From contig JASEFA010000010.1 in assembly GCA_030019365.1 (NCBI GenBank), positions 1 through 64,000 of the forward strand: a stretch of DNA of 64,000 bases, given 5' to 3'. Within the stretch, counting starts at the first letter, position 1; every line of letters starts with the position of its first letter. Source of the stretch: Bacillota bacterium. Lineage in GTDB: Bacteria; Bacillota; Sulfobacillia; JACIYH01. The position numbers were made by a program, and so were the translations under genes. Positions 1-64,000 of the stretch are shown piece after piece. The notes beneath the pieces were generated by a model that saw only the letters and a program-made list of their open reading frames with translations, was not told the DNA's origin and ran no database searches.

Positions 1-112
1 AAATAGAGGCAGCCTTCACCTTCACCAGTACCTCGCCCGGACCCGGCCGGGGCACGTCCACCTGGCACAGCTCGGCGCCGGGGCCCGGTGCCGCCTTGAG
101 CACCGCTTTCAT
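1..112 (-). CDS. Zinc-type alcohol/threonine dehydrogenase, N-terminal fragment cut by window edge
   Basis: The first 37 codons of a gene that runs off the left edge are visible, starting [15 protein letters not shown] and continuing [16 protein letters not shown]. This is the usual N-terminal beta strand and [10 protein letters not shown] turn of medium-chain dehydrogenases such as L-threonine 3-dehydrogenase and sorbitol/alcohol dehydrogenases. The zinc-binding region would lie outside the window, so the substrate cannot be assigned. A purine-rich GAGGTGGGGGG stretch lies upstream of the ATG at 110-112. An overlapping earlier ATG is in another frame. Confidence 0.8.
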
Positions 113-236
113 CTGCCCATACCCCCCACCTCGTCCCCTCCCCGCAGCCCACTCAAGGAGCCGCCCGCAGCCGGATTGCTGCCCGCTCGCTCGGCGGGCG
201 CATTACCGTCACGGGAACTCGAGCAGCCGGATTCCG

Positions 237-1133
237 TTACCCTCGCCTGCTTCTCGCGCAGCACGATCCCTGCCCATCGCCCGCGCTATCAGCCCGCCCA
301 GCGTCGGTCTCAAGCCCCCTGATGAATGCAACCAGGTTGTCCAGGAGGGCACGGTAGTACTCACGGCCCATGACCTCATCGGCCGTTGTCGCATCCCCCA
401 CCACGCCCGTCTCGCCGCCACGCCGCCGGAACTCCTCCACGGTGGGCGGCACCACGACCCGGTCGGCCTCAACATAGGGGTCACCTTGGTGGAAGGGTGA
501 TGCTGGTGGCACGTTCCTAACCAAGCTCGCCCGGTCGACCAAGTCGGGTCGTATAACCATCATAGTCGCCGTCTCCAGCTCGTCAGCGTGTCCAATTCCC
601 CCTGGTGCCGATCGCCGCAGCCGCCGAGCCGCCAGTTCTCCGATGAGAAAAGGGTCCACTATGGCCACGTATGCCCCCGTCCGCTGGCGAACCGCTGCTG
701 CAGCAATCTGGAGCGGCGCCAGATTTGCTTGCCGGTGGCCGTTCACGATGACAATCTTCCTGAACCCGTGCTGAACGAGGCTCAAACAGACGTCGTTCAC
801 CACCGATATCAGCGTGTCCGGTTGCAAGCTCACCGTCCCGGGATATGCCATGTGGTGAGGGGACCAGCCGTACCATACCGGGGGAGCTACCACGACGCCT
901 ACGTCGCGACCTGCATCCAGGGCGAGCTGTATGGCCACCATGGCATCTGTTCCCAGGGGCAGATGGAAACCGTGCTGCTCCACCGCCCCCGCGGGCACAA
1001 CGACGATGTCCTTGTGCGCCAGGTACTGCCGGACCTCGGGCCACCGTAGCTCCTCAAGCCTGACCGTGCTAAGAACATACCCCGACTCCTGCTGCACCCT
1101 TCCTGCTCCTTTCTTGGCGGACTCTCCCGTCAA
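237..1133 (-). CDS. Creatininase family amidohydrolase
   Basis: A 298-residue protein with the creatininase fold signatures: GAVEQHGFHLPLGTD near residues 48-62 (metal-binding Glu and His), a WSPHHMAYPGT segment, VNGHRQAN near 130, and HADELET, which supplies further metal ligands. Family members are Zn/Mn-dependent hydrolases of cyclic or linear amides (creatinine amidohydrolase, FAPy deformylase, MftE). The usual NGHGGN is NGHRQAN here, so the substrate is uncertain. Its start overlaps the stop of the upstream livF by four bases (ATGA), making it the last gene of the amino-acid ABC transporter operon. That suggests it acts on whatever the transporter brings in. This substrate link is inferred from position only. 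Confidence 0.85.
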   Translation of the reverse strand: MTGESAKKGAGRVQQESGYVLSTVRLEELRWPEVRQYLAHKDIVVVPAGAVEQHGFHLPLGTDAMVAIQLALDAGRDVGVVVAPPVWYGWSPHHMAYPGTVSLQPDTLISVVNDVCLSLVQHGFRKIVIVNGHRQANLAPLQIAAAAVRQRTGAYVAIVDPFLIGELAARRLRRSAPGGIGHADELETATMMVIRPDLVDRASLVRNVPPASPFHQGDPYVEADRVVVPPTVEEFRRRGGETGVVGDATTADEVMGREYYRALLDNLVAFIRGLETDAGRADSAGDGQGSCCARSRRG

Positions 1134-1864
1134 ATCCCCAGGTATGCACGCTCGAGCTCGGGATCCGACAGAAGATCGTTTCCAGCACCTGACACAGCTA
1201 CAGATCCACTTTCCAGAACATAGGCAAAATCAGCTATGCTCAAGGCCATCGCCGCATTCTGCTCCACCAGGAGTACCGACTTGCCCTCCTCCCGAATCCT
1301 CACGATAATGCGGAACAACCCTTCCACGAGGAGGGGGGCCAGGCCCATTGAGGGCTCATCCATGAGAAGCAAGTCTGGTGCCGACATAAGCGCCCGAGCT
1401 ATGGCCAGCATTTGCTGCTCTCCCCCTGAGAGCGTTCCAGCCGCTTGCCTCCACCTCTCTTTCAGCACCGGAAACAGCCCCAGAACCCAGTCGAGATCTC
1501 TGTGCATTGCCACCCGATCGCGGCGCGCGTAGGCACCCATCTCCAGGTTTTCCGCAACGCTCATCTGCGGGAAAACGCGCCTTCCCTCCGGTACCATAGC
1601 CACCCCATGGCGTACCACCTGGTCGGGGCGCAACCCCACCAAGCTCCTACCCTGCCACGTGATGCCACCCCGCCAGGGGCGCAAGACGCCCGAGACGCAC
1701 CTCAGCATCGTGGTCTTCCCCGCGCCATTGGCCCCGATAAGTGCGGTGATGGTACCTCCTTTCACGGTCAACGAAACACCGTGCAGCACCTCCGTCTCCC
1801 CGTATCCGGCCGCCACGTCCACCAGTTCAAGCAACCGAACCGGCCCCCTTCCCCAGGTAGGCAC
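1130..1864 (-). CDS. livF: Branched-chain-type amino acid ABC transporter, ATPase LivF
   Basis: ATP-binding subunit of the HAAT (Liv) importer family. It has Walker A GANGAGKTT near residue 42, the signature LSGGEQQ, Walker B LLLMDEP followed by SMGLAP, and an H-loop replaced by the LivF-typical LLVEQN. About 234-244 residues is normal for LivF. The longest reading starts at GTG 1864, inside the end of livG. A TTG at 1832-1834 that overlaps the livG stop and follows GGGGAAGGGGG would give MLELVDVAAGYG and is an equally plausible start. It works with LivG, LivH, LivM and the binding protein encoded upstream. Confidence 0.92.
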   Translation of the reverse strand: MPTWGRGPVRLLELVDVAAGYGETEVLHGVSLTVKGGTITALIGANGAGKTTMLRCVSGVLRPWRGGITWQGRSLVGLRPDQVVRHGVAMVPEGRRVFPQMSVAENLEMGAYARRDRVAMHRDLDWVLGLFPVLKERWRQAAGTLSGGEQQMLAIARALMSAPDLLLMDEPSMGLAPLLVEGLFRIIVRIREEGKSVLLVEQNAAMALSIADFAYVLESGSVAVSGAGNDLLSDPELERAYLGI

Positions 1865-2621
1865 GGATCACATCCGGGTGATTGCGGACGGTTGCAGGGG
1901 GTCCCTCCGCAATCTTCCTGCCGTGATCGAGCACGGTGATCGAATCGCATAAGTGCATGACCAGCTTCATGTCGTGCTCGATCAACACTACGGTGTAGCC
2001 GCGGCCTCGCAATTGCCCCACAAGCCCCAGAAGGTTCAGTTTCTCGCCAGGATTCATACCGGCCCCCGGCTCATCCAGCAGTAGCAGCCTCGAATCGGCC
2101 GCCAGGGCTCGAGCCAGCTCAACCAGGCGCTGCTGGCCGTAAGGCAGGTGACGGGCCAGTTCACCAGCCTTCGCCTCCAGGCCCACGAAGGCCAGTGCTT
2201 CCCTGGCTTTCCGCCGCGCCTCTGCCTCGACCAGTCTCGCTGCAGATGTCCCCAGCAACACGGAGAGGACATATGTCGGGGTTCGGGAATGCTGAGCCAC
2301 AAGCACGTTCTCCTCGACCGTCATATCCCGGAACAGCCGGATGTTCTGAAAAGTTCTGGACATACCCAGCGGCACCAGTTGGTGGGGGCTCATGGGCGGA
2401 AGTGACCTGCCCTCGAAGCAGATCCTGCCTCGATCGGGTCTCGTCATGCCCGTAATCACATTGAAAAGGGTCGTCTTGCCGGCACCATTCGGGCCAATGA
2501 TGCCGTGAACGGTACCGCGCTTGACCCACATATCCACGCCTTCAAGCGCTTGTAACCCCCCGAATCTCTTGGAGATCCCGTCTACCTCGAGGATGCGGTC
2601 ATCACCCGCCACCTGGCTCAC
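1827..2621 (-). CDS. livG: Branched-chain-type amino acid ABC transporter, ATPase LivG
   Basis: A 264-residue ATPase subunit. Walker A is GPNGAGKTT near 44, followed by LFNVITG, then the LivG-specific FQNIRLF. The signature is LPYGQQR and Walker B is LLLLDEPGAGMNP, with LIEHDMKLVM as H-loop. The LPYGQQR signature and GMNP stretch separate LivG from LivF. The start ATG overlaps the livM stop by four bases, so the operon is translationally coupled. The protein is expected on the cytoplasmic face, powering uptake through LivHM. Confidence 0.94.
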   Translation of the reverse strand: MSQVAGDDRILEVDGISKRFGGLQALEGVDMWVKRGTVHGIIGPNGAGKTTLFNVITGMTRPDRGRICFEGRSLPPMSPHQLVPLGMSRTFQNIRLFRDMTVEENVLVAQHSRTPTYVLSVLLGTSAARLVEAEARRKAREALAFVGLEAKAGELARHLPYGQQRLVELARALAADSRLLLLDEPGAGMNPGEKLNLLGLVGQLRGRGYTVVLIEHDMKLVMHLCDSITVLDHGRKIAEGPPATVRNHPDVIRAYLGKGAGSVA

Positions 2622-3604
2622 TCCCTCTCACCCCTGACCCCACGAGAACCCCGCCTCCACCGGCGAATCAAGCCCATAACGAGGCCGGTGACGCCCTGGG
2701 GCAGGAAAACGACAGTGCAGATGAGGATGAGGCCGTAAATGATGAGACGGTAGCTCTGGAAGGGACGCAACAACTCGGACAGTACGGTAAGCGCGAAGGC
2801 TCCCACCAGGGCCCCCCACACCCCCCTGTTCCCGCCCACTACCGACATGCAAAGGTACCCAACCGAATCATCGAACGTGAAGCTATCGGGGCTGGCCACG
2901 CTGGTGAAGGGACCGTACATCGCCCCGGCCAGACCCGCGTACGCTGCACTGATGGCAAAGGCAGCCACCTTGTACACGTTCACCGGGACTCCCATGGCTT
3001 CGGCGGCCACATCGTCCTCCCTGATGGCCACCAGCGCTCTACCGATTTTCGAGGCGGACAGGCGGAGAGCTGCAGCCACGCCCACGGCCACCAAGGCCAC
3101 AACCAGGTAGAAAAACCTTCGCTCGTCGCTTACCCGCAGGCCCACAAACGCCGGCACAGGAATGCCAGTCAGCCCCGCAGCTCCCCGTGTCACCGGGACC
3201 CAGTTGACGAGCACCAACCTCACGATCTCCCCGAAACCTACCGTGGCCATCACCAGGTACGGCCCGCGCAGCTTCATGGCCGGGATGCCAAATGCGAGGC
3301 CACAGACAACCGCCAGCAACACTCCCGCCAGAACAGAGGGCCAGAAAGGCATGTTGAGTCTTAACATCAGGAGAGCACAGGTGTAGGCCCCCACTGCCAT
3401 GAATCCCGCCTGGCCCATGGACACCTGTCCGGTATACCCGGACAAGATGTTCAACCCCAGTGTTATAAGCGTGTAGAGCCCAACCAGATTGATAATATGC
3501 ATGTGGTACGGGCTGGTGACCAGCCAGGGTACCGCAGCCAGGAACACAGCAATTGCCAGCCGCAACAGCCACGCACGCTTCACGCTACCCACCACCAGCC
3601 TCAC
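2618..3604 (-). CDS. livM: Branched-chain-type amino acid ABC transporter, permease LivM
   Basis: A hydrophobic permease of about 328 residues with multiple membrane spans and the LivM loop motifs LNILSGYTGQVSMGQAGFM and MKLRGPYLVMATVGFGEIVR, the latter coupling to the ATPases. The open frame extends upstream to 3652, which would overlap livH by 52 bases. I prefer the GTG at 3602-3604, which forms a GTGA overlap with the livH stop and follows AGAAGG. The frame has no charged insertions and looks intact. Confidence 0.9.
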   Translation of the reverse strand: MRLVVGSVKRAWLLRLAIAVFLAAVPWLVTSPYHMHIINLVGLYTLITLGLNILSGYTGQVSMGQAGFMAVGAYTCALLMLRLNMPFWPSVLAGVLLAVVCGLAFGIPAMKLRGPYLVMATVGFGEIVRLVLVNWVPVTRGAAGLTGIPVPAFVGLRVSDERRFFYLVVALVAVGVAAALRLSASKIGRALVAIREDDVAAEAMGVPVNVYKVAAFAISAAYAGLAGAMYGPFTSVASPDSFTFDDSVGYLCMSVVGGNRGVWGALVGAFALTVLSELLRPFQSYRLIIYGLILICTVVFLPQGVTGLVMGLIRRWRRGSRGVRGERE

Positions 3605-4470
3605 ACCTTCTGGCGCGCTTCCCGCGACAGCAGTCCCGAAGGCTTCAACCAAAGGATCAGGATCAACACCGCAAAGGCAATCGCGTCCCGATAACCCGAA
3701 CTGATAAGCCCGCTGGCTGCGGCCTCGATTACACCCAGTGCAAAACCGCCTGCTATCGCTCCGGGGATGTTTCCCAGCCCGCCGACCACGGCGGCGACAA
3801 ACCCCTTCAACCCGATAGCCGCACCCATGCTGAAGGTCACGAAGAACAGGGGAGCAACCAGAGCTCCCGCAGCAGCACCAAGAGCCGCGCTGGCCGCAAA
3901 CGCCACTGCATCGGACCGCTCAGCATGCACACCCATCAGGCTCGCCGCCATGCGGTCCTGCGCCACCGCTCGCAGGGCCTTACCCTCTCTCGTGTACCGC
4001 AGGAAGTACTGAAGCATCAGCATGATAAGCACCCCGAGTGCCACGATGAGCATGTCCTGCGGCACGAGCCTCAAGCCCCCCACCTCCACCGTCCGCGAAC
4101 CGAGAGGTGGTGGAAAGGGCTGGGCATCGGGACCCCAGATGGCAAGCGCAGCATTCCGGCAGATAATCGCCACACCCAGGGTCGCTATCACCACATTGAT
4201 GGGCGGGGAATTCCGCCTTCGAAGCGGCCTCAGCACCCCGCGCTCGATCAGGACACCCACAAGGGCAATACCGCCCATGGCGAGGAGCATCGCGACCGGG
4301 AAGTTGACTCTTACCACCTGGTACAGGGTAAACCCCAGGTAGGCACCCAGCATAACCATGTCACCCTGAGCCCAGTTGAGGACGCCAGCCGCTGCGTAGA
4401 TCAGGCTGTAGCCGAGTGCCACCAGTGCGTAAATTGCCCCCATCGGCAAGCCATTCAATACGTACTGCAT
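3601..4470 (-). CDS. livH: Branched-chain-type amino acid ABC transporter, permease LivH
   Basis: A 289-residue permease starting MQYVLNGLPMGAIYALVALG, followed by VLNWAQGDMVMLGAYLG, the classic LivH N-terminus. The C-terminal region has GLKGFVAAVVGGLGNIPGA, the LivH cytoplasmic loop. It is a permease partner of LivM. It is the first gene after a perfect 14-bp stem-loop that separates it from the binding-protein gene, an arrangement that often lets cells make more binding protein than membrane complex. Confidence 0.94.
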   Translation of the reverse strand: MQYVLNGLPMGAIYALVALGYSLIYAAAGVLNWAQGDMVMLGAYLGFTLYQVVRVNFPVAMLLAMGGIALVGVLIERGVLRPLRRRNSPPINVVIATLGVAIICRNAALAIWGPDAQPFPPPLGSRTVEVGGLRLVPQDMLIVALGVLIMLMLQYFLRYTREGKALRAVAQDRMAASLMGVHAERSDAVAFAASAALGAAAGALVAPLFFVTFSMGAAIGLKGFVAAVVGGLGNIPGAIAGGFALGVIEAAASGLISSGYRDAIAFAVLILILWLKPSGLLSREARQKV

Positions 4471-4494
4471 GCCAAATGCGGCCTCCCTGCCATA

Positions 4495-4528
4495 GCCGGT
4501 CTCCAGGGCCTAACCCCTGGAGACCGGC
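4495..4528 (-). promoter_or_regulatory. Intergenic stem-loop between livJ and livH
   Basis: A perfect 14-bp inverted repeat (arms 4495-4508 and 4515-4528, GCCGGTCTCCAGGG and its complement) with a 6-nt loop lies in the 76-bp gap between the binding-protein stop and the livH start. No run of T follows on the minus strand, so it is unlikely to be a full Rho-independent terminator. It is better read as a processing or 3'-end stabilising element, or a partial attenuator, that sets the ratio of binding protein to permease. Confidence 0.7.
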
Positions 4529-4546
4529 ATAGCAATACTCTGAGGG

Positions 4547-5716
4547 CTACGGGCTGATTGCGACCGGTCGAACCAGCACGAACTTGCCCCCCTTGATGGC
4601 AGTTATCAGAACCCGCTTCCCGACATCATCGCCCTTTGTGTTGAACCGCGCATTCCCCGTGACCCCGGACAGGCCAGCAGTTGCGGCAATGGCGTCTCTG
4701 AGAGCTTTCGGTTCAGTGCTGTTTGCCCTCTTGACGGCATCGGCGATAACGTAAACCGTGTCGTAGGCCTGGGCGGCATGGGGGATAGGGTTATCACCAT
4801 ACTTCTGCCGCCACTTGGTCACAAAGTCACGCACCCTCGCGTCGTCGGCGTCCGGAAGGAAGGACTGGGTGAGGATCATGCCTTCCACTGCTTCTCCGCC
4901 CAGTTCCATGAGCTTGGCAGCAGCCATTCCCGACGCCCCAAACAGCTGACCGGTGAAGCCCAGTTGCCTGGCCTGGCGCGCTACAAGGGCAGCCTCAGTA
5001 TACAGGCCCCACAGAAATATCGCCTCGGCACCACCGTCCTTTGCCGCAATGATTTGGGGCTTGAAGTCCTTGTCCCCGTTGTTATACGTTGACGTGGACA
5101 CCAATTGCAGGCCCAACTCGCCCGCTGCTCTGGCCAGCAACTTGGCTCCGCTCTGACCGTAATCGTCCGCAGCGGTGAGCGTCGCAGCCTTCTTCAACCC
5201 GAGAGTCCTGACCGCGTATTCCACCACGGCGCGAGCCTGGAACTCGTCGTTCACCGCAGTGCGGAAAATCCAGGGACTAGCCTGCTCGGTAATCGCAGCA
5301 CCCGTAGAGCCGGCTGTAATTTGAGGTACTCCCGCCCGCTGGGTAACCACCATGTCTGCCAGAGTGCACGAGCTGTTGATAGCGCCGATAATCACGTCGC
5401 ACTTCGACTGCTGAATCAGCTTCGTGGTAGCATTTGCCGACTTCGTGGGGTTGCCCTCATCGTCCTCAAAGAACGCCTCTAGCTTCCAGGCCCCCGGTCC
5501 GCTTGAGGTGTTGATTTCATCGACTGCCATCTGCACAGCCTTGCGCTGCGCCTGCCCGAGCTGGGCGGAACCACCGGATTCAGGACCCACGACCCCAATC
5601 CGCAAAGTTTTCTCGCTGCCGCCCTTCGCACATCCGGCCACTCCAACCATCCCTGCTGACACGACGCCTACCATCAGGAGCAACGCAACCCGCCTCACGA
5701 TACGAGATCTAACCAC
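4547..5716 (-). CDS. livJ: Branched-chain-type amino acid ABC transporter, substrate-binding lipoprotein LivJ
   Basis: A 389-residue extracytoplasmic binding protein of the Leu/Ile/Val family (periplasmic-binding fold type I). It has a basic N-terminus, a hydrophobic core and a lipobox ending VAGC at about residue 29, then KGGSEKTLRIGVVGPESG. The family pattern of GPxSG, AINSSCTLA and FRTAVNDEFQ is present. It is the first gene of the transporter operon, directly downstream of an IclR regulator gene on the same strand. The natural ligand cannot be told from sequence. HAAT proteins bind branched-chain or aromatic amino acids, amides or aromatic acids. Confidence 0.93.
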   Translation of the reverse strand: MVRSRIVRRVALLLMVGVVSAGMVGVAGCAKGGSEKTLRIGVVGPESGGSAQLGQAQRKAVQMAVDEINTSSGPGAWKLEAFFEDDEGNPTKSANATTKLIQQSKCDVIIGAINSSCTLADMVVTQRAGVPQITAGSTGAAITEQASPWIFRTAVNDEFQARAVVEYAVRTLGLKKAATLTAADDYGQSGAKLLARAAGELGLQLVSTSTYNNGDKDFKPQIIAAKDGGAEAIFLWGLYTEAALVARQARQLGFTGQLFGASGMAAAKLMELGGEAVEGMILTQSFLPDADDARVRDFVTKWRQKYGDNPIPHAAQAYDTVYVIADAVKRANSTEPKALRDAIAATAGLSGVTGNARFNTKGDDVGKRVLITAIKGGKFVLVRPVAISP

Positions 5717-5754
5717 CGTTCACCGCCTCCTGGTAATGGATGCTACCCGCGGCC

Positions 5755-6579
5755 TTAGTGGCTTTGGGCCCAAACCCCACCCTCATTCGAGTTGGGCCTA
5801 GCCCGGAATCCCATCTCCGCAGAAATCTCCGCCGCCGCCTCCCGCGAGCACTTCACGAGCTCACTCAGATCTTCGTTACGGAAATGCCATTCGGGGCCAG
5901 CAAGGCTAAGGGCTGCCACCACCTCCCTCGTGTGGTCCCTTACCGGAACCGCCACTGCGGCGGTCTCGGGCTCAAGTTCCCCGTAACCCGTGCTGAACCC
6001 GGTGCGCCGGACCTCCCGGATTAACCGCCAGATCTGGTCAACGTCAGCCACAGTATTCGGCGTGAACTTGACCAAGCTGGCGCAACGCAGGTACGCAGCG
6101 ACCTCTTCATCCGTACAGTAAGCGAGGAGTAGCCGGGGGCACGCGGCCACGTGCAGCGGTACACGCCTCCCAACCCTGGTATAAAGCCGCACCGGACGGT
6201 TTGACTCCACCTTCTCCACGTAAACAGCCTGATCCCCGTCCCTCACAACCAGGTGCACCGCCAGTTCCGTACGATCTCGCAACCTCTCCATCACCGGGTA
6301 CGCGATGCGGCGCAGTTCCAGCCCCTCCCGCACGATCTCCGCCAGCTCAATAAACTTCAAGGACAGGCTGTACCGTGCACCCTCAACCTTTCTGACGTAA
6401 CCCCGCTCATCTAGGGGCGCGATAAGTCTGTAGATGCTCGTCCTCGCAACACCCAACAACTCCGCAATTTCCGCAACTCCCAAGGGTTTTTGCGAGCGGC
6501 CCAATACGTCTATGAGGGCCAGGGACTTGTCGACCATTGAAGGCTTCCTTGTTCGCGTTGCGGACAATCTGTCCACCAC
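5755..6579 (-). CDS. IclR family transcriptional regulator
   Basis: A 274-residue protein with an N-terminal winged helix (KPLGVAEIAELLGVARTSIYRLI near residues 31-53) and an IclR effector domain (PVMERLRDRTELAVHLVVRDG, then YVEKVES, RVGRRVPLHVAACPRLLLAY). This dimeric family usually represses a neighbouring catabolic or uptake operon until a small acid binds. It lies just upstream of and on the same strand as the livJ-H-M-G-F-creatininase operon (38 bp), so it probably controls that operon and its own synthesis. A second possible start is Met15 (MVDKSLAL) at 6537. Confidence 0.9.
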   Translation of the reverse strand: MVDRLSATRTRKPSMVDKSLALIDVLGRSQKPLGVAEIAELLGVARTSIYRLIAPLDERGYVRKVEGARYSLSLKFIELAEIVREGLELRRIAYPVMERLRDRTELAVHLVVRDGDQAVYVEKVESNRPVRLYTRVGRRVPLHVAACPRLLLAYCTDEEVAAYLRCASLVKFTPNTVADVDQIWRLIREVRRTGFSTGYGELEPETAAVAVPVRDHTREVVAALSLAGPEWHFRNEDLSELVKCSREAAAEISAEMGFRARPNSNEGGVWAQSH

Positions 6580-6639
6580 CTGAACTTGTTATTCGACGCC
6601 GCCCCCGCGTTCTCCTCCTTGGGCTCTCTCCCTTTGCCT

Positions 6640-6760
6640 CAGCTTTTCCGCAAGGGGGATGGGGCGCCACCACCAGCGCATTGCCTTCATTAGCCTCACC
6701 ATTGCCGAGGAAATGGGCCTGGACGACGAATGGCGTACCACCATGAAAGGCTGGGCGGGT
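6640..6760 (+). pseudogene. HD-domain hydrolase/HD-GYP remnant
   Basis: A short plus-strand stretch reads RGMGRHHQRIAFISLTIAE then EMGLDDEWR, which resembles the first helix of HD and HD-GYP phosphohydrolases (HxxRVAxLALxIAEEMGL). Neither the HD pair nor a longer frame follows. It is read as a decayed fragment. The similarity is short, so confidence is modest. Confidence 0.4.
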
Positions 6761-7082
6761 CAGGCGCTGGTGCTGGAGCGTGACCGGGGAATTGGGACAG
6801 GCTCTGTGCACGGTATGAGTCCGGGTGTCCGACGGCGGGCGCCTCATCTCCTCCGGGGTGAGAGCCTGAGGACCACCGCCACAAACAGGCGGGGCTCGGT
6901 GCGGCGGCTGCGGTGGGTGCCAGAGACCGTCAGGTGCTGCTGACGGCGCCGCGCGCAAGGGCTACGCGCTTCCTAACAGCACCACGACCCGCTGGTGGCA
7001 CCGGTGTACTACAGCACCGGCTGCAGCGCCCGCCGGGCCACTTCAGCCACCCCCAGACAGCCGGAAGCGGTCCGGGGCTAGC
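6761..7082. other. Gene-free stretch
   Basis: About 320 bases between the HD-like remnant and thiC. I see no convincing reading frame, RNA element or repeat here. The open frames crossing it are rich in Arg and Pro and look like GC-rich background. Confidence 0.5.
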
Positions 7083-8444
7083 TCAACGAGAGCGGCAAGT
7101 TCGCCCGCCTTCCTGCTCAGTCCCTGCTTGGCGCAAAATACCTGAGTCCTCCAGGAATTCGCTTACCAGGCGCATGGCACAGTATGGCCCGCACATGGAG
7201 CATTCGACCCTGCAATCGGCCGCTACCCCGGGGTTCTTCCGCTCCCACAGCGACCGGGCCCGCTGGGGGTCGATGGCCAGTTCCAGCTGTCTGGCCCAGT
7301 CCAGGGCCTTGCGAGCCCGTGCCATCTCCCGGTCCCACTCCCAGGCCGAGGCGATTCCCTTGGCCAGATCGGCGGCGTGGGCGGCGATGCGAGCCGCCAC
7401 CACCCCTTCCCTGACTTCCTCAGGGTCCGGCAGGCCCAGGTGCTCCGCGGGGGTGACGTAGCAGATGAAGTCCGCTCCGGCGGCCCCGGCCAGCGCACCT
7501 CCGATGGCCGCGGTCACGTGGTCCCAACCGGGCGCCACGTCGGTGACCAGGGGGCCCAGCACGTAGAAGGGAGCGCCGTGGCACAGGCGCTTCTGCAGCC
7601 TGACGTTGGCCTCGATCTGGGGCAGGGGGACGTGACCAGGCCCCTCCACCATCACCTGTACGCCTGCCCGCCGGGCCTCGTCCACCAGTTCACCCAGGGT
7701 GAGCAGTTCTTCAGTTTGCGCGCGATCGGTGGCATCCGCCAAACAGCCCGGCCGCATCCCGTCGCCCAGACTCAGGGTGACGTCGTGGCGACGGGCAATC
7801 TCCAGCAGGCGGTCGAAGCGCTCGTACAGGGGATTCTCCTGGCCGTGATGCAGCATCCAGCCGATGAGCAGCGCCCCACCCCGGCTGACCACATCCGTGA
7901 TCCGACCCTCACGGCGCAGGCGGTCGAGCGCGTACCGCGTGACCCCGCAGTGCACGGTCACGAAGTCGACCCCCGAGGCGGCATGCTCCTCGATCACTTC
8001 CCACAGCTCCCCGGCATCCATCTGTACGATGGAGCCGTGCCGTGCCTGCGCCCGGACCGCCGCTTCGTAGACAGGTACCGTACCCACCGGCACCGGGGAC
8101 GCCTCCAGCACCAGACGCCGACAACGGGCCACCACCTCAGGGTCGCCCGTGCTCAAGTCCATGAGGGCATCGGCCCCGGCCTCGAGGGCCGCCTGAAGCT
8201 TCGCCTCTTCGCGCTCCAGGTTGGGAAACTCCGTGGACACTCCCAGGTTGGCGTTCACCTTGGTGCGCAGCTCCGCTCCTATGCCGCGGGGGAGGAGGGC
8301 ACCATGATCCGGGTTCGCCGGGATGACGGTCGTGCCCGCCGCCACCGCCCCCCTCACCTGCTCGGGGGAAAGGCCCTCTTCTTCCGCTACCCGGATCATC
8401 GCCGGGGAAATCATGCCCTGCCTGGCCATCTCCAGTTGCGTCAT
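7083..8444 (-). CDS. thiC: Phosphomethylpyrimidine synthase ThiC
   Basis: Radical-SAM enzyme that converts aminoimidazole ribotide to hydroxymethylpyrimidine phosphate in thiamine synthesis. The 453-residue reading starts at ATG 8442-8444 ([16 protein letters not shown]), after GGGGAG. The open frame continues upstream through the riboswitch, and that extension is not protein. Typical segments are [49 protein letters not shown] and EGPGHVPL. The cluster motif CSMCGPYC near residue 415 has CX2CX3C spacing, as in the shorter anaerobe-type ThiC. A TPP riboswitch lies directly upstream. Confidence 0.96.
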
Positions 8445-8536
8445 GGCGCATCGCTCCCCTGGCCACCGGGACCCAGCAGGCCTGAGGGTCTCGAACCACC
8501 CAGGGCCGCCCCGGAAAGAGCGGCCCGACGAGGTCC

Positions 8537-8620
8537 GCCACTTCCCTCCGCTGGCATTACCCAGATCAGGTTCCAGGGTTGAGGGCAAGCCCTCTCTCAG
8601 CCCGAGGCACCCCTAGTGGC
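8537..8620 (-). promoter_or_regulatory. TPP (THI-element) riboswitch upstream of thiC
   Basis: On the minus strand the leader contains the hallmark TPP-riboswitch core: GGGGTGCC, then GGCTGAGA, then ACCTGATCTGGGTAATGCC and AGCGGAGGGA. The closing P1 helix is GCCACT (8620-8615) with AGTGGC (8542-8537). About 90 bases separate it from the thiC ATG. That gap holds a hairpin (GGGCCGC with GCGGCCC, near 8500-8525) without a T-run, so control by occlusion of ribosome binding is more likely than termination. Confidence 0.95.
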
Positions 8621-8640
8621 CTTTGTTCTTTTCCGACCTG

Positions 8641-8646
8641 ATCATA
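8641..8646 (-). promoter_or_regulatory. Candidate -10 box for the thiC leader
   Basis: TATGAT on the minus strand lies about 20 bases before the riboswitch P1 helix, at a suitable distance for a transcript that starts near 8634. The matching -35 region is weak and GC-rich, so only the -10 is proposed. Confidence 0.45.
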
Positions 8647-8825
8647 GCACACTTCGTCCCCCGCGGGGAACTTTCTCGGCTTCCCGTGCTCGGCTTCAGG
8701 GGGCAAGAGCACCGGCTGGCTTGATGCCGGGCCTGTGCAGGCAATCCAGGATGGCATGGCACGCGCGCTCAGCGCACCTTCGCAGTCATCTTCCTTGACG
8801 ACCGCCCCCCTCGCGGCATGCCGCC

Positions 8826-9050
8826 ACGCGAAATCTCTTCATCCAGGTTCAGAGGCTGACCGTTCCGCTCGGCGATGAAGGGTCCACTGACCCGGGTGAA
8901 GGGACGCGTGGAGAGCCTGATTTTGGCCTCTTCCGCCGCTCGCGTCCTGCGGGCGAGGGCGCGCCGGTCCTGGCGCAGGTCCACCCCGTGGCGGTCCGCA
9001 AAACGACGGCACAGGAAATCTACCAGACACGCGTCGAAGTCTTCTCCTCC
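8826..9050 (-). pseudogene. DnaK (Hsp70) ATPase-domain fragment
   Basis: About 75 codons read GGEDFDACLVDFL, then HGVDLRQDRRAL, AAEEAKIRLS and GQPLNLDEEISR. These match the middle of the DnaK nucleotide-binding domain (GGEDFD, then DLxxDxxALxRLxxAAExAKIxLS). No flanking DnaK sequence is present, and the frame ends 19 codons later in unrelated residues. Its upstream edge abuts a larE fragment in another reading frame, so the piece is a deletion or rearrangement product, not a gene. Confidence 0.8.
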
Positions 9051-9051
9051 G

Positions 9052-9183
9052 AAAGGTGCTGTCGACTCCGCCGGAAAACGCCACCACGGCACCGGAAATG
9101 CTGGACAGAATGCTCTTCAGGCGCCCGTACTTGGCCTCTGCCGTCACCGCCGCCTCACACGACACCCTGACCATCTCCGTCAC
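9052..9183 (-). pseudogene. LarE-type ATP-dependent sulfur transferase, 5' fragment
   Basis: Forty-four codons starting MTEMVRVSCEAAV and reaching LKSILSSISGAVVAFSGGVDSTF. The AFSGGVDST is the PP-loop of LarE/NAD-synthase-type ATP pyrophosphatases, and the spacing from the N-terminus fits LarE, which builds the nickel-pincer cofactor of lactate racemase. The frame is then broken and DnaK-like sequence begins at once in another frame. A larA fragment lies about 4.5 kb away, so the whole lactate racemization pathway may have decayed. Confidence 0.7.
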
Positions 9184-9479
9184 GCCGCACCACCCCTATC
9201 TCGGTCTTTTCGACCGGTTGCTCGCGCTCGCTCGCTCCCTCTCAGCTTCTCAAATCCGTGCAGCCCCGCCCGTAGCCTTGGATGGCTCCCCGCCACGTTT
9301 GCCCCCGACCCCCCTATCACTTCTCGCTGGGTCCCCCGTTTGGGCCCGACATTCCTTCGTCCTGTCTTTTGGAGGCAGGCGGGGGTCCAGCTACTGAAAG
9401 ACGGGGTCGCACACTTCTCCAGCCCCCTGATCGGGTGCCGCCGCGATCCCCCGCGCAACACTTGACCGGGGCTTCGTCC
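9184..9479. other. Gene-free stretch
   Basis: About 300 bases between the larE and thiF-like fragments. I recognise no protein, RNA or repeat. It is probably debris of the same decay. Confidence 0.45.
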
Positions 9480-9837
9480 TTCGTCCCCAGCCGCTGGTGG
9501 GGCCAGGGAGCACCAGCCCGGTCACCGCATCGTCGGCTTTGCCGAGAAGCACGCGCAAGGCCTGGGCCACTTCCAGAGCAGCCACCGTCGAGGCAGCCGG
9601 ACCCATGAGCCCGGCCGTGTCGCAGGTCAGGAGTTCCCCCGGTGCGGGAGACCGGGGCACGAAACAGCAGAAGCATGGACCCAGGCCCGGCAGCACGGTG
9701 AAGCTCATCCCCACGCTGCCCGCGCACGCGCCGTGCATCCAGGGGATGCCTTGTGCGGCAGCCACGGCCCCGGGAAGCATCTGGTGGCAGTCCTTTTCGT
9801 CATAGAGGATCTGCCTCGACAGGTGCGATTCATCCAC
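9480..9837 (-). pseudogene. ThiF/MoeB-like E1 adenylyltransferase with internal deletion
   Basis: The frame begins with LSRQILYDEKDC, which matches the RQxLYDExD motif after the nucleotide-binding loop of MoeB/ThiF. It then jumps to AQGIPWMHGACAGSVGMS, FTVLPGLGPCFCCF and CDTAGLMGPAASTVAALE, the normal C-terminal half with one zinc-binding CxxC-like pair. The P-loop region and roughly 70 residues in between are missing, so the adenylation site is gone. The intact relative activates the C-terminus of ThiS or MoaD. Its place near thiC suggests a former thiamine gene. Confidence 0.75.
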
Positions 9838-9877
9838 CGGCCGAGGCTGTTGCAGGGGGACTAACGCGCTCAGGGCC

Positions 9878-10207
9878 TCAACGCTCCAGTAACCAGATAA
9901 ACGGAGGATATACTAGAATCACCCCGAAGACGACGAGTCCCACCGTCAAGTACAGGGCCCTTCTCAGGTCAACGGACCGCCGCTGCACGACAAGACCCGC
10001 GATGAGCCAGCTCACCAGCCACGCCAGGCCGGAAACCAGGAGCTTGCCCGAATAAGGCCCGATGCCCGCGTGCAGCTGGAGCAGCTGACCCACTCCCTTG
10101 TTCAGCTCGGACAACAAGTGGACCGCACCCAAAGCCGCCACGGCGATGCCGGCAGCTACGAGGGCCGCCGCGGTCAGATTTTCTTTCCGGGAACCATTGC
10201 TGGTCAT
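9878..10207 (-). CDS. Small integral membrane protein, three predicted spans
   Basis: A 109-residue protein (start ATG 10205-10207, MTSNGSRKENLTAAAL) with three hydrophobic segments: LTAAALVAAGIAVAALGAV, GLAWLVSWLIAGLVV and LTVGLVVFGVILVYPPFIWLL. A loop with SELNKGVGQLLQLHAGIG lies between the first two. It begins two bases after the stop of the preceding membrane-protein gene and is preceded by GGTGGGG, so the two are co-translated and probably form a complex. I do not recognise the family. A cytochrome-like or transport accessory role is possible but not shown. Confidence 0.7.
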   Translation of the reverse strand: MTSNGSRKENLTAAALVAAGIAVAALGAVHLLSELNKGVGQLLQLHAGIGPYSGKLLVSGLAWLVSWLIAGLVVQRRSVDLRRALYLTVGLVVFGVILVYPPFIWLLER

Positions 10208-10208
10208 T

Positions 10209-10691
10209 CTACCCCACCGCCTTTGTCTTGGTGATGAGCGCGCCCAGCCCAAACGCCGTCATGGTGCAAAGGAACGCAAGCAGCACGCACACAAACACTG
10301 CGTTCCGCGCCCGGGGGTGCTCGATGAGGTCCTCGCCGAAGGTCCAAACGATGTAGGCGGCGACCACAGCCAGGGGAAGGGAGAAGAGAGCGATGAACTC
10401 CTTGAATTCCATGCCGAACTTGTGCACCAGCGGAGCGTTTTCGAGCAACCACGCACGGGCGTTATCGGGTGAGCGGTAACCGATGTATAACCAGGTTCCC
10501 AGGAATATGGTGAGAAACGAAACGATCGGCATTAGCAGAGTGCCGATCTTCAACCGGCGGAGCGATACCGGGTTCAGGTTGAGGATAGCCTCGAAGGACC
10601 AGACAAATGCTACGAGCAAGACGAAGGCGAAGAGACCGTGCCAGGCCGCTAAACTGTGCCAGAATCCCTGGCCTATGAGAGCAGAGATCAT
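10209..10691 (-). CDS. Integral membrane protein of unknown function, four predicted spans
   Basis: A 160-residue protein. The ATG at 10689-10691 (MISALIGQGFWHSLAAWHG) follows a strong AAGGAGGGGTAAC ribosome site. The longer frame to 10838 lies in the upstream control region. Hydrophobic segments are near residues 19-36, 50-70, 105-125 and 135-155. Histidines at about 12 and 18 in the first helix (WHSLAAWH) and one after VHKFGMEF could bind a metal or heme, but this is a guess. The gene is downstream of a NarX/NarL-type kinase-regulator pair on the same strand, so its expression may be the target of that pair. Confidence 0.75.
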   Translation of the reverse strand: MISALIGQGFWHSLAAWHGLFAFVLLVAFVWSFEAILNLNPVSLRRLKIGTLLMPIVSFLTIFLGTWLYIGYRSPDNARAWLLENAPLVHKFGMEFKEFIALFSLPLAVVAAYIVWTFGEDLIEHPRARNAVFVCVLLAFLCTMTAFGLGALITKTKAVG

Positions 10692-10871
10692 GTTACCCCT
10701 CCTTGGCAGGCGATGGACTTCCACATCAACTATGCTGCAATTGCACGCCTGCTGACAGGTGTCAACCGTCCTGACCCGTAAGGGACATTTGTCACGGACA
10801 ACCGTAACAACCGAGGCTCCGCTCGCCCGTGGTGTCAACTCCGTTGCACAGGGAAAGACGGACCCGGCCGT
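10692..10871 (-). promoter_or_regulatory. Control region between response regulator and membrane-protein genes
   Basis: About 180 bases. On the minus strand two TTGACA hexamers occur, and between them is an interrupted dyad running from GTCCGTGAC to GGGTCAGGAC around 10772-10800 (TGAC and GTCA arms). No clear -10 could be fixed at the normal spacing. The region is a reasonable place for the neighbouring NarL-type regulator to act, but no operator is proven. Confidence 0.35.
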
Positions 10872-11519
10872 TCATGTCTTCCCGACCATGCCGCGCTTCA
10901 CCGCATAGCAGGCTGCCTGGGTACGGTTGCTGAGGTTCAGTTTGGACAGAATAGAACTCACGTAGTTGCGCACTGTCTTCTCGCTGAGGTATAACGTCGC
11001 CGCGATCTCCCTGTTTGTCTTCCCTTCGCCCAGGAGTTTGAGAATGCGCAGCTCGTGCTCGTTCAATTTTGCTTCGGCCCCGGCCTGCCAAGACAAGTCC
11101 TTAAGCCGCTCCAGGACCCTGGTCGTCACAGAGGGGTCGAGCAGAGACTCACCTCGGGCCACCGCCTCGACCGCGGCCACCAGATCGCTCGTTCCCACCT
11201 GCTTGAGCACGTACCCCGAGGCACCCGCCATGATGGAACCGAAGAGAGCTTCGTCATCCGAATACGACGTGAGCATAATCACGCGTACCGCCGGATTCTC
11301 TTCCCGGATTTCCCGGCAAGCCTCGACCCCGTTGCCCCCGGTCATGCGAATGTCCATTATCACCACGTCTGGCTTGAGCGAGCTGGCTTTCGCCACCGCC
11401 TCCGCGGCCGTGCTCGCCTCCCCCACTACTTCGAAGTGGGGTTGCCGTTCCAGGACCGCGCGCAAACCAACCCGGACCACCTCGTGGTCATCCACGATCA
11501 GGAGCCTGATCCGGTTCAC
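10872..11519 (-). CDS. NarL/LuxR-family response regulator
   Basis: About 215 residues. The receiver domain starts [20 protein letters not shown], with the phosphoacceptor Asp in [13 protein letters not shown] and the conserved Lys in [10 protein letters not shown] LuxR-type helix-turn-helix follows ([29 protein letters not shown], written in two overlapping pieces). The open frame reaches 11567 inside the kinase gene. I chose the GTG at 11519 because it follows GAGGCGGGTGAAACG. The preceding gene is its probable cognate kinase. It most likely binds DNA when phosphorylated and controls the adjacent membrane-protein genes. Confidence 0.9.
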
Positions 11520-12936
11520 CCGTTTCACCCGCCTCGAGAGGGACCTCCAGGAATACCTCGGTTCCAAAACCGTGCCGTGAACGGATGGTGAGCTCCCCCC
11601 CCAGAATGCGTGCCCGCTCCCTCATGTTTTGCAACCCGTATCCCATGGAGCCATCCGAAACCGCAAACCCAGAACCGTTGTCTCTAACCAGCACTGTCAA
11701 GGCACCGGATCGCACCCCCACTTCTATCTCCACCCTCGTCGCGCGTGAATGTTTGAGAACATTGTTCAAAGCTTCTTGGGTGACCTGGGAGATGTGGCGT
11801 ACCTGCGCCGGAGAAAGCTGGGGGAGGGCACCCCGGATGTGAAGCTCCCCTTGAATGGCAGAAGCGGTCAAGGTGTCCAGCTGACGGCACACCAACTCCC
11901 CGAGATCAGCGGTGGGCGGCCCAAGGTCAAGGATGTAGCTCCTTATGTCCCTTATCAGCCCGTTCATCCTTTCCATGATACGGCTGAGCTCGGCCTTGGC
12001 CCGCTCGCTAGATTCGTCCACGAGATAGGCGCAGTTTTCCAGGCTGAGTCCGATGGCATATATGGACTGGATAACCCCATCGTGCAGGTCACGGCCAATC
12101 CTCTCGCGTTCCTGATAGACGGCCTGTCTCCTCTCTGCTTCATCCAGCCTACGCCGCACTTCAACATCGAAGATTTCCAGAGTCCTGATAACGAAGAACG
12201 CCATCGCCAACCCGCACAGCGCCCGGAACACTTGTATGGGAACACCGGTGGCGGCGAAGAAGGATTCTGTGTTGATGAGGGACGCCGGAGGAAAGGGGGC
12301 GGGCGGCACTACCAGGCCGCCGGAGAATGCGTAAATGGCAAACACCACGGCCGCCCGCACCAGGTTTCCGGTAATCCGCGGGATGTTTAGCATTCCCACC
12401 TCCCGGCGCTGCGCTACCAGGCCGGCGGAGCTGAGCACGGCCCCGGGCAAGCCCAGCAGATAGCGTGCCCACGTCTCGCTGGTCTGAAGCCACCACTCCG
12501 TGCCTGAATCGGTGAGGAGCCTGAACAGTAAGAAATTGATAAACCAAACGGCAAAAACGGGCAGCGGAATCCACTGCAAAAGACGCGCCCTGGGCGACGA
12601 AGAGGCCAGGAGACGAGACCCGAACATGAACAGGAACAGGTAAGATGTGGCGACGAGGCAAAGGTCGAGAACACGAAGCCCGATCACCGTAATCGAGGAA
12701 GCGTACTCGGCGTGCAGGGGGATGAATACGAATCCCCACTCCGCCAACCCGTGCAGTATCCCGAAGACCCCCAGGAGCCTCAGGCTGTGGGCCAGCCGGA
12801 AGGTGCTGTGATGGAAGGAGCGTTCCTCCAGAAGGACCGCAAACCCCATGAGAAAGAACATCAGACCATAGGCGAAGTACAGCGCCGCGAAGTGAAGCCT
12901 GAAAAACGAGTACAGTTCGACGGTAACCTGCGTCAC
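11488..12936 (-). CDS. NarX-like sensor histidine kinase with multi-span membrane sensor
   Basis: A 482-residue kinase. Residues 1-260 contain about seven hydrophobic helices ([20 protein letters not shown], then others) without a large extracytoplasmic loop, so sensing is probably within the membrane. A HisKA_3 dimerisation domain follows, with the phosphorylated His in [16 protein letters not shown], and then an HATPase domain ([36 protein letters not shown]). The GTG start at 12934-12936 follows GGGGGCGGG. A TATAAT box lies about 50 bases upstream. It forms a unit with the NarL-type regulator that overlaps its 3' end. Confidence 0.92.
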
Positions 12937-12983
12937 AGCACCCGCCCCCGACCAGTCTCCAATCCGAACTACTCCACTACTAC

Positions 12984-12989
12984 ATTATA
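12984..12989 (-). promoter_or_regulatory. Candidate -10 box for the sensor-kinase operon
   Basis: A consensus TATAAT on the minus strand lies in an AT-rich island (CTACGCTATAATGTAGTAG) within otherwise GC-rich sequence, giving a leader of roughly 40 bases before the kinase start. The box is inside a short dyad (CTAC and GTAG arms) that could be an operator. No good -35 was found. Confidence 0.5.
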
Positions 12990-12994
12990 GCGTA

Positions 12995-13394
12995 GTGTCG
13001 CAGGTCCCGGGGGCAAGGCCCTGCCCGGCGTCCAGGGGGACACCTGCTGTGGGGGGTGCCAGGCATAACTTAGTTTCATGCGGGTATTTGCGCCCTATGC
13101 GGGCGATAGTTCTAGACCTCGCCCTCCTCATCCCGACCAGTTTCCGCCTCACCCACCTGGGCGAGGCCCGGGCGCTGCGCCGCTGTCCCCCCGACTCTTA
13201 CGAGCAGTTCCTTCGATTTCAGGCCCGCCGCATGGCCAGGGTCCATCCAGGAGGCCTACGTACAGGACGGTCTCCCGCGATCGGCATGACCCCCATTGTC
13301 TCCCGGGTCAGATCCCAGGGTGCCGTATAGCCGGAAATCCGCTCGGTCCAGTCTTAGTAAGACTTCTCTGCGACTTGGAGCAGAACTACGCCGG
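12995..13394. other. Gene-free stretch
   Basis: About 400 bases upstream of the kinase promoter and beyond the icd fragment. Several overlapping short frames exist, but none resembles a known protein. It appears to be decayed sequence. Confidence 0.45.
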
Positions 13395-13430
13395 CTAGGA
13401 GGACGTCAAGCCGCGATATCCTACCTCGTT

Positions 13431-13541
13431 GGCCCTCCAGATGTCAGGACCGATCCCATCCGCCCGAATGTAACGGATAACAGGACGATCGGGGACCACA
13501 ATCTTCCCGCCCTCGACCCTGACCTCGCATCCGCGACCCAT
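13431..13541 (-). pseudogene. NADP isocitrate dehydrogenase, 5' fragment
   Basis: Thirty-seven codons starting MGRGCEVRVEGGKIVVP and then [19 protein letters not shown] match the N-terminus of Icd ([23 protein letters not shown]). The expected GDGIG is ADGIG. After DIWRA the frame goes out of register and stops at 13395. The rest of the roughly 400-residue enzyme is absent, so this is a truncated remnant. Confidence 0.75.
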
Positions 13542-13678
13542 GCTGCGGCCTCCCCCTGCCTCCAAGTTACGATTTGTGCGAGACACGCCACTGCGTCCAC
13601 CTAAACAAGTGCAACCGCTTCACACTGCGGGCTGCAACAGTTGAGTGATCTTTCGCACGTCCTCAACGTCTTCGAGGA

Positions 13679-14200
13679 CTACACACAATTCATGCACGCC
13701 CTCGGCGTGCTTTCCAATGGCGGACGAGGCCAGTCCAAAACAACCGGAGTGCCCCTCGATGTAACGCCCAGTCGGACCAACCCCTCATGCATATCCGGGT
13801 CGTGGTTCAGCACTCTCAGTCTGGACAGCAATGCGGGGCCCAGCATGTGTTCTAGCTCGTCACGCCGGGTCGGCCGGTGCAACCCCGTCGCCACCACCAC
13901 CGTAACATCTTCATCCCGGATCCCCGCGGCACCGAGCTCTTCAAGCACAACTGGCAAAATCAACTTCGTTGGCGTATGGCGACTGTAGTCGCTGATCGCC
14001 ACTGCGACCCTCTGCCCCCTCTTGACCATGTCGCACAGTCGCGGACAGCCAATCGGGCAGCTTACCGCTCGACTGATTTCTCCCTCTTGATCTGCGGCGG
14101 CGACGAGGGGCTCCCGAGGTTCGGCGAGGCCGATCAAATCTTCAGGGCCGGCCTCCATCGACAGAGACCCTTCGCCATACGGCATGGTCAGGCGGACCAC
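13679..14200 (-). pseudogene. LarA-like nickel-dependent racemase, N-terminal domain only
   Basis: The frame encodes about 156 residues of the lactate-racemase N-terminal domain: MPYGEGSLSME, RGQRVAVAISDYSRHTP, VVLEELGAAGIRDEDVTVVV, ATGLHRPTRRDELEHMLG, LNHDPDMHE and RLGVTSRGTPV. Normal LarA is about 420 residues and needs C-terminal catalytic His and Lys residues. Here the frame becomes unrelated and stops. A second frame across 13630-13745 reads GKHAEGVHELCVVLEDVEDV and ends at a stop, perhaps the tail of another gene. The start overlaps the stop of the GntR gene by 13 bases, so the two were once co-expressed. Confidence 0.75.
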
Positions 14201-14937
14201 GGTGACCTACCCCCACGATCGTGGAGCGAACACAACCTAACTGCTGGCTCAGTCGCCATGGCCTCGTCCACGCCGAGCACCTTCAGGAGCCGGTGGCCGG
14301 CAGCATACACGTGCCCCCTCACGGCATCCTGACACTGCCGGGGATCACCCCTCCGCAATAACGAAATGATCTCTCGATGCTCCCTGATGGATACCTCGAC
14401 GTGCACCGGGTTCTGATAGGAAACGTAGCGGTACGCCATCGCCTTCAGCCGCACGGGGCCTAACAAGTCACGCAGGTACTCGTTCTGGCTCCCGGCCAGC
14501 ATGCAGTCGTGGAATTCCGAATTAAGTTCAACAAGTCTATCCACTTGCGATTGCCCGGCCGCCTTCCCAGCCTCCGCAACGATTACCTCCATTTGGCCGA
14601 TTATCAGCCCGCGATCATCGTTCCAGGCCGTTAAGGCAGCAGCAAGCCCCTCCAGTTCGGCCCTAAGCGCGTAGATGCGGGCAAGGTCATCGGGGCTGGG
14701 GGCAAAAACCCAAAGCCCCTTCTCCGGTTCGGATACGAGCAAACCTTCCTTGACTAAGAGTTTCACCGCCTCCCTGACGGGGGTACGACTGATGCCCAGG
14801 TAATCCGCCAACCCCTTGTCAGTCAGACGTTGCCCGGGCTTCAGGCGGCCCTTCGCGATCTCCTCCTTAATTGCGCAGTAGGCCTTTTGATAGAGGGGCG
14901 GGTCCTTGGTTATCCGCACACCGGACACAACATCCAA
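14188..14937 (-). CDS. GntR family regulator with FCD domain
   Basis: A 249-residue protein. The N-terminal winged helix is YQKAYCAIKEEIAKGRLKPG, then LTDKGLADYLGISRTPVREA. The FCD ligand domain contains the acid-binding pattern ELNSEFHDCML and HREIISLLRRGD. Members typically sense hydroxy acids such as lactate or gluconate. Its partner gene downstream is a larA-like gene that is now truncated, so the regulator may have lost its target. The frame itself looks intact. Residues after about 225 (PAVRLCSLHDRGGRS) do not look conserved, so the C-terminus may be altered. Confidence 0.85.
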   Translation of the reverse strand: MDVVSGVRITKDPPLYQKAYCAIKEEIAKGRLKPGQRLTDKGLADYLGISRTPVREAVKLLVKEGLLVSEPEKGLWVFAPSPDDLARIYALRAELEGLAAALTAWNDDRGLIIGQMEVIVAEAGKAAGQSQVDRLVELNSEFHDCMLAGSQNEYLRDLLGPVRLKAMAYRYVSYQNPVHVEVSIREHREIISLLRRGDPRQCQDAVRGHVYAAGHRLLKVLGVDEAMATEPAVRLCSLHDRGGRSPWSA

Positions 14938-15051
14938 ACGGCATCACCCAATCCGGCAGTGTGCTGTATGCTGTATGTCATTTCTACGTCGAATACCCGG
15001 ATTCCTGCTTTCCGGAAGAGAATCCACGTTCACGAGTAGGGCGCTTAGCAC

Positions 15052-15360
15052 CTGCGGCCGCGCCTTTCCGCAGCACACCCGAACGCGGCGGCCGAGGTGG
15101 TGGCCCTCTGCTTCGGCAGTGGCGACTTCGACGAGACCATGCGCATCGTGGCCCTGGCCGGGCAGGACGTGGACTGCAACGCCGCCCAGATCGCGACCGT
15201 GCTGGGTGTGGCGGGCCTGGGCACCCCTGGCGAGCATTGGACCAGACCCATCGGTGACCGACTGCAGACCTACGTGCGGGGAATGGAAGAATTGAGCATC
15301 ACGCACCTTGCCCGCTGGACCGTCGACATGGTCAGGAAAGCTCTGGCACCGCATGAGTGA
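15052..15360 (+). pseudogene. ADP-ribosylglycohydrolase family, C-terminal fragment
   Basis: About 100 codons read HPNAAAEVVALCFGSGDF, DETMRIVALAGQDVDCN, AAQIATVLGVAGLG and WTRPIGDRLQTYVRGM, then LSITHLARWTVDMV. The AGQDVDCNAA segment corresponds to the metal-binding D-x-D region near the end of this family. The N-terminal two thirds are missing and there is no proper start. It is a truncated remnant. Confidence 0.8.
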
Positions 15361-15419
15361 CGCAAACGGGATGGCGGCAGGAAAGGGTTGCCCATACGCC
15401 AAACCTTCCTTCGGGAGGG

Positions 15420-15764
15420 ACGAAGGGGTTGGTTCAGCGACTGGCCGACGTCATAAGCTCGCGGGCCCGCCCGGCCAGTGAGGCTGTTCTGGTGGACGGC
15501 GACCGCTTCGAAGAAACCAACCTCAACCGGCAGTTGCTAGCCACCTCGACCACCATCGGTTTGCCCAAGCCCCTGGCCGCCCGAGAACGCCTGCGCCAGG
15601 TTAATCCGGGGGTGGAGGTGATTCCGGTCAACCAGCGCCGCGGGATCTTCACCCTCGGTGCCCCTGCGCCGTCGGCAGCTCTCCTCGCCGCCTGGCAGGC
15701 GGCCGAAGCCCTGAACCTCCTACTGGGGAGACAGGAACACCAGTACGGAAAGGGGACAAGGTAG
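15420..15764 (+). pseudogene. ThiF/TcdA-like E1 enzyme with internal deletion
   Basis: The frame has VLVDGDRFEETNLNRQLLA, GLPKPLAARERLRQVNPGVE and VIPVNQR, the classic N-terminal half of ThiF/TcdA enzymes, without the preceding GxGxxG nucleotide loop. It then jumps to SAALLAAWQAAEALNLLLG, the C-terminal helix. The catalytic Cys, zinc ligands and about 100 residues are missing. It is the second E1-like gene in this window with the same kind of internal loss. Confidence 0.75.
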
Positions 15765-15767
15765 CGA

Positions 15768-17798
15768 ATGGCTTCATCGGGTAAGCCGTTCCCACCTGCG
15801 GTGGCGCTGGTGGCTTTCCGGCAGCGCACCAGCCAGGTCATCGGGGAACAGATCAGACGCCTCGCCGGCGACCGGGTGCCCATCGATTGCTTCTCTTTCC
15901 AGAAGGGACTGCCCCACCTGGGGGGCTACCCCCTGGTCCTGGTGTCCTCGGTGGAGTTGACCAGCGACGTGGCCAGGCAGGTGGCTCGGGGGACGGACAT
16001 CCTGGTGGTGAGGCGCACCATCCGCCGGGATTCGTGGGAACGGCTCATGGCCCTCCCCCCGGGCACCAGGGCCATGGTGGTGAACGAGGACCAGTTGTCG
16101 GCGGCGGAGACCGTCGCCCTCCTGTACGAGCTAGGGGCCAAGCACCTGGAACTGGTGCCGGTGTACCCCGGGATGCACGAGCCTCCCCACCTGGACCTGG
16201 CCATCACGCCGGGCGAGCCTCAACTCGTCCCGCCGGGGGTGAGGATCCTGGACATCGGCGACCGGGTGGTGGACGGGACCACTGTAGTGGACATCCTCAC
16301 CAAGTTCGGGCTGTTCGATGAAGCAGCCAACAGGCTGGTCTCGAACCACATGTCCCGGACCATCCCCCGCAGTCCCGGCCTCTGGGCCACACTGGGACGG
16401 CTGGCCGACATGCGCACCCAGCTCGAGCACGTGTTGAGCCTGGTGCGGGACGGGGTGGTGGCGTTTGACCGGGAGGGTAGGGTCACACTATTAAACCGGC
16501 GGGCGGAGCAGATCATGGGTCGAAAGGCCATCTCCGTCCTGGGAACCCCCGTGGCCGAGGTGATACCGGAGGTCGACGTCGGCGACGTGCTCGGGCAGGG
16601 GGTACACGTCGAGGATGTGGTCGTCCGCCACACGGGCAAGAACCTGGTGGTGAGCAAGGCGCCGCTCGAGAGGGAGGGTCGGGTGCTGGGCGGTGTCATC
16701 ACCCTGCGCGAGGCCAGCGAGATCGAGCAGCTAGAAACGCGACTGCGCGCCGAGTTGCGGTCGAAGGGCCACGTGGCCCGGTACACGTTTTCTGACATCG
16801 AGGGGGAAAGCCCGGCCATCCGCGCGGTGGTGAGGCAGGCCCAAAGGATGGCCGCCGGGTCGGGGGCCGTGCTCATCCTGGGGGAAAGCGGCACGGGCAA
16901 GGAATTGCTGGCCCATGCCATCCACAACGCCTCGCCCCGGCGCAATTTTCCCTTCCTGGCCGTCAACTGCGCGGCCCTGCCGGAGTCTCTGCTCGAAAGC
17001 GAGCTGTTCGGGTATGAGGAAGGCGCCTTCACGGGGGCGCGGCGCGGAGGTAAACCCGGGTTCTTCGAGGAGGCCCACCGGGGCACCATATTCCTGGACG
17101 AGATCGGAGACATGCCGCCCCAGTTGCAGGCCCGCCTGCTGCGGGTGCTGCAGCAAAAGGAGATAGTGCGCGTTGGGGGGACCCGCGTTATACCCGTGGA
17201 TGTGCGGGTAATCGCCGCCAGTAACCGGGACCTCCGCCAGCTGGTGGCACAGGGCCTCTTCCGCTCCGACCTTTACTACCGTCTTAACGTACTGCCCCTG
17301 TACGTGCCGCCCCTGAGGGAAAGAAAAGCGGACATCGCTCCTCTGGTAGAGTACTTCCTGCGGACCCACAAGGCGGCCACGAAGATCGCCCGCGAAATCA
17401 TGGACGCTTTCCAGCGTTACGACTGGCCGGGCAACGTCCGGGAACTGGAGAACTGCATCGAATACCTGGTCAACGTGGTGGAAGGCGATCCCTCCGCCAG
17501 AGATTTGCCCGAACCCATCAAAGCCGCCGTGCTCGGCACCCCGACGGCGACTGCCTTGCAGGGCGATCCGCGGGTGATAAAGGTGCTCGGTCTCCTCGGC
17601 GAAGCCGAAAGCAGCGGTCGCCGGCTGGGCCGGCGCACCCTGGCCCAGTCGGGGCTGGGCCTCAGCGAGCACGAACTCCGGCTCCTCCTGAAGCAGCTGG
17701 AGAGAGCGGGCCTGGTCAGCATCGGGCGCGGGCGCAATGGGACGCGCCTCACGTCTGCGGGGAGAGAATTGTTGGCCTCTGCGTCATTGCCGTCATAG
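15768..17798 (+). CDS. Sigma-54-dependent transcriptional activator with novel sensory N-terminus
   Basis: A 676-residue activator. Residues 1-190 form a PrpR-N-like or unassigned sensory domain. A PAS domain is near 225-320 ([22 protein letters not shown]). A AAA+ domain follows (Walker A GESGTGKE near 370, the sigma-54 contact loop GAFTGA, Walker [10 protein letters not shown], arginine finger region [10 protein letters not shown]). The C-terminus is not a Fis helix but a winged-helix segment ([20 protein letters not shown]). A sigma-54 promoter starts about 100 bases downstream, followed by a catabolic operon, so this is almost certainly its dedicated activator. The effector is probably an intermediate of that pathway. 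Confidence 0.93.
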
Positions 17799-17819
17799 GG
17801 AGCATCGGGATAAAAAGGG

Positions 17820-17857
17820 AGTGGCCCGATGGGCGTTCGCGGCGCCACGCGGGCACT
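17820..17857 (+). promoter_or_regulatory. Candidate enhancer (upstream activator) site
   Basis: An imperfect inverted repeat, AGTGGCCCG (17820-17828) and CGGGCACT (17850-17857), encloses a second GGCG/CGCC dyad. It lies about 45-80 bases upstream of the sigma-54 -24 element and directly after the activator gene, the normal place for a binding site of the activator. The dyad could instead be the activator's transcript end, although no T-run follows. Confidence 0.4.
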
Positions 17858-17900
17858 GTCAATCCCGCGCCAGTGAGCACGAGTGAAGGCCTGCGCGATC

Positions 17901-17915
17901 TGGCACGGGATTTGC
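17901..17915 (+). promoter_or_regulatory. Sigma-54 (-24/-12) promoter
   Basis: TGGCACGGGATTTGC matches the sigma-54 consensus TGGCAC-N5-TTGC exactly, including spacing. Transcription would start near 17926, about 50 bases before the ATG of the first operon gene. The upstream neighbour encodes a sigma-54 activator, which supports the assignment. Confidence 0.9.
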
Positions 17916-17975
17916 GGTCAAACCCTCCCGAGGGGTGTGGGGAACTTGCTGTCGCAGACATTTATCGAGGAAGCA

Positions 17976-19136
17976 ATGGACATGGTAGACCACCTCACCG
18001 ACTGGCGCCGCGATTTCCATCGCCACCCCGAACTGGGGCTGGATTGCCACCGCACTGCCGGGAAGGTGGTCGAACACCTGCGGGTTCTGGGCTGGGAGGT
18101 CAGCCAGGGATGGGCACGCACGGGCGTCAGCGCGGTACTGCGGCCGACAGGGGGCGGTGCCGTCCCGGCAGTCGGGTTGCGGGTGGACATGGACGCGTTG
18201 CCGATCCAGGAGGCCACTGGCGCCCCTTACGCATCAGCCACTCCCGGGGCGGCCCATGCCTGTGGTCACGACGGGCACGTGGCCATCGGTTTGGGCGTGG
18301 CAGAAATCCTTTCCCGTCACCGGACCCACCTGCTCTCCCCCGTCAAACTGATATTTCAGCCGGGAGAGGAGCACCCCGGCGGGGCGAAGCTGATGATCCA
18401 GCAGGGGGTACTCCTGGATCCCCCCGTGGGCGCCATGCTGGGTTTTCATCTCTATCCCGAACTCCCCAACGAGCATTTCGGCGTCAGGTACGGCGTAATG
18501 ACCGCCGGGAGCACCGATTTCACGGTCCTGCTCCGGGGCAAGAGCGGGCATGCCGCTTACCCTCACCTCGCCGTAGATCCGGTCCCCGCCCTCGCCTCCT
18601 TCGTGGACGCGGTCTTGGCACTCAACTCGCGCTCCCATAACCCCCTCACGCCACTGGTGATCACCTTCGGGCGCATCAGCGGGGGATCCGCCCCCAACGT
18701 GGTCCCCGGGGAGATGCGCCTGGAAGGGACGATGCGAGCCCTGTCCGATGACGTGATGGCATTTGCTCTGCGGCGCATGCGCGAGATCCTGGCCGGGCTG
18801 CGCTTTTCCCACGGCGTGGAAGGGGAACTCACCGAGGGCGAGAATGAACCGCCCCTGGTGTGCGACGAAAGGATAACCGCCTTCGCCGAAGAACATCTCG
18901 CCGAGATGTGGGGTGCCGGACGGGTGAGGCGATTGGCTGAGCCGTCCATGGGCTCCGAAGACTTCTCCCGCTTTGCTCAAGCGGTACCCTCCACTTACGT
19001 GAGGATCGGCACCAGGGATGAAGACAAGGGGTTCGTCCACCCCCTCCACCACCCGGCCTTCGATTTCGACGAGGGGGTCTTGCCGCTGGCCGCAGCCAGC
19101 CTATCCTATCTCCTTCTCACCTGGACGGGGAGGTGA
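17976..19136 (+). CDS. M20 family amidohydrolase/peptidase
   Basis: A 386-residue metallo-amidohydrolase. The open frame begins earlier at 17883, but that region contains the sigma-54 promoter. The ATG at 17976 follows GAGGAAGC. Metal-site motifs are RVDMDALPIQEATG, HACGHDGHVA and the catalytic Glu pair in QPGEEHPGG. The dimerisation insert GRISGGSAPNVVPGEM is typical of IAA-amino acid hydrolase, carboxypeptidase Ss1 and N-acyl-amino acid deacylase types. It probably releases an amino acid or amine from an acyl or glutamyl conjugate. It is the first gene of the sigma-54 operon. Confidence 0.92.
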   Translation: MDMVDHLTDWRRDFHRHPELGLDCHRTAGKVVEHLRVLGWEVSQGWARTGVSAVLRPTGGGAVPAVGLRVDMDALPIQEATGAPYASATPGAAHACGHDGHVAIGLGVAEILSRHRTHLLSPVKLIFQPGEEHPGGAKLMIQQGVLLDPPVGAMLGFHLYPELPNEHFGVRYGVMTAGSTDFTVLLRGKSGHAAYPHLAVDPVPALASFVDAVLALNSRSHNPLTPLVITFGRISGGSAPNVVPGEMRLEGTMRALSDDVMAFALRRMREILAGLRFSHGVEGELTEGENEPPLVCDERITAFAEEHLAEMWGAGRVRRLAEPSMGSEDFSRFAQAVPSTYVRIGTRDEDKGFVHPLHHPAFDFDEGVLPLAAASLSYLLLTWTGR

Positions 19137-19200
19137 GAGCACCAGGCAGGACCACGGGACGGATGACCAAACCTCTTTTGATTCCGAGGAGGTGGAGTGT

Positions 19201-20535
19201 TTGACAAAAGACGAAATCTTACGCTCGGTTAGGGAGAACGATGTGCTCCTCGTGCGCTTCCTTTATGTGGACTGCGATGGTGTCACTCGGGGATACACGT
19301 GTCACCGGGATCGCCTCGAAGGTGACATGGAGTCGGGGCACGCTTTCGCAGCGTGCATGCCCACTTTCAGCGCTCTGGACACCCTGGTACCCGGGACCAG
19401 GTACGGCTGTGTGGGCGAGATCCGGGCGGTGCCGGACCCGGCCACCTTCCACATCCTGCCCTACGCCCGGCTCCAGGCGGCCATGATATGCGATTTCGTC
19501 ACCACAGACCACCGGCCCCTCGAGGTGTGCCCGCGCACCGCCCTCAAGAGAGTCCTGGCGGACGTGGAGTACGAGGTCAGGGCGGCATTCGAGAATGAGT
19601 TTTACCTGATGCACCGTCGCGACCAGGGGTACGTCCCCTTCGACAGCAGCGTGTGCTTCGCCACCGCGGGGATGAAAAGTGCAGAACCAATAGTCCTCGA
19701 CCTGGTAGATGCCCTTTCCGCCGTTGGCCTGGTGGTTGAGAAGTATTACCCGGAGTACGGGCCGGGCCAGCAGGAAGTGATAATCAGGTACGACACGGGG
19801 CTGAAGGCCGCCGACAACCAGGTGATCTTCAAAGAGACGATCAGGGGCGTGGCGGCCAACCACGGCGTCATCGCGTCTTTTATGCCCAAGCCCTTCCCCG
19901 GCCTGGCCGGGAGCGGGTCCCACCTGCACATCAGTCTCTGGAAGGACGGGCGGAACGTCTTTTACGACGGCAATGATCCCCTCGGCATCTCGCAGCTGGC
20001 CCGCCATTTCATAGGGGGTGTGCTGCACCACCTGCCCGCCTTGCTCCCCTTCACCGCCGCGTGCGTCACATCGTACAAGCGCATCGTACCGCACAACTGG
20101 GCCTCCGCCTACACCTGCTACGGACCCGACAACCGGGAAGCAGCGGTGCGGATCGTGTCTGCGCAGAAAGGACGGGAGGCGGAAACCACCAACCTGGAGT
20201 TCAAACCCATCGACGGCTCCGCCAACCCGTACCTGGCCCTGGCGGCGGTGGTGGCAGCAGGCATGGACGGGGTGAGGGGGAAGCTCGACCCCGGCGAACC
20301 GGCGCTCACCGACCCTCACGACCTGCCGGCTGAGGAGCGCCAGCGTCGCGGCATCCGGCGGCTGCCACGCAACCTGGGTGAAGCCGTCGACAACCTGGAG
20401 GCGAGCACCTTCCTCCGGGACGTTTTCGGCCCCGTCATGCACGACGAGTACGTGATGCTCAAACGGTTCCAGTGGGAGGAGTACCACCGGCAGGTTTCCG
20501 AGTGGGAAGTCAAACACTTCGCGGAACTCTTCTGA
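19201..20535 (+). CDS. Glutamine synthetase-family ligase (possible gamma-glutamyl-amine synthetase)
   Basis: 444 residues from a TTG start at 19201, preceded by GAGGAGGTGGAG. The frame is open further upstream, but that part overlaps the amidohydrolase. Active-site motifs are ENEFYLM, EYGPGQQEV, the nucleotide/ammonia-site GSGSHLHISLW and FKPIDGSANPYLALAA. Housekeeping GlnA usually sits with nitrogen regulators. Here it sits among a permease, an aminotransferase and amidohydrolases under sigma-54, so a role ligating glutamate to an amine or amino acid, as PuuA does, is more likely than ammonia assimilation. This substrate proposal is inference. Confidence 0.88.
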   Translation: MTKDEILRSVRENDVLLVRFLYVDCDGVTRGYTCHRDRLEGDMESGHAFAACMPTFSALDTLVPGTRYGCVGEIRAVPDPATFHILPYARLQAAMICDFVTTDHRPLEVCPRTALKRVLADVEYEVRAAFENEFYLMHRRDQGYVPFDSSVCFATAGMKSAEPIVLDLVDALSAVGLVVEKYYPEYGPGQQEVIIRYDTGLKAADNQVIFKETIRGVAANHGVIASFMPKPFPGLAGSGSHLHISLWKDGRNVFYDGNDPLGISQLARHFIGGVLHHLPALLPFTAACVTSYKRIVPHNWASAYTCYGPDNREAAVRIVSAQKGREAETTNLEFKPIDGSANPYLALAAVVAAGMDGVRGKLDPGEPALTDPHDLPAEERQRRGIRRLPRNLGEAVDNLEASTFLRDVFGPVMHDEYVMLKRFQWEEYHRQVSEWEVKHFAELF

Positions 20536-20556
20536 TCCGACCCGGGAGGTGTACTC

Positions 20557-21930
20557 ATGTCCAAGAGAGCCGAAGTCCTCGAAGTCGAGCCTTTACGGAA
20601 CCTGGGTTTCTGGGAGATATGGGCCATCGGAGTGGGGGCGGTGGTGGGCGACGGCATCTTCCTGCTGATTGGCCAGGGTATCGCCACCGCCGGACCGGGA
20701 TCGCTGTTTTCGTACCTTCTGGCAGGGGTATTCCTCGCCTGCCTCATGATAGCCCTGGGTGAACTGGCCGTGGGCATGCCCAGGGCCGGTGCCATGTCAG
20801 TGTGGGTGCAGCGTTTCATGGGCGACTGGTGGGGTTTCCTGTCCGGGTTCGCCTTCGCCCTGGGCTGGGTGATAGCCGGGGGAAGCGTGGGCCTCGCCAT
20901 CGGTCGCATCACCACCTGGTTCTTCCCCCAACTGGATCAGCAGCTCTGGACCATCATCTTCGGAGTGGGCTGGCTGACCCTGTTTGCGCTCTTCAACATC
21001 GCCGGCGTGGGGCTGTCGGGGAAGGTACAGCTCTGGATGACCGTGGCACTGGTGGCGCTCATGACTGCCTTTGCCCTGTTCGGGGCGCGCAGCGTCAATC
21101 CCGCCAACTTCTCCCCCTGGTTCCCCACCGGCTTCTCCGGTTTCCTGGCCGCCGTCCCCCTGGGGACTTACGCCTACATGGGTGCCGTCACCCTGGCCAC
21201 CGCCGGGAGCGAGTGCCGAAAGCCCATCGACCTCCCGCGGGGGCTCGTCTGGTCGAGCATAACCTTCCTCGTGCTCTACACCGCCGCCCATCTGGTCGCC
21301 CTCGGCATCGTCCCCTGGACGGAGGTAACCATGGAGCAATCACCCTTCACCAAGGCCGCGGGCGTGGCATTCGGATACGCCGGCGCCTTCGTGATTAACC
21401 TGGCGGCCTGGCTGGCGGCAGCCACCTGCCTGCACATGGGAACCCTCTACTCCACCTCCCGGGTCTTCTGGGAGCAAGCACATCAGGGCTACCTGCCTGC
21501 CTTTTTCGGCTACCTCCACCCACGCACCCGCACACCCGTGTGGGGGATCATCTTCATCTGGGCCGTATCGGTGTTGCTCATCCTGCTCGGAGTCCGCAAC
21601 CCCGACCTGATATACGTGCACCTCTCCTTGCAGCTCGTGCTGGCCTGGCTGGTGTCGTGGTTCCTGGCCGTGGTGGGGGCCATGCTCTTCAGGTCGAGGT
21701 TCCCACAGGAGATCCAGAAACTCCCCTGGCGGCAACCCCTGTATCCGCTCCTGCCCATCGTGGGCATCGCGGGCATGGCCGTGGTGCTGTGGGGCACGTT
21801 CGTGGGGGCTCCGCAAGCCCTCCTCTGGGGCCTGGCCTGGATCGTGGGACTGTGGGTGTACTTCCGGTTGTACGTGCGCGGCCGCAAGAGCTATCGCGTG
21901 ACCCCGCCCCAAGGCGGTGCGGCAGCGTGA
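20557..21930 (+). CDS. APC superfamily amino acid permease
   Basis: A 457-residue transporter with about twelve predicted membrane helices. The N-terminus has NLGFWEIWAIGVGAVVGDGIF, the substrate-binding GxG loop of helix 1 of the APC fold, preceded by a short polar stretch. TYAYMGAVTLATAGSE marks helix 6. The ATG follows CCGGGAGGTG. It probably imports the substrate that the ligase and aminotransferase of this operon process. Confidence 0.92.
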   Translation: MSKRAEVLEVEPLRNLGFWEIWAIGVGAVVGDGIFLLIGQGIATAGPGSLFSYLLAGVFLACLMIALGELAVGMPRAGAMSVWVQRFMGDWWGFLSGFAFALGWVIAGGSVGLAIGRITTWFFPQLDQQLWTIIFGVGWLTLFALFNIAGVGLSGKVQLWMTVALVALMTAFALFGARSVNPANFSPWFPTGFSGFLAAVPLGTYAYMGAVTLATAGSECRKPIDLPRGLVWSSITFLVLYTAAHLVALGIVPWTEVTMEQSPFTKAAGVAFGYAGAFVINLAAWLAAATCLHMGTLYSTSRVFWEQAHQGYLPAFFGYLHPRTRTPVWGIIFIWAVSVLLILLGVRNPDLIYVHLSLQLVLAWLVSWFLAVVGAMLFRSRFPQEIQKLPWRQPLYPLLPIVGIAGMAVVLWGTFVGAPQALLWGLAWIVGLWVYFRLYVRGRKSYRVTPPQGGAAA

Positions 21931-23099
21931 ACTCGCTGATCGAGAGTTCCTATCCGGTGATCGACGCCCACTGCCACCCGTGCCCGCAACCCGGACCGCA
22001 CAGCTGGGCCGACTTTTGCCGCTCATACAGCCTCACCGTGCCCCGCCCGGGCCAGAAGCCGCGGGCAGCTAAGGGGATCATGGAAGAGCACATGTTGTTG
22101 CAGCTGGCACGCCTGTTCCGGTGCGAGCCAGACCCCGACACCGTGATGGCCGAGCGCGGGCGGCGCCTGGGCGACCCGGGTGACTACACCCGGCTCCTGA
22201 TGCAGGATGCCGGCATCGGGGGCATGGTGGTTGACTTCGGCTACCCACAACCCCCACTCTCTCCCGCCTACTGGCGGGAAATGACCGGGGTCCAGGTGGC
22301 GGAGATCTTCCGCATCGAACCCCTCATCCAGAAGCTGCTGGGAGAGTGCTCCGACTTTGCGTCCTTCCGCACGCGCTACCTGGAAGGGCTGGCCGCTGCA
22401 CTCTCCCGACCCGACTGCGCGGGCCTCAAGTCCATAATCGCCTACCGCACTGGCTTGGCCGTTGCCATCTGCGGGGAGGACGACGCCCGCCGGTCCTTCG
22501 CCCGCCGGGTTGGCGTTCCCCAGGAACTCAAGCCCCTGCGCGACTGGTGCCTGCTCCAGGCCATGGAAATGTGCCAGCAGTACGGCAAGCCAATGACCAT
22601 CCATACGGGAGCCGGGGATTCGGAGATCAAGCTGGACGTGGCACGACCCGAGCTCCTGTACGACGTCCTCACCACCGACCCCTACCATGAGGTCCCCGTG
22701 GTCCTCGTCCACGCCGGTTACCCCTGGTGCCGCCAGGCAGCTTTCATGGTCAGGGTTCTCGATAACGTATACCTGGACACCTCTCTTGTATCCCCCTATG
22801 CGGGGGCGGGGGTCAGGCTCTTCCTCGAGGAAATCCTGCACCTGGCGCCTGCAGAAAAGGTCATGCACGGCTCCGACGGCTTTGCCGTACCCGAGGTGGC
22901 ATGGCTGGGGGCCATCCTCACCCGGCGGGCCCTGGCGGCCTTCTGGAGCGATATGGTGGATGAAGGCTTCGTGCGGGCGGCCTTCGCCCAATTCGCCTTG
23001 CGCAGCATCCTTACGGACAACGCCAGGAGGGTGTTCCGATGCTCGAGCCACCAGGTGAAGTCAGCCGCGCACTCATCGCCCGGGAAGAACGGGCAGTAG
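21927..23099 (+). CDS. Amidohydrolase-2 family TIM-barrel hydrolase
   Basis: 390 residues from a GTG start that overlaps the permease stop (GTGA). The open frame upstream runs antisense-like through the permease and is not used. Metal-site motifs are YPVIDAHCHPCP at the N-terminus, MTIHTGAGD, VVLVHAGYPW, and HGSDGFAVPE near the end. Fungal FluG and plant nodulin-GS proteins fuse exactly this kind of amidohydrolase to a glutamine-synthetase-like domain. Here the two are separate genes of one operon, which supports a shared pathway. The substrate is unknown. Confidence 0.85.
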   Translation: MNSLIESSYPVIDAHCHPCPQPGPHSWADFCRSYSLTVPRPGQKPRAAKGIMEEHMLLQLARLFRCEPDPDTVMAERGRRLGDPGDYTRLLMQDAGIGGMVVDFGYPQPPLSPAYWREMTGVQVAEIFRIEPLIQKLLGECSDFASFRTRYLEGLAAALSRPDCAGLKSIIAYRTGLAVAICGEDDARRSFARRVGVPQELKPLRDWCLLQAMEMCQQYGKPMTIHTGAGDSEIKLDVARPELLYDVLTTDPYHEVPVVLVHAGYPWCRQAAFMVRVLDNVYLDTSLVSPYAGAGVRLFLEEILHLAPAEKVMHGSDGFAVPEVAWLGAILTRRALAAFWSDMVDEGFVRAAFAQFALRSILTDNARRVFRCSSHQVKSAAHSSPGKNGQ

Positions 23100-24391
23100 G
23101 CACGGCGATTAAGATAAGGTTCTTCCCGCTGGTCGTGGATCGCGCCCGCGGCGCCCGTCTGTGGGACGTGGACGGCCGTGAGTACCTGGACTTCACTGCC
23201 GGGTGGGCAGTGGCGAACACGGGATACGGTCACCCCAGGGTGGTGGAGGCGGTCAAGGCCAAACTGGATAAGATTACATTCGCCTCTTTTACCAGCGTGG
23301 TGACGGAACCCAGCGTCCGGCTGGCCGAGAGACTGTGTCGCCTGGTGCCGGGGAGGTTCCAAAAGCGATGCTGGTTCGGCCTGTCGGGATCCGATGCCAA
23401 CGATTGCATCGCCAAGATGCTGCCGCTGGCCACCGGGCGTCCCCGGCTCCTGTCCTTCGTGGGAGCGTACCACGGCCAGACCGGAGGCTCGCTTTCCCTG
23501 TCGGGTCACAGCGCCCAGGCCCGGTTCCCGGGGTCGGGGGCCGTGGTCAAGGTTCCCTACCCGTACTGTTACCGCTGCCCCTTCGGCAAGGAACATCCGG
23601 GATGCGGCCTCTTCTGCCTGCGCTTCATAGAAGATTACGTGTTCAAGACGATCTGCCCACCCGGCGACACCGCCGCCGTGGTGGTGGAAGCCATTCAGAG
23701 CGACGGTGGCGACGTGGTACCGCCCGACGACTTCCTCCCCGCCCTGGCCGAATTATGCCAACGCTGCGACATCCGCCTCGTCACGGACGAGGTGAAAGTG
23801 GGTTTCGGCCGCACGGGGCGCATGTTCGCCTTTGAACACTCCGGCGTGGTCCCGGACGCCGTGACCATGGCCAAGCCCATCGCCTCGGGATTCCCCCTCA
23901 GCGCCGTTGTGGCGAGAAAGGAAATCCTGGACGCGGGCGTGGCTACCCACCTTTTCACCACCGGTGGGCACCCGGTGGGATGCGCCGCCGCCCTCGCCAC
24001 AATAGATATCATCGAGCAGGAGAGGCTGGCCGAGAACGCTGCCCGGGTGGGTGCCCGGCTCAAGTCCTCCCTGGAAGACCTGCAGTCCCGCTGCCCACTG
24101 ATCGGCGACGTGCGGGGGAAGGGACTCATCATCGGCGTCGAACTGGTGCGGGACCTGGTTACCAGAGAGCCGGCAACGCGCGAGACCGCCAAGGTGGTGT
24201 ACCGGTGCTTCGAGCTGGGCCTCGTGGTCTTTTACGTGGGCATCCATTCCAATGTAATCGAGATCACGCCACCGCTCACCCTCACCGCGGATGAGGCAGA
24301 CCAGGGCGTGCGCCTGCTGGCGCGCGCCCTGGACGATGTGATTGCTGGCCGGGTACCCGATGAGAAGGTAGCCAGGTACGCTGGCTGGTGA
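23039..24391 (+). CDS. Class III (omega/GABA-type) aminotransferase
   Basis: A 450-residue PLP enzyme starting MLEPPGEVSRAL, overlapping the preceding gene by 61 bases, so it is coupled. Motifs include LWDVDGREYLDFTAGWAV, SGSDANDCIAK, GAYHGQTGG, VTDEVKVGFGRTGRMFAFE (the Asp that contacts PLP) and the Schiff-base Lys in VTMAKPIASGFPL. The usual DEVQTGFGRTG is DEVKVGFGRTG. The RCPFGKEHPGCGLFCL stretch, with several Cys, resembles the insert seen in many 4-aminobutyrate aminotransferases. It would remove the amine nitrogen at the end of the pathway. Confidence 0.92.
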   Translation: MLEPPGEVSRALIAREERAVGTAIKIRFFPLVVDRARGARLWDVDGREYLDFTAGWAVANTGYGHPRVVEAVKAKLDKITFASFTSVVTEPSVRLAERLCRLVPGRFQKRCWFGLSGSDANDCIAKMLPLATGRPRLLSFVGAYHGQTGGSLSLSGHSAQARFPGSGAVVKVPYPYCYRCPFGKEHPGCGLFCLRFIEDYVFKTICPPGDTAAVVVEAIQSDGGDVVPPDDFLPALAELCQRCDIRLVTDEVKVGFGRTGRMFAFEHSGVVPDAVTMAKPIASGFPLSAVVARKEILDAGVATHLFTTGGHPVGCAAALATIDIIEQERLAENAARVGARLKSSLEDLQSRCPLIGDVRGKGLIIGVELVRDLVTREPATRETAKVVYRCFELGLVVFYVGIHSNVIEITPPLTLTADEADQGVRLLARALDDVIAGRVPDEKVARYAGW

Positions 24392-24407
24392 GAAAGCCCA
24401 TCCCTGG

Positions 24408-24565
24408 TCAGTGCAGGTACAGGACTTCCAGTTCCTTACGACTTAAGGAGTTCCGGTGCATCCAGTTTGCGCCGGTAGGCCACTCTGCCCCCCGAAGCAC
24501 ATAGCAGGTGGCGCCCCACGCCGCATCGCCCGCGCCACCTGCTCTACCAGCAGGACGACATCCAG
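24408..24565 (-). pseudogene. LivF C-terminal fragment
   Basis: The minus strand reads [18 protein letters not shown], then, after a one-base shift in a G run, [17 protein letters not shown], and after another shift LEVLYLH and stop. This mirrors the end of the LivF domain at 27300-27450 (VLLVEQAAR, GRVAYRGKLDTPDLL, ELVYLR). It is the tail of a lost transporter ATPase with at least two frameshifts. Confidence 0.75.
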
Positions 24566-24611
24566 AGCGGGTCGCGGTTCGACATCCAGGCGCGGGCCCT
24601 GCCCCGGGCTA

Positions 24612-24771
24612 ACCCCCGTTATCCAGAAGGTAGCCCTTTTCGTGCAGGCGCGCCCGGGCCACCTCGAGCGCGCAGGAGGGCAATGTCCTGCACGATCGCC
24701 TGCCGGCTCCCACCCAGGCGGCGTGCCAGCTCGGACCCGGTCGCCGGTCCCCGGGCCCGCCTGAGGTTCGG
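24612..24771 (-). pseudogene. NiaR-type helix-turn-helix fragment
   Basis: [20 protein letters not shown], then [16 protein letters not shown], and in a shifted frame [13 protein letters not shown]. This matches the N-terminal HTH_11 domain of the NAD-biosynthesis repressor NiaR ([16 protein letters not shown], then GYLL). Only this domain remains. It abuts the cofE fragment on one side. Confidence 0.7.
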
Positions 24772-25219
24772 GAACGTTGGAGCAGTCCACCCCGGCGTCG
24801 GTGGCCAGGCCACCTCCGGGCATGACCGTCATGAGCAGCGTACCCTCTTTGCTGATGGCTTCTCTCACCCGCCCGGGTTCCCCCCAGAAGGGTGCCGTCC
24901 CCATGTGCCTCAGTGCCAGCCCCAGGGGAATCACGCCCACCACACCCCGACACAAGTCCAGTATCACCTGCACCTCGCGAGGGTCCTTGCCCGTCGCCCG
25001 TGCCATGCCCCGCGCCGCCCGCCCCGCCCTCACGCTCTCCCGCAGCACCACCCGACCCTCGGCCTTGGAGACAACCTTGGACGTCACCACCACCACGTCG
25101 CCATCCTCAATCGCGACGCCCTCGGCCACCGCGGCGTCGACGAGCAGCCGCGCCAGGTCGTCCCCGGGCTGCACCTCCGGCAGCCCGGTCAGGCCCCAAA
25201 CAGACACTTGCCTGGCCAT
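24767..25219 (-). pseudogene. CofE (F420-0:L-glutamate ligase)-like N-terminal fragment
   Basis: About 150 codons from ATG 25219: [38 protein letters not shown], then [13 protein letters not shown] and [11 protein letters not shown]. These match the CofE/FbiB ligase family (GDVLVVTQKIVSKAEGR, AGVDxSNVxG). The gene is cut at VPE, where NiaR-like sequence begins, so the enzyme is incomplete. Whether the intact parent made coenzyme F420 or belonged to a related family cannot be told. Confidence 0.7.
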
Positions 25220-25322
25220 CCTCGTCGGGAAACGCGCCCTCCCCCACCACGTGCGGCGCTGCCGTTGACCCCAGGCCAGAACAGAACTATTATGCTCCTG
25301 CCACCAGGCGGGAGGCGATCCC

Positions 25323-26354
25323 GTGTCACTGATGCGCCGGCTACGGTTCTGGACAGGAAAGCTCACCCTCCCTGTCTGGCTCACGATCACCGCCCTGGCC
25401 GCGGGGGGCCTGGGCCTCCTCTCCCGCCCTTGTTTCCTGGCATCGGCTCAGCCGCAGCACGCCCGCTGCCTGGTCTACCACCACCTGGTGCCCGAGCGGT
25501 TCCTTAACCCGGCCCGAAAACTCAACGGAGCTATCCTCCCCGCGGAAGACTTCGCCGCCCACATGCAGTACCTCGCCTCCCACGGGTACCACGTCATAAC
25601 CCTCACCCGGTTCGAGAACATGCTCGACCGCAAGCAGGCCATCCCGCCCAGGACGGTGATGATCACCTTCGACGACGGCTACGAGAGCGTCTACCGCTAC
25701 GCCTTCCCCGTCCTCAAAAAGTACCGGTTCCCCGCCACCGTCTTCCTCATCACCTCGCTGGTGGGCAAGAGCCCGCCTGATCCCGACCCGGCCGCCGTCA
25801 CCTACCTCACCTGGTCCCAGATCCGTGCCATGTACCAAAGCGGCCTGGTCGACTTCGAAAGCCACACCCACGACATGCACCGCTACCTGCCAGGGCGCCC
25901 CTTCCCCGCCCCCGCCCTGGTCCGCTCACCCCCTGCACAGGTGCTCGCCGACCTGGAGGCTTCCCGACGCGCCATCTTCGCACACCTGGGCTACCTCCCC
26001 ACCGCGCTGGCCTACCCCTACGGCGCATATACCGCCGAGACCGCCCGCCTGGCGCATCAGGCGGGGTTCCGCCTGGGGTTCGCCACCCGGCCCGGCCCCA
26101 GCCTGCCACCCGACCTCCAACGCTACGCCCTGCCCAGGGTCCTGGTCTTCCCCCACACCCCCTGGTTCGCCTGGAGGCACTTCGTGCTGGGGGAACCGCT
26201 GCCCATCGCCCTGCTGCTCTTCGGGCCGGGCAAACTCCCCGAGCTCGGCCGAATCCTACCTGGGGCAGGCTGCTCGGTGGACAGCGTGACGTCGCGCCGG
26301 AAGGAGGTACGATCTCGGTGGATCGGCAGGAAGAAGCCGCGGGGATCAGGGTGA
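25323..26354 (+). CDS. Polysaccharide deacetylase family protein, secreted or membrane-anchored
   Basis: 343 residues. The N-terminal hydrophobic helix [18 protein letters not shown] acts as signal or anchor. The NodB domain has motif 1 [12 protein letters not shown], metal-binding [10 protein letters not shown] and YPYGAYT. It probably removes N- or O-acetyl groups from cell-wall or exopolysaccharide outside the membrane. The GTG at 25323 follows GGGAGGCG, and the ATG at 25332 is an alternative start. The C-terminal 40 residues overlap the next gene and are rich in Arg and Lys. Confidence 0.9.
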
Positions 26355-27283
26355 CTTTGACGCCGGAGGCGGCCTGCGCCATACTCAGCCTGGCAGGCAG
26401 TGCCGGGGCACCTGAATTGCCCGAGCGGAGGCACGGTGCGGAAGAGCTGGTAACCCTCCTGCTCCATCATCCTACAACCGAAATGGTCATGGAAGCCGAG
26501 CGTATCAAGGCGGGCGACCTGCGTGCCGCCCTGCTCCGCTTCGCGCAGGGCGAACCCTCCGGCCTGCCCGGCCTGAACCTGGACCGCATCCGGGAACATC
26601 GTAAGCACCTGGGTGAACGCCTCCGCGATGTCACCGCGGATCTCTCGTGGCTGGAGCGGGCGCGTCAGCTGGCCTTCCACCACCTTCCCTGGCGGCACGA
26701 ACTGGACGGAGAGATCCGGGTGTTCCTCATGCTCCTGGGGGCAGGCCTGTTCGACGGCGAGGCACGGGTATCGGGGTCGGTGGTCGAAGTCGCCCTGGAC
26801 CTGTTCTTCCTGAGCGACCCCGGCGACTTGCGTGTGGTGGCCGCTCACGAGATGGATCACGCCGGTGTCTACCTGTACTGGAGAGGTGACCATCCGCAGC
26901 CTGAAGCCCGGTGGATGAAACTGCCCGAGACCATGCGCCAGATGGGCGAACTGCTCTACCTGGAGGGGCTGGCCAGGTTCGCCACCCTGGGACGACGCTA
27001 CCGCCCGGACATCGAGTACTGCTTTGCGGTGTTCCAGGAAGCCCTGGACCAGGCGAGGACGGGTGCATCACCCGCGCGCGACGACCTCTGGCAGGGCGAA
27101 GACGGCGAGGGGCACGTGGGCGGCACGGTGGGCGCTTTCATCTTTGAGACCTTGCGCAGGAGTATACCGGATGAGGACTGGGACCGTACGCTGCGCGGGG
27201 GACCGGAGGCCGTGCTCAACCGGTATGACCCGCTGGCCAGGGCGCAGGCGCTGCCCCGCCTGCGCTTCGAGGCACAAGGCTGA
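26318..27283 (+). CDS. Putative zinc metallopeptidase (HExxH-like) of unknown family
   Basis: A 321-residue soluble protein. The motif AAHEMDHAGVYLY near residue 185 is an HExxH zinc-binding site with a following helix, and LEGLARFATLG may supply the third ligand Glu. The overall pattern resembles DUF5700-type putative Zn-dependent proteases. The GTG start at 26318 follows GGAAGGAGGT and lies within the end of the deacetylase gene, so the two are coupled. A cell-envelope or stress role is possible. The substrate is unknown. Confidence 0.75.
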   Translation: MDRQEEAAGIRVTLTPEAACAILSLAGSAGAPELPERRHGAEELVTLLLHHPTTEMVMEAERIKAGDLRAALLRFAQGEPSGLPGLNLDRIREHRKHLGERLRDVTADLSWLERARQLAFHHLPWRHELDGEIRVFLMLLGAGLFDGEARVSGSVVEVALDLFFLSDPGDLRVVAAHEMDHAGVYLYWRGDHPQPEARWMKLPETMRQMGELLYLEGLARFATLGRRYRPDIEYCFAVFQEALDQARTGASPARDDLWQGEDGEGHVGGTVGAFIFETLRRSIPDEDWDRTLRGGPEAVLNRYDPLARAQALPRLRFEAQG

Positions 27284-27299
27284 GCCAGGCCCGGCTGGG

Positions 27300-30071
27300 T
27301 CAGCGCAGGTAGACGAGTTCAACGTCGGCGAGAAGATCGGGAGTGTCCAGCTTCCCCCGGTACGCTACCCTGCCTTCCTTGAGAACGTAGCAGGTCACGC
27401 CCCAGGAAGCCACCATCCGCGCCGCCTGCTCCACCAGCAACACGGCGGTACCCCGGGCGTTGATTTCCCGCACATGCTCCAGCACCGCAACTGCCAGGGC
27501 CGGGCTCAATCCCATGGTGGGTTCGTCCAGGCACAGGAGCCTGGGCCGCCCGATCAGGGCCCTGGCCAGGGCCAGCATCTGCTGTTCCCCTCCCGACAGG
27601 CTCCCCGCGGTCTGCTGCAGCCTTTCCTTCAGGCGGGGAAACAACTCCAGCACCCTTTCCAACGCCTGCGCAACTTCCTGCGCCTGCATCCGACCCGCCC
27701 CCAGCTCCAGGTTCTCTCTCACCGTGAGTCGCCCGAAGATGCGCCTGCCCTCCGGCACCAGGGCCGCCCCTGCCCGCACGATCTCCTCCGGCCGCCAGCC
27801 CACCACGCGCCTACCCGCCAGCGCGATCTCACCGGTGAAAACGCGCGCGGACCCGAAGATCGCCCTGAGCAGTGTGCTCTTGCCGGCACCGTTGGCCCCC
27901 AGCAGGCACACCAGATCGCCCTCCCGGACCCGCAGGTCCACCCCCTGCAGCACCGGCCGGCTGCCGTACCCCGCCGTCAGCCCGGATACTTCCAGTACGG
28001 GCGGCGTTTGTCCCTCCCGCTTGCCGCTATCCTCCCCCATGCCTGGGGCCACGGGCAGCGGCTCTGGTTGGGTGGGACGCGGCTCGGGGTGGGTGGGACG
28101 CGGCTCGGGGTGGGCGCGACGTGGCTCTGGTTGAGCGACAACACCTCCCTCCCGGCCCAGGTACGAGCGGGCCACCTCGGGATGAGAAAGCACCTGCCCG
28201 GGCGGTCCCTCCACCAGTACGCGACCTTCTGCCATGGCGAGCACCCGGTGGGCAACCCGCCTGACCACTTCCATGCGGTGCTCGATGAGCAGAATGGGCA
28301 CGCCCGAGGCAGCCAGTGTCCCCACCGCCGCACAGAGTTCGTCCACCTCCTGCTCCGTCATGCCCGCTGCCGGTTCGTCGAGCAGCAGAACCCGCGGCGC
28401 CCCGGCCACAGCGCGCAGCACCTCCAGCTTGCGGCGGTCGGCATAGGTGAGGGCCGCCGCAGTGGCCGCCCCGGCCCCATCGGCCTCTACCCGCAGACTG
28501 GGTAACAGGGCAGGGCCCGCCTCATCGCCCGATCGTACACACGTCTCCCCACAGAGACGGTCGTCCGGCCGGGCACCGCAGTCTCCACGGAGACGCCCGT
28601 CGGGACGTGCGCGCGTGTTTCCACCCAGACGTCCGGCCCCGCGCAGGGCAAACTCCCCGGCGGCCAGATTCGCGGCCGGCGTGAGGGAAAGAAACAGCCG
28701 CGGATTCTGGAAGCTCCTGATGAGTCCCAGGCCCGCACGCCGGTGCGGCGGCAGTCCGTCCAGCGCCACGGGTTCGGGTCGCCCGTCCAGAGTCACCCGC
28801 ACTCGCCCGCTGTCGGGCTTCAGGTATCCCGAGATCACGTCCACCAGGGTGCTCTTCCCGGCCCCGTTGGGACCGATTACCGCCAGCACCTCTCCCCGCC
28901 GCAACTGCAGGGAGACACCGTCCAGGGCCACCACGCCTCCGAACCGCTTCCTGATCCCCTCCACGGTCAGTACGATGTCGCCCTCCCCGGCCCCGCTATC
29001 CGGCCGCCGGGGAGGGATGACGGGCATGAGGCCGCGGCGGGCGGGGACACGAGGGCGGGCACGCGTGAAACCGGGCGGGCGCGTGGGGATGTGGGGGCGG
29101 GCGGGGATGAGACCGTGGGGCCGCGCCTGCATGAGACCCACCAGCAGCACCCCGTAGATAACCATGCGGTAGGAGGCGTACCCCCGCAGCAGTTCGGGGA
29201 GCACCACCAGCACCACCGCCCCCACCACGGCACCGGCCGGGTTGCCCACCCCGCCCAGCACGGCCATGCAGAAGATCGTCACGATCTCCGTCATGGAGAA
29301 GGTCTGGGGGAATACGGCTCCCTGCCAGGAGGCAAAGAAGACACCTGCCACGCCGGCGATGGCGGCACCGGCGGCGAAGGCACCCAGCCTGTACTTCACC
29401 GGGTCGATGCCGCAGGCCATGGCTCCCAGTTCGTCATCCCGCAGGCCCTTCCAGGCCAGGCCCGCCCGGGAACGGTCCAGGAGGCAGTACCCGGCATAGG
29501 TGAGGATCGCCAGGGCAGCCATGAGATAGTACCAGGACCTTACCCCGTCCACGGGGTGCCCGAGCAGAGAGGGAGAATCGATGCGGATGATGCCGTTGGG
29601 TCCATTGGTCAGGTTGACGGGGCGGTCCAGGTTGGTGAGGAGGATGCGTATGATCTCGCCGAACCCCAGGGTCACCACCGCCAGGTAGTCACCGCGCAGC
29701 CGCAGCACGGGAAATCCCAGCATCACCCCGGCCAGGGCGGTCAGCCCCATGGCCACCGGGACGATCACCCAGAAACCCAGGTGCACCCCCAGGTGCGGTG
29801 ACGCCAGCAGGGCACAGGTATAGGCGCCGATGGCGTAGAATCCGACGTACCCCAGGTCGAGCAACCCCGCCTGGCCCACCACCACGTTGAGGCCCAGCAC
29901 CAGGGTAACGTACAGGGCGACGGAGGTGGCCACCCTCAGGTGGTACGGGCTCCCGTCCAGGAGAGGAAAGGCCAGAAGCAGTGCCAGCAGGCCGGGTAGG
30001 GCCCATCCCCGGGGAAGCTGGCGCAGCAGACCCCATCCCTGGAGAAGAGATCGCATCCGCACCCGCCTCAT
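27300..30071 (-). CDS. Fused LivM-LivG-LivF amino acid transporter polypeptide
   Basis: One uninterrupted 923-codon frame carries three subunits that are normally separate. Residues about 1-315 are a LivM permease (LNVVVGQAGLLDLGYVGFY, LRLRGDYLAVVTLGFGEIIR). About 355-645 is a LivG ATPase (Walker A GPNGAGKST, Walker B VLLLDEPAAGM; the signature is degenerate, LTYADRRKLE instead of LPYGQQR). About 690-923 is a LivF ATPase (GANGAGKST, LSGGEQQM, LCLDEPTMGLSP). The linkers are short Arg/Pro/His- and Pro/Glu-rich tandem repeats. The ATG at 30069-30071 overlaps the livH stop (ATGA). The frame is open to 30824, but that part is livH in another frame. Confidence 0.85.
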   Translation of the reverse strand: MRRVRMRSLLQGWGLLRQLPRGWALPGLLALLLAFPLLDGSPYHLRVATSVALYVTLVLGLNVVVGQAGLLDLGYVGFYAIGAYTCALLASPHLGVHLGFWVIVPVAMGLTALAGVMLGFPVLRLRGDYLAVVTLGFGEIIRILLTNLDRPVNLTNGPNGIIRIDSPSLLGHPVDGVRSWYYLMAALAILTYAGYCLLDRSRAGLAWKGLRDDELGAMACGIDPVKYRLGAFAAGAAIAGVAGVFFASWQGAVFPQTFSMTEIVTIFCMAVLGGVGNPAGAVVGAVVLVVLPELLRGYASYRMVIYGVLLVGLMQARPHGLIPARPHIPTRPPGFTRARPRVPARRGLMPVIPPRRPDSGAGEGDIVLTVEGIRKRFGGVVALDGVSLQLRRGEVLAVIGPNGAGKSTLVDVISGYLKPDSGRVRVTLDGRPEPVALDGLPPHRRAGLGLIRSFQNPRLFLSLTPAANLAAGEFALRGAGRLGGNTRARPDGRLRGDCGARPDDRLCGETCVRSGDEAGPALLPSLRVEADGAGAATAAALTYADRRKLEVLRAVAGAPRVLLLDEPAAGMTEQEVDELCAAVGTLAASGVPILLIEHRMEVVRRVAHRVLAMAEGRVLVEGPPGQVLSHPEVARSYLGREGGVVAQPEPRRAHPEPRPTHPEPRPTQPEPLPVAPGMGEDSGKREGQTPPVLEVSGLTAGYGSRPVLQGVDLRVREGDLVCLLGANGAGKSTLLRAIFGSARVFTGEIALAGRRVVGWRPEEIVRAGAALVPEGRRIFGRLTVRENLELGAGRMQAQEVAQALERVLELFPRLKERLQQTAGSLSGGEQQMLALARALIGRPRLLCLDEPTMGLSPALAVAVLEHVREINARGTAVLLVEQAARMVASWGVTCYVLKEGRVAYRGKLDTPDLLADVELVYLR
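28060..28133 (-). repeat. 21-bp tandem repeat in the LivG-LivF linker
   Basis: About 3.5 copies of a 21-bp unit (plus strand ggctcggggtgggtgggacgc and near-identical copies at 28060, 28081 and 28102, with a partial at 28123). In protein this is a seven-residue repeat HPEPRPT. The second and third copies differ by few bases, so the expansion is recent. It forms the flexible linker of the fused transporter. Confidence 0.85.
28525..28632 (-). repeat. 36-bp tandem repeat inserted in the LivG domain
   Basis: Three diverged copies of a 36-bp unit (28525-28560, 28561-28596, 28597-28632) encode a 12-residue repeat of the type RLxGxxxARPDx. The insert lies after LAAGEFALRGAG, in the helical region of LivG where normal proteins have no such sequence. 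It keeps the frame. Confidence 0.75.
29020..29130 (-). repeat. Arg/Pro-rich repeat linker between LivM and LivG
   Basis: About four imperfect copies of a seven- to eight-codon unit (ARPHGLIP, ARPHIPT, RPPGFTR, ARPRVPA) join the permease end to the LivG start. On the plus strand these are GGGCGGGC-rich repeats. They replace the stop and start codons expected between livM and livG. Confidence 0.65.
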
Positions 30072-30982
30072 GCCCTCTGCCCCCTCGCCCTCCCGAGAAT
30101 CCCTTCCGGCCGCAAGAGGAGGGTCAGGATCAGCAGCGAGAAAGCGATGACGTCCCGGTAAACCGGGGACACGAAGGCAACCCCAAGGCTCTCCAGCAAT
30201 CCCAGCACCACTCCCCCCGCCATGGCTCCGTGCAGGTTGCCGATGCCGCCCAGGACACAGGCCGTGAAAGCCTTCATGCCCGCCGAGAAACCCATGTAGA
30301 AGTCGATCTGGGTGTAAAGCAGCCCCACCATGACTCCTCCGGCGCCGGCGAGCAGGGACCCCAGCAGGAAAGCGGCCACCACCACCCGGTTCACCGAGAC
30401 TCCCGCCCAGGCGGCCGCCTCCGGGTCTTCCGCCACGGCGCGCATGGCCTTCCCCGTGTAAGTGTGCCGCACGGTATAATCCAGTGCGAGCATGAACAGG
30501 GCGGCCACGACCACCACCCCCAGTCTGAGGAAGGATACGAAGGTCCCCCCCAGGTCGATCCCCGCGTCGGGGGAGATGATGGCCGAGGTCAGGTAGGTCT
30601 TGGCCCGGCCCCCGGTGGCGAGCATGACCGTGTTCTGCAGCAGCATGGATACCCCCAGGGCGGCAATCAGGGGGGCCAGCCGCGATGCCCGCCGCAGGGG
30701 ACGATAAGCGAAACGTTCCACGGCCACGCCCAGCGTGGCCGCCACCAGTGCCGCTGCCACCAGCACCGGAAAGAGAAGCACGGGCCCGCTCAGGTGGGGA
30801 AGGAGGAGGCCCATGGCCACCCAACCACCAAAGGCCCCCACCATGAACACGTCTCCGTGGGCGAAGTTGAGCATACCCAGGGTACCGTACACCATGGAGT
30901 ACCCAATGGCGATGAGCCCGTATACCGACCCCAGGGTGATGCCGTTGATGACCTGCTGCGGCACCTGCGTGAGGAAAGACAC
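30068..30982 (-). CDS. livH: HAAT-family ABC transporter permease LivH
   Basis: A 304-residue permease: TLGSVYGLIAIGYSMVYGTL, then LNFAHGDVFMVGAFGG, and the C-terminal loop GMKAFTACVLGGIGNLHGAMAGG. It has the typical number of spans for LivH. The GTG start shares one base with the stop of the binding-protein gene (TAGTG), and its own stop overlaps the start of the fused LivMGF gene. It pairs with the LivM domain of that fusion. A Trp-type T-box leader governs the operon. Confidence 0.93.
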   Translation of the reverse strand: MSFLTQVPQQVINGITLGSVYGLIAIGYSMVYGTLGMLNFAHGDVFMVGAFGGWVAMGLLLPHLSGPVLLFPVLVAAALVAATLGVAVERFAYRPLRRASRLAPLIAALGVSMLLQNTVMLATGGRAKTYLTSAIISPDAGIDLGGTFVSFLRLGVVVVAALFMLALDYTVRHTYTGKAMRAVAEDPEAAAWAGVSVNRVVVAAFLLGSLLAGAGGVMVGLLYTQIDFYMGFSAGMKAFTACVLGGIGNLHGAMAGGVVLGLLESLGVAFVSPVYRDVIAFSLLILTLLLRPEGILGRARGQRA

Positions 30983-32196
30983 TACTTGCCGCCTATGGGG
31001 TAGGCCTTGACCTCCTTGAAGTCGGGACCCTGCACCTGGAGGACGTAGATGCTTCCGCCCACCACGTCCCCCTTGCCGTCGAAGCTGACCGGGAAGCCCA
31101 GGATGCCGCGGAAATCGCGGGTGGATGCCACCGCGTCCCGGACCGCACCCCGATCCACCTTGCCGTCCTTCACCCCGGCCCTGCGGATGGCGGCAATGAG
31201 GATGCTGGTGGCTTCGTAGCTCTGGCCGGAGAAGATGCTCATAGCTCCGTACTTCTCCTCGAAAGCCTTTACGAAGCTCTGCGCCTCCGGTACCTCCCTG
31301 ACATCCTTGCCGATGGCGGTGACGTAGAAGCCTTCGGCGGCACCCTGGGAGCCTTTGATGAGCTGATCCTTCTCCTTGAGGCCGTCACCGCCCATGAACT
31401 TCGTCCGCATCTTCATGGAGCGGGCCTGGATAACCAGGCTTGCTGCCTGGGCGGGGTTGGGCAGGGCCAGGTACACCAGATCGGGAGCCTCCGCCCGCAC
31501 CCGGGTGAGGATGGCGGAGAAGTCCCGGTCAGTGGGAGCGATCTGACCCCGCGTCACGGCGACGCCGAGCTTCTTCAGGGCGGCCTCCACCTGGTCTGCC
31601 AGGCCCTGGCCGTACGTTCCCTTGTCATCGATCATGTAGACCTTGCCCACCTTCAGCTCTTCGCTGATGAACCGGGCGGCCGCCGGCCCCTGAGCATCGT
31701 CCCGCGGGCACACCCGGAACATGACCCGGTAGCCCTGCTCGGTCAGGGCGGGGTTGGTGGCCGACTGGCTGATGATGACCAGGCCCGCCTTCTCGTAGAT
31801 GGGGAGGGCCCCGTTCACACAGTTGGAGTTCATGGGCCCCACCACCCCCACCACTCCGGGGTCGGCGGCGAACTTCTGGGCCACCAGGGTGGCCTGGGCG
31901 GCATCGCCGGCGTCGTCGCCCACCGTCACCTCGATCTGAGATCCATTCACCCCGCCGGCCCGGTTTGCCTCTTCCACCGCCATGCGGATGGCGTTCAGCG
32001 AGTCAAGACCGATCTTGGACAGGTCCCCCGTATAGGGGCCCGCCGCCCCGATGCGGATCACCGCGCGTGCTCCCTCTCCCTGGCCACCCTGACCGGCCGG
32101 AGTCCGGGAAGCACACGCCGTCGCCGCCAGGGCGAGGACCAGCATCAGCGCCAGTACCGCCCCACCCGCCCCCGGCAGCTTCCCCCTTCTTCTCAT
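30982..32196 (-). CDS. HAAT-family ABC transporter substrate-binding lipoprotein (predicted tryptophan-responsive)
   Basis: A 404-residue binding protein. The ATG at 32194-32196 follows GGGGGGTGAG. The frame upstream is open only because it crosses the T-box terminator. The signal peptide has a lipobox ending ATAC at about residue 27. Mature-domain motifs are IRIGAAGPYTGDLSKIG, VGPMNSNCVNGALPIYE and FMGGDGLKEKDQ. By family it would be called LivJ, but the leader suggests that charged tRNA-Trp, not a branched-chain tRNA, controls it. Tryptophan or a related aromatic compound is therefore a candidate ligand. Confidence 0.9.
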   Translation of the reverse strand: MRRRGKLPGAGGAVLALMLVLALAATACASRTPAGQGGQGEGARAVIRIGAAGPYTGDLSKIGLDSLNAIRMAVEEANRAGGVNGSQIEVTVGDDAGDAAQATLVAQKFAADPGVVGVVGPMNSNCVNGALPIYEKAGLVIISQSATNPALTEQGYRVMFRVCPRDDAQGPAAARFISEELKVGKVYMIDDKGTYGQGLADQVEAALKKLGVAVTRGQIAPTDRDFSAILTRVRAEAPDLVYLALPNPAQAASLVIQARSMKMRTKFMGGDGLKEKDQLIKGSQGAAEGFYVTAIGKDVREVPEAQSFVKAFEEKYGAMSIFSGQSYEATSILIAAIRRAGVKDGKVDRGAVRDAVASTRDFRGILGFPVSFDGKGDVVGGSIYVLQVQGPDFKEVKAYPIGGK

Positions 32197-32208
32197 CGCG
32201 CTCACCCC

Positions 32209-32250
32209 CCAGAAAAATTGAAGGCCTTTCGTCCGGGACGAAAGGCCTTC
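32209..32250 (-). terminator. T-box leader terminator hairpin
   Basis: On the minus strand GAAGGCCTTTCGTC pairs with GACGAAAGGCCTTC (outer edges 32250 and 32220), followed by AATTTTTC. This is a strong Rho-independent terminator placed directly after the T-box sequence and before the ribosome site of the binding-protein gene. Confidence 0.93.
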
Positions 32251-32545
32251 GCTTCCGCGGTGCCACCCTTCTTGAGCCCGGCTCCCATGCCGGACCCCAC
32301 TCGCATCAGGTACAGGACCGCCTCCGGTCCGATACCCTATCCCGCTAACGGGGGAATCCGTCAATCGCTACTTGCCCCGGCCCCGCCTCCCGGCTGCGTG
32401 TGCGCCGTCGGCCGCTCTACGGGCGTTCGCGTCGCCTCTCCCGGGCCCATTCACTCGGGCAACTCTGCACCGGCCTCACACCCCCGCCGGCTCGCTGCGC
32501 ATAATGCCCGGCTACTCTCCCCGCTCATCGAGCTTGCTACTGGTT
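32209..32545 (-). promoter_or_regulatory. T-box riboswitch (tRNA-sensing leader), probable tRNA-Trp specificity
   Basis: The T-box sequence AAGGGTGGCACCGCGG lies at 32270-32255 on the minus strand, next to a terminator. Upstream is a Stem I with GATGAGCGG, the AGUA element (32516-32513), GCAGCGAGCCGGC and GGGGGTGTGAGGCC. The 3' side of the specifier loop reads AGUGAAUGGG before the lower helix. The standard GAA-NNN-purine pattern gives UGG (32449-32447), the Trp codon. The antiterminator UGGN is UGGC, which pairs with discriminator G73 as in tRNA-Trp, whereas Leu, Ile and Val tRNAs have A73. The leader would antiterminate when tRNA-Trp is uncharged. Confidence 0.88.
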
Positions 32546-32627
32546 TGCAGTTAATCTAGCAGGTGCCGAGCCCCCTGTCAAGGGGTAGAGCCTGGGGTGA
32601 GGAGCCACGAGTCTGGCCCCCCACCCC

Positions 32628-33794
32628 TTACCCTTCCTCGAACCGCTCCTTTATGCTCATGCCACGGTTGCCCAGCTCGTCGCGCAACTCCTCATACACG
32701 GCGGCGTCCGCGAACACCTTCTCCAGCGGGGCCACCCCGGGCGTGCTGATCCGGCCGCGCAGGAGCATACCCACCAGGATGGAGCAGGTGTACCCCGTGG
32801 TCCGGGCCATGGACGTCACCCGGCTCTCCACGTCGCAAAAGTCGACCATCTCAAACGTCCATGAGGCCCGCTTTCCCTGGCTCTCCCCCCGGACCACCAC
32901 ACGCACGGCGGTGACATCGGCCTCATCACCCTGCTGAAGCAGGGGCGCCAGCAGCGCCCCCGTGAAGCGCCTCGGCACCACCTCCACGCCGTCCACCCGC
33001 ACGGGTTCCCGGGAGAAGAAGCCGCAGTCGCGCAGAAAGGCCACCTTATCCCGATGACCGCGGTAGCGCACGGTCTTCTCCGCCAGTTCCCGGAACCCCA
33101 TCTGGACCCCCGTGCGGGCGAGCGTCCCCAGCCCGTACGTGTAGAAGGCCTCGCAGGCGCCCACCGGCTCGGGGAAGGTGACCTCCTCCAGGCCGTCCAG
33201 GGCCTGCGCCTCCACAACGCGCCCGTCCCTGACGACGAGGGCGGGGGCCACGTACTCGTCGATCACCGTGTCGATGGAGAACACCAGCCGGTATTCGAGC
33301 GGCGGACGCGGATGCAGAGGGAGTCCTCCCACGTAAACGACGCCTTCCAGAGCACGGTCGAGCCTGGCCGCCCCCTGCCCCACCAGGGCGTTCGTGAGCC
33401 CGGGTGCCACCCCGCACCCTGGCAGCAGCGTCACCCCTGCCCTGGCGGCCCGGTCGTGATAAGCGAAGATGTCGAAACCTTCCGCTGAGCCGGTCAGGTC
33501 CGCCAGTGACACCCCGGCCTCTATGGCCGCCTCCGTCACCCGGGCGACCGCCGCCACGGGGTAGGCGCCCGCTACCACGTCCGCCCCCCGCATGGCGTCC
33601 ACCAGTGCCCGCCGGTTCCAGATGTCGAGGACCATACCCTCGCAGCGGTCGCGGCCAACGCGACGTACCACTTCCCCAACGCGGACGGGGTCGATGTCTG
33701 CGATAACCACGTGCTCAGCGGTCCCGTGTTTCAGCAAGTCGCTCGCAATGGCGGGGCCCATGAGCCCCGCACCCAGCACCAGTACCTTCGCCAT
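32628..33794 (-). CDS. Saccharopine dehydrogenase-family oxidoreductase
   Basis: A 388-residue NAD(P)-dependent dehydrogenase. The N-terminal Rossmann fold is KVLVLGAGLMGPAIASDLL, then VIADIDPVRVGEVV. GCGVAPGLTNALVGQGA is the saccharopine-dehydrogenase hinge, and the C-terminal catalytic domain follows. Size and motifs fit the single-domain lysine 6-dehydrogenase or saccharopine reductase group. It stands alone downstream of the T-box leader region, on the same strand but facing away from the transporter. Lysine or another amino acid is a likely substrate class, but this is not certain. Confidence 0.88.
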   Translation of the reverse strand: MAKVLVLGAGLMGPAIASDLLKHGTAEHVVIADIDPVRVGEVVRRVGRDRCEGMVLDIWNRRALVDAMRGADVVAGAYPVAAVARVTEAAIEAGVSLADLTGSAEGFDIFAYHDRAARAGVTLLPGCGVAPGLTNALVGQGAARLDRALEGVVYVGGLPLHPRPPLEYRLVFSIDTVIDEYVAPALVVRDGRVVEAQALDGLEEVTFPEPVGACEAFYTYGLGTLARTGVQMGFRELAEKTVRYRGHRDKVAFLRDCGFFSREPVRVDGVEVVPRRFTGALLAPLLQQGDEADVTAVRVVVRGESQGKRASWTFEMVDFCDVESRVTSMARTTGYTCSILVGMLLRGRISTPGVAPLEKVFADAAVYEELRDELGNRGMSIKERFEEG

Positions 33795-33823
33795 CGGCTA
33801 CTCTCCCTCCAAACGGCCGTGCC

Positions 33824-33970
33824 CTAGGGGTACCCCTGGAGAATGCTCTCGCGCGTCTCCCCTGCCCCCAGAAGACCCGGCAGGCGTGACACCGGATAGC
33901 GAAGGTAGCGGGTGCACGGCTTTCCCCCGCACACCTTGGGGTCAACCGCAATTCGGTCGAACAGTTTCAC
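33824..33970 (-). pseudogene. DUF433 protein, truncated
   Basis: A 48-codon frame from GTG 33970 after GGAGGAGGTACGG: KLFDRIAVDPKVCGGKPC, then YPVSRLPGLLGAGETRESI and LQGYP, stop. This matches the start of DUF433 (VapB-like antitoxin or DNA-binding) proteins (DRIxxDPxVCGGKPCIRGTRIPV, then LLAAGExxEEILxDYP). The IRGTRI segment is replaced by TRYLRY and the last 20-25 residues are absent. It is probably non-functional. Confidence 0.65.
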
Positions 33971-34263
33971 TTGCCGTACCTCCTCCCGAGCCCGGGGGGT
34001 CCCGCTACGATTGTACCACGGCGCGCGCCTCGTTCCACCCATGGACGGGACCCTTCACCGCTTGCCTCGCCCGGGTCTGCACTTGCGACAGGATTTCTGC
34101 TCCCCGAGGAGCTGGCAAAGGGCGTGCGCTTGTTCAGTTGCTCCGGGGCCGGGCCCCCGACCCACCCTCGGGCAAACTAGGTTACAGATGGCCTCCAGTT
34201 GGGGGCACAGAGTAGCTCCGAGGGGGTGGTCCCGCTGAAGCGGGTAGGAACGTTCTTAGCGGC

Positions 34264-34538
34264 ACGCTCACCAGGGAGTTGCAGGGCACGAAGGTCACCA
34301 TTTACCTGCGGGCGCGCGGCCAGGACCTGCTGGTGCCGATCACCCGGACAGTGCCCCGGGGGGAAAACCTTCCCGCGGCAGCCCTCCGGGCGTGGCCGCC
34401 ATCGTCAACACGCTCACCGAGTTTCCGGACATACGCCAGGTGCAAATCCTGGTCGAGGGCCGTAAGGTGGAATCGCTGGCGGGGCACGCGGACGTGAGCC
34501 GGCCGCTGACCAGGAACGAGAGGCTCATCAAACGCTGA
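34264..34538 (+). pseudogene. GerMN-domain (GerM-like) sporulation protein with internal deletion
   Basis: One frame reads LQGTKVTIYLRARGQDLLV and PITRTVPRGEN. A second frame reads VNTLTEFPDIRQVQILVEG, RKVESLAGHADVSRPLTR and NERLIK, stop at 34536-34538. Together these are the two ends of a GerMN domain, with the middle deleted and a frame change near 34390. GerM acts in spore cortex formation and germination, so the ancestor was a spore former. No signal peptide or full first half is present. Confidence 0.75.
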
Positions 34539-34555
34539 CGGCGGCACCGACCGCC

Positions 34556-34936
34556 CTATCGTGCCGCCCCAGGAGCACCCAGGTAGGTGCGCAGCCCCTC
34601 CTTCACCGCCTCCGCGAGCAGTTCCTCGGGCACGCCGTACACGATGGCGTTCAGGGTGACGGTAACCGCAGCGACCGCACCGGTGACATTCCCCCGCCAG
34701 CGCACCCTCTCCTCCAGAGAAGTCACGCTGAAACCCAGCATGCCCGCGTCCGTATCCAGAAGGCCTTTGATGTGGCCTACAAGAGGGCAGCCCTGCCGCC
34801 GCAACCAACCCAACAGATGAGCCACGAACTCCTCCACCGCCGCCCTCAACCGTTGGGGCGGCACCGGAGCAGGAAGCGGAAACGAGACCCTGCCGGCCCA
34901 CACCGCGGGGTGCCGGCCGTCGACCGCCCGGGTCAT
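34556..34936 (-). CDS. Conserved hypothetical protein next to a CobW-like GTPase
   Basis: A 126-residue soluble protein starting MTRAVDGRHPAVWAGRVSF. Its ATG overlaps the stop of the cobW-like gene (ATGA), so it is the last gene of the corrinoid methyltransfer operon. It has an alpha/beta pattern with HLLGWLRRQGCPLVGHIKGLL and VTVTLNAIVYGVPEELL. No catalytic motif is recognised. Tight coupling suggests an accessory role in corrinoid or metal handling. Confidence 0.7.
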   Translation of the reverse strand: MTRAVDGRHPAVWAGRVSFPLPAPVPPQRLRAAVEEFVAHLLGWLRRQGCPLVGHIKGLLDTDAGMLGFSVTSLEERVRWRGNVTGAVAAVTVTLNAIVYGVPEELLAEAVKEGLRTYLGAPGAAR

Positions 34937-35526
34937 GCCAGCGCCTCCAGGAGCAAGTCGAGGTGCAGACCTTTCTCGGCCGAAACCGGCACCACTACCG
35001 CGTTGGCGTTCAGGGAGGCCACCTCATCCACCACCCTGTCCACCGCGGCAGGGTCGACTTCGTCGATCTTGTTCACCGCCACCACATCCGCCGCCTCGAT
35101 CTGGGCCGTCACCAGGGGACCTACGGCCTCCCGCAAAAGAGCGTATCGCGGGGCATCGACCACGGTGAGCACGCGGACGTCACCGCCGTCGGTCCACCGC
35201 CTTACCGTGCGCACGATGTCGCCCGGCAGGGCGATCCCCGTGGCCTCAACCATCACCAGGTCGGGAGAGAAGGCGTCCCGGACCTTCCCCAGCGTGACCA
35301 CCAGGTCCGCGGCGAGGGTGCAGCAAACGCATCCGGCGTACAACTCCCGCACCTCGAGCCCCTCGCGCTGCAGGTACTGGCCGTCGATGCCCACTTCACC
35401 CACTTCGTTTTCGATGATGACCATGCGGAGGGGGCGGGCGCGAAGCCGCCCCACCATTGCGAGCAGCAGGGTGGTCTTGCCCGCCCCCAGGAACCCGGAC
35501 AGCACAAGCAGTCTCAGTTCAGTCAC
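34933..35526 (-). CDS. CobW/G3E-family GTPase (metallochaperone-like)
   Basis: A 197-residue G3E P-loop GTPase: GFLGAGKTT (Walker A, residues about 12-20), ENEVGEVGIDGQYL, the metal-binding GCVCCT motif near 66, EATGIALP, and NKIDEVD as G4. Full-length CobW/YeiR proteins carry an extra C-terminal domain (about 300 residues). This one has only the GTPase domain, as in short HypB/CobW-like proteins near methyltransferases. It probably delivers a metal or helps load or reactivate the corrinoid. It overlaps the upstream MtaA-like gene by eight bases. Confidence 0.9.
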   Translation of the reverse strand: MTELRLLVLSGFLGAGKTTLLLAMVGRLRARPLRMVIIENEVGEVGIDGQYLQREGLEVRELYAGCVCCTLAADLVVTLGKVRDAFSPDLVMVEATGIALPGDIVRTVRRWTDGGDVRVLTVVDAPRYALLREAVGPLVTAQIEAADVVAVNKIDEVDPAAVDRVVDEVASLNANAVVVPVSAEKGLHLDLLLEALA

Positions 35527-36664
35527 CGCCTCCGTTCCGCCCGTACACCCCGTAAGTGCGGGCAGTTTCCACCATGGCCCGCACGTTCTCCGGCCTGGCG
35601 TCGGGGGGAATGTCGCACCCCTGGCTGAGGATGAAGCCCCCTCCCCGGCCCACCCGGTCGATCAATTGCCGCGTGTAGTCCTCAACCTCTTCCATGCTAC
35701 CCAGCACCAGCATGGTGGGGTGCACGTCGCCCTTGAGGCACATGTGATCCCCGAGGATCTCCTTGGCCTTGAAGATGTCGGTGAAGCCGTCCAGGTGGAG
35801 GATGCACTTGGCCCGGGGCAGCTCCCGGAAGTAGGGCAGGTTCTTGGTCCAGTCCTGGTCGAAGTGCAGCAGCGGCGTGATTCCGTCCGCTACCAGGGCC
35901 TCCACTACCTGCTTCAGCGAGGGGAGGAAGAACCGCTCGAAGATCTTCAGGTTCACCAGCCCGCCACAGGCCCGGGTAGCTCCGAGGAATACTCCCGGGA
36001 TGCCGGTCACCTTCACCGCCAGCTTGGCCGATTCCACCACGTCGGGCACCGACGCCTCGATGGCCGCCTGCACCTTGTCGGGGTAGCGATACAGGTCGAG
36101 GATGAACTGGTGGAAGGTACGCGCTCCGGAAAAGCTGTCAAAGGGCATGGGCGCAGCGGAGGCACACAGCACGAAGGCACCGGCCTCCCGCCACTTGCGT
36201 ACGTCTTCCGCCGATTTCTCCACATGCCACTGCAGGCGGCCCACCACGTCACCTGGGCTCATCTGCAGAATCCGGCAGCCCAGCGTCACCAGGAAGTGAT
36301 TGAAGCCCTTCTGCACCACCAGGTCGTAATCCTCCACCTGCATGAAGGGCTGGCTCTCGTCGAGCTGCCACAACCACTGGTCGGGGAACTCCTTCCCCGG
36401 CACCTTCACACGCGTGCCCCAGAGCAGGGTGAACAGGAAGGGAGTGGCCGGGCTGGGCGCCAGGACGCCGTCGGCGCCGAAACCCTTCCACACCTCGATG
36501 ATGGTGTCCCGCGCCCGGTCGTAATCGCTGGTGAACTCCGCCAGCGACATGCCTTTCTGCCTGGCGGCGAAGGAATCCATGGCCAGGATCACCGGGACCC
36601 GGTCGGGCTCCTGGAGACTAACCGCCCGCCTGACCCTCTCCTCTGCGGTCATGTTCTCCGTCAT
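35519..36664 (-). CDS. Uroporphyrinogen decarboxylase-family methyltransferase (MtaA/MtbA-like)
   Basis: A 381-residue TIM barrel of the URO-D superfamily, in the position of the methylcobamide:acceptor methyltransferase. Zinc-site candidates are His in LLHFDQDWT and Cys in LSQGCDIPPDARPENV. MtaA has HxC there, while this protein has HFD, so the first Cys ligand is replaced by Asp. It therefore belongs to the wider URO-D-like methyltransferase group, not to classical MtaA. It is flanked by a corrinoid protein (one base apart) and a G3E GTPase. The methyl acceptor is unknown. Confidence 0.85.
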   Translation of the reverse strand: MTENMTAEERVRRAVSLQEPDRVPVILAMDSFAARQKGMSLAEFTSDYDRARDTIIEVWKGFGADGVLAPSPATPFLFTLLWGTRVKVPGKEFPDQWLWQLDESQPFMQVEDYDLVVQKGFNHFLVTLGCRILQMSPGDVVGRLQWHVEKSAEDVRKWREAGAFVLCASAAPMPFDSFSGARTFHQFILDLYRYPDKVQAAIEASVPDVVESAKLAVKVTGIPGVFLGATRACGGLVNLKIFERFFLPSLKQVVEALVADGITPLLHFDQDWTKNLPYFRELPRAKCILHLDGFTDIFKAKEILGDHMCLKGDVHPTMLVLGSMEEVEDYTRQLIDRVGRGGGFILSQGCDIPPDARPENVRAMVETARTYGVYGRNGGGD

Positions 36665-37303
36665 TCACTTCACCCCCAGAAACTGCCTGGCAAGGGCCAC
36701 CGCATCCTGGGCGTCGTAACCCACGCCGTCGGCCCCCGTGTACGCCCGCACCTTCTCGTTGACCGGGCCGCCGCCGATCATCACCTTCACCCTGTCCCTC
36801 AACCGGGCCTGCTCGAGCGCATGGATGGTCTCTTTCATGGGATCGAACGACACCGTAAGTAGCGCGGAGAGGCCGAGCACGGTGGCTCCCGTCTCCTGCA
36901 GGGCGCTGACAATGCGCTCCGGAGGGACGTCCACCCCCAGGTCGAAGACCTCAAAGCCGTTGGCGGAAAGGATCATGCTCACGATGTTCTTCCCTATGTC
37001 GTGGATGTCCCCCTTCACCGTAGCCATGACCACACGTCCCAGCGGCGCCTCTCGCTTTCCCGCCAGCAGCGGTTCCAGTACCACCATGACCTGCTTGAAG
37101 ATATCGGCCGCCATGATGAGCTCGGAAACGAAGTACTCGCCCTTTTCGAAACGGTCCCCCACCTGGCTGATGCCGCGGCGCAGATCGCCCACCAGGGCCC
37201 ACGGGTCGGCGCCCGCCTCCGCACCCTCTTTGACCAGCCGCAGCACGTCTTCCTCCCTCAGATCCGCCAGCGCCAGCGCCAAGCCACCACTCAAGTCGTC
37301 CAC
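36665..37303 (-). CDS. Corrinoid (B12-binding) methyl carrier protein
   Basis: A 212-residue MtaC/MtbC-type protein. The N-terminal helical cap is LREEDVLRLVKEGAEAGADP. The B12-binding domain has the base-off/His-on motif GDIHDIGKNIV near residue 100 and IGGGPVNEKVR near the C-terminus. It carries the methyl group between a substrate-specific methyltransferase and the URO-D-type partner. No substrate-side methyltransferase (MtaB, MttB, MtvB) is found nearby. First gene of the minus-strand corrinoid operon. Confidence 0.93.
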   Translation of the reverse strand: MDDLSGGLALALADLREEDVLRLVKEGAEAGADPWALVGDLRRGISQVGDRFEKGEYFVSELIMAADIFKQVMVVLEPLLAGKREAPLGRVVMATVKGDIHDIGKNIVSMILSANGFEVFDLGVDVPPERIVSALQETGATVLGLSALLTVSFDPMKETIHALEQARLRDRVKVMIGGGPVNEKVRAYTGADGVGYDAQDAVALARQFLGVK

Positions 37304-37438
37304 CTCCCATGCACTCGTCTAGACGTTTATGCTTCTATTCTTCAAGACCCTGCACTTTTCCTGCCTGCCCCTGCCGTCCGGGGCGCGAGAGGAACCACAC
37401 CAGCAGCCAGAGAATGATGAACCTGGAGGTAATGGCAC

Positions 37439-38125
37439 ATGGGCCGCGGTGTGGCCAAACGGGAGCCGGACCTGGTGATCACCTGCCAACCTCTGGCCGA
37501 GGTGGTTTCGGTGCTTGCCGGGGGCCGCGTTCCACTCCACCTGGTCGACAGCAAGCTGCACCGGTCCCCGCCCCGCCTGCACGACTACCTGCAACAACTG
37601 ATCGAAGATAACCCGGCGGACTGCGTGGTCCTCGCCATGGGTCTGTGCGGCGGGGCAGCCAGCGACCTGGTGGTGAAGCAGGGCGCCCTCGTCCTGCCGC
37701 GCGTGGACGACTGCCTGGCCCTCCTGCTAGGATCGCAGGAATCATACCGCCAGCAGGCTGGCGAGTGCCCCGGGACCTACTACCTGTCCAAGGGGTGGCT
37801 GGACTGCCCTGACAACATCGTGGCCGAATACGAGCGCTGCGTGGAGCGGCGCGGCCCGGACGGCGCCAGGAGGGTCTTTCGCTCCCTCATCGGCAACTAC
37901 CGCCGCCTGGTGTACATCGAAGCCGGGCTGGCGGAGGAGGAGTGTTTTGCGTGCAGGGCACAGTCGTTCGCCGGAACCTTCGACCTGGAATTCCACCGCC
38001 GCCCGGCCGACCTGAGACTCCTCGCGAACCTGGTCCGGGGAAAACGCGACCCCAGGACCATCACCTTCCCCGCGGGGAAGACCACGTCGGTGCTGGACTT
38101 CCTCATACAGGCTCCGTGCAACTGA
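37439..38125 (+). CDS. DUF1638 protein
   Basis: A 228-residue protein of the DUF1638 type that commonly accompanies corrinoid methyltransferase clusters. Visible features are ITCQPLAEVVSVLAG, LHDYLQQLIEDNP, LAMGLCGGAASDL and a run of Cys and Tyr residues (TYYLSKGWLDC, then EECFACRAQSF) that may bind a metal. It is divergent from the corrinoid operon, and its stop shares one base with the start of a GntR regulator. The biochemical role is not established; corrinoid-protein reactivation or metal handling has been inferred only from context. Confidence 0.8.
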   Translation: MGRGVAKREPDLVITCQPLAEVVSVLAGGRVPLHLVDSKLHRSPPRLHDYLQQLIEDNPADCVVLAMGLCGGAASDLVVKQGALVLPRVDDCLALLLGSQESYRQQAGECPGTYYLSKGWLDCPDNIVAEYERCVERRGPDGARRVFRSLIGNYRRLVYIEAGLAEEECFACRAQSFAGTFDLEFHRRPADLRLLANLVRGKRDPRTITFPAGKTTSVLDFLIQAPCN

Positions 38126-38946
38126 TGGGCGGACGGTCCGGGGTGGCGGCGTTGAAGGAGCAGGGAGAAACAAGCGGACGCACGAGGAACAGCTGGGAGG
38201 CGATCGCCCGGGAGCGCATCGACCGGAGTTCCTTCGTGCCCCCGTACTACCAGCTGGCCCAGATCATAGAACGTCACGTGCGCAGCGGCGACTTCGGGCC
38301 CGGGGACATGCTACCACCCGAGGCTGAACTCGTCCGTATGTTCGGTATCAGCCGCATGACGGTCAGAAAGGGCATTGAGAAACTGGCCCGGCTGGGCCTG
38401 GTCACCGCCAGCCAGGGCAGGGGCACTTTCGTCAACCAGCCACCCCTGGAACACGCCACCTTCAGCCTGCCCGAGTTCGCCGAAGACATGCGGGCGCGCG
38501 GACTGCGCCCCTCCTGCCGCCTGCTGGAAGCCAAGGTGATGCGGGCACCCGCCGACGTGGCAAGCAAGCTCAACCTCGACCCCGGTCGCCGGGTGTTGTT
38601 TGTGAGGCGGTTGCTGTACGCCGACGACGAGCCCATGGTCTACGACAGGAAGTACCTGCGGTACGACCGCGGGCAACCCGTCCTGGAGGCGGAGCTTGAG
38701 TACATGAACCTACCGGCTGTGGTGGCCCGGCACTCCGACGTCCTCCCCTCGGATAGCCGGTTCGTGGTCCGGGTAGCCCGCTGCAACCGCGAGGAGGCGG
38801 CGCTGCTCGGGGTCGAGCCGGACTCCCCCACCTTCCAGGTGGAGCAGTTCGTCCATTCCGCCGACGGGTCGCTGGTGGGCTGGGGAATGCTGGTGTATCG
38901 CGGCGACCGCTACTACTTTACTTCTCTGCCCCGGCTGCTGAGGTAG
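38125..38946 (+). CDS. GntR family regulator with UTRA domain
   Basis: A 273-residue HutC-type regulator. The ATG at 38125 overlaps the DUF1638 stop (TGATG). The winged helix is PPYYQLAQIIERHVRSGDFG, PGDMLPPEAELVRMFGISR and MTVRKGIEKLARLGL. The UTRA ligand domain has SRFVVRVARCNREEAALLG and the final YRGDRYYFTSLPRL. It probably controls the surrounding corrinoid genes on both strands. Confidence 0.92.
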   Translation: MGGRSGVAALKEQGETSGRTRNSWEAIARERIDRSSFVPPYYQLAQIIERHVRSGDFGPGDMLPPEAELVRMFGISRMTVRKGIEKLARLGLVTASQGRGTFVNQPPLEHATFSLPEFAEDMRARGLRPSCRLLEAKVMRAPADVASKLNLDPGRRVLFVRRLLYADDEPMVYDRKYLRYDRGQPVLEAELEYMNLPAVVARHSDVLPSDSRFVVRVARCNREEAALLGVEPDSPTFQVEQFVHSADGSLVGWGMLVYRGDRYYFTSLPRLLR

Positions 38947-38982
38947 CCGGAACCCGGACGGAAGACACCTGGGGGGACAAGA

Positions 38983-39648
38983 ATGGGCACCCACGCGAGG
39001 AAAGCTACCAGCTTGGCCAGTGCCATCGCCGACCTGGACGAGGAGTGTACCCTGCAGGCCGTGCGCAGGCTCTTGGGGCGCGGGTGCTCTCCCCTCTACA
39101 TCGTGGAAGAGTGCCGCAAGGGGTTGGCCGAGGTGGGGGAAAAGTACGCCCGGGGCGAGTATTTCCTCAGCGACCTGGTCATGTCGGCGGAACTGTTCCG
39201 GGAGGTCATGGCTCTCATCTGGCCGGTGTGGGTGGGGGAACAGCCAAGCGATGCGCCCGACGCCAGCATCGCGGTGGGGACGGTCCACGGTGATATCCAC
39301 GATATCGGCAAGAACATCGTCGTTTCCTTGTTGCGCTCGCATGGCTTCCAGGTCCGCGACCTGGGGATTGACGTCCCGCCCAACGAATTCGTGCGCCAGG
39401 TGCGCACCGGCCAGGCCAGGATCGTGGGCATGTCGGGGCTGGTGACCGCTGCGTTCGACTCCATGAAGACCACCGTCGAGCTGCTGTGTCGGGAGGGCCT
39501 GCGCGATCGGGTGTTCGTGATGATCGGGGGGCTGGTCGACGACAGGGTCGCGAAATACGTGGGGGCAGACGCCTGGGTGCGGGACGCCGCCCAGGCCATC
39601 CCCCTGTGCACCCGCGTGCTGCGTCCAGGTCAGCAGGATCCCGAGTGA
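38983..39648 (+). CDS. Second corrinoid (B12-binding) methyl carrier protein
   Basis: A 221-residue protein paralogous to the corrinoid protein at 36665-37303: helical cap LDEECTLQAVRRLLGRGCSP, EKYARGEYFLSDLVMSAELF, the cobalamin motif GDIHDIGKNIVV, and FVMIGGLVDDRVAKYVGAD. It is transcribed with the GntR regulator and DUF1638. Two carriers with one URO-D-type partner suggest two methyl substrates, or one carrier paired with enzymes elsewhere. Confidence 0.93.
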   Translation: MGTHARKATSLASAIADLDEECTLQAVRRLLGRGCSPLYIVEECRKGLAEVGEKYARGEYFLSDLVMSAELFREVMALIWPVWVGEQPSDAPDASIAVGTVHGDIHDIGKNIVVSLLRSHGFQVRDLGIDVPPNEFVRQVRTGQARIVGMSGLVTAAFDSMKTTVELLCREGLRDRVFVMIGGLVDDRVAKYVGADAWVRDAAQAIPLCTRVLRPGQQDPE

Positions 39649-39695
39649 GGCACGTCCGCGCGCCGGGGGGCCGCGCTTGCGCAACCGCCCCTGCG

Positions 39696-40622
39696 TCATA
39701 CCTCGGCCCGGGGAACGCCGGGCCCGCGCACAGAGAGCACCAGCAGGAAGTCACCGGCCGCACCCCCGCCCCGCTCGGTCTCCTCCGCGGGGGGCCCACC
39801 CGCCGCGGGTCCGTGCACGTGGACGCGGAACACACACCGCTGCACGCCGCCGATGTGGGCGAACATGGCGCGGGCCGCAGCCACGGGCTTGCGCGCCGCC
39901 ACCGCGTCGAAAACGCGCTCGTGGTCGTACACCGACTGGATGGCCCGCCCGGGGATACTGAGGCTGTACCTCCGGCTCTCCCTGATCGTCTCCATCATGC
40001 CGTCCATGATCCCCATGAGCACGGCGTTGCCCGTGCTCAGGGTGAGACGGTGATGGAAGGTGCTGTCCAGCTGCTCCAGCCTGTCCAGGGGCGGCCCGGA
40101 AGGACCCACCACGGGACCTTCCACCAGCCCCTTCATTTCGCCCACCACCTCGCGCAGGCCGGCCACCTCCGCTTCCGAGGCCCGCTGCGCCGCCCACGCC
40201 GCTGCCTGGCACTCCAGCACTTTGCGGATTTCGTACAGGTGGTACAGACCCTCGGGCGGCAGCACGGGGGCAGGTGTCAGCCGGCGCAAGATTTCCGCGG
40301 GCGCGGCACAGGTCACGTAGACGCCGTCTCCGTGCCGGATGGACACCACTCCCAGGGCGCGCAGGATCTTCAGCGCTTCGCGCACCGAGGGCCTGCTCAC
40401 CCCCAGGGCCGACGACAACTCCAACTCCCCCGGCAGGCGCTCGCCGGGACCCAGTTCGCCCGCCGCCACCTTCTGCCGGATGACTTCCGCCAGTTGCTCG
40501 TACAGGGGCCGGGGCTGCTTCAGCAGCCCAAACCGGGCGGCATCCACCGGCTTCCGCCTGCCCACCTTCCCACCCCCCACACGCGCGCTCTGCAGCCCGG
40601 GCGCGGCGCCGGCCTCAGGCAC
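39696..40622 (-). CDS. FadR-type GntR regulator (FCD domain)
   Basis: A 308-residue regulator: [40 protein letters not shown] and [15 protein letters not shown] form the winged helix; [15 protein letters not shown] and the His-rich region near 245 fit the FCD metal/acid pocket. Residues after about 275 ([15 protein letters not shown]) are low-complexity. Its start overlaps the stop of the UxaA-like gene by eight bases, so it is co-transcribed with, and probably regulates, the UxaA/SAF lyase genes. Confidence 0.88.
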
Positions 40623-41778
40623 TGCGGAACAGCTTGGTGAGCACGAACTCCCGGTGACCGAGCACCTCGGCCGCCGTCAGGCGACCGTTGGCCGTGCGCA
40701 GGAGCATGTCCATGAGGTCGTCGGCCGCCCCGTCCAGAGTCTTCTCCAGGGTGAGCAGGCCGGAGACGTCCACGTCGATGTGTTCGGACATGGTGGCCAC
40801 GGTGACCGGGTTGGCGGACAGCTTGATCACGGGCAGGACGGGATTGCCCACGACGTTGCCCTGCCCGGTGGGGAACAGGTGCACCACCGCTCCCCCGGCC
40901 GCGAAAAGGGTGACCGCCTCCGCGCCGGCCGAAGAAGTGTCCATGAAGTAGAGTCCCCTGCCCGGAGGGAGCTGAGCCGGCTCCAGCACCCCGTCCACGC
41001 GGGCGCGGCCGATCTTCTGGATATTCCCCATGGCCTTTTCCTCGATGGTGGTCAACCCGCCCGTGATGTTCCCCTGAGTGGGCTGCGAGCCCAGCAGGTC
41101 CGCCTCCTCCCGCTCGATGAACCCCACGTAGTCGTTGAACACCCGCAGGAACTGCGCCTGCAGTTCGGGCGTCTTCATGCGCGCGGCCACGAGGTCCTCG
41201 CCCCCGGTAATCTCGGAGGTCTCACCGAACAGCACGGTGGCTCCCGCGTCCAGCAGGCGCTCCACCACCCGCCCCACCGTCGGATTGGAGGCCAGCCCCG
41301 AGGTGGTGTCCGACTCGCCACACTTGACGCTCACCACTATCTCCGACAGATCCACCTCTTCCCGACGCAGCTCGGAGGCATAGTGCACCAACTCCTTGGC
41401 CTTGCGGGACGCCTTCTCGATGGTGGAGAGGTCTCCGTTGCGCTCGATGGCAAACCAGACCACAGGCTTGCCCGTCTCGGCGATGCCATCGGCCAGCCGG
41501 CGCGTCCAGTTGGGCTCGATCCCGATCACCACCGCCGCGGCGATGTTGGGGTTCCGCCCCGCGTTGATCATGGTGCGGAAGAAGAGATCCAGGTCCGCAC
41601 CGAACTGCAGCCGCCCGTAAGGGTGGGCCAGGGCCATGGTACCCTGGATCACCCTGCTCACCGCCTCGGCGGCTGCGTTGGAAAGGTCGTCGAGAGGGAT
41701 GATGGCCACGTGGTTGCGGGTCCCCACCCCCCCGCCCGGCCGGCGGTATCCCCAGAAGGTCCGCTTCACCTGCCCCAC
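40615..41778 (-). CDS. UxaA/SuyB-type lyase, large subunit
   Basis: A 387-residue catalytic subunit of the altronate dehydratase/sulfolactate sulfo-lyase family: [49 protein letters not shown] and GPQPTQ-like [14 protein letters not shown], with [18 protein letters not shown]. The Cys in KCGESD is the expected Fe/Mg ligand. The separate SAF small subunit overlaps upstream. This split arrangement fits SuyAB or a split UxaA; sugar acid, sulfolactate and other hydroxy acids all remain possible substrates. Confidence 0.85.
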
Positions 41779-42056
41779 CTCGCGCTCTTCAGGTTGTGTA
41801 CGTGCACGTGCTCACCAGGGACGATGGGTCGCTCCGCCACCCCGATGGCCACCCCGTACTTGACCACGCGGTCCCCCCGGGCCACGGGCACCAGGGCGAT
41901 CTTGTGTCCCAGGGGGATGTCCTGTTGCGCGACCACCTCTACCCCGGAGTGGTGGTCGTTGAGAAACACCCCCGTCACCTTCTCCCCGGCCTTGATGTCC
42001 GCCACTGCCACGCCCACGCTGTCGCCGGGCTCGTGAACCAGGAACTTGTGCTGCAT
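41766..42056 (-). CDS. UxaA/SuyA-type lyase, SAF-domain small subunit
   Basis: A 96-residue SAF-domain protein. I chose the ATG at 42054-42056 ([18 protein letters not shown]), not the upstream frame, because it follows GGGGAGCGG. Motifs are [26 protein letters not shown], and [14 protein letters not shown], then [11 protein letters not shown]. It overlaps the large-subunit start by 13 bases. The His pair in VHVHN is typical of the SAF active-site contribution. Confidence 0.88.
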
Positions 42057-42233
42057 GGACCGCTCCCCCTCTCCCGAGCACCCGCGGAACCCGGCGGTCC
42101 CCCGCCGCACCCGTGGGTCCACAGGCAAGGTGTCTTACCTCTGAGCTTGTACTTCAACACTCCTGGCCAGATTCCTGCCTGCACCGCGGCCTCCCCCCGC
42201 CATTCGACGGCAGAACCCCTGCGACGCCCCCCA

Positions 42234-42329
42234 ACCCCCCAGCCCGTGGATGACGGCCACCCGCACCGCTCGCCCATCCAGGTGGATGGTGGCCTCCCGC
42301 AGACCTTCCCTGCCGCGGATGGCCGTGAA
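42234..42329 (-). pseudogene. [FeFe]-hydrogenase (HydA) fragment
   Basis: About 32 codons read FTAIRGREGLREATIHLDGR and AVRVAVIHGLGG. This matches the HydA segment just before its third H-cluster motif (EVRGxEGIKEAxVDLDGRxVKVAVxHGLGN). It is joined almost directly to a NuoF-like piece in another frame, and neither gene continues. It is read as the scar of a deleted hydrogenase operon. Confidence 0.7.
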
Positions 42330-42343
42330 CTCCGGGGAACATC

Positions 42344-42520
42344 CTCGGGTTCGACCAGTACAAGGGGTCCGAGGGCGCAGGCCCCGATGCACCCGGTCAC
42401 CACCACCTCCACCCCGGGAAGGGAGGCTTCCGCTACCCGGGCCAGGAGGGCTTCGCTGACCGCAGCGCAGCCGGACGAAACACACCCCGCGCCCCCGCAC
42501 ACCAGCACACGCCTGGACAC
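42344..42520 (-). pseudogene. NuoF/HndC-type N-terminal [2Fe-2S] thioredoxin-like fragment
   Basis: Fifty-nine codons from ATG 42518-42520: RRVLVCGGAGCVSSGCAAV, then VEVVVTGCIGACALGPLVLV. The cysteine pattern CxxxxC and CxxxC is that of the thioredoxin-like [2Fe-2S] domain at the start of electron-bifurcating hydrogenase subunit HydB/HndC. The FMN and NADH domains are absent. It lies 15 bases downstream of the small gene at 42536-42805, as a second operon gene would. Confidence 0.72.
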
Positions 42521-42535
42521 TTCCCGTCCTCCCCG

Positions 42536-42805
42536 CTAGTTCTGGTTCAGCCGGCGTTCGATCTCCCGCTGGCGGCGCAGGCCGCTGTAATCCACCTTCT
42601 CCGTGCGCGCGAACCACTCCAGGTTGGGGCCCAGGGTGTTGTAGATTTCCTCCACCCGGGCATACTCCAGGTCGGGATCGATGTCGAAGCCCCACCCGGT
42701 CTTGTTCTCCGGCGGCGGCAGTACCCGCAGCCTGCGCACCTTCTCCTCCCAGTACTTTTTCTCCTCGAGCAACTGCTCGCGGGTGACGGCCGGTTCGGCC
42801 ACCAT
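42536..42805 (-). CDS. Small acidic/basic mixed protein, first gene after a sigma-54 promoter
   Basis: 89 residues from ATG 42803-42805 with an excellent AAAGGAGGTGGCC ribosome site. The sequence starts MVAEPAVTREQLLEEKKYWE and contains KVRRLRVLPPPENKTGWGFD and EEIYNTLGPNLEWFARTEKV. No Cys, no membrane span, and a probable coiled helix near residues 8-26. I do not recognise the family. It directly follows a perfect sigma-54 promoter and precedes the NuoF/HydA scraps, so it may be an accessory protein of a lost hydrogenase operon. Confidence 0.8.
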   Translation of the reverse strand: MVAEPAVTREQLLEEKKYWEEKVRRLRVLPPPENKTGWGFDIDPDLEYARVEEIYNTLGPNLEWFARTEKVDYSGLRRQREIERRLNQN

Positions 42806-42885
42806 GGCCACCTCCTTTGCTCTCGTCGGGGCCGGAGCTTCGCGCCGGGGCGGACCCCGCTCGCGGCTTCCACCCACTTACTCAA

Positions 42886-42900
42886 GCAAGAGGTGTGCCA
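42886..42900 (-). promoter_or_regulatory. Sigma-54 (-24/-12) promoter
   Basis: On the minus strand TGGCACACCTCTTGCT gives TGGCAC-N5-TTGC, a perfect consensus. It lies about 80 bases before the ATG of the 89-residue protein and about 150 bases after the end of an NtrC-type activator gene, which is its likely regulator. Confidence 0.9.
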
Positions 42901-43050
42901 GGGTGCGCGCCACCGCGCCGGCCAGGGCCGCAGTGGCCCAGAACCGCGCCACGCCTGGCCTTCTGGGCGCACGGGAGCCCGTCGCCCGGCCGGGCGGCGC
43001 CGGCGGCGGCTGCCATACATCGTTCAAGGAAACGAACGTGTTCGAAAAGC

Positions 43051-44454
43051 TTAACGGGGGCGTCCCCCGGCCGCCTGTACCCGGTCCTGGATGCCCAGCC
43101 TGCGCGTGATCTCGTGGAAGGTGGATCGGTTGAGGCCCAGGAGGCGCGCGGCCCGCGCGGGCACTCCCCCCGCCCGTTCGAGGGCCTCCAGCACCAGGGA
43201 ACGTTCAAATTCCCGCACGGCTTCTTTGAACGTCCGGCCTTCCGGCACGGGGACAGGCAGAGAAGCCGGCTCCCGGGAGGAATGGTGCATCTCGCGGGGC
43301 AGGTCGCCCACGTCCACGAAGGGGCCTTCCGCCAGTATGGCGGCACGCTCCACCACGTTCTCCAGTTCCCGCACGTTGCCCGGCCAGGAATACCGCACCA
43401 GGCACTCCATGGCCCGGGGGGTGAAGCCGCGCAGGGGCTTACCCATGCGCTGGGCGCTGCGCTGCAGGAAATGACCGGCCAGCAGGGGGACGTCCCCCTC
43501 CCGTTCCCGCAGCGGCGGCAGGTGGACGGTGAAGACGTTCAGCCGGAAATACAGGTCAGACCGGAAACCCCCGCTGTCGAGCGCCTTTTCCAGGTCGCGG
43601 TTGGTGGCCGCGATGACGCGCACATCCACCCGGCGGGGCCGGGTTTCCCCCAGGCGCAGGAACTCACCTTCCTCCAGTACCCTCAGCAACTTGGCCTGCA
43701 GGGCCAGACTTACATCCCCGATCTCGTCCAGGAAGAACGTCCCCCCGTCCGCCTCCTCCAGCAGGCCCCTCTTGGGCACCGTGGCGCCGGTGAAGGCACC
43801 CCGGGTATACCCGAACAGCTCGCTCTCCAGCAGGGTCTCGGGCAGGGCGGCGCAGTTGACGGTGACCAGGGGGTGTTCTCGCCGGGGGCTGTGATAGTGG
43901 ATGGCCCGCGCCACCAGCTCCTTCCCGGTACCTGTCTCCCCCCTGATGAGCACCGTGCTGCCGGTGGGAGCCACCTTGGCAATGAGGCGGTACACCTCCT
44001 GCATGGCGCGACTGTCGCCGATCATGCGTCCGAAACGGACCTGGGTCACGCTCAACTGGTGGCGCAGCACCCGGTTCTCCAGGATCACGCGCCGCTGGTC
44101 CAGGGCCTTACGACACTGGAGCTTGATGTGCTCGACCTTGAAGGGCTTGGGGATGTAATCGAAGGCTCCCTTCTTCATGGCCTCCACGGCGGACTCCACG
44201 GTGGAGTACCCGGTGATGACGATCACCACCGCGTCCGGGTCCTCGCTGCGGGCAGCCTCCAGCACCTGCATCCCGTCCACTTCCGGCATGACCAGGTCCG
44301 TGATCACCAGGTCGAAGCTGCCCCGCCCCAGCTCCTCCAGGGCCCGTACCCCTCCCTCAGCCGTCGTGACCTGCCATCCCTCGGCCTCCAGCACGGTGCG
44401 CAGGAACTCGCACACCCGCGGCTCATCGTCCACCACCAGGATGCGCGCCGGCAA
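43051..44454 (-). CDS. NtrC-family sigma-54 response regulator
   Basis: A 467-residue three-domain activator. The receiver is [20 protein letters not shown], with phosphoacceptor Asp in [13 protein letters not shown] and Lys in YIPKPF. The AAA+ domain has Walker [24 protein letters not shown] (sigma-54 contact loop) and [11 protein letters not shown] Fis-type helix-turn-helix lies at the end ([20 protein letters not shown]). The TTG at 44454 follows GGAGGTGACGG and overlaps the upstream kinase gene by 32 bases, so that kinase is the obvious phosphodonor. It faces a sigma-54 promoter downstream. Confidence 0.94.
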
Positions 44455-46804
44455 AGCCCGTCACCTCCGTTCCACGCCCCACGTGATTGGCCACGGGGAG
44501 ACGCACCACGAACTCGCTCCCCTTCCCTTCCTCACTGGAAACCTCGATGGTCCCCCCGTACTTGCGCACGATCCCGTACGAGACCGAAAGGCCGAGCCCG
44601 GTACCCTTGCCCACTTCCTTCGTGGTGAAGAAGGGCTCGAATATGCGGTCCAGGTGCTCTTCCCTTATGCCGCAGCCCGTATCGGTGAAACTCACCTCCA
44701 CCCAGGGCACACCGCCCACCGCCAGCGAACGGGTCCGCACGGTCAGCCTGCCCCCGCCGGGCATGGCCTCCAGGGCGTTTATCATGAGGTTCAGGAACAC
44801 CTGCTCCAGCTCCGCCGGGTTGGCGGCCACGCACGGCAGTCCGGTCTCGCACTCCAGCACCTCCTCCACGCGGCCCTTTTGGAACTGCGAGGCGGTGAGG
44901 GTAACCAGGCGCCCCAGGATGGCGTTGACATCACACGGGCTCACCGTGGCGCGCTGCTGGCGGGCGAAAGTGAGCAGGTTGCGCACGATGCCGGCGATAC
45001 GCTCCACCTCTTCCACGATGACCGCGGCCTGCTCCCTGAGCGCGGGGTCAGTGACGCCGTCGCGCAGGAGCTCGGCGTAACCGGAGACCAGGGTGAGGGG
45101 ATTGTTGATCTCGTGAGCCACCCCCGCCGCCAGCCGGCCCAGGGAGGCCAGGCGGTCGGACTCCGCCAGGCGGCTGAACCAGCGCTTCTCCTCGGTGATG
45201 TCCTGGCAGACGACCACCGCCCCCAGCAACTCCCCCTGCTCCCCGCGCAGGGGGTAGGCGCGCAGGCTGGAGACCACGGGGCGGTCCCGCAACCCGTAGC
45301 GGAGCTCGGGCACCGCCCCCATCCTGCCCTCATCCAGCACGGCGGAGATGGCCTTCCTCACCTCCTCGCGGTCCAGGTGGGGAAGACCCAGGAACAGCTT
45401 CCTGCCGATCAGTTCCGCCCGGGGTCGATCGGAGAGGTGACCGCGCGGGTCGTTGAACACGGTGATGGTGCCCTCCCGGTCGGTGACGATGACCCCCTCG
45501 GCGATGCTCTCCACGATGTTGCGGTTGTAGTCGCGCAGGTAGGCCAGCTCGGCGTTGCGGGCCTGCAGTTCGGTGATGAGGTAAGGGAGACACATCTTGT
45601 TCTCCGCCAGGCCCTGGAACACGGCCACCGCCTTTTCCCGGCAGGTGGCATAACCGCAGGCGCCGCAGTTCAGTTCATCCTCCGGCCGGGTCTTGCCCAG
45701 CTCCCGCAGGATGGCCCGGATCCGGGCCTCGTCCGGTTCCGGCAGCCGCACGGGCCGCGGGGTAAACTCCCGCTCCAGGTCGATGCCGGGGGGCGGCTCC
45801 GCCAGGCGGAGGGATCCCGGAGGCAGGGCACGCACCTCCCGCACCACCCGGTCGCGACGGCCGTAGGCGGGCAGGGGACTGCTGGCCAGGGGACCGTTGA
45901 CGCATCCCTCGCAGAACAGGATGTCCACGAAGGTTCCCCCGACCTCCCGCCTCTCCAGCGCGCGCAGGAACTCCAGGGACTTCTCACGGCCCTCTACGAT
46001 CTGGATCTCGTTGTCCAGCACGTCTGCCCGCAGGGCCGCCGTGCGCAGCAACCCCCCCGGAACGGGGTACAGCTTGCCCAGGGTGGCGGGCGGGTTGTCG
46101 AACGCCTCCTCCGGCAGGGAAGACGGGTCGACCCCGGCCTCCCGCCACCACGCCCGCAACTCCGGGAAACCGAGCACCCCGTCCACGGCCCCCGCCACCG
46201 CGGGATGGCGGGCTTCCTCGATCTTGGCCACGCAGGGGCCGATGAACACCGTGGCCAGCCCACCGTTCTCGCCCAGCAGGATGCGCGCCGCCCTGGCGGT
46301 GGCCACCATGGGCGACACCACCGGAGCCAGGAAGGAGATGAGGGAGGGGAAGTGGCTTTCCACCAGGTGCACGATGGCGGGGCAGGGGGTGCTCACCAGG
46401 GGCCTCCTCCATCCCGCCTTCGTCGCCCGGCGCAGCAGGCGCAGGTACTCCCCGGTCACCAGTTCGGCCCCATAGGCCACCTCGAATGCCCAGCGAAACC
46501 CCAGGCGCCGCAGGGCGGCCGCCACCTGCCCCGGCCGCAGGGGGTAGAACTCCGCCACGAAAGAAGGTGCGAGCAGGGCGCACACCGCCCGCCCGTTCTC
46601 CAGCATCTCCCTGGCGGCGGCCAGGTCGGATGCCACCCGCTTCGCCTTCTGGCTGCACACGGTAACGCAGTACCCGCAGGAAATGCAACGCTCCTCCAGG
46701 ACGGTGGCCTGCTCCTGGCGCACCATGATGGCTCTCACCGGGCAATGACGCACGCAGGCGTAACACTGCCGGCACCGGCCCGGAATGGTACTTACGACTC
46801 CCAC
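44423..46804 (-). CDS. Sensor histidine kinase with ferredoxin and [FeFe]-hydrogenase-like domain plus PAS
   Basis: 793 residues. Two [4Fe-4S] ferredoxin motifs (Cys 11/14/17/21 and 40/43/46/50). A Fe-hydrogenase large-subunit-like domain about 80-330, with L1 as TPCP (Cys141), L2 as GPCVAK (Cys191, Lys194) and L3 as FCEGC (Cys298, Cys301). A Fes-type cluster motif CGACGYATC with a later Cys406. PAS near 425-545, HisKA with His565 in GVAHEINNPL, and HATPase. Compared with catalytic hydrogenases, the proton-relay Cys of TSCCP is Pro and the L3 pair is one residue closer. It is a cytoplasmic redox or H2-type sensor feeding the NtrC protein. GTG start after GGGGAG. Confidence 0.92.
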   Translation of the reverse strand: MGVVSTIPGRCRQCYACVRHCPVRAIMVRQEQATVLEERCISCGYCVTVCSQKAKRVASDLAAAREMLENGRAVCALLAPSFVAEFYPLRPGQVAAALRRLGFRWAFEVAYGAELVTGEYLRLLRRATKAGWRRPLVSTPCPAIVHLVESHFPSLISFLAPVVSPMVATARAARILLGENGGLATVFIGPCVAKIEEARHPAVAGAVDGVLGFPELRAWWREAGVDPSSLPEEAFDNPPATLGKLYPVPGGLLRTAALRADVLDNEIQIVEGREKSLEFLRALERREVGGTFVDILFCEGCVNGPLASSPLPAYGRRDRVVREVRALPPGSLRLAEPPPGIDLEREFTPRPVRLPEPDEARIRAILRELGKTRPEDELNCGACGYATCREKAVAVFQGLAENKMCLPYLITELQARNAELAYLRDYNRNIVESIAEGVIVTDREGTITVFNDPRGHLSDRPRAELIGRKLFLGLPHLDREEVRKAISAVLDEGRMGAVPELRYGLRDRPVVSSLRAYPLRGEQGELLGAVVVCQDITEEKRWFSRLAESDRLASLGRLAAGVAHEINNPLTLVSGYAELLRDGVTDPALREQAAVIVEEVERIAGIVRNLLTFARQQRATVSPCDVNAILGRLVTLTASQFQKGRVEEVLECETGLPCVAANPAELEQVFLNLMINALEAMPGGGRLTVRTRSLAVGGVPWVEVSFTDTGCGIREEHLDRIFEPFFTTKEVGKGTGLGLSVSYGIVRKYGGTIEVSSEEGKGSEFVVRLPVANHVGRGTEVTGFAGAHPGGGR

Positions 46805-46821
46805 TTCATCTCCCCGTACAC

Positions 46822-46850
46822 ATTGTACTCGCGTTCACAAGCCCTGGCAA
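46822..46850 (-). promoter_or_regulatory. Sigma-A-type promoter of the hydrogenase-like sensor operon
   Basis: On the minus strand TTGCCA (46850-46845), a 17-base spacer and TACAAT (46827-46822) make a good housekeeping promoter. Transcription would begin about 10 bases before the GTG start, leaving room only for GGGGAG. Three 36-bp repeats lie just upstream. Confidence 0.75.
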
Positions 46851-46885
46851 CCCGCAGGGTCCCTCGCGCTCGTCCCGGCCGGCAT

Positions 46886-46975
46886 CACACCGGGTCCGCC
46901 CACCCGTGTGCCGGATGGCGTCACACCGGGTCCGCCCACCCGCGTGTCGGATGGTGTCACACCGGGTCCGCCCGC
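46886..46975. repeat. 36-bp direct repeats upstream of the sensor-kinase promoter
   Basis: Two full copies (46886-46921 and 46922-46957) of a 36-bp unit beginning cacaccgggtccgcccaccc, with a third partial copy from 46958. Copies differ at only a few bases. They lie between the divergent-free ends of two sensor genes, about 35-125 bases upstream of a promoter. They could be regulator-binding iterons or a simple minisatellite. Confidence 0.85.
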
Positions 46976-47019
46976 GCGCGGCGACCGGCGGCCGGGTTCG
47001 CGGCACGGTCGGCCGTGCC

Positions 47020-48558
47020 TCACGCGCATGGAGGGCATGCCAGCCTGACTTCCACCGTGGTACCCGCGCCGGGCTCGCTGCTCACGCGCAGGTCGCCATG
47101 GTAGGTGCGGGCGATGTTCCTCACGATGGCCAGGCCCAGGCCGCTTCCGGGAATGCCCGCCGTCGTCTCGTCGCGCACCCGGTAGAACTCCTCACCCAGC
47201 CGGGGGAGGTGGCGGGGATCGATGCCGATGCCCGTGTCCTGCACCCCGATCACCAGGTAGTCCCCTTCTCTCCCCCAGGAAACAGTCGCCGAGCCGCGGG
47301 GGCGGTTGAACTTGATGGCGTTGGAGAGGAGATTGGTGACCACCCGTCCCAGTTCGAACCGGTCCGCGTCCACTACCAGGTCGCCGGCAGGGGGCTCAAG
47401 GCGCACCATCACACCCGCCCGCTCCGCCTGGGGGCTCAGCGTGGCCAGGCTTTCCTCCATGACCTCGCGCACCGGGACGCGCTCCACGTGGCGTACGGGG
47501 GTTTCCATGCGGGCCAGGTCCAGCATGTCCTGGATGAGGGCCACGAGTCCCTCCGACCGGGCCCGGCAGCGCTCGAGCAAGTCGGGCCAGGCTTCGTGGC
47601 CGACCACGCCCCGCAACATCAGCTCCAGGTACCCGGCAATCGCGGACACGGGGGCGCGGATCTCGTGGCAGACCATGGCCATGAAGTTGGCCCGCTCCCG
47701 CTGCTGCCGGCGTAACTCGGTCACATCCCGCAGCACCAGTACCGCGCCCAGCATCTCAGCCCCCGACGCCCCAGTCTCCGGGGCCTTCCCGGCACCGGGG
47801 GCCGGCCCCGTCCCGGCACCGGGCGCCGGCGTTGCGGACACCGCCGCCGCTTCGGTCAAGACCGGCGCCACGGTGGCCATGAAGGTGGGGGTCCCCCTTT
47901 CCGAGACCAGGTCGGTGCTCAGGGAGCGTAACCCGCCCGTGGCAGTCACCTCGCGCACCAGGCCTTCCAGTTCGGCCCACCGGCACACCTCGCCCAGGGG
48001 GCGCCCCAGGGCGTCGGGGGCGAGCCAGCGAGCGGCGGCCGGGTTGTAAAGCACCAGGCGCCCCTCCCGGTCGGCCACCATCACTCCGTCGGCCATGCAG
48101 TTGATCACCGTGAGCAGGCGGCCGCGCTCCTCGGCGATGGTGACCAGGTTGCGCGCCCGCTCCTCCTGGAGGATGCGGGCCTCCCTCTGCAGTTCGTGTT
48201 TCTCGTACCCGCGCCCCACCACCGTGCGCAACTCATCCGGGCTGAACGGCTTGGGGATGTAATCGTACGCCCCCGCCTTGATGGCCTCCACCACGCTCTC
48301 ATAGGACGGGTACCCGGTGATGACGATGGTCACCAGGTCCGGGTCCACCTCCCGTGCCCGCCTCAGCACCTCCATGCCGTCCACGCCCGGCATCTTGAGG
48401 TCCACCAGGGCGACGTCAAAAGCCGCCGTGCGCAGCTTGTCCAGGCCCTCGCTACCGTCGCAGGCCACTTCTACCCGGTAACCGGCTGCCGTGAGCACCT
48501 TCTCGCAGGCCAGCCGGATGGAAGCTTCGTCGTCGATCACCAGCACTTTCCCTGACAT
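47020..48558 (-). CDS. Hybrid receiver-PAS-histidine kinase
   Basis: 512 residues. An N-terminal receiver (VLVIDDEASIRLACEKVLTA, Asp in VALVDLKMPG, Lys in YIPKPF). A linker helix and PAS domain about 145-290 (INCMADGVMVADREGRLVLYN), interrupted by a Pro/Ala/Gly-rich insert ATPAPGAGTGPAPGAG. HisKA has His in MVCHEIRAPVSAIAGYLELM, followed by an HATPase (NLLSNAIKFNR, GIPGSGLGLAIV). No membrane span. It is the last gene of the three-gene unit that starts with the second hydrogenase-like sensor, so it likely receives phosphate from or cross-talks with that kinase. Confidence 0.92.
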   Translation of the reverse strand: MSGKVLVIDDEASIRLACEKVLTAAGYRVEVACDGSEGLDKLRTAAFDVALVDLKMPGVDGMEVLRRAREVDPDLVTIVITGYPSYESVVEAIKAGAYDYIPKPFSPDELRTVVGRGYEKHELQREARILQEERARNLVTIAEERGRLLTVINCMADGVMVADREGRLVLYNPAAARWLAPDALGRPLGEVCRWAELEGLVREVTATGGLRSLSTDLVSERGTPTFMATVAPVLTEAAAVSATPAPGAGTGPAPGAGKAPETGASGAEMLGAVLVLRDVTELRRQQRERANFMAMVCHEIRAPVSAIAGYLELMLRGVVGHEAWPDLLERCRARSEGLVALIQDMLDLARMETPVRHVERVPVREVMEESLATLSPQAERAGVMVRLEPPAGDLVVDADRFELGRVVTNLLSNAIKFNRPRGSATVSWGREGDYLVIGVQDTGIGIDPRHLPRLGEEFYRVRDETTAGIPGSGLGLAIVRNIARTYHGDLRVSSEPGAGTTVEVRLACPPCA

Positions 48559-48568
48559 CGCTTTCCAC

Positions 48569-49009
48569 CTACCTTGTGAGAATCCTGTCCACGATCTGCA
48601 CCAGGCGGCCGGGGGAAACCGGCTTCTCGTAGTAGGCGGTAGCCAGTGCCAGCCGCCCGTCCAGCGGCCCGGCCGCCGCCCCCGGCCTCTTCTGCCCGAC
48701 GCGGAACTTGTCGGGAACCCGCACCGCCTGCGCGTAGGCCGAGACCATGACCACGGGAATCCGGCGTGTGACCGGGTCGTCCATCAACGCCGAGGCCACG
48801 TCAAACCCTTCCGTGAGGGTTTCCATCATGATGTCCAGCACGATCACATCGGGCCGCAGCGACCGGGCCAGGGCCAGTCCCTCCCGCCCCGTGGCGGCGG
48901 TGTGTACCTCGTAACCCGCCGCCTCCAGGGCCAGACGGTCGACCTCCAGCAGGTCCCGGTCGTCGTCGATTACCAGCACGACCCCCCGTCGTACCCCGGC
49001 ACCCGTCAC
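48569..49009 (-). CDS. Stand-alone receiver (CheY-like) protein
   Basis: A 146-residue single-domain response regulator: VVLVIDDDRDLLEVDRLALE, the phosphoacceptor Asp in VIVLDIMMETLTEGFDV, Thr/Ser in VVMVSAYAQ and Lys in YYEKPVSPG. There is a 15-20 residue Gly/Ala/Pro insert before the last helix. No output domain, so it acts by protein contact or as a phosphate relay between the two neighbouring kinases. Its ATG overlaps the sensor stop (ATGA). Confidence 0.92.
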   Translation of the reverse strand: MTGAGVRRGVVLVIDDDRDLLEVDRLALEAAGYEVHTAATGREGLALARSLRPDVIVLDIMMETLTEGFDVASALMDDPVTRRIPVVMVSAYAQAVRVPDKFRVGQKRPGAAAGPLDGRLALATAYYEKPVSPGRLVQIVDRILTR

Positions 49010-51189
49010 AATCCCACCCCTCCCGTCAATGCCCCGGCACTCCCGGGGCGCTCCGGGGTCAGTACCGACACCGCCTCGGACTCGCCCAGGGGCAAAAGGA
49101 TCTCTACCTCCGTGCCCACCCCCACCTGGCTGCGCACCGTGATGTCTCCCCCGTGCATTTTGACGATACCGTACGCCGTGGCCAGGCCCAGCCCGGTCCC
49201 CTTGCCTATGGGTTTGGTGGTGAAGAACGGCTGAAAAATGTGGTTAAGGTGCTCCGGCAGGATGCCGCACCCTGTATCTGCCAGGCACACGGTGACCCCC
49301 TCGGGTGCCCGCCCGGCCCGGATGGTTAGGGTGCCACCGTCGGGCATGGCCTCGATGGCGTTGGAGATGACGTTGGTGAACACCTGCTTCATTTCTCCCG
49401 GGTCCAGCCACACGGGCGGCAGCTCGTTCAACTCCTGCCGCACCGTCACCCCTGGTGGAATGTGGGGGGCCATCACCTCCATCACTTCCCGCAGGAGATC
49501 CGCCAGGTTCACCTGCTGCTTGCGCAACCGGGTCTGGCGGGCGAAGTTGAGCAGGTTGCGCACGATGTCGCGGCAGCGCTGCGCTTCCTTGCGGATGAGT
49601 TCTATCTCCCGGCGGCGGGGGTCACCCGAGGGCAATTCCTCCAGGAGACTGCCGGCGAAGAGCAGGATACCCCCCAGGGGATTATTCAGCTCGTGGGCCA
49701 CCCCCGCGGATAGCTGCCCCAGCGAGGCCATCTTTTCCGACTGGATGAGATGCTCCTGCATGCGTTGCAGCTGGAGGTGCGATTCCTCCAGCTCCTGGTG
49801 TGAGCGTGCCAGTTCCCTCACCGACTGCTCAAGTTCCTCGATCATGTAGGGCAGGCACATCTCCGCTTCGGCCACACCCCTCCACACGGCCAGGGCCTTG
49901 TCGCGGCAGGTGGCGTACCCGCAGGCACCGCAGTCCAGTTCGTCCTCCGGGCGGTACTTGCGCGTCAGGGCGAGGATGCGCCGGATCTCCTCCTCGGAGG
50001 GCACCGGTTGCGCCAGGTGGCGGTCCTGGAAACTGCGCGACAGGTCCACCTCGCCCAGGACGGCGTCGGCGGCGGCCAGCTCCGGTTCCTCCCCGCACCC
50101 GGCGAGCACGTGGTCGGCCAGGCGCTTGCGTCGCTCGGTCAGGGTAATGGTGGGGTCGATGAGGGGACCGTCGATACAGCCCTCGCAGAAGAGGAGGTCC
50201 AGCAGCACCGGTCGGAACTGCGAATGGCGCAGGCGGCCCAGCTTGCGCAACACCCGGTCCCGCCCGTCGACGGCCATCACCGTCGGGTGCAACGGATCGG
50301 CGTGCAATGAAGCAGTGCGCAGGAGGCCACCCGAAAGGGGGAAGCACCGGCCCAGCCGCGGATGGGGGGGATCGAACCCTCCCGGAGGAAGGTCAGCCGG
50401 CACGATCCCCCGGCCGGCAAGCATCTCGTCCAGCTCGGGAAAGGTGAGCACGGCATCCACCGCCCCGGCCAGGCCGGGATGGCGGATCTCGTCCTTCTTG
50501 GCCACGCAGGGGCCCACGAAAACCACGCTGCGGGCCCTGCCGTAATGCTTCAGGTACCGGGCCAGGGCCACCATGGGAGACACCACGTGCGCCAGCCAGG
50601 GGATGAGTTCCGGGTAGTGGACCTCTACCAGGTTCACCACGGCCGGACAGGCGGTGGATATGAGGGGGCGCGCCGCCCCGGTGGGGCCATCCCCGCACCC
50701 CGCGGCCCGGGTGGGGCCGTCCCCGTCACCCCCCGCCCCGGCCGCCCCGGTAGAGCCGTCGCCGCATCGCTCCGCCCCGGCTGCCCCGGACCCGGCCCGG
50801 GCGAACACCGGCCGGCCCACGAGCAGGCGCAGATATGCCAGCGCCACCAGTTCCGCCCCGTATGCCACCTCGGCCACCGTCTCGAAGCCGAGCAGGCGCA
50901 GGGCGGTGGCCACCTGCCCGGGAGAAACCTGCCAGTAGTTGACCACGTACGAGGGCGCCAGGATGGCCGCCGCCCCGTCCTCCCGGAGCACCTCCCGGGC
51001 CATCTCCACGTGGGACTCCATCTTCTTGGCCTGCTGGCGGCACACCCGCAGGCAGGTCCCGCACGCTATGCATAGCTCGGCCACCACCTGGGCCTGCCCG
51101 CCTTCCACCTTGATGGCCCGGGCCGGGCAGTGGCGGATGCAGGTGTAACACCTGCGGCACTTCCGCCCGATGGTGGTCACCACGGCCAT
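49006..51189 (-). CDS. Second ferredoxin/[FeFe]-hydrogenase-like sensor histidine kinase
   Basis: 727 residues from ATG 51187-51189 after AAAGGAAG. Two ferredoxin motifs (Cys 11/14/17/21 and 40/43/46/50), then a hydrogenase-like domain with L1 TACP (Cys181), L2 GPCVAKKDE (Cys228, Lys231) and L3 FCEGC (Cys335, Cys338). A Fes motif CGACGYATC near 420, a helical linker about 450-485 instead of PAS, His499 in GVAHELNNPL, and an HATPase. A Gly/Ala/Asp-rich insert of about 45 residues (131-173) precedes L1. It is the paralogue of the sensor at 44423-46804 and heads its own three-gene operon. Confidence 0.92.
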   Translation of the reverse strand: MAVVTTIGRKCRRCYTCIRHCPARAIKVEGGQAQVVAELCIACGTCLRVCRQQAKKMESHVEMAREVLREDGAAAILAPSYVVNYWQVSPGQVATALRLLGFETVAEVAYGAELVALAYLRLLVGRPVFARAGSGAAGAERCGDGSTGAAGAGGDGDGPTRAAGCGDGPTGAARPLISTACPAVVNLVEVHYPELIPWLAHVVSPMVALARYLKHYGRARSVVFVGPCVAKKDEIRHPGLAGAVDAVLTFPELDEMLAGRGIVPADLPPGGFDPPHPRLGRCFPLSGGLLRTASLHADPLHPTVMAVDGRDRVLRKLGRLRHSQFRPVLLDLLFCEGCIDGPLIDPTITLTERRKRLADHVLAGCGEEPELAAADAVLGEVDLSRSFQDRHLAQPVPSEEEIRRILALTRKYRPEDELDCGACGYATCRDKALAVWRGVAEAEMCLPYMIEELEQSVRELARSHQELEESHLQLQRMQEHLIQSEKMASLGQLSAGVAHELNNPLGGILLFAGSLLEELPSGDPRRREIELIRKEAQRCRDIVRNLLNFARQTRLRKQQVNLADLLREVMEVMAPHIPPGVTVRQELNELPPVWLDPGEMKQVFTNVISNAIEAMPDGGTLTIRAGRAPEGVTVCLADTGCGILPEHLNHIFQPFFTTKPIGKGTGLGLATAYGIVKMHGGDITVRSQVGVGTEVEILLPLGESEAVSVLTPERPGSAGALTGGVGL
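50640..50780 (-). repeat. In-frame repeat insert in the second hydrogenase-like sensor
   Basis: GC-rich imperfect repeats with units such as CGGGGATGG and GCGCCCCGGT-like steps encode GDGSTGAAG, GDGPTRAAG and GDGPTGAA. The paralogous sensor lacks this insert, so it arose locally. It falls on a loop before the L1 motif. Confidence 0.65.
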
Positions 51190-51251
51190 GCTTGTGCTTC
51201 CTTTCACATGCAGGGGCAAAGAAAAAGCCGCACGCTAACCTTGCCGATCGC

Positions 51252-51281
51252 ATCGTACCATTGTGACACTATTCCTGTCAA
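51252..51281 (-). promoter_or_regulatory. Sigma-A-type promoter of the second sensor operon
   Basis: On the minus strand TTGACA (51281-51276), an 18-base spacer and TACGAT (51257-51252) precede the sensor gene by about 60 bases. Confidence 0.7.
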
Positions 51282-51535
51282 CGGCCCCGCGCCTGCCTGC
51301 ACCGGGCCAGACCCCGCACCCGCCGCGTACCTGCCAGGCCTGCACTGCCAGCCCCGCAGCCGCCGGCTCGGCAGCCGGGCCACCTGCAACCTTTGTCGGG
51401 GGAGCGTCGTCTACCTTCGGGAGCGGGCGGCAACGCTCAATAACCTGGAGGGATGGACGATGAAGCACCCGACGCGCGCAGGAATCCCCGCCAGTCAGAG
51501 GAGCTGCGCCCTACAAGCCTCCTCCACTAGCTGCG

Positions 51536-51709
51536 GGTCGGGCCGGATCGGAATGCAGGGCACGAACCGCAGTGAGACTCTGCGTACAGTTCTCGTTCAT
51601 CGAATTCAGTTGTGCCTGAGAGAACGTCCTCGGGGATGCTGATGTGAACCGCACCCGTGCGGCCAGAGGTGGCATAGCGAAATGCAGATCTGAACACCCG
51701 GGGCAGCAT
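51536..51709 (-). pseudogene. TPP-dependent enzyme (acetolactate synthase-like) fragment
   Basis: About 58 codons read MLPRVFRSAFRYATSGRTGA, then VHISIPEDVLSG and FDERELYAESHCG. This is the segment LPxxLRxAFxxATSGRPGPVHIxIPxDV at the end of the pyrimidine-binding domain of acetolactate-synthase-type enzymes. Nothing else of the enzyme is present. Confidence 0.75.
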
Positions 51710-51850
51710 TTCCCGGGTACCCGGGCGCAAGGAACCGATCCGTAACCCCTACTACCGCCAAGCTCCCGAATGCGGGAAGGGATCACAGGCTGACCGCTGC
51801 ACCTTGAAAACGTGATAGCGTCGCCTGGAGCCGTGAGATGGAATGTGAGC

Positions 51851-51925
51851 CCGGAAACCCGCGACCGGCGGAGCGGGTTTCCGGGGGGCCGGCTGCGTGC
51901 AGCCGGCAGGTACCGCCCCTCGGGG
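51851..51925 (+). ncRNA. Strongly structured leader or element end before the DUF1670 genes
   Basis: Two hairpins in a row: CCGGAAACCCGC (51851-51862) pairs perfectly with GCGGGTTTCCGG (51873-51884) over a 10-nt loop, and GCCGGCTG (51888-51895) pairs with CAGCCGGC (51900-51907) over CGTG. A palindrome GGTAAC-G-GTTACC follows shortly before the first gene. This could be a structured 5' leader, a terminator of incoming transcription or a recognition end of a mobile unit. The hairpins are seen directly; the role is not known. Confidence 0.5.
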
Positions 51926-51945
51926 TGTGGTAACGGTTACCGGGG

Positions 51946-53538
51946 GTGGTGAAAGTGGGGCGCCCCACCTTCTACCGGCAGCGCATCCGCACTGAGGCAG
52001 CCTCGGTGGAGGCCAAGACGCTCCTGGCCTTCCTCACCAGCGAGATTCGGGCCAGGCGGGAGATCTCCCTGGAGGAAGCCGAGATGGTGGCCCGGGACAC
52101 CCTCGACTTCATCGAAGGACACCTGCTCTCCCGCGGCCTGGGCCAGATCGAGCTCCCCGCCATAGCGGGCCGGTCGAGCTTCATGCGGCGGGGACGGTCC
52201 GGGCAGCCCGAGAAGCTGGTGACCATCACCGTGTTCTCCGATGACGACGCCGAGCTCATGGCCGACTTCGGGGTGGCGGTGATGGTGCTGGGGAGGATGG
52301 CTCGGGCCATCGAGGAGGCCTGGGAGCAGGACGCCCTCCTGGACGAAAAGAGGCTGTGCCTGCTCTGGCCTCTCAGCCACAAGGGCATCCGGGAGAGGCT
52401 GTCCAGACTCTGGGACCAGGGCTGCCTGCTGCCGCTGGCGGGGATGAGCAGGAAGATGCGGGAGAGGCTCACCACGCCGCGGGCGGTGCTGGCCGTGGAC
52501 CGCTACCTGCGGGGGGACGACCCGGCCACCATCCGGCGGGAGCTGGCGGTGTCGCGGCACCTGCTCAGCAAGTGGTACCTGGAGTTCCAGTACGCGGTGG
52601 CCCTGTCCGACCGGCCCGCAGACGAGATCGCGGAAGCGATCGGCGAGCCCCCCGAGGTGGTGGCGGGCTGGCTGGGACTCTGGGCCCGCTACCGGGACAG
52701 CCAAGACGGTGCCCGGGAGAGGGTGCCCAAAAAGGGCGTGCTGCCTCCGCCCAAGGCACCCCCGGGGCAGGAGCGGGAAGCCTTCTTAGCCCTGCTGAGG
52801 CAGCGGCACGGTTACACCCCCGCCTCCTCGGAGCGGTTCTGCCAGGAGATCAGCGACCTCGCCTACCGCATCTCCCGCCGGCACCGGGCCTCGGGCCAGG
52901 TGGTGTACTTCGGGGTCTCAAGTGCGGAGCCCCCGGGGAAGAGCCTGCGCGATTGCACCCTCCGGGAGGTCATCCTGGACTACGTCACCCCGGAGGACTG
53001 GGCCCTGGTGAACCGGGAGAGTCCCCAGGCGCTCAAGTGGGCGCGGCTGGAGCGCCTTGCCACCTCCGCCTACGCCCAGGGCGTGGCCCTGTCGCTGGCC
53101 GACCTCGGCTTCCTGCTGGGGCTGTCGACCGACGCAGTGGCCGACTGCATGAAGGAGCACCCCAAGGTGGTACTGCCCATCCGGGGCCGGGTGGCCGACA
53201 TGGGCCCCACGCTGTCGCACGCGGAGAAGATCATCCGGCTGTTCATGGACGGGTACACGGAGACGGACATCGTGCGCCGCACCGGGCACAGCTACGAGAG
53301 CATCGAGCGGTACCTGATCGACTTTGCCCGCGTGACCTACTGCCTGGACCTCGGGATGCCCGTACCCGCGGTGAGAATGGCGGTGGGCAGGTCGCGCAGG
53401 CTGGTGGAAAAGTACGCGGCCCTCTACCGGGAGTTCACGGCCACGGACGACTACATCTTCCGCATGGCCAGGATCCGCCGGATGGCCGAGGCCCACCCCC
53501 CGGAGAAAAAGGGGGCCCCCAAGGAGGAGATACAGTGA
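51946..53538 (+). CDS. DUF1670 protein A
   Basis: A 530-residue protein of unknown function, starting MVKVGRPTFYRQRIRTEAAS. Visible features are a first helical region with ISLEEAEMVARDTLDFIEGH, several helix-turn-helix-like segments (DPATIRRELAVSRHLLSKWY, ADEIAEAIGEPPEVVAGW, TETDIVRRTGHSYESIERYL) and a charged tail. The C-terminal 160 residues are clearly paralogous to the C-terminus of the next gene (VADMGPTLSHAEKIIRLFMD against VLDMGRTLTHKTIVVEMAL). Multiple HTH units and no catalytic motif suggest a DNA-binding role. It is coupled to the next gene by a GTGA overlap. Confidence 0.75.
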   Translation: MVKVGRPTFYRQRIRTEAASVEAKTLLAFLTSEIRARREISLEEAEMVARDTLDFIEGHLLSRGLGQIELPAIAGRSSFMRRGRSGQPEKLVTITVFSDDDAELMADFGVAVMVLGRMARAIEEAWEQDALLDEKRLCLLWPLSHKGIRERLSRLWDQGCLLPLAGMSRKMRERLTTPRAVLAVDRYLRGDDPATIRRELAVSRHLLSKWYLEFQYAVALSDRPADEIAEAIGEPPEVVAGWLGLWARYRDSQDGARERVPKKGVLPPPKAPPGQEREAFLALLRQRHGYTPASSERFCQEISDLAYRISRRHRASGQVVYFGVSSAEPPGKSLRDCTLREVILDYVTPEDWALVNRESPQALKWARLERLATSAYAQGVALSLADLGFLLGLSTDAVADCMKEHPKVVLPIRGRVADMGPTLSHAEKIIRLFMDGYTETDIVRRTGHSYESIERYLIDFARVTYCLDLGMPVPAVRMAVGRSRRLVEKYAALYREFTATDDYIFRMARIRRMAEAHPPEKKGAPKEEIQ

Positions 53539-54797
53539 CCCGAGAGCGGAAGGGGAGCGAAAGGTACGCGACCCTTCCCGCAAGGGACCTTCTGCCAGTC
53601 CAGGTGTCCCACCTCAGGGCGCGGTTCGAGCTGGCTCCCCAGTCGTACCTCGCGGAAGCCGTGGCCCGGATGACCAACGAGGCCATGGAGGCCTGGGAGA
53701 AGCAGCACGGGATCGAGCGGGTCAGGCCGGGCGAGATGCTCGTCACCTACCAGGGCAAGAACGTGAGGCTGCCCCTGCTTGATCCCGGGACCATCTCCCG
53801 CCTCGGGGAGCTCAGGGTGGAGGCGGTGAAGCGTCAGATCGAGCACCTGGAACTCGAGCGGCTGCAGGCGGAAAACCCCGCCGCCACCGTGCAGGACGTG
53901 TGGCAACTCCTGGACCAGGGCGAACTGGCCAGACAGCGGGGAGCCAAGGGCCAGGGCTTCCTCCCCGAGGAACCCATCTCCGCCGACCAGTTGCCTCAGG
54001 TGCCCAGGAGGCCGGAGCCCGCCGACCCGCCCAGGGAGGTCCTCACCCTCCTGGTCAGCAAGCTCGAGTCGGACTACGGGTGCAAGCCCGCCCAGGCCGA
54101 GGGGCTGGTCAGGACGGCGGCCGAGATCCGGGCGTGGTGCTGCCCGGAGGTGTCGGAGCTACAGCCCGGGCAGGTGGTGTGGCTGGCCCACGGTACCCAC
54201 CGCAGCCGGCGTACCGACCCACGCCTGTTCGTCCCCGTGGTGCTCACGCTGCTCACCCCCGAGGAGATGGAGCACCCGCCGTCGAGCAGGGCGGAACTGA
54301 AGCGGCTCAAGATGAGGCAGCTCGAGCGCATCACGGCCGAGGCGTGGCGGCAGGACGGAGTGCTCACCACCGTGGACCTGGAGTGGATACTGCACATCAG
54401 CCCGGGGCTCATCCGCGAGCTCCTGGAAGCGTACCAGGAGCGGTTCGGGGTGCTGCTACCCACCGCCGGCACCGTGCTGGACATGGGCAGGACGCTGACG
54501 CACAAAACGATCGTGGTCGAGATGGCCCTGCAGGGTCTTTCCACCACCGAGATCGCGCGCAGGATCTACCATGCCCCCTCCTCGGTGGACGCCTACCTGC
54601 GCCTGTTCGACCGGGTGCTGATGCTGGTGTACTACCGCGTCCCCGAAAAGGCCATGCACCGTATCACCGGCACCAGCCCCGCTCTCGTGAAGGAGCACCT
54701 GGAACTGGCGAAGAAACACTTCCCCGACCCCGACGCCATCAAGAACTACCTGGTCAGCCGCGGCATCAAGGTCGAGGAACTGGCTTCGGGAGTTTAG
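53535..54797 (+). CDS. DUF1670 protein B
   Basis: 420 residues from GTG 53535, which overlaps the stop of protein A and follows AAGGAGGAG. Features: TERKGSERYATLPARDLLPV-type start, a helical ESYLAEAVARMTNEAM-like region (QSYLAEAVARMTNEAMEAWE), a central stretch with ADEIR-type charged helices, then LSTTEIARRIYHAPSSVDAY and YRVPEKAMHRITGTSPALVK as two HTH-like units. Shorter than protein A and related to it throughout the C-terminal half. A two-subunit DNA-binding complex is the simplest model. No nuclease or recombinase residues could be picked out. Confidence 0.75.
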   Translation: MTRERKGSERYATLPARDLLPVQVSHLRARFELAPQSYLAEAVARMTNEAMEAWEKQHGIERVRPGEMLVTYQGKNVRLPLLDPGTISRLGELRVEAVKRQIEHLELERLQAENPAATVQDVWQLLDQGELARQRGAKGQGFLPEEPISADQLPQVPRRPEPADPPREVLTLLVSKLESDYGCKPAQAEGLVRTAAEIRAWCCPEVSELQPGQVVWLAHGTHRSRRTDPRLFVPVVLTLLTPEEMEHPPSSRAELKRLKMRQLERITAEAWRQDGVLTTVDLEWILHISPGLIRELLEAYQERFGVLLPTAGTVLDMGRTLTHKTIVVEMALQGLSTTEIARRIYHAPSSVDAYLRLFDRVLMLVYYRVPEKAMHRITGTSPALVKEHLELAKKHFPDPDAIKNYLVSRGIKVEELASGV

Positions 54798-55225
54798 CTG
54801 TAATCCTCAATTGCCGCGGGTTCCGACGCCGCCACCTCCGGGAGCCGAGCGGCCCCGGCAGCCAGATCCGCGACGCGTTGGCGGAGGGTATCCGCGGGGT
54901 AACCGACACTCACCCCCAACACCCGGATATGTGGGGCAACGAGGTGCATCCCGAGAGCCAGGCCGGCTTGCGTCCCCCCCGACCCGGACGCCACCACAAC
55001 GAGGTCCAACTCAAGGCCCGTGGCTCGCGCCTGCTCGACCAGTTCGGTTGCTCCCAGCACATAGCCCAGCACGCCTACCGAACTGGCACCGCCCACGGGA
55101 ATCAGGTACGGCCGTCGTCCCCGGCGACGGAGGTCTCCGGCCACCTGCTCCAGGCACTGGTCGGGGTCGGCTTCTCCCACGTACTGCACCGCGGTAACGA
55201 TGACGTCCGCGCGGCTTCGGGGCAC
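54794..55225 (-). pseudogene. D-cysteine desulfhydrase/ACC deaminase-like fragment
   Basis: About 140 codons read RRGRRPYLIPVGGASSVGVL, then LDLVVVASGSGGTQAGLALG and RVLGVSVGYPADTLRQRV. These are central PLP-binding motifs of the D-cysteine desulfhydrase/1-aminocyclopropane-1-carboxylate deaminase fold (IPVGGSN, SGSGGTxAGL). The N-terminal lysine-bearing domain and the C-terminus are missing. Its upstream edge merges into a phosphoesterase fragment. Confidence 0.78.
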
Positions 55226-55266
55226 TCTCGAGGATTCCTGACCGAAGGCCCGCAGCTATATCTCGA

Positions 55267-55422
55267 GGCTCCCTGCTGCACGATGGTGACCAGGAACTTG
55301 CCGCAGATGTCGCCCTCCAGGATGATGATGTCTACCCCTTCGTGATAACGAGGCGCGTTGAGCAACTTCTTGAAGCGCTTTTCGCTACCGTGCACATCGC
55401 ACGCGAACAGTAGCCTGGTCAA
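55267..55422 (-). pseudogene. Calcineurin-type metallophosphoesterase, N-terminal fragment
   Basis: Fifty-two codons: MTRLLFACDVHGSEKRFKKL, then VDIIILEGDICGKFLVTIV. The DxH (CDVHGS) and GD (EGDICGK) motifs are the first metal-binding signatures of metallophosphoesterases. The frame then leads directly into unrelated sequence, so the rest of the enzyme is lost. Confidence 0.78.
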
Positions 55423-55446
55423 CGAAACAGCCCCCTACGGTATCTT

Positions 55447-55735
55447 TCACTCGGGCGGAATCTCCTGGTACGCCTTGGGCATGTTTATGCCCCGGCCCAG
55501 ATTGTGGTGATACATGGCGATCCAGAGCAAGACGGGCACCACGAGATACATGGTGTTACCCAAGATCGCGAAGGTGCCACCGTCGCGCAGTTCGCCGTAG
55601 ACAAATGGGCTCAGCGCCACATGGAAAGCCGGGGAAACCAGCCCGAGCGCAGTGATGGTGGGGACCCGGCCGAGCCGCCAGTTGCCGGAGGTCAGGTAAA
55701 GCTCTGGTGCAGCGTACGGTGCCACCACGCCAGGG
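55447..55735 (-). pseudogene. APC-type amino acid permease, C-terminal fragment
   Basis: The frame reads GRVPTITALGLVSPAFHVAL, GNTMYLVVPVLLWIAMYHHN and GRGINMPKAYQEIPPE, stop. A soluble tail ending in RGINxxxAYxEIPPE is typical of amino acid/polyamine permeases of Bacillota. Only the last two or three spans remain. Confidence 0.7.
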
Positions 55736-55771
55736 AAGTGGGGATGAGGCAGGAGCCCGACGTTCACGGAC

Positions 55772-55930
55772 CCCCCTGCCCGCCCAACCGATCATCAGGC
55801 GGAACAGAATAGCACCGAGCCCACCCACCACGCCCGTGGCGAGCGCGAGGGAAATGAGCAGCGAGAACTCACCTAGCGGCGAAGAAAAAGGATCCCACCG
55901 AGACCTCCGCGTGCTGCGAATGTTGCTCAC
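55772..55930 (-). pseudogene. ClC-type chloride channel, N-terminal fragment
   Basis: Fifty-three codons: a short basic start, then LGEFSLLISLALATGVVGGL and GAILFRLMIGW. This resembles the first helix of ClC chloride channels (ALxxGxxxGLxAxxFRxLI). The following residues are out of frame and unrelated, so it is a truncated 5' end that runs into the permease fragment. Confidence 0.6.
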
Positions 55931-55931
55931 C

Positions 55932-56843
55932 TCACTCAGTACCCACGGTATTCCGTCCGGGGCGCGAACGAAACCCCGGCTGGGCCAGGACCTCCAGCGG
56001 TTTGCTGGCCTCTCCCCAGTAGATGCTCACGTGTGGGAAGGGGATTTCGATGCCTTCCTCGTCGAAGCGCTTCTTGATCCGCCTGCGAAGCTCCCGTCCC
56101 ACCTCCCATTGCTTGAGGGGCAGGGTGGTTATCATCGCCTTGATGACCACTGCCGAGTCAGCAAAGTCGTCTACACCGAGCACCTCAAGAGGCCTCAGGA
56201 TCAGCGGGCCGTAACGGGGATCACGGGCCAGCTCTTCTCCTATCGACTGCAGCACCTCCATGACACGGTCAACGTCCTCCTTGTAGGCAACCCCCACGTC
56301 TATGACGTAACGCGACCAGTCCTTGGTCATGTTGCTTACGGACTGAATGTTACCGTTCGGTATAACATGGACGACCCCGGCCAAGTCGCGGAGGACAATG
56401 GTCCGCAAGTTTATGGCCTCTACGAGGCCACTGGTACCGTTGATGCTGACCACGTCCCCCACTCTCACCTGATCCTCCAATAGCAGGAAGAAGCCGCTGA
56501 TCAGGTCTCTCACCAGGTTCTGCGCTCCGAACCCGATGGCCAGGCCGCCTATGCCTGCTGCCGCCAGCAGCGGTCCGATTTCCACTCCCAATTCGGGGAG
56601 GGCGGTTACCAACGCCAGGGCCACGATTACCACGGTCGCCCCGTTGCGGGCGATGCTCATGAACGTTTTCAACCGGCGCTGCCTCTCTCCGGGCGGCTCC
56701 CCCGGCCGGGGCTCACCTGCCAGCAAGCGCTCAAGCCGGCCGAAGACAGGACGCAGGCTCCTGATGGCCAGCCAGCTGACCACCACGATTCCCAACAGAC
56801 GCACGCCGGAATTGAGAACCCAATCTACCAGGCGATCGGCCAC
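55932..56843 (-). CDS. MscS family mechanosensitive ion channel
   Basis: 303 residues. A first membrane span (LLGIVVVSWLAIRSL), a second (TVVIVALALVTALPELG), and pore helix TM3 with GLAIGFGAQNLVRDLISGFF, then the beta domain EDQVRVGDVVSINGTSGLVE and IPNGNIQSVSNMTKDWSRYV. It fits three spans plus the cytoplasmic cage of MscS/YnaI type. It protects cells against osmotic downshock. It is the only clearly intact gene in this fragment-rich stretch. Confidence 0.92.
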   Translation of the reverse strand: MADRLVDWVLNSGVRLLGIVVVSWLAIRSLRPVFGRLERLLAGEPRPGEPPGERQRRLKTFMSIARNGATVVIVALALVTALPELGVEIGPLLAAAGIGGLAIGFGAQNLVRDLISGFFLLLEDQVRVGDVVSINGTSGLVEAINLRTIVLRDLAGVVHVIPNGNIQSVSNMTKDWSRYVIDVGVAYKEDVDRVMEVLQSIGEELARDPRYGPLILRPLEVLGVDDFADSAVVIKAMITTLPLKQWEVGRELRRRIKKRFDEEGIEIPFPHVSIYWGEASKPLEVLAQPGFRSRPGRNTVGTE

Positions 56844-57051
56844 GGCATACCCTGGTCCGGACGGCCCGCCTTCCCCCCGCTGACCCGGGGGCGGCCTCCT
56901 CCGACCAGATTCTCCTCCTCTCTCCGCCAGGTCTAGCCACCGTCAAGGGCAAGCCGGCATGACCGGAAGAACCTCTAGCCGGCAGCACCGGTTACTAGCA
57001 TAATACAGCCGGCGTACCAAGGCAAAGCAATCCAGCCGCAGTGGCAGCGGT

Positions 57052-57565
57052 TCATCCTGGCAGCGGATCGCATAGAAGCCGCGTACACGCCTCCAGGAAC
57101 GGGGCCACATCCTCCGGCCCTCCGAGACGGTAGCGGGCAGCAGTCGGCCCCCGCCCCACCTTTATGGTAACGCCGCGGACGGCCAGTTCCGAGAATGCGT
57201 CCTCGTCGGTGAAGTCGTCACCCACGTAGATGGGGAGGGACCCGTTCCCACCAATTGCCGCCCTGCGTAATCTCCAGCAACCAGATCACCGCCTGGCCTT
57301 TGTCCCAGGCCACGTTGGGTCGGAGTTCCAGCACATCGTGGCCGGGCTGCAAGCGAAGGAGGCGGACGGATCGGGCCACCTTGCTCACGAGCTGGAACAC
57401 CCCCGGGCGGTGCGCGCTACTGACCTGACGATAGTGCACCGCTACCGAAATGCCTTTGTCCTCGACCAGGCACCCCGGTACAGACGCCAGCTCCCGGTAC
57501 AGGGCGTGTCGGGCTGCGCCACCGTAGGCAAGAAAGCATCCAGGTTCACCGGGTACTGGGTGCAC
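57052..57565 (-). pseudogene. Trehalose-6-phosphate phosphatase (OtsB), truncated and frameshifted
   Basis: One frame reads LVEDKGISVAVHYRQV and [20 protein letters not shown]. After a frameshift near 57235 a second frame reads [20 protein letters not shown] and [17 protein letters not shown], ending at 57052. These are the C-terminal HAD motifs of OtsB (GDDxTDEDAF, with cap-domain EDKGxSxAVHYR). The N-terminal DYDGTL motif is absent, so the enzyme is inactive. Confidence 0.82.
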
Positions 57566-57618
57566 CCTTCCGCCCCCGGCTCCTGTCGTACCCCGTTTTC
57601 GGCCCCGCCCTGGCAGCC

Positions 57619-58083
57619 ATGACTACCGCACGGCGACTCCCCGTCGGTACCTTCTTGGGATTGGCCTCAGCCCTGCCGGTCATCGCGTGGATGGCACGCT
57701 TTCGGCACCTGGTGGCGCCTGCCCGGCGGGCGCGGGCTGTGGCTCTGGTCATGACCGTGGCCAACCTGCCCCTTTATGGGTTAACCGCAGCCGGGATGCA
57801 ACTGGGCTGGAAAGCGATGTTACTCACGGCCACGGCCTTCTTGCTTCTCCCCGTGGCCTGCACTGTAGCAGGTCCTCACCAGGGAAGAGCAGGTGGGGCG
57901 CGGGCCATGGCCGGTTTCCCGACTGTGGCTTCACCCGCCCCGCCAGCCCCGCCGGGGTCACCCTCGGGTTCCCCGTGGCTGCTGGTGCCGCTGATACTCG
58001 CCATCTACCTGATCGGGGTGGATCCCTTCCACGTTGCCGTGAGATGCCAGGCCATACCAATGAGCTCAAAGCAGCCCAGTTAG
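57619..58083 (+). CDS. Membrane protein or membrane-protein fragment, unknown
   Basis: A 154-codon frame with four hydrophobic stretches (FLGLASALPVIAWMARF, ALVMTVANLPLYGLTAAG, AMLLTATAFLLLPVACTV, WLLVPLILAIYLIGV). A Pro/Ser-rich linker separates the last two. It may be a piece of an MFS-type transporter or an independent small protein. The 3' end overlaps a HicA-like fragment on the other strand, so a decayed gene is at least as likely as a functional one. Confidence 0.35.
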   Translation: MTTARRLPVGTFLGLASALPVIAWMARFRHLVAPARRARAVALVMTVANLPLYGLTAAGMQLGWKAMLLTATAFLLLPVACTVAGPHQGRAGGARAMAGFPTVASPAPPAPPGSPSGSPWLLVPLILAIYLIGVDPFHVAVRCQAIPMSSKQPS

Positions 58084-58262
58084 TTGTTCTTCCGCAACCC
58101 CTGCTCGATCCAGAATGCTCTTCAAAGTCTTCGGCTTCAGCACGCGGCTTCCGTGGACCGGAACAGTGACCAGCAGACCTCCGCCCGGAGGCTCAAGGTA
58201 GTGGTGGCTGCCACGAACGTGCACCAGCCTAAACCCGCCCCGCTGTAACCCCGAGTTCGACA
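58066..58262 (-). pseudogene. HicA-type toxin fragment
   Basis: The minus strand reads LQRGGFRLVHVRGSHHYLEP, VTVPVHGSRVLKPKTLKSI and LDRAGVAEEQLTGLL, stop at 58066. This matches HicA mRNA interferases (GFxxVRxRGSHHxxxxP, TVPxHxxxLKxGTLxxILRQAGI), including the catalytic His. The N-terminal 15 residues and any in-frame ATG are missing. No HicB antitoxin was seen. Confidence 0.75.
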
Positions 58263-58355
58263 GTTGAGAGGCACATGTGGGAACGCTGGCGAGAGTAGAA
58301 CCCAGTAGTGGTGCGGGTTTCGGGGCGCTCGCCCCTGTCGGAAACAGCCAAGTGC

Positions 58356-58369
58356 GTAGTTACACGCGG
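58356..58369 (+). repeat. Left 14-bp direct repeat flanking the transposase
   Basis: gtagttacacgcgg, identical to the copy at 60063-60076 and in the same orientation. As IS1634-type elements are known for long target duplications, it could be a target-site duplication. It could also be an element-end motif, since no clear inverted repeats were found. Confidence 0.75.
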
Positions 58370-58383
58370 CAGCTTTCCAGTGC

Positions 58384-58413
58384 TTGACACGCCTGACATA
58401 CACGTGCTAGAAT
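58384..58413 (+). promoter_or_regulatory. Promoter of the transposase, apparently leaderless
   Basis: TTGACA (58384-58389), an 18-base spacer and TAGAAT (58408-58413). Transcription should start at about 58420, where the ATG of the transposase lies. No ribosome site precedes the ATG, so the mRNA would be leaderless. Confidence 0.7.
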
Positions 58414-58419
58414 GTGGGC

Positions 58420-60057
58420 ATGTACATACGAACGACAGCCCGCAAGAATAGGGACGGCACGGTTGCCCGGTACGTACAACTGGCCCACAACTACCGGGAC
58501 CCCGCAGACGGTAAGTGCAAGGCGCGCATCCTGTACAACTTCGGCCGCGAGGAAGAGGTGGACAAGGAGGCCCTCCGCCGGCTGGCCAGGAGTATCGCCC
58601 GGTTCCTGGGCCCCGAAGACGAACTGGGGCTGCGTCCCGAACTGGACGGCAGGCATGGCATCCGGTTCATATCCTCGCGGCCCATGGGCGGGGCGTACCT
58701 GCTCGACCAGTTGTGGACCCGGCTTGGCATCAAGGAGGCCCTGGCCGGCCTGCTCAGGAAGCGCCGGTTCGATGCCCCGGTGGAGCGCGCCCTGTTCGCC
58801 ATGGTCGCCTCGCGTGCTTTGGCTCCCATGAGCAAGCTGGCGGTGGAGGAATGGGTTTCTCAGGAGGTGTTCATCCCGGGGCTGCCGGAGGTAGCGGTGC
58901 AGCACCTGTACCGTGCCATGGACTTTATGCTGGAGTCCCGTGAGGCGATAGAGCGTGAAGTATTCCATCAGGTGGCGGATCTGTTGAACCTGGAAGTTGA
59001 TCTCCTTTACTTCGACACCACCAGCACCTACTTCGAGACGGAGCAGGAGGACGGATTCCGACGGAGAGGGCATTCGAAAGATCACCGGCCCGACCTGCCC
59101 CAGATCGTGGTGGGGTTTGCGGTCACCAGGGAGGGCATCCCGGTGAGGTCCTGGTGCTGGCCCGGCAACACGGCGGACATGTCCGTGGTGTCCCAGGTGA
59201 AGCAGGACCTGATCGGCTGGAAGCTGGGCCGGGTCATAACGGTGCTGGACCGGGGGTTCGTATCGGAGGAGAACCTGCGCCAGTTGCAGCGTGCCGGCGG
59301 GCACTACATCGTGGGTGAGAAGATGCGGGGCTCCGATCGGGCGGAGGAGGCCATGGCGCGGCAGGGCCGGTACAAGAAGGTCAAGGATAGCCTGGAGGTC
59401 AAGGAGATCGTGGTGGGCGACGGGGAGGCGCGGGTGCGGTACGTGCTGGTGCGCAACCCCGAGGAGGCCGAACGGGACAGGTTGCGGAGGGAGCAGATTC
59501 TGAAGGACCTGCGCGAAGCGCTGGCGCAACTCAAGGGCTCAGGGCACACCAAGCGGTGCTGCGAACTGGCCTCCCATCCCCTGTACGGCCGCTACCTGAG
59601 GGTCCTCAAGGATGGCCGGCTCAAAATCAACATGGAAGTAGTGCGCGAGGATGAGAAGCTGGACGGCAAATTCCTGGTGAGGACCTCCGACGATACCCTG
59701 AGCCCGGAGGATGTCGCCCTGGGGTACAAGCGGCTCATCGAGGTGGAGGATGCCTTCCGCTGCTTGAAGCACACCCTCGACCTGCGCCCCATCTACCACC
59801 GCCTGGAGGATCGCATCAGGTCTCACGTTCTTCTGTGCTGGCTTGCGCTGCTGCTGATCCGGGTGGCGGAGACGAGGGTGGGACAGACGTGGCCGGCCCT
59901 CAGGCGGTCTCTTGAGGCGATGCATCTTGGCGAGTTCGCCGGACCCGGAGGACGGGTCCTGCAGCGTACAGAGACCACTGCCGCTCAGCAGCGTATCTTC
60001 CAGAGTCTGAAGGTGAAGGAACCGCCGCCAGTACTCCTGGTGGAGCCCAAAACCTGA
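58420..60057 (+). CDS. IS1634-type (IS4 superfamily) DDE transposase
   Basis: 545 residues starting MYIRTTARKNRDGTVARYVQ. DDE motifs fit IS1634/IS1549: VDLLYFDTTSTYFETE (first Asp), RVITVLDRGFVSEENL (second Asp) and the C-terminal YKRLIEVEDAFRCLKHTLDL with the YREK-like Glu region. Full length and unbroken, so possibly active. The open frame starts six bases earlier at GTG 58414, which overlaps the -10 box and is less likely. Confidence 0.93.
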   Translation: MYIRTTARKNRDGTVARYVQLAHNYRDPADGKCKARILYNFGREEEVDKEALRRLARSIARFLGPEDELGLRPELDGRHGIRFISSRPMGGAYLLDQLWTRLGIKEALAGLLRKRRFDAPVERALFAMVASRALAPMSKLAVEEWVSQEVFIPGLPEVAVQHLYRAMDFMLESREAIEREVFHQVADLLNLEVDLLYFDTTSTYFETEQEDGFRRRGHSKDHRPDLPQIVVGFAVTREGIPVRSWCWPGNTADMSVVSQVKQDLIGWKLGRVITVLDRGFVSEENLRQLQRAGGHYIVGEKMRGSDRAEEAMARQGRYKKVKDSLEVKEIVVGDGEARVRYVLVRNPEEAERDRLRREQILKDLREALAQLKGSGHTKRCCELASHPLYGRYLRVLKDGRLKINMEVVREDEKLDGKFLVRTSDDTLSPEDVALGYKRLIEVEDAFRCLKHTLDLRPIYHRLEDRIRSHVLLCWLALLLIRVAETRVGQTWPALRRSLEAMHLGEFAGPGGRVLQRTETTAAQQRIFQSLKVKEPPPVLLVEPKT

Positions 60058-60062
60058 CAAAT

Positions 60063-60076
60063 GTAGTTACACGCGG
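60063..60076 (+). repeat. Right 14-bp direct repeat flanking the transposase
   Basis: gtagttacacgcgg, identical to 58356-58369 and in the same orientation, five bases after the transposase stop. Confidence 0.75.
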
Positions 60077-60131
60077 AGAAATTCCCAGCTCGTAAACCCT
60101 TCAGCGAAGCCAATCTACACCTCATGCCTTC

Positions 60132-60272
60132 CTACAAACTGTCGAAGGCCGGCTGGTTGGAGGAGGGCTGTGGTTGCTGCTTTTGCTGGGCGCATGCCGT
60201 CAGCAGCAGGGCGACCGTTAACATCACCGCCAGGAAACCAAGTCTCTGGATTCGGATTCCGCTCACGTTCAC
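60132..60272 (-). CDS. Short lipoprotein (46 residues), possibly a truncated binding protein
   Basis: A GTG start at 60270-60272 follows a strong GGAAAGGAGAGA site. The sequence MNVSGIRIQRLGFLAVMLTV continues ALLLTACAQQKQQPQPSSN and stops at 60132. It has a complete type II signal peptide with lipobox LTAC but only about 20 mature residues. It may be a genuine small lipoprotein or the 5' end of a solute-binding protein gene cut off, perhaps when the nearby insertion sequence arrived. It is preceded on the same strand by hyuA-hyuB. Confidence 0.6.
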   Translation of the reverse strand: MNVSGIRIQRLGFLAVMLTVALLLTACAQQKQQPQPSSNQPAFDSL

Positions 60273-60406
60273 TCTCTCCTTTCCGCTGGTGTTTGTGGGT
60301 CAACCGGCTACGAGGCTCCTGGCCGCCACCAGCTGACACCCCTCAGGATCGCTCGGCGCTCATCACACGCACCCTATCTCCTGGCCGGTAACACCTCCTC
60401 TCACCC

Positions 60407-62218
60407 TTACCTAATCACAGAGAGCACCGAACTGCAGGCGGACCGGCCCGCCCTCATGTGGGCGCCTAGCTGGACCCCCGCACTCCGCATCTGTGCACGT
60501 AGGTCATGTGTTCCCACAACATCAATCTCGTACGTCCCTGCGCCGAAGCGAACGCCATAAGCCGATTCCGCGTGGGCTTCATCAATATACCCGTCAATCA
60601 CGTCTTCTTTCACCCGCCACGGGTCGCGTTCAAGCGGAACCCCGTAGCCGCCACCGCCGCCGGACTCTACTCTGACTACGTCTCCCCTCTTAAGCTTCAT
60701 TCCGTTGACCTTGAGGACTCGCTTCTCTCCCGAGGTCGATGGGTTGATGGCTACGATCGGGGGCTTGCCGGCCTGGCCGCCGAGAATTCCCCATGCGGGA
60801 GTCTTGGATCGCTCCCACCACAGGTACACACTTACCTCGTCGCAGTGTATCTGGTACTCCCTGATAACTCCGTTGCCGCCTCTGAACTTTCCCGGGCCAC
60901 CGCTATTGGGGCGAATCGCGTAGCGGGTCACGGTTATGGGGTACTTGGACTCCATCACCTCGACCGGAAGGTTCTTGAAGTCTCCGCTAACATTATTAAT
61001 CACGGCGTTCTCCCCGTCCCCCCCGTTGAAAGCCCCCCAGCCACCCACGGTGGCCTCCACCGTAAGGAACGGCGCCCCATCGCGCGGGTCAACCCCGGCA
61101 AAGTTGATGCACATCGAATCGCCGTAGTGTGCCGCTGCTCCGCGATCGGGAATAACGGGAGCCAGAGCCTTGATAATCAAATCTATTAGTAGACCCAAGT
61201 GGGAGAAGTACCATTGCACCGCGGCGGGTTCCTCCGCGGCAAAAATCGACCGAGGAGACGCTTTCACGGTCAACGCACGGAAGTTTCCACCGTTCACGGG
61301 TGACCGGGGACTGATCAATGCCTTGTAGGCAACCCGGCAGGCGGAGACTGTCTGCGGGAAGCCACAATTGGTGGCCCCTTTTGTCTGCGGACTAGAGCCT
61401 TCCAGATCAATAGTCATATCACTGCCGCTTATGATCACTTTGACGTGGACTTTGACAGGCTCGTCAGTCTGACCGTCATTGTCCAGGAACCCCTCGGCCT
61501 CGTAGATACCGTCGGGAATCGCGGTGATCACGTCCCGGTCGAGACGTTCTGACTGCGCAAAAATATCTTCGATCGCAGCACGAACGGTTTCCAGGCCGAA
61601 CCGCGCGACGATCTCCTTGTATCGCTTCTCACCAGTTAAGCATGCAGATATCTGCGCATTCATGTCGCCTTCGGCCGCCTCGTGGAATCGGCTATTCCTT
61701 ACTATGAGATCCACAATGTCAACCCGAAGGCGTCCTCGTTCAATGATCTTGGTGGGGCCTAGACGAATACCTTCCTGGTAGATTTCGGTGCTATCGGTGG
61801 ATTCTCCCGGATCCTTGGAACCAACATCCAGCCAGTGAGCCCGGTTGGCAGAGAAGCCAATAAGCTGTCCATCCAGGAAAATGGGGGCGAAGACCGTGAC
61901 GTCGTTCAGGTGGGTCCCTGTCATGTAGGCGTCATTCATGATCAGGATGTCGCCCTCCTGGAAGAAGTCAAGGCCGTACAGGTCAATGGTCTTCCTGATG
62001 CATTCCTCCAGGTTACCAAGAAAGATGGGCAGTCCCGCCGACTGGCCGAGCATCTCAGCTTTCTCGTTGAAGATTCCCACGCTGCAGTCCTTCATCTCGT
62101 AAATGACCGGGCTGAAGGCGCTGCGGAACAGGCTCGCGTTCATGTCCTCGGCCGCTGACTGCAGCGCGTTACGGATGATTTCCACCGTAACCGGGTTCAC
62201 ACGAGGCATATCGCCCAT
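60407..62218 (-). CDS. hyuB: N-methylhydantoinase B/oxoprolinase beta-type subunit
   Basis: A 603-residue HyuB-type subunit: NPVTVEIIRNALQSAAEDMN, SAFSPVIYEMKDCSVGIF, GDILIMNDAYMTGTHLNDVT, RAHWLDVGSKDPGES, GAHYGDSMCINFAG-like AAAHYGDSMCINF, and RPNSGGPGKFRGGNG. It works with HyuA in ATP-dependent opening of hydantoins, 5-oxoproline or acetophenone-type substrates (related subunits form acetone and acetophenone carboxylases). The ATG follows GGGGGAGGAGTAGG and lies four bases after the hyuA stop. The C-terminal tail after about 570 is unusual. Confidence 0.92.
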   Translation of the reverse strand: MGDMPRVNPVTVEIIRNALQSAAEDMNASLFRSAFSPVIYEMKDCSVGIFNEKAEMLGQSAGLPIFLGNLEECIRKTIDLYGLDFFQEGDILIMNDAYMTGTHLNDVTVFAPIFLDGQLIGFSANRAHWLDVGSKDPGESTDSTEIYQEGIRLGPTKIIERGRLRVDIVDLIVRNSRFHEAAEGDMNAQISACLTGEKRYKEIVARFGLETVRAAIEDIFAQSERLDRDVITAIPDGIYEAEGFLDNDGQTDEPVKVHVKVIISGSDMTIDLEGSSPQTKGATNCGFPQTVSACRVAYKALISPRSPVNGGNFRALTVKASPRSIFAAEEPAAVQWYFSHLGLLIDLIIKALAPVIPDRGAAAHYGDSMCINFAGVDPRDGAPFLTVEATVGGWGAFNGGDGENAVINNVSGDFKNLPVEVMESKYPITVTRYAIRPNSGGPGKFRGGNGVIREYQIHCDEVSVYLWWERSKTPAWGILGGQAGKPPIVAINPSTSGEKRVLKVNGMKLKRGDVVRVESGGGGGYGVPLERDPWRVKEDVIDGYIDEAHAESAYGVRFGAGTYEIDVVGTHDLRAQMRSAGVQLGAHMRAGRSACSSVLSVIR

Positions 62219-62221
62219 TTC

Positions 62222-64000
62222 CTACTCCTCCCCCATGGCGCTGATCACCATGCTCCCGAAGCGGTCGACCTCAACCCGGTAGCCCGGCGGCACCACCGTA
62301 GTCGCGGTGAGCTCCTCGATGATCGCCGGCCCTTCAAAAAGCTGTCCCGGTCGCAGAGCGTCCCTCACGAATATCCTGGTGGGCAAACGCCGGCCCTCGA
62401 ATATGATGGGAGCTACCCTCCTGGGTTTCGGCTCTCCTTTACAGAGCTCCATGGCGAGAGCCTTGACTCCCGTGGAGAGTTTTCCTACGCCTACCACCCG
62501 AAGGTTGACGATTTCGACGGCGCCTTTCGAATTGCTGTGACCATAAATTTGCTGATGCCTGTCATGGAAGAAGGCCGTCAGGGAAGTCAACGTGTCCGGG
62601 TTCAACTGGCCGCCGGGCACCGGGACATTCACCGTGTACTCCTGCCCGACGTACCGCATGTCCGCGGTTCTTACAAACGTCATCCGATCAGCGGTTATTC
62701 TCTGCCGCCTCAGAACGTCGCCCACTCTAACCTCCATCAGACTGTATAGGGACTCCATCGTCGAAGTGTCGGCCTCCCGGACAGGCTGGACAAAAGTTCG
62801 AACTTCGTCATGCCTGATGTCGCTCTGGAGCATCCCCCAGGCGGAGAAGGCACCGGGGAACCTTGGTACCAAGATGTTTTTGATATCAAGGAGTCGGGCA
62901 ATAAAAACGGCGTGCATCGGTCCGGCTCCACCGAAAGCCGCCAGAGTGAATTCCCGTGGGTCGATACCTTTGCGAATAGTGATGGTACGTATGGCATCCG
63001 CCATTTTTGCATTGACCACGTCGCAAATCCCCTCGGCGGCCTGTTCGACGGTGAGGCCGAGTTGTGCAGCTATTGACGCTACAGCCTCTTGCGCCTTGTC
63101 CTGGAAGAGTCGCATGTTACCGCCCAGGAAGTGCTCTGGATCAATCCGCCCCAACACCACGTTGGCGTCGGTCACGGTCGGGAGCGTGCCGCCCCTGCCA
63201 TAGCACGCAGGCCCGGGCTGAGCACCAGCGCTCTGAGGTCCGACCCGTAGGCCACCTCCCTCAATCCAGGCAATAGAGCCGCCCCCAGCTCCGATGGTGT
63301 GAATGTTAACCATTGGGGTCAACACCGGGAAACCCTGCAGACTTGTCTCATTCGTGACGTCTACGTGACAGTTGACCACCATGGTTACGTCGAAACTTGT
63401 ACCACCCATGTCCACGCCGATCAGGTTGTTGACTCCCATCTCTCTTGCCAGCGAGGCACCACCAACAGCACCCCCCACGGGACCAGAAAGCAGGGTTTGG
63501 ATTGGATGTGCTTTGGCGACTTCTGCCGTCATTACCCCGCCATTGGAGCGCATGATATAAAGCGGTTCCTCCATACCCCCGCTTCCCACCTCGCCTTCAA
63601 GGCGGGTTAGGTATTCTTCCACAATGGGAGCGATGTAAGCATTGAGTATAGTGGTACTCGTCCTCTCGTATTCCCGCCATTCTCTCGCAACCTCGTGGGA
63701 AATGGAGACCGAGATCTCGGGCAACTCCTCTTTCAGGACATCCCGGATAAGATTCTCGTGGACTGGGCTCTTATAGGCGTGCAGTAAAACGACAGCTACA
63801 GAATCGTATCCACCAGCCTTAATCTTCACGGCCAAGTCCCGCACGCCAGCCTCATCGAGGGGAATAGCCACCGTTCCATCGAAAAGGACTCGCTCCCTTA
63901 CCTCGAAAACATCCCGCCGCTTAACCAGCGGCTCGGGCTTCCTGTACTGGATGTTGTACATGTCAGGCCGGTTTCCCCGCGCAATTTCGTATACGTCCCG
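62222..64000 (-). CDS. hyuA: N-methylhydantoinase A/oxoprolinase alpha-type subunit (5' end beyond window)
   Basis: 593 codons are visible, and the gene continues past the right edge: the last 39 bases still read RDVYEIARGNRPDMYNIQ in frame. Hydantoinase A motifs are REYERTSTTILNAYIAP, RSNGGVMTAEVA, LLSGPVGGAVGGASLA, NLIGVDMGGTSFDVTMV (ATP-binding ASKHA loop), IGAGGGSIAWIEGGGLRVGP, GPACYGRGG and TVTDANVVLGRI. The N-terminal ribonuclease-H-like part is outside. It forms the ATP-hydrolysing subunit with HyuB. Confidence 0.93.
   Translation of the reverse strand, partial: RDVYEIARGNRPDMYNIQYRKPEPLVKRRDVFEVRERVLFDGTVAIPLDEAGVRDLAVKIKAGGYDSVAVVLLHAYKSPVHENLIRDVLKEELPEISVSISHEVAREWREYERTSTTILNAYIAPIVEEYLTRLEGEVGSGGMEEPLYIMRSNGGVMTAEVAKAHPIQTLLSGPVGGAVGGASLAREMGVNNLIGVDMGGTSFDVTMVVNCHVDVTNETSLQGFPVLTPMVNIHTIGAGGGSIAWIEGGGLRVGPQSAGAQPGPACYGRGGTLPTVTDANVVLGRIDPEHFLGGNMRLFQDKAQEAVASIAAQLGLTVEQAAEGICDVVNAKMADAIRTITIRKGIDPREFTLAAFGGAGPMHAVFIARLLDIKNILVPRFPGAFSAWGMLQSDIRHDEVRTFVQPVREADTSTMESLYSLMEVRVGDVLRRQRITADRMTFVRTADMRYVGQEYTVNVPVPGGQLNPDTLTSLTAFFHDRHQQIYGHSNSKGAVEIVNLRVVGVGKLSTGVKALAMELCKGEPKPRRVAPIIFEGRRLPTRIFVRDALRPGQLFEGPAIIEELTATTVVPPGYRVEVDRFGSMVISAMGEE

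Follow-up and report, generated by a model that had tools for sequence, protein, structure and literature searches.

What does an importer carry when its subunits are those of a branched-chain amino acid system and its leader appears to answer to tryptophan? This question is raised by an operon that runs from 32196 to 27300 on the minus strand of a stretch of 64,000 nucleotides (the window) from a Bacillota bacterium. Importers of LivJHMGF make-up are annotated as branched-chain by default; here an RNA switch, missing trp genes and an altered binding pocket point to tryptophan instead. The leader, its specifier and the matching tRNA are all present in the sequence, the arrangement is conserved over 14 genera, and trp genes are missing in most of the genomes that carry it. 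In our judgement the operon very probably encodes a HAAT ABC importer controlled by tRNA-Trp T-box attenuation, with L-tryptophan, and possibly other aromatics, as its main substrate.

The leader and its tRNA specificity

A reading made from the sequence alone had described positions 32209-32545 as a T-box leader with a terminator and a Stem I carrying an AGUA element. Both the interval and the description were borne out by cmscan and by elements read directly. The Rfam T-box model RF00230 aligned over its full length at 32537-32231 of the minus strand (45.8 bits, E = 6.4e-9); since this lies under the gathering score of 93 bits, the T-box was missing from a default Rfam scan of the window and was recovered in e-value mode. 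On the same strand, a sigma-70-type promoter, TTGACA-N17-TAGATT, is found at 32553-32581 (10 of 12 matches; one site against 0.1 expected in shuffled sequences), giving a leader of about 330 bases from promoter to terminator end. Stem I (32436-32534), identified by direct reading, the covariance model and RNAalifold, has a K-turn, GAUGA, at about 32529-32525 and an AGUA bulge at 32516-32513, both read directly, followed by a specifier loop in which UGG (Trp) occupies 32447-32449 within GAA-UGG-G. The T-box sequence itself, AAGGGUGGCACCGCG, was located at 32256-32270 by direct reading and the covariance model, and contains the antiterminator bulge UGGC at 32265-32262. An intrinsic terminator at 32213-32250, found by a terminator search and by folding, consists of a 14-bp stem (32250-32220) and a following AATTTTT, and the 3' part of the leader folds with a z of -4.2. 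In the Rfam alignment CUUUCGUCC is at once the 5' arm of the terminator and the 3' arm of the antiterminator, and the two forms are therefore mutually exclusive. The locus thus combines a covariance match, a Stem I with K-turn, AGUA and specifier loop, and a UGGN bulge that competes with a terminator, as a T-box does, and its UGG specifier and a bulge compatible with the tRNA-Trp discriminator place it in the tryptophan class.

That UGG is the specifier, as had been proposed, agrees with the covariance-model alignment, which places it in that position. RNAalifold, given 24 homologous Stem I sequences and no structure, returned AAUGGG as an unpaired internal loop, in which UGG forms the second to fourth base from the end, matching the TBDB '+0' specifier rule (PMC7778990). 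The bulge UGGC had been offered as a second, independent pointer to tryptophan. The tRNA-Trp of this genome does have G73, its 3' end reading CCGGGCCU-G-CCA, and tRNA-Trp ends in G73 in 7 other carriers of the class as well. The bulge C is a Watson-Crick partner for this base and excludes Leu and Val, and to that extent the argument holds; G73 is not, however, confined to tRNA-Trp, being present also in the Ser, Asn, Asp, Gln and two Arg tRNAs of the window genome. UGGC by itself was accordingly ruled out as proof of tryptophan, and it is the combination of UGG and UGGC, not the bulge alone, that shows it. According to TBDB, 46% of Trp T-boxes have U at the bulge position (PMC7778990).

The window genome has 13 T-boxes, including those of trpE and of the importer, and we read the specifier and bulge base of each by eye together with the gene downstream. 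The bulge base is U in the leaders of leuS (specifier CUC), valS (GUC), metG (AUG), pheS (UUC), an aroF-type DAHP synthase (UUC), alaS (GCC) and proC (CCC), A in that of thrS (ACC) and G in that of cysE (UGC). It is C ahead of a class-V aminotransferase and an mtnA-type gene (both UCC), ahead of trpE and ahead of the window importer (both UGG), so that the genome's own trpE leader is identical to the window leader in both features. The Val, Met, Phe, Ala and Pro tRNAs and the single Leu tRNA read have A73, those for Thr and Cys have U73, and those for Ser and Trp have G73; in every calibrated leader, therefore, bulge base and cognate discriminator pair, counting G-U for Cys.

From the established T-box mechanism we infer tRNA binding and antitermination at this leader, with uncharged tRNA-Trp turning the operon on. 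The uncharged tRNA would contact the leader twice, its CCA anticodon pairing with the Stem I specifier UGG and its G73-CCA end with the bulge UGGC; the antiterminator, once stabilised, would block the terminator and allow the importer to be made. When tRNA-Trp is charged, the terminator would form and transcription would stop at 32213. Antitermination by uncharged tRNA-Trp has been demonstrated for the T-box of TrpXYZ in Streptococcus suis (PMC9382623).

Two further features were seen among the T-boxes of this genome and its relatives. The trpE leaders of the window genome (L003 of G000) and of two others (L130 of G002, L144 of G057) carry two consecutive antiterminator motifs in tandem before the gene, GGGUGGCACC... 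and then GGGUGG[U/C]ACCACGG. The Ser-specifier T-box (UCC, UGGC) ahead of the methylthioribose-1-phosphate isomerase (mtnA)-like gene (L010, G000 C11:34595-34735) is present in G002 and G001 too.

The importer clade and its binding pocket

The operon comprises three genes on the minus strand. A substrate-binding lipoprotein (Peripla_BP_6, HAAT; generic name 'LivJ'), recognized by Pfam and by its structural relatives, occupies 30982-32196, its start being the ATG at 32196, with a GTG at 32205 also possible. Pfam further identifies a LivH-like permease (PF02653) at 30068-30982 and, at 27300-30071, a LivM-like permease (PF02653) fused to LivG-like and LivF-like ATPases (two PF00005) in a single ORF of 923 residues. 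One Peripla_BP_6, two PF02653 and two PF00005 domains are the make-up of a HAAT importer. The NCBIfam models for LivH, LivG, LivF and branched-chain binding proteins also match, all under their cut-offs. The closest solved relatives of the binding protein are the GABA/amino-acid receptor Atu2422 and the E. coli leucine-binding protein (LBP). An AlphaFold model of the binding protein built from five sequences matched the expected HAAT set only, and with a mean pLDDT of 70 it was kept out of the argument on pocket geometry. Directly upstream of the leader is a saccharopine-dehydrogenase-like gene (32628-33794, minus strand), which is not conserved beside the importer in the class members that we looked at.

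Among 154 genomes of the class, 7 others have an orthologue of the binding protein with 57-86% identity over most of its length, while the next-best homologues have at most 38%. Sampling the phylum (398 genomes) added 20 genomes whose orthologue is 61-71% identical; a short-peptide scan of public genomes gave one close orthologue only. Together these proteins form a clade of 29 members from 28 genomes, 14 genera and 9 families, with support of 100/100 in a maximum-likelihood tree. In all 16 orthologues for which a full ORF was present in the DNA read, LivM, LivG and LivF are likewise joined in one ORF, of about 830-970 residues.

The switch is conserved with the importer. A T-box lies directly upstream of the operon in all 8 class members, and in every leader with upstream DNA available (28 of 28) the specifier is UGG; the one clade member lacking a readable leader (L111) is at a contig end. 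The bulge is UGGC in 27 leaders and UGGU in one. UGG is preceded by GAA, GAG or GCG, so that the flanks vary while the codon is constant, and Leu, Ile and Val codons are absent as specifiers from every leader read. Orthologous leaders score 69-113 bits against RF00230, three of them above the cut-off. From the 24 homologues RNAalifold recovers the T-box Stem I with no structure given, and in 18 of its 22 pairs both sides have changed with pairing kept. No T-box motif was found within 1.5 kb of about 28 homologues of at most 38% identity, including four encoded in the window genome, by a motif search (five also by Rfam). Nine orthologues (L091-L097, L107, L111) at first seemed to be exceptions with no adjacent T-box. 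They were rejected as such because their operon also includes genes for an FeS protein and an aldehyde:ferredoxin oxidoreductase, and the T-box stands before these, 2-3 kb further upstream; L111 alone is unread. Elsewhere among the phylum members read, the T-box immediately precedes the importer genes.

When the binding proteins are aligned to E. coli LBP, Ser79, Thr102 and Tyr150 are kept in all 29 clade members and Glu226 is replaced by Asp. In that family these four positions hold the amino and carboxyl groups of the ligand, and Trp18, Tyr202 and Tyr276 belong to the side-chain wall. In this wall the clade has Ile for Trp18, a small residue for Tyr202 (the partner of which shifts by one with the alignment) and Phe for Tyr276, and Tyr202 is retained in most distant homologues. 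The clade also differs at invariant pocket positions from further HAAT binding proteins that its genomes encode. With two bulky rings gone, the pocket would suit a larger ligand such as tryptophan, though this is no proof of one. If so, the clade would provide a natural HAAT scaffold with a predicted tryptophan pocket.

Tryptophan supply and the probable substrate

Only 4 of the 28 carriers have trpF (PF00697), which the same search found in 14 of 14 control genomes. The same 4 carriers have the canonical trpB (TIGR00263) and 3 others have TrpB2, so that in 21 of the 28 every known type of tryptophan synthase beta chain is missing. Within the 398-genome phylum sample, 1 of 21 carriers has trpB, against 275 of 377 non-carriers (73%; Fisher p = 3e-10); counted by genus the figures are 1 of 9 and 194 of 258 (p = 1.5e-4), the latter value being the fairer because the genomes are related. 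Judged by these gene contents, most carriers look like tryptophan auxotrophs. The window genome is in the minority: its trp operon is intact and has a Trp T-box of its own, and tryptophan import is therefore not essential there. Its importer would be a scavenging arm of the same Trp regulon. In G002, another species of the genus, trpB is present and the importer is absent. In one genus aroC, aroK-B and aroQ are directly upstream of the operon.

From the switch, the missing genes and the pocket we infer that L-tryptophan is the main substrate. Against this assignment stand the closest solved structures, whose ligands are Leu/Ile/Val or small amino acids, the intact trp operon of the window genome, and an oxidoreductase that shares the switch in part of the clade. 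A T-box, moreover, indicates which amino acid the cell monitors, and this need not be the one that the transporter moves; transporters are commonly held to have a wider specificity (PMC2494555). The T-box could sense tRNA-Trp ahead of a HAAT importer of general hydrophobic, or of branched-chain/aromatic, specificity that happens to be tied to tryptophan shortage, a possibility to which the fold, the Leu/Ile/Val-binding solved relatives and the NCBIfam labelling of the subunits as LivH/M/G/F-like (though under equivalog cut-offs) all lend some weight. We nevertheless think it unlikely, since the clade departs from its own genomes' other HAAT binding proteins in the pocket, has a fused M-G-F subunit, and is preceded by leaders whose sole specifier is UGG and never a Leu, Ile or Val codon. 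Still less probable, at the level of the RNA, is that the specifier was misread, that another tRNA is sensed or that the leader is a degenerate remnant. The one observation in favour, a score under the Rfam gathering cut-off, loses its force in that 11 of this genome's 13 T-boxes, including those of alaS, valS, thrS, pheS, metG and trpE, also fail to reach it, and the low score is for this reason a trait of the G+C-rich group, whose T-boxes fall under the cut-off. Orthologous leaders reach 112.8 bits, and the invariance of UGG between variable flanks and the compensatory changes in Stem I make this last explanation scarcely credible.

An indolic precursor or acid (e.g. indole-3-acetate or indolepyruvate) that is converted to tryptophan could also be the substrate, with an oxidoreductase acting on an indolic aldehyde or acid. 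In genus g136 and in G229 and G264 (loci L112-L115, L117, L156-L158), a TIGR04076/4Fe-4S, polyferredoxin-like protein and an aldehyde:ferredoxin oxidoreductase are encoded between the Trp T-box and the binding-protein gene, and solved structures show that HAAT proteins of Rhodopseudomonas bind aromatic acids. Against this, the clade retains the LBP contacts to the alpha-amino group and the carboxylate (Ser79, Thr102, an acid at 226), unlike what an acid lacking the amino group would need; most operons of the clade are devoid of the oxidoreductase; and carriers with neither trpB nor trpF argue against import of indole or anthranilate, which most carriers, having neither form of TrpB, could not use. 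We therefore consider an indolic substrate highly improbable. The oxidoreductase itself is a separate matter. Its induction by tryptophan shortage does not fit a catabolic role, and a simple tryptophan importer does not account for its co-regulation in part of the clade. A further, rather doubtful proposal is that this is a HAAT branch dedicated to tryptophan and retained in many lineages of one phylum that are auxotrophic for it; some of its operons would be tryptophan salvage units with a redox step on indolic compounds, the tRNA-Trp switch driving the oxidoreductase there too. No paper joining a Trp T-box with aldehyde:ferredoxin oxidoreductase was found in the open literature searched. With L-tryptophan as the probable substrate, the clade of 14 genera gives a concrete rule for re-annotation and predicts a nutritional need of mostly uncultured bacteria.

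Related systems and other observations

The closest parallel in regulation is TrpXYZ of Streptococcus suis, in which a Trp T-box with UGG and UGGC likewise stands before an ABC importer operon that is induced by tryptophan limitation in a tryptophan auxotroph (PMC9382623). In TrpXYZ one gene encodes the permease and another the ATPase, whereas the window importer has Peripla_BP_6, two permeases and two ATPases, three of these being fused. Judged by operon make-up, the importer falls outside the TrpXYZ type, although it works in a similar way. With E. coli LivJ/LivK-LivHMGF the importer shares its subunits, its fold and the alpha-amino-acid contacts of LBP, and it differs in the replacement of Trp18 and Tyr202 by small residues, in the M-G-F fusion and in the Trp T-box. 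A T-box has been used before to infer transporter specificity, for the NSS-family Trp/Phe/Leu transporters of the Bacillus cereus group, which are sodium symporters and not ABC systems (PMC2494555). The table of that survey lists Trp ABC systems, and its text does not mention a HAAT system under a Trp T-box. We did not find such a system in the open literature searched, although an earlier mention is possible. The switch belongs to the tryptophan class of the known T-box family; the transporter family appears to be new for it, with priority uncertain.

A complete tRNA-Ala(GGC) gene was found inside the leuS-type T-box leader (specifier CUC) of the window genome, in the position of Stem III between Stem I and the antiterminator (L001 1559-1634; G000 contig C2:519004-519076, minus strand). 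The insert is flanked by GGAUAAAGC...GCUUUAUC, and it is the sole tRNA-Ala(GGC) among the tRNA genes read in this genome (most of 42). The arrangement is conserved in three genomes of the genus and in G057, from another family of the class (L133 1742-1817; L134 1738-1813, where the contig ends before leuS is readable; L126 1678-1753), and no paper describing it was found in the literature searched. Processing of the tRNA-Ala would cut the leuS-type leader. Elsewhere in the window there is a TPP riboswitch at 8526-8624 (minus strand, 74.6 bits). A candidate corrinoid methyltransferase system lies at 34933-41778, a region encoding corrinoid proteins, an MtaA/UroD-like methyltransferase, a CobW-like GTPase, GntR regulators and a galactarate-dehydratase-like protein.
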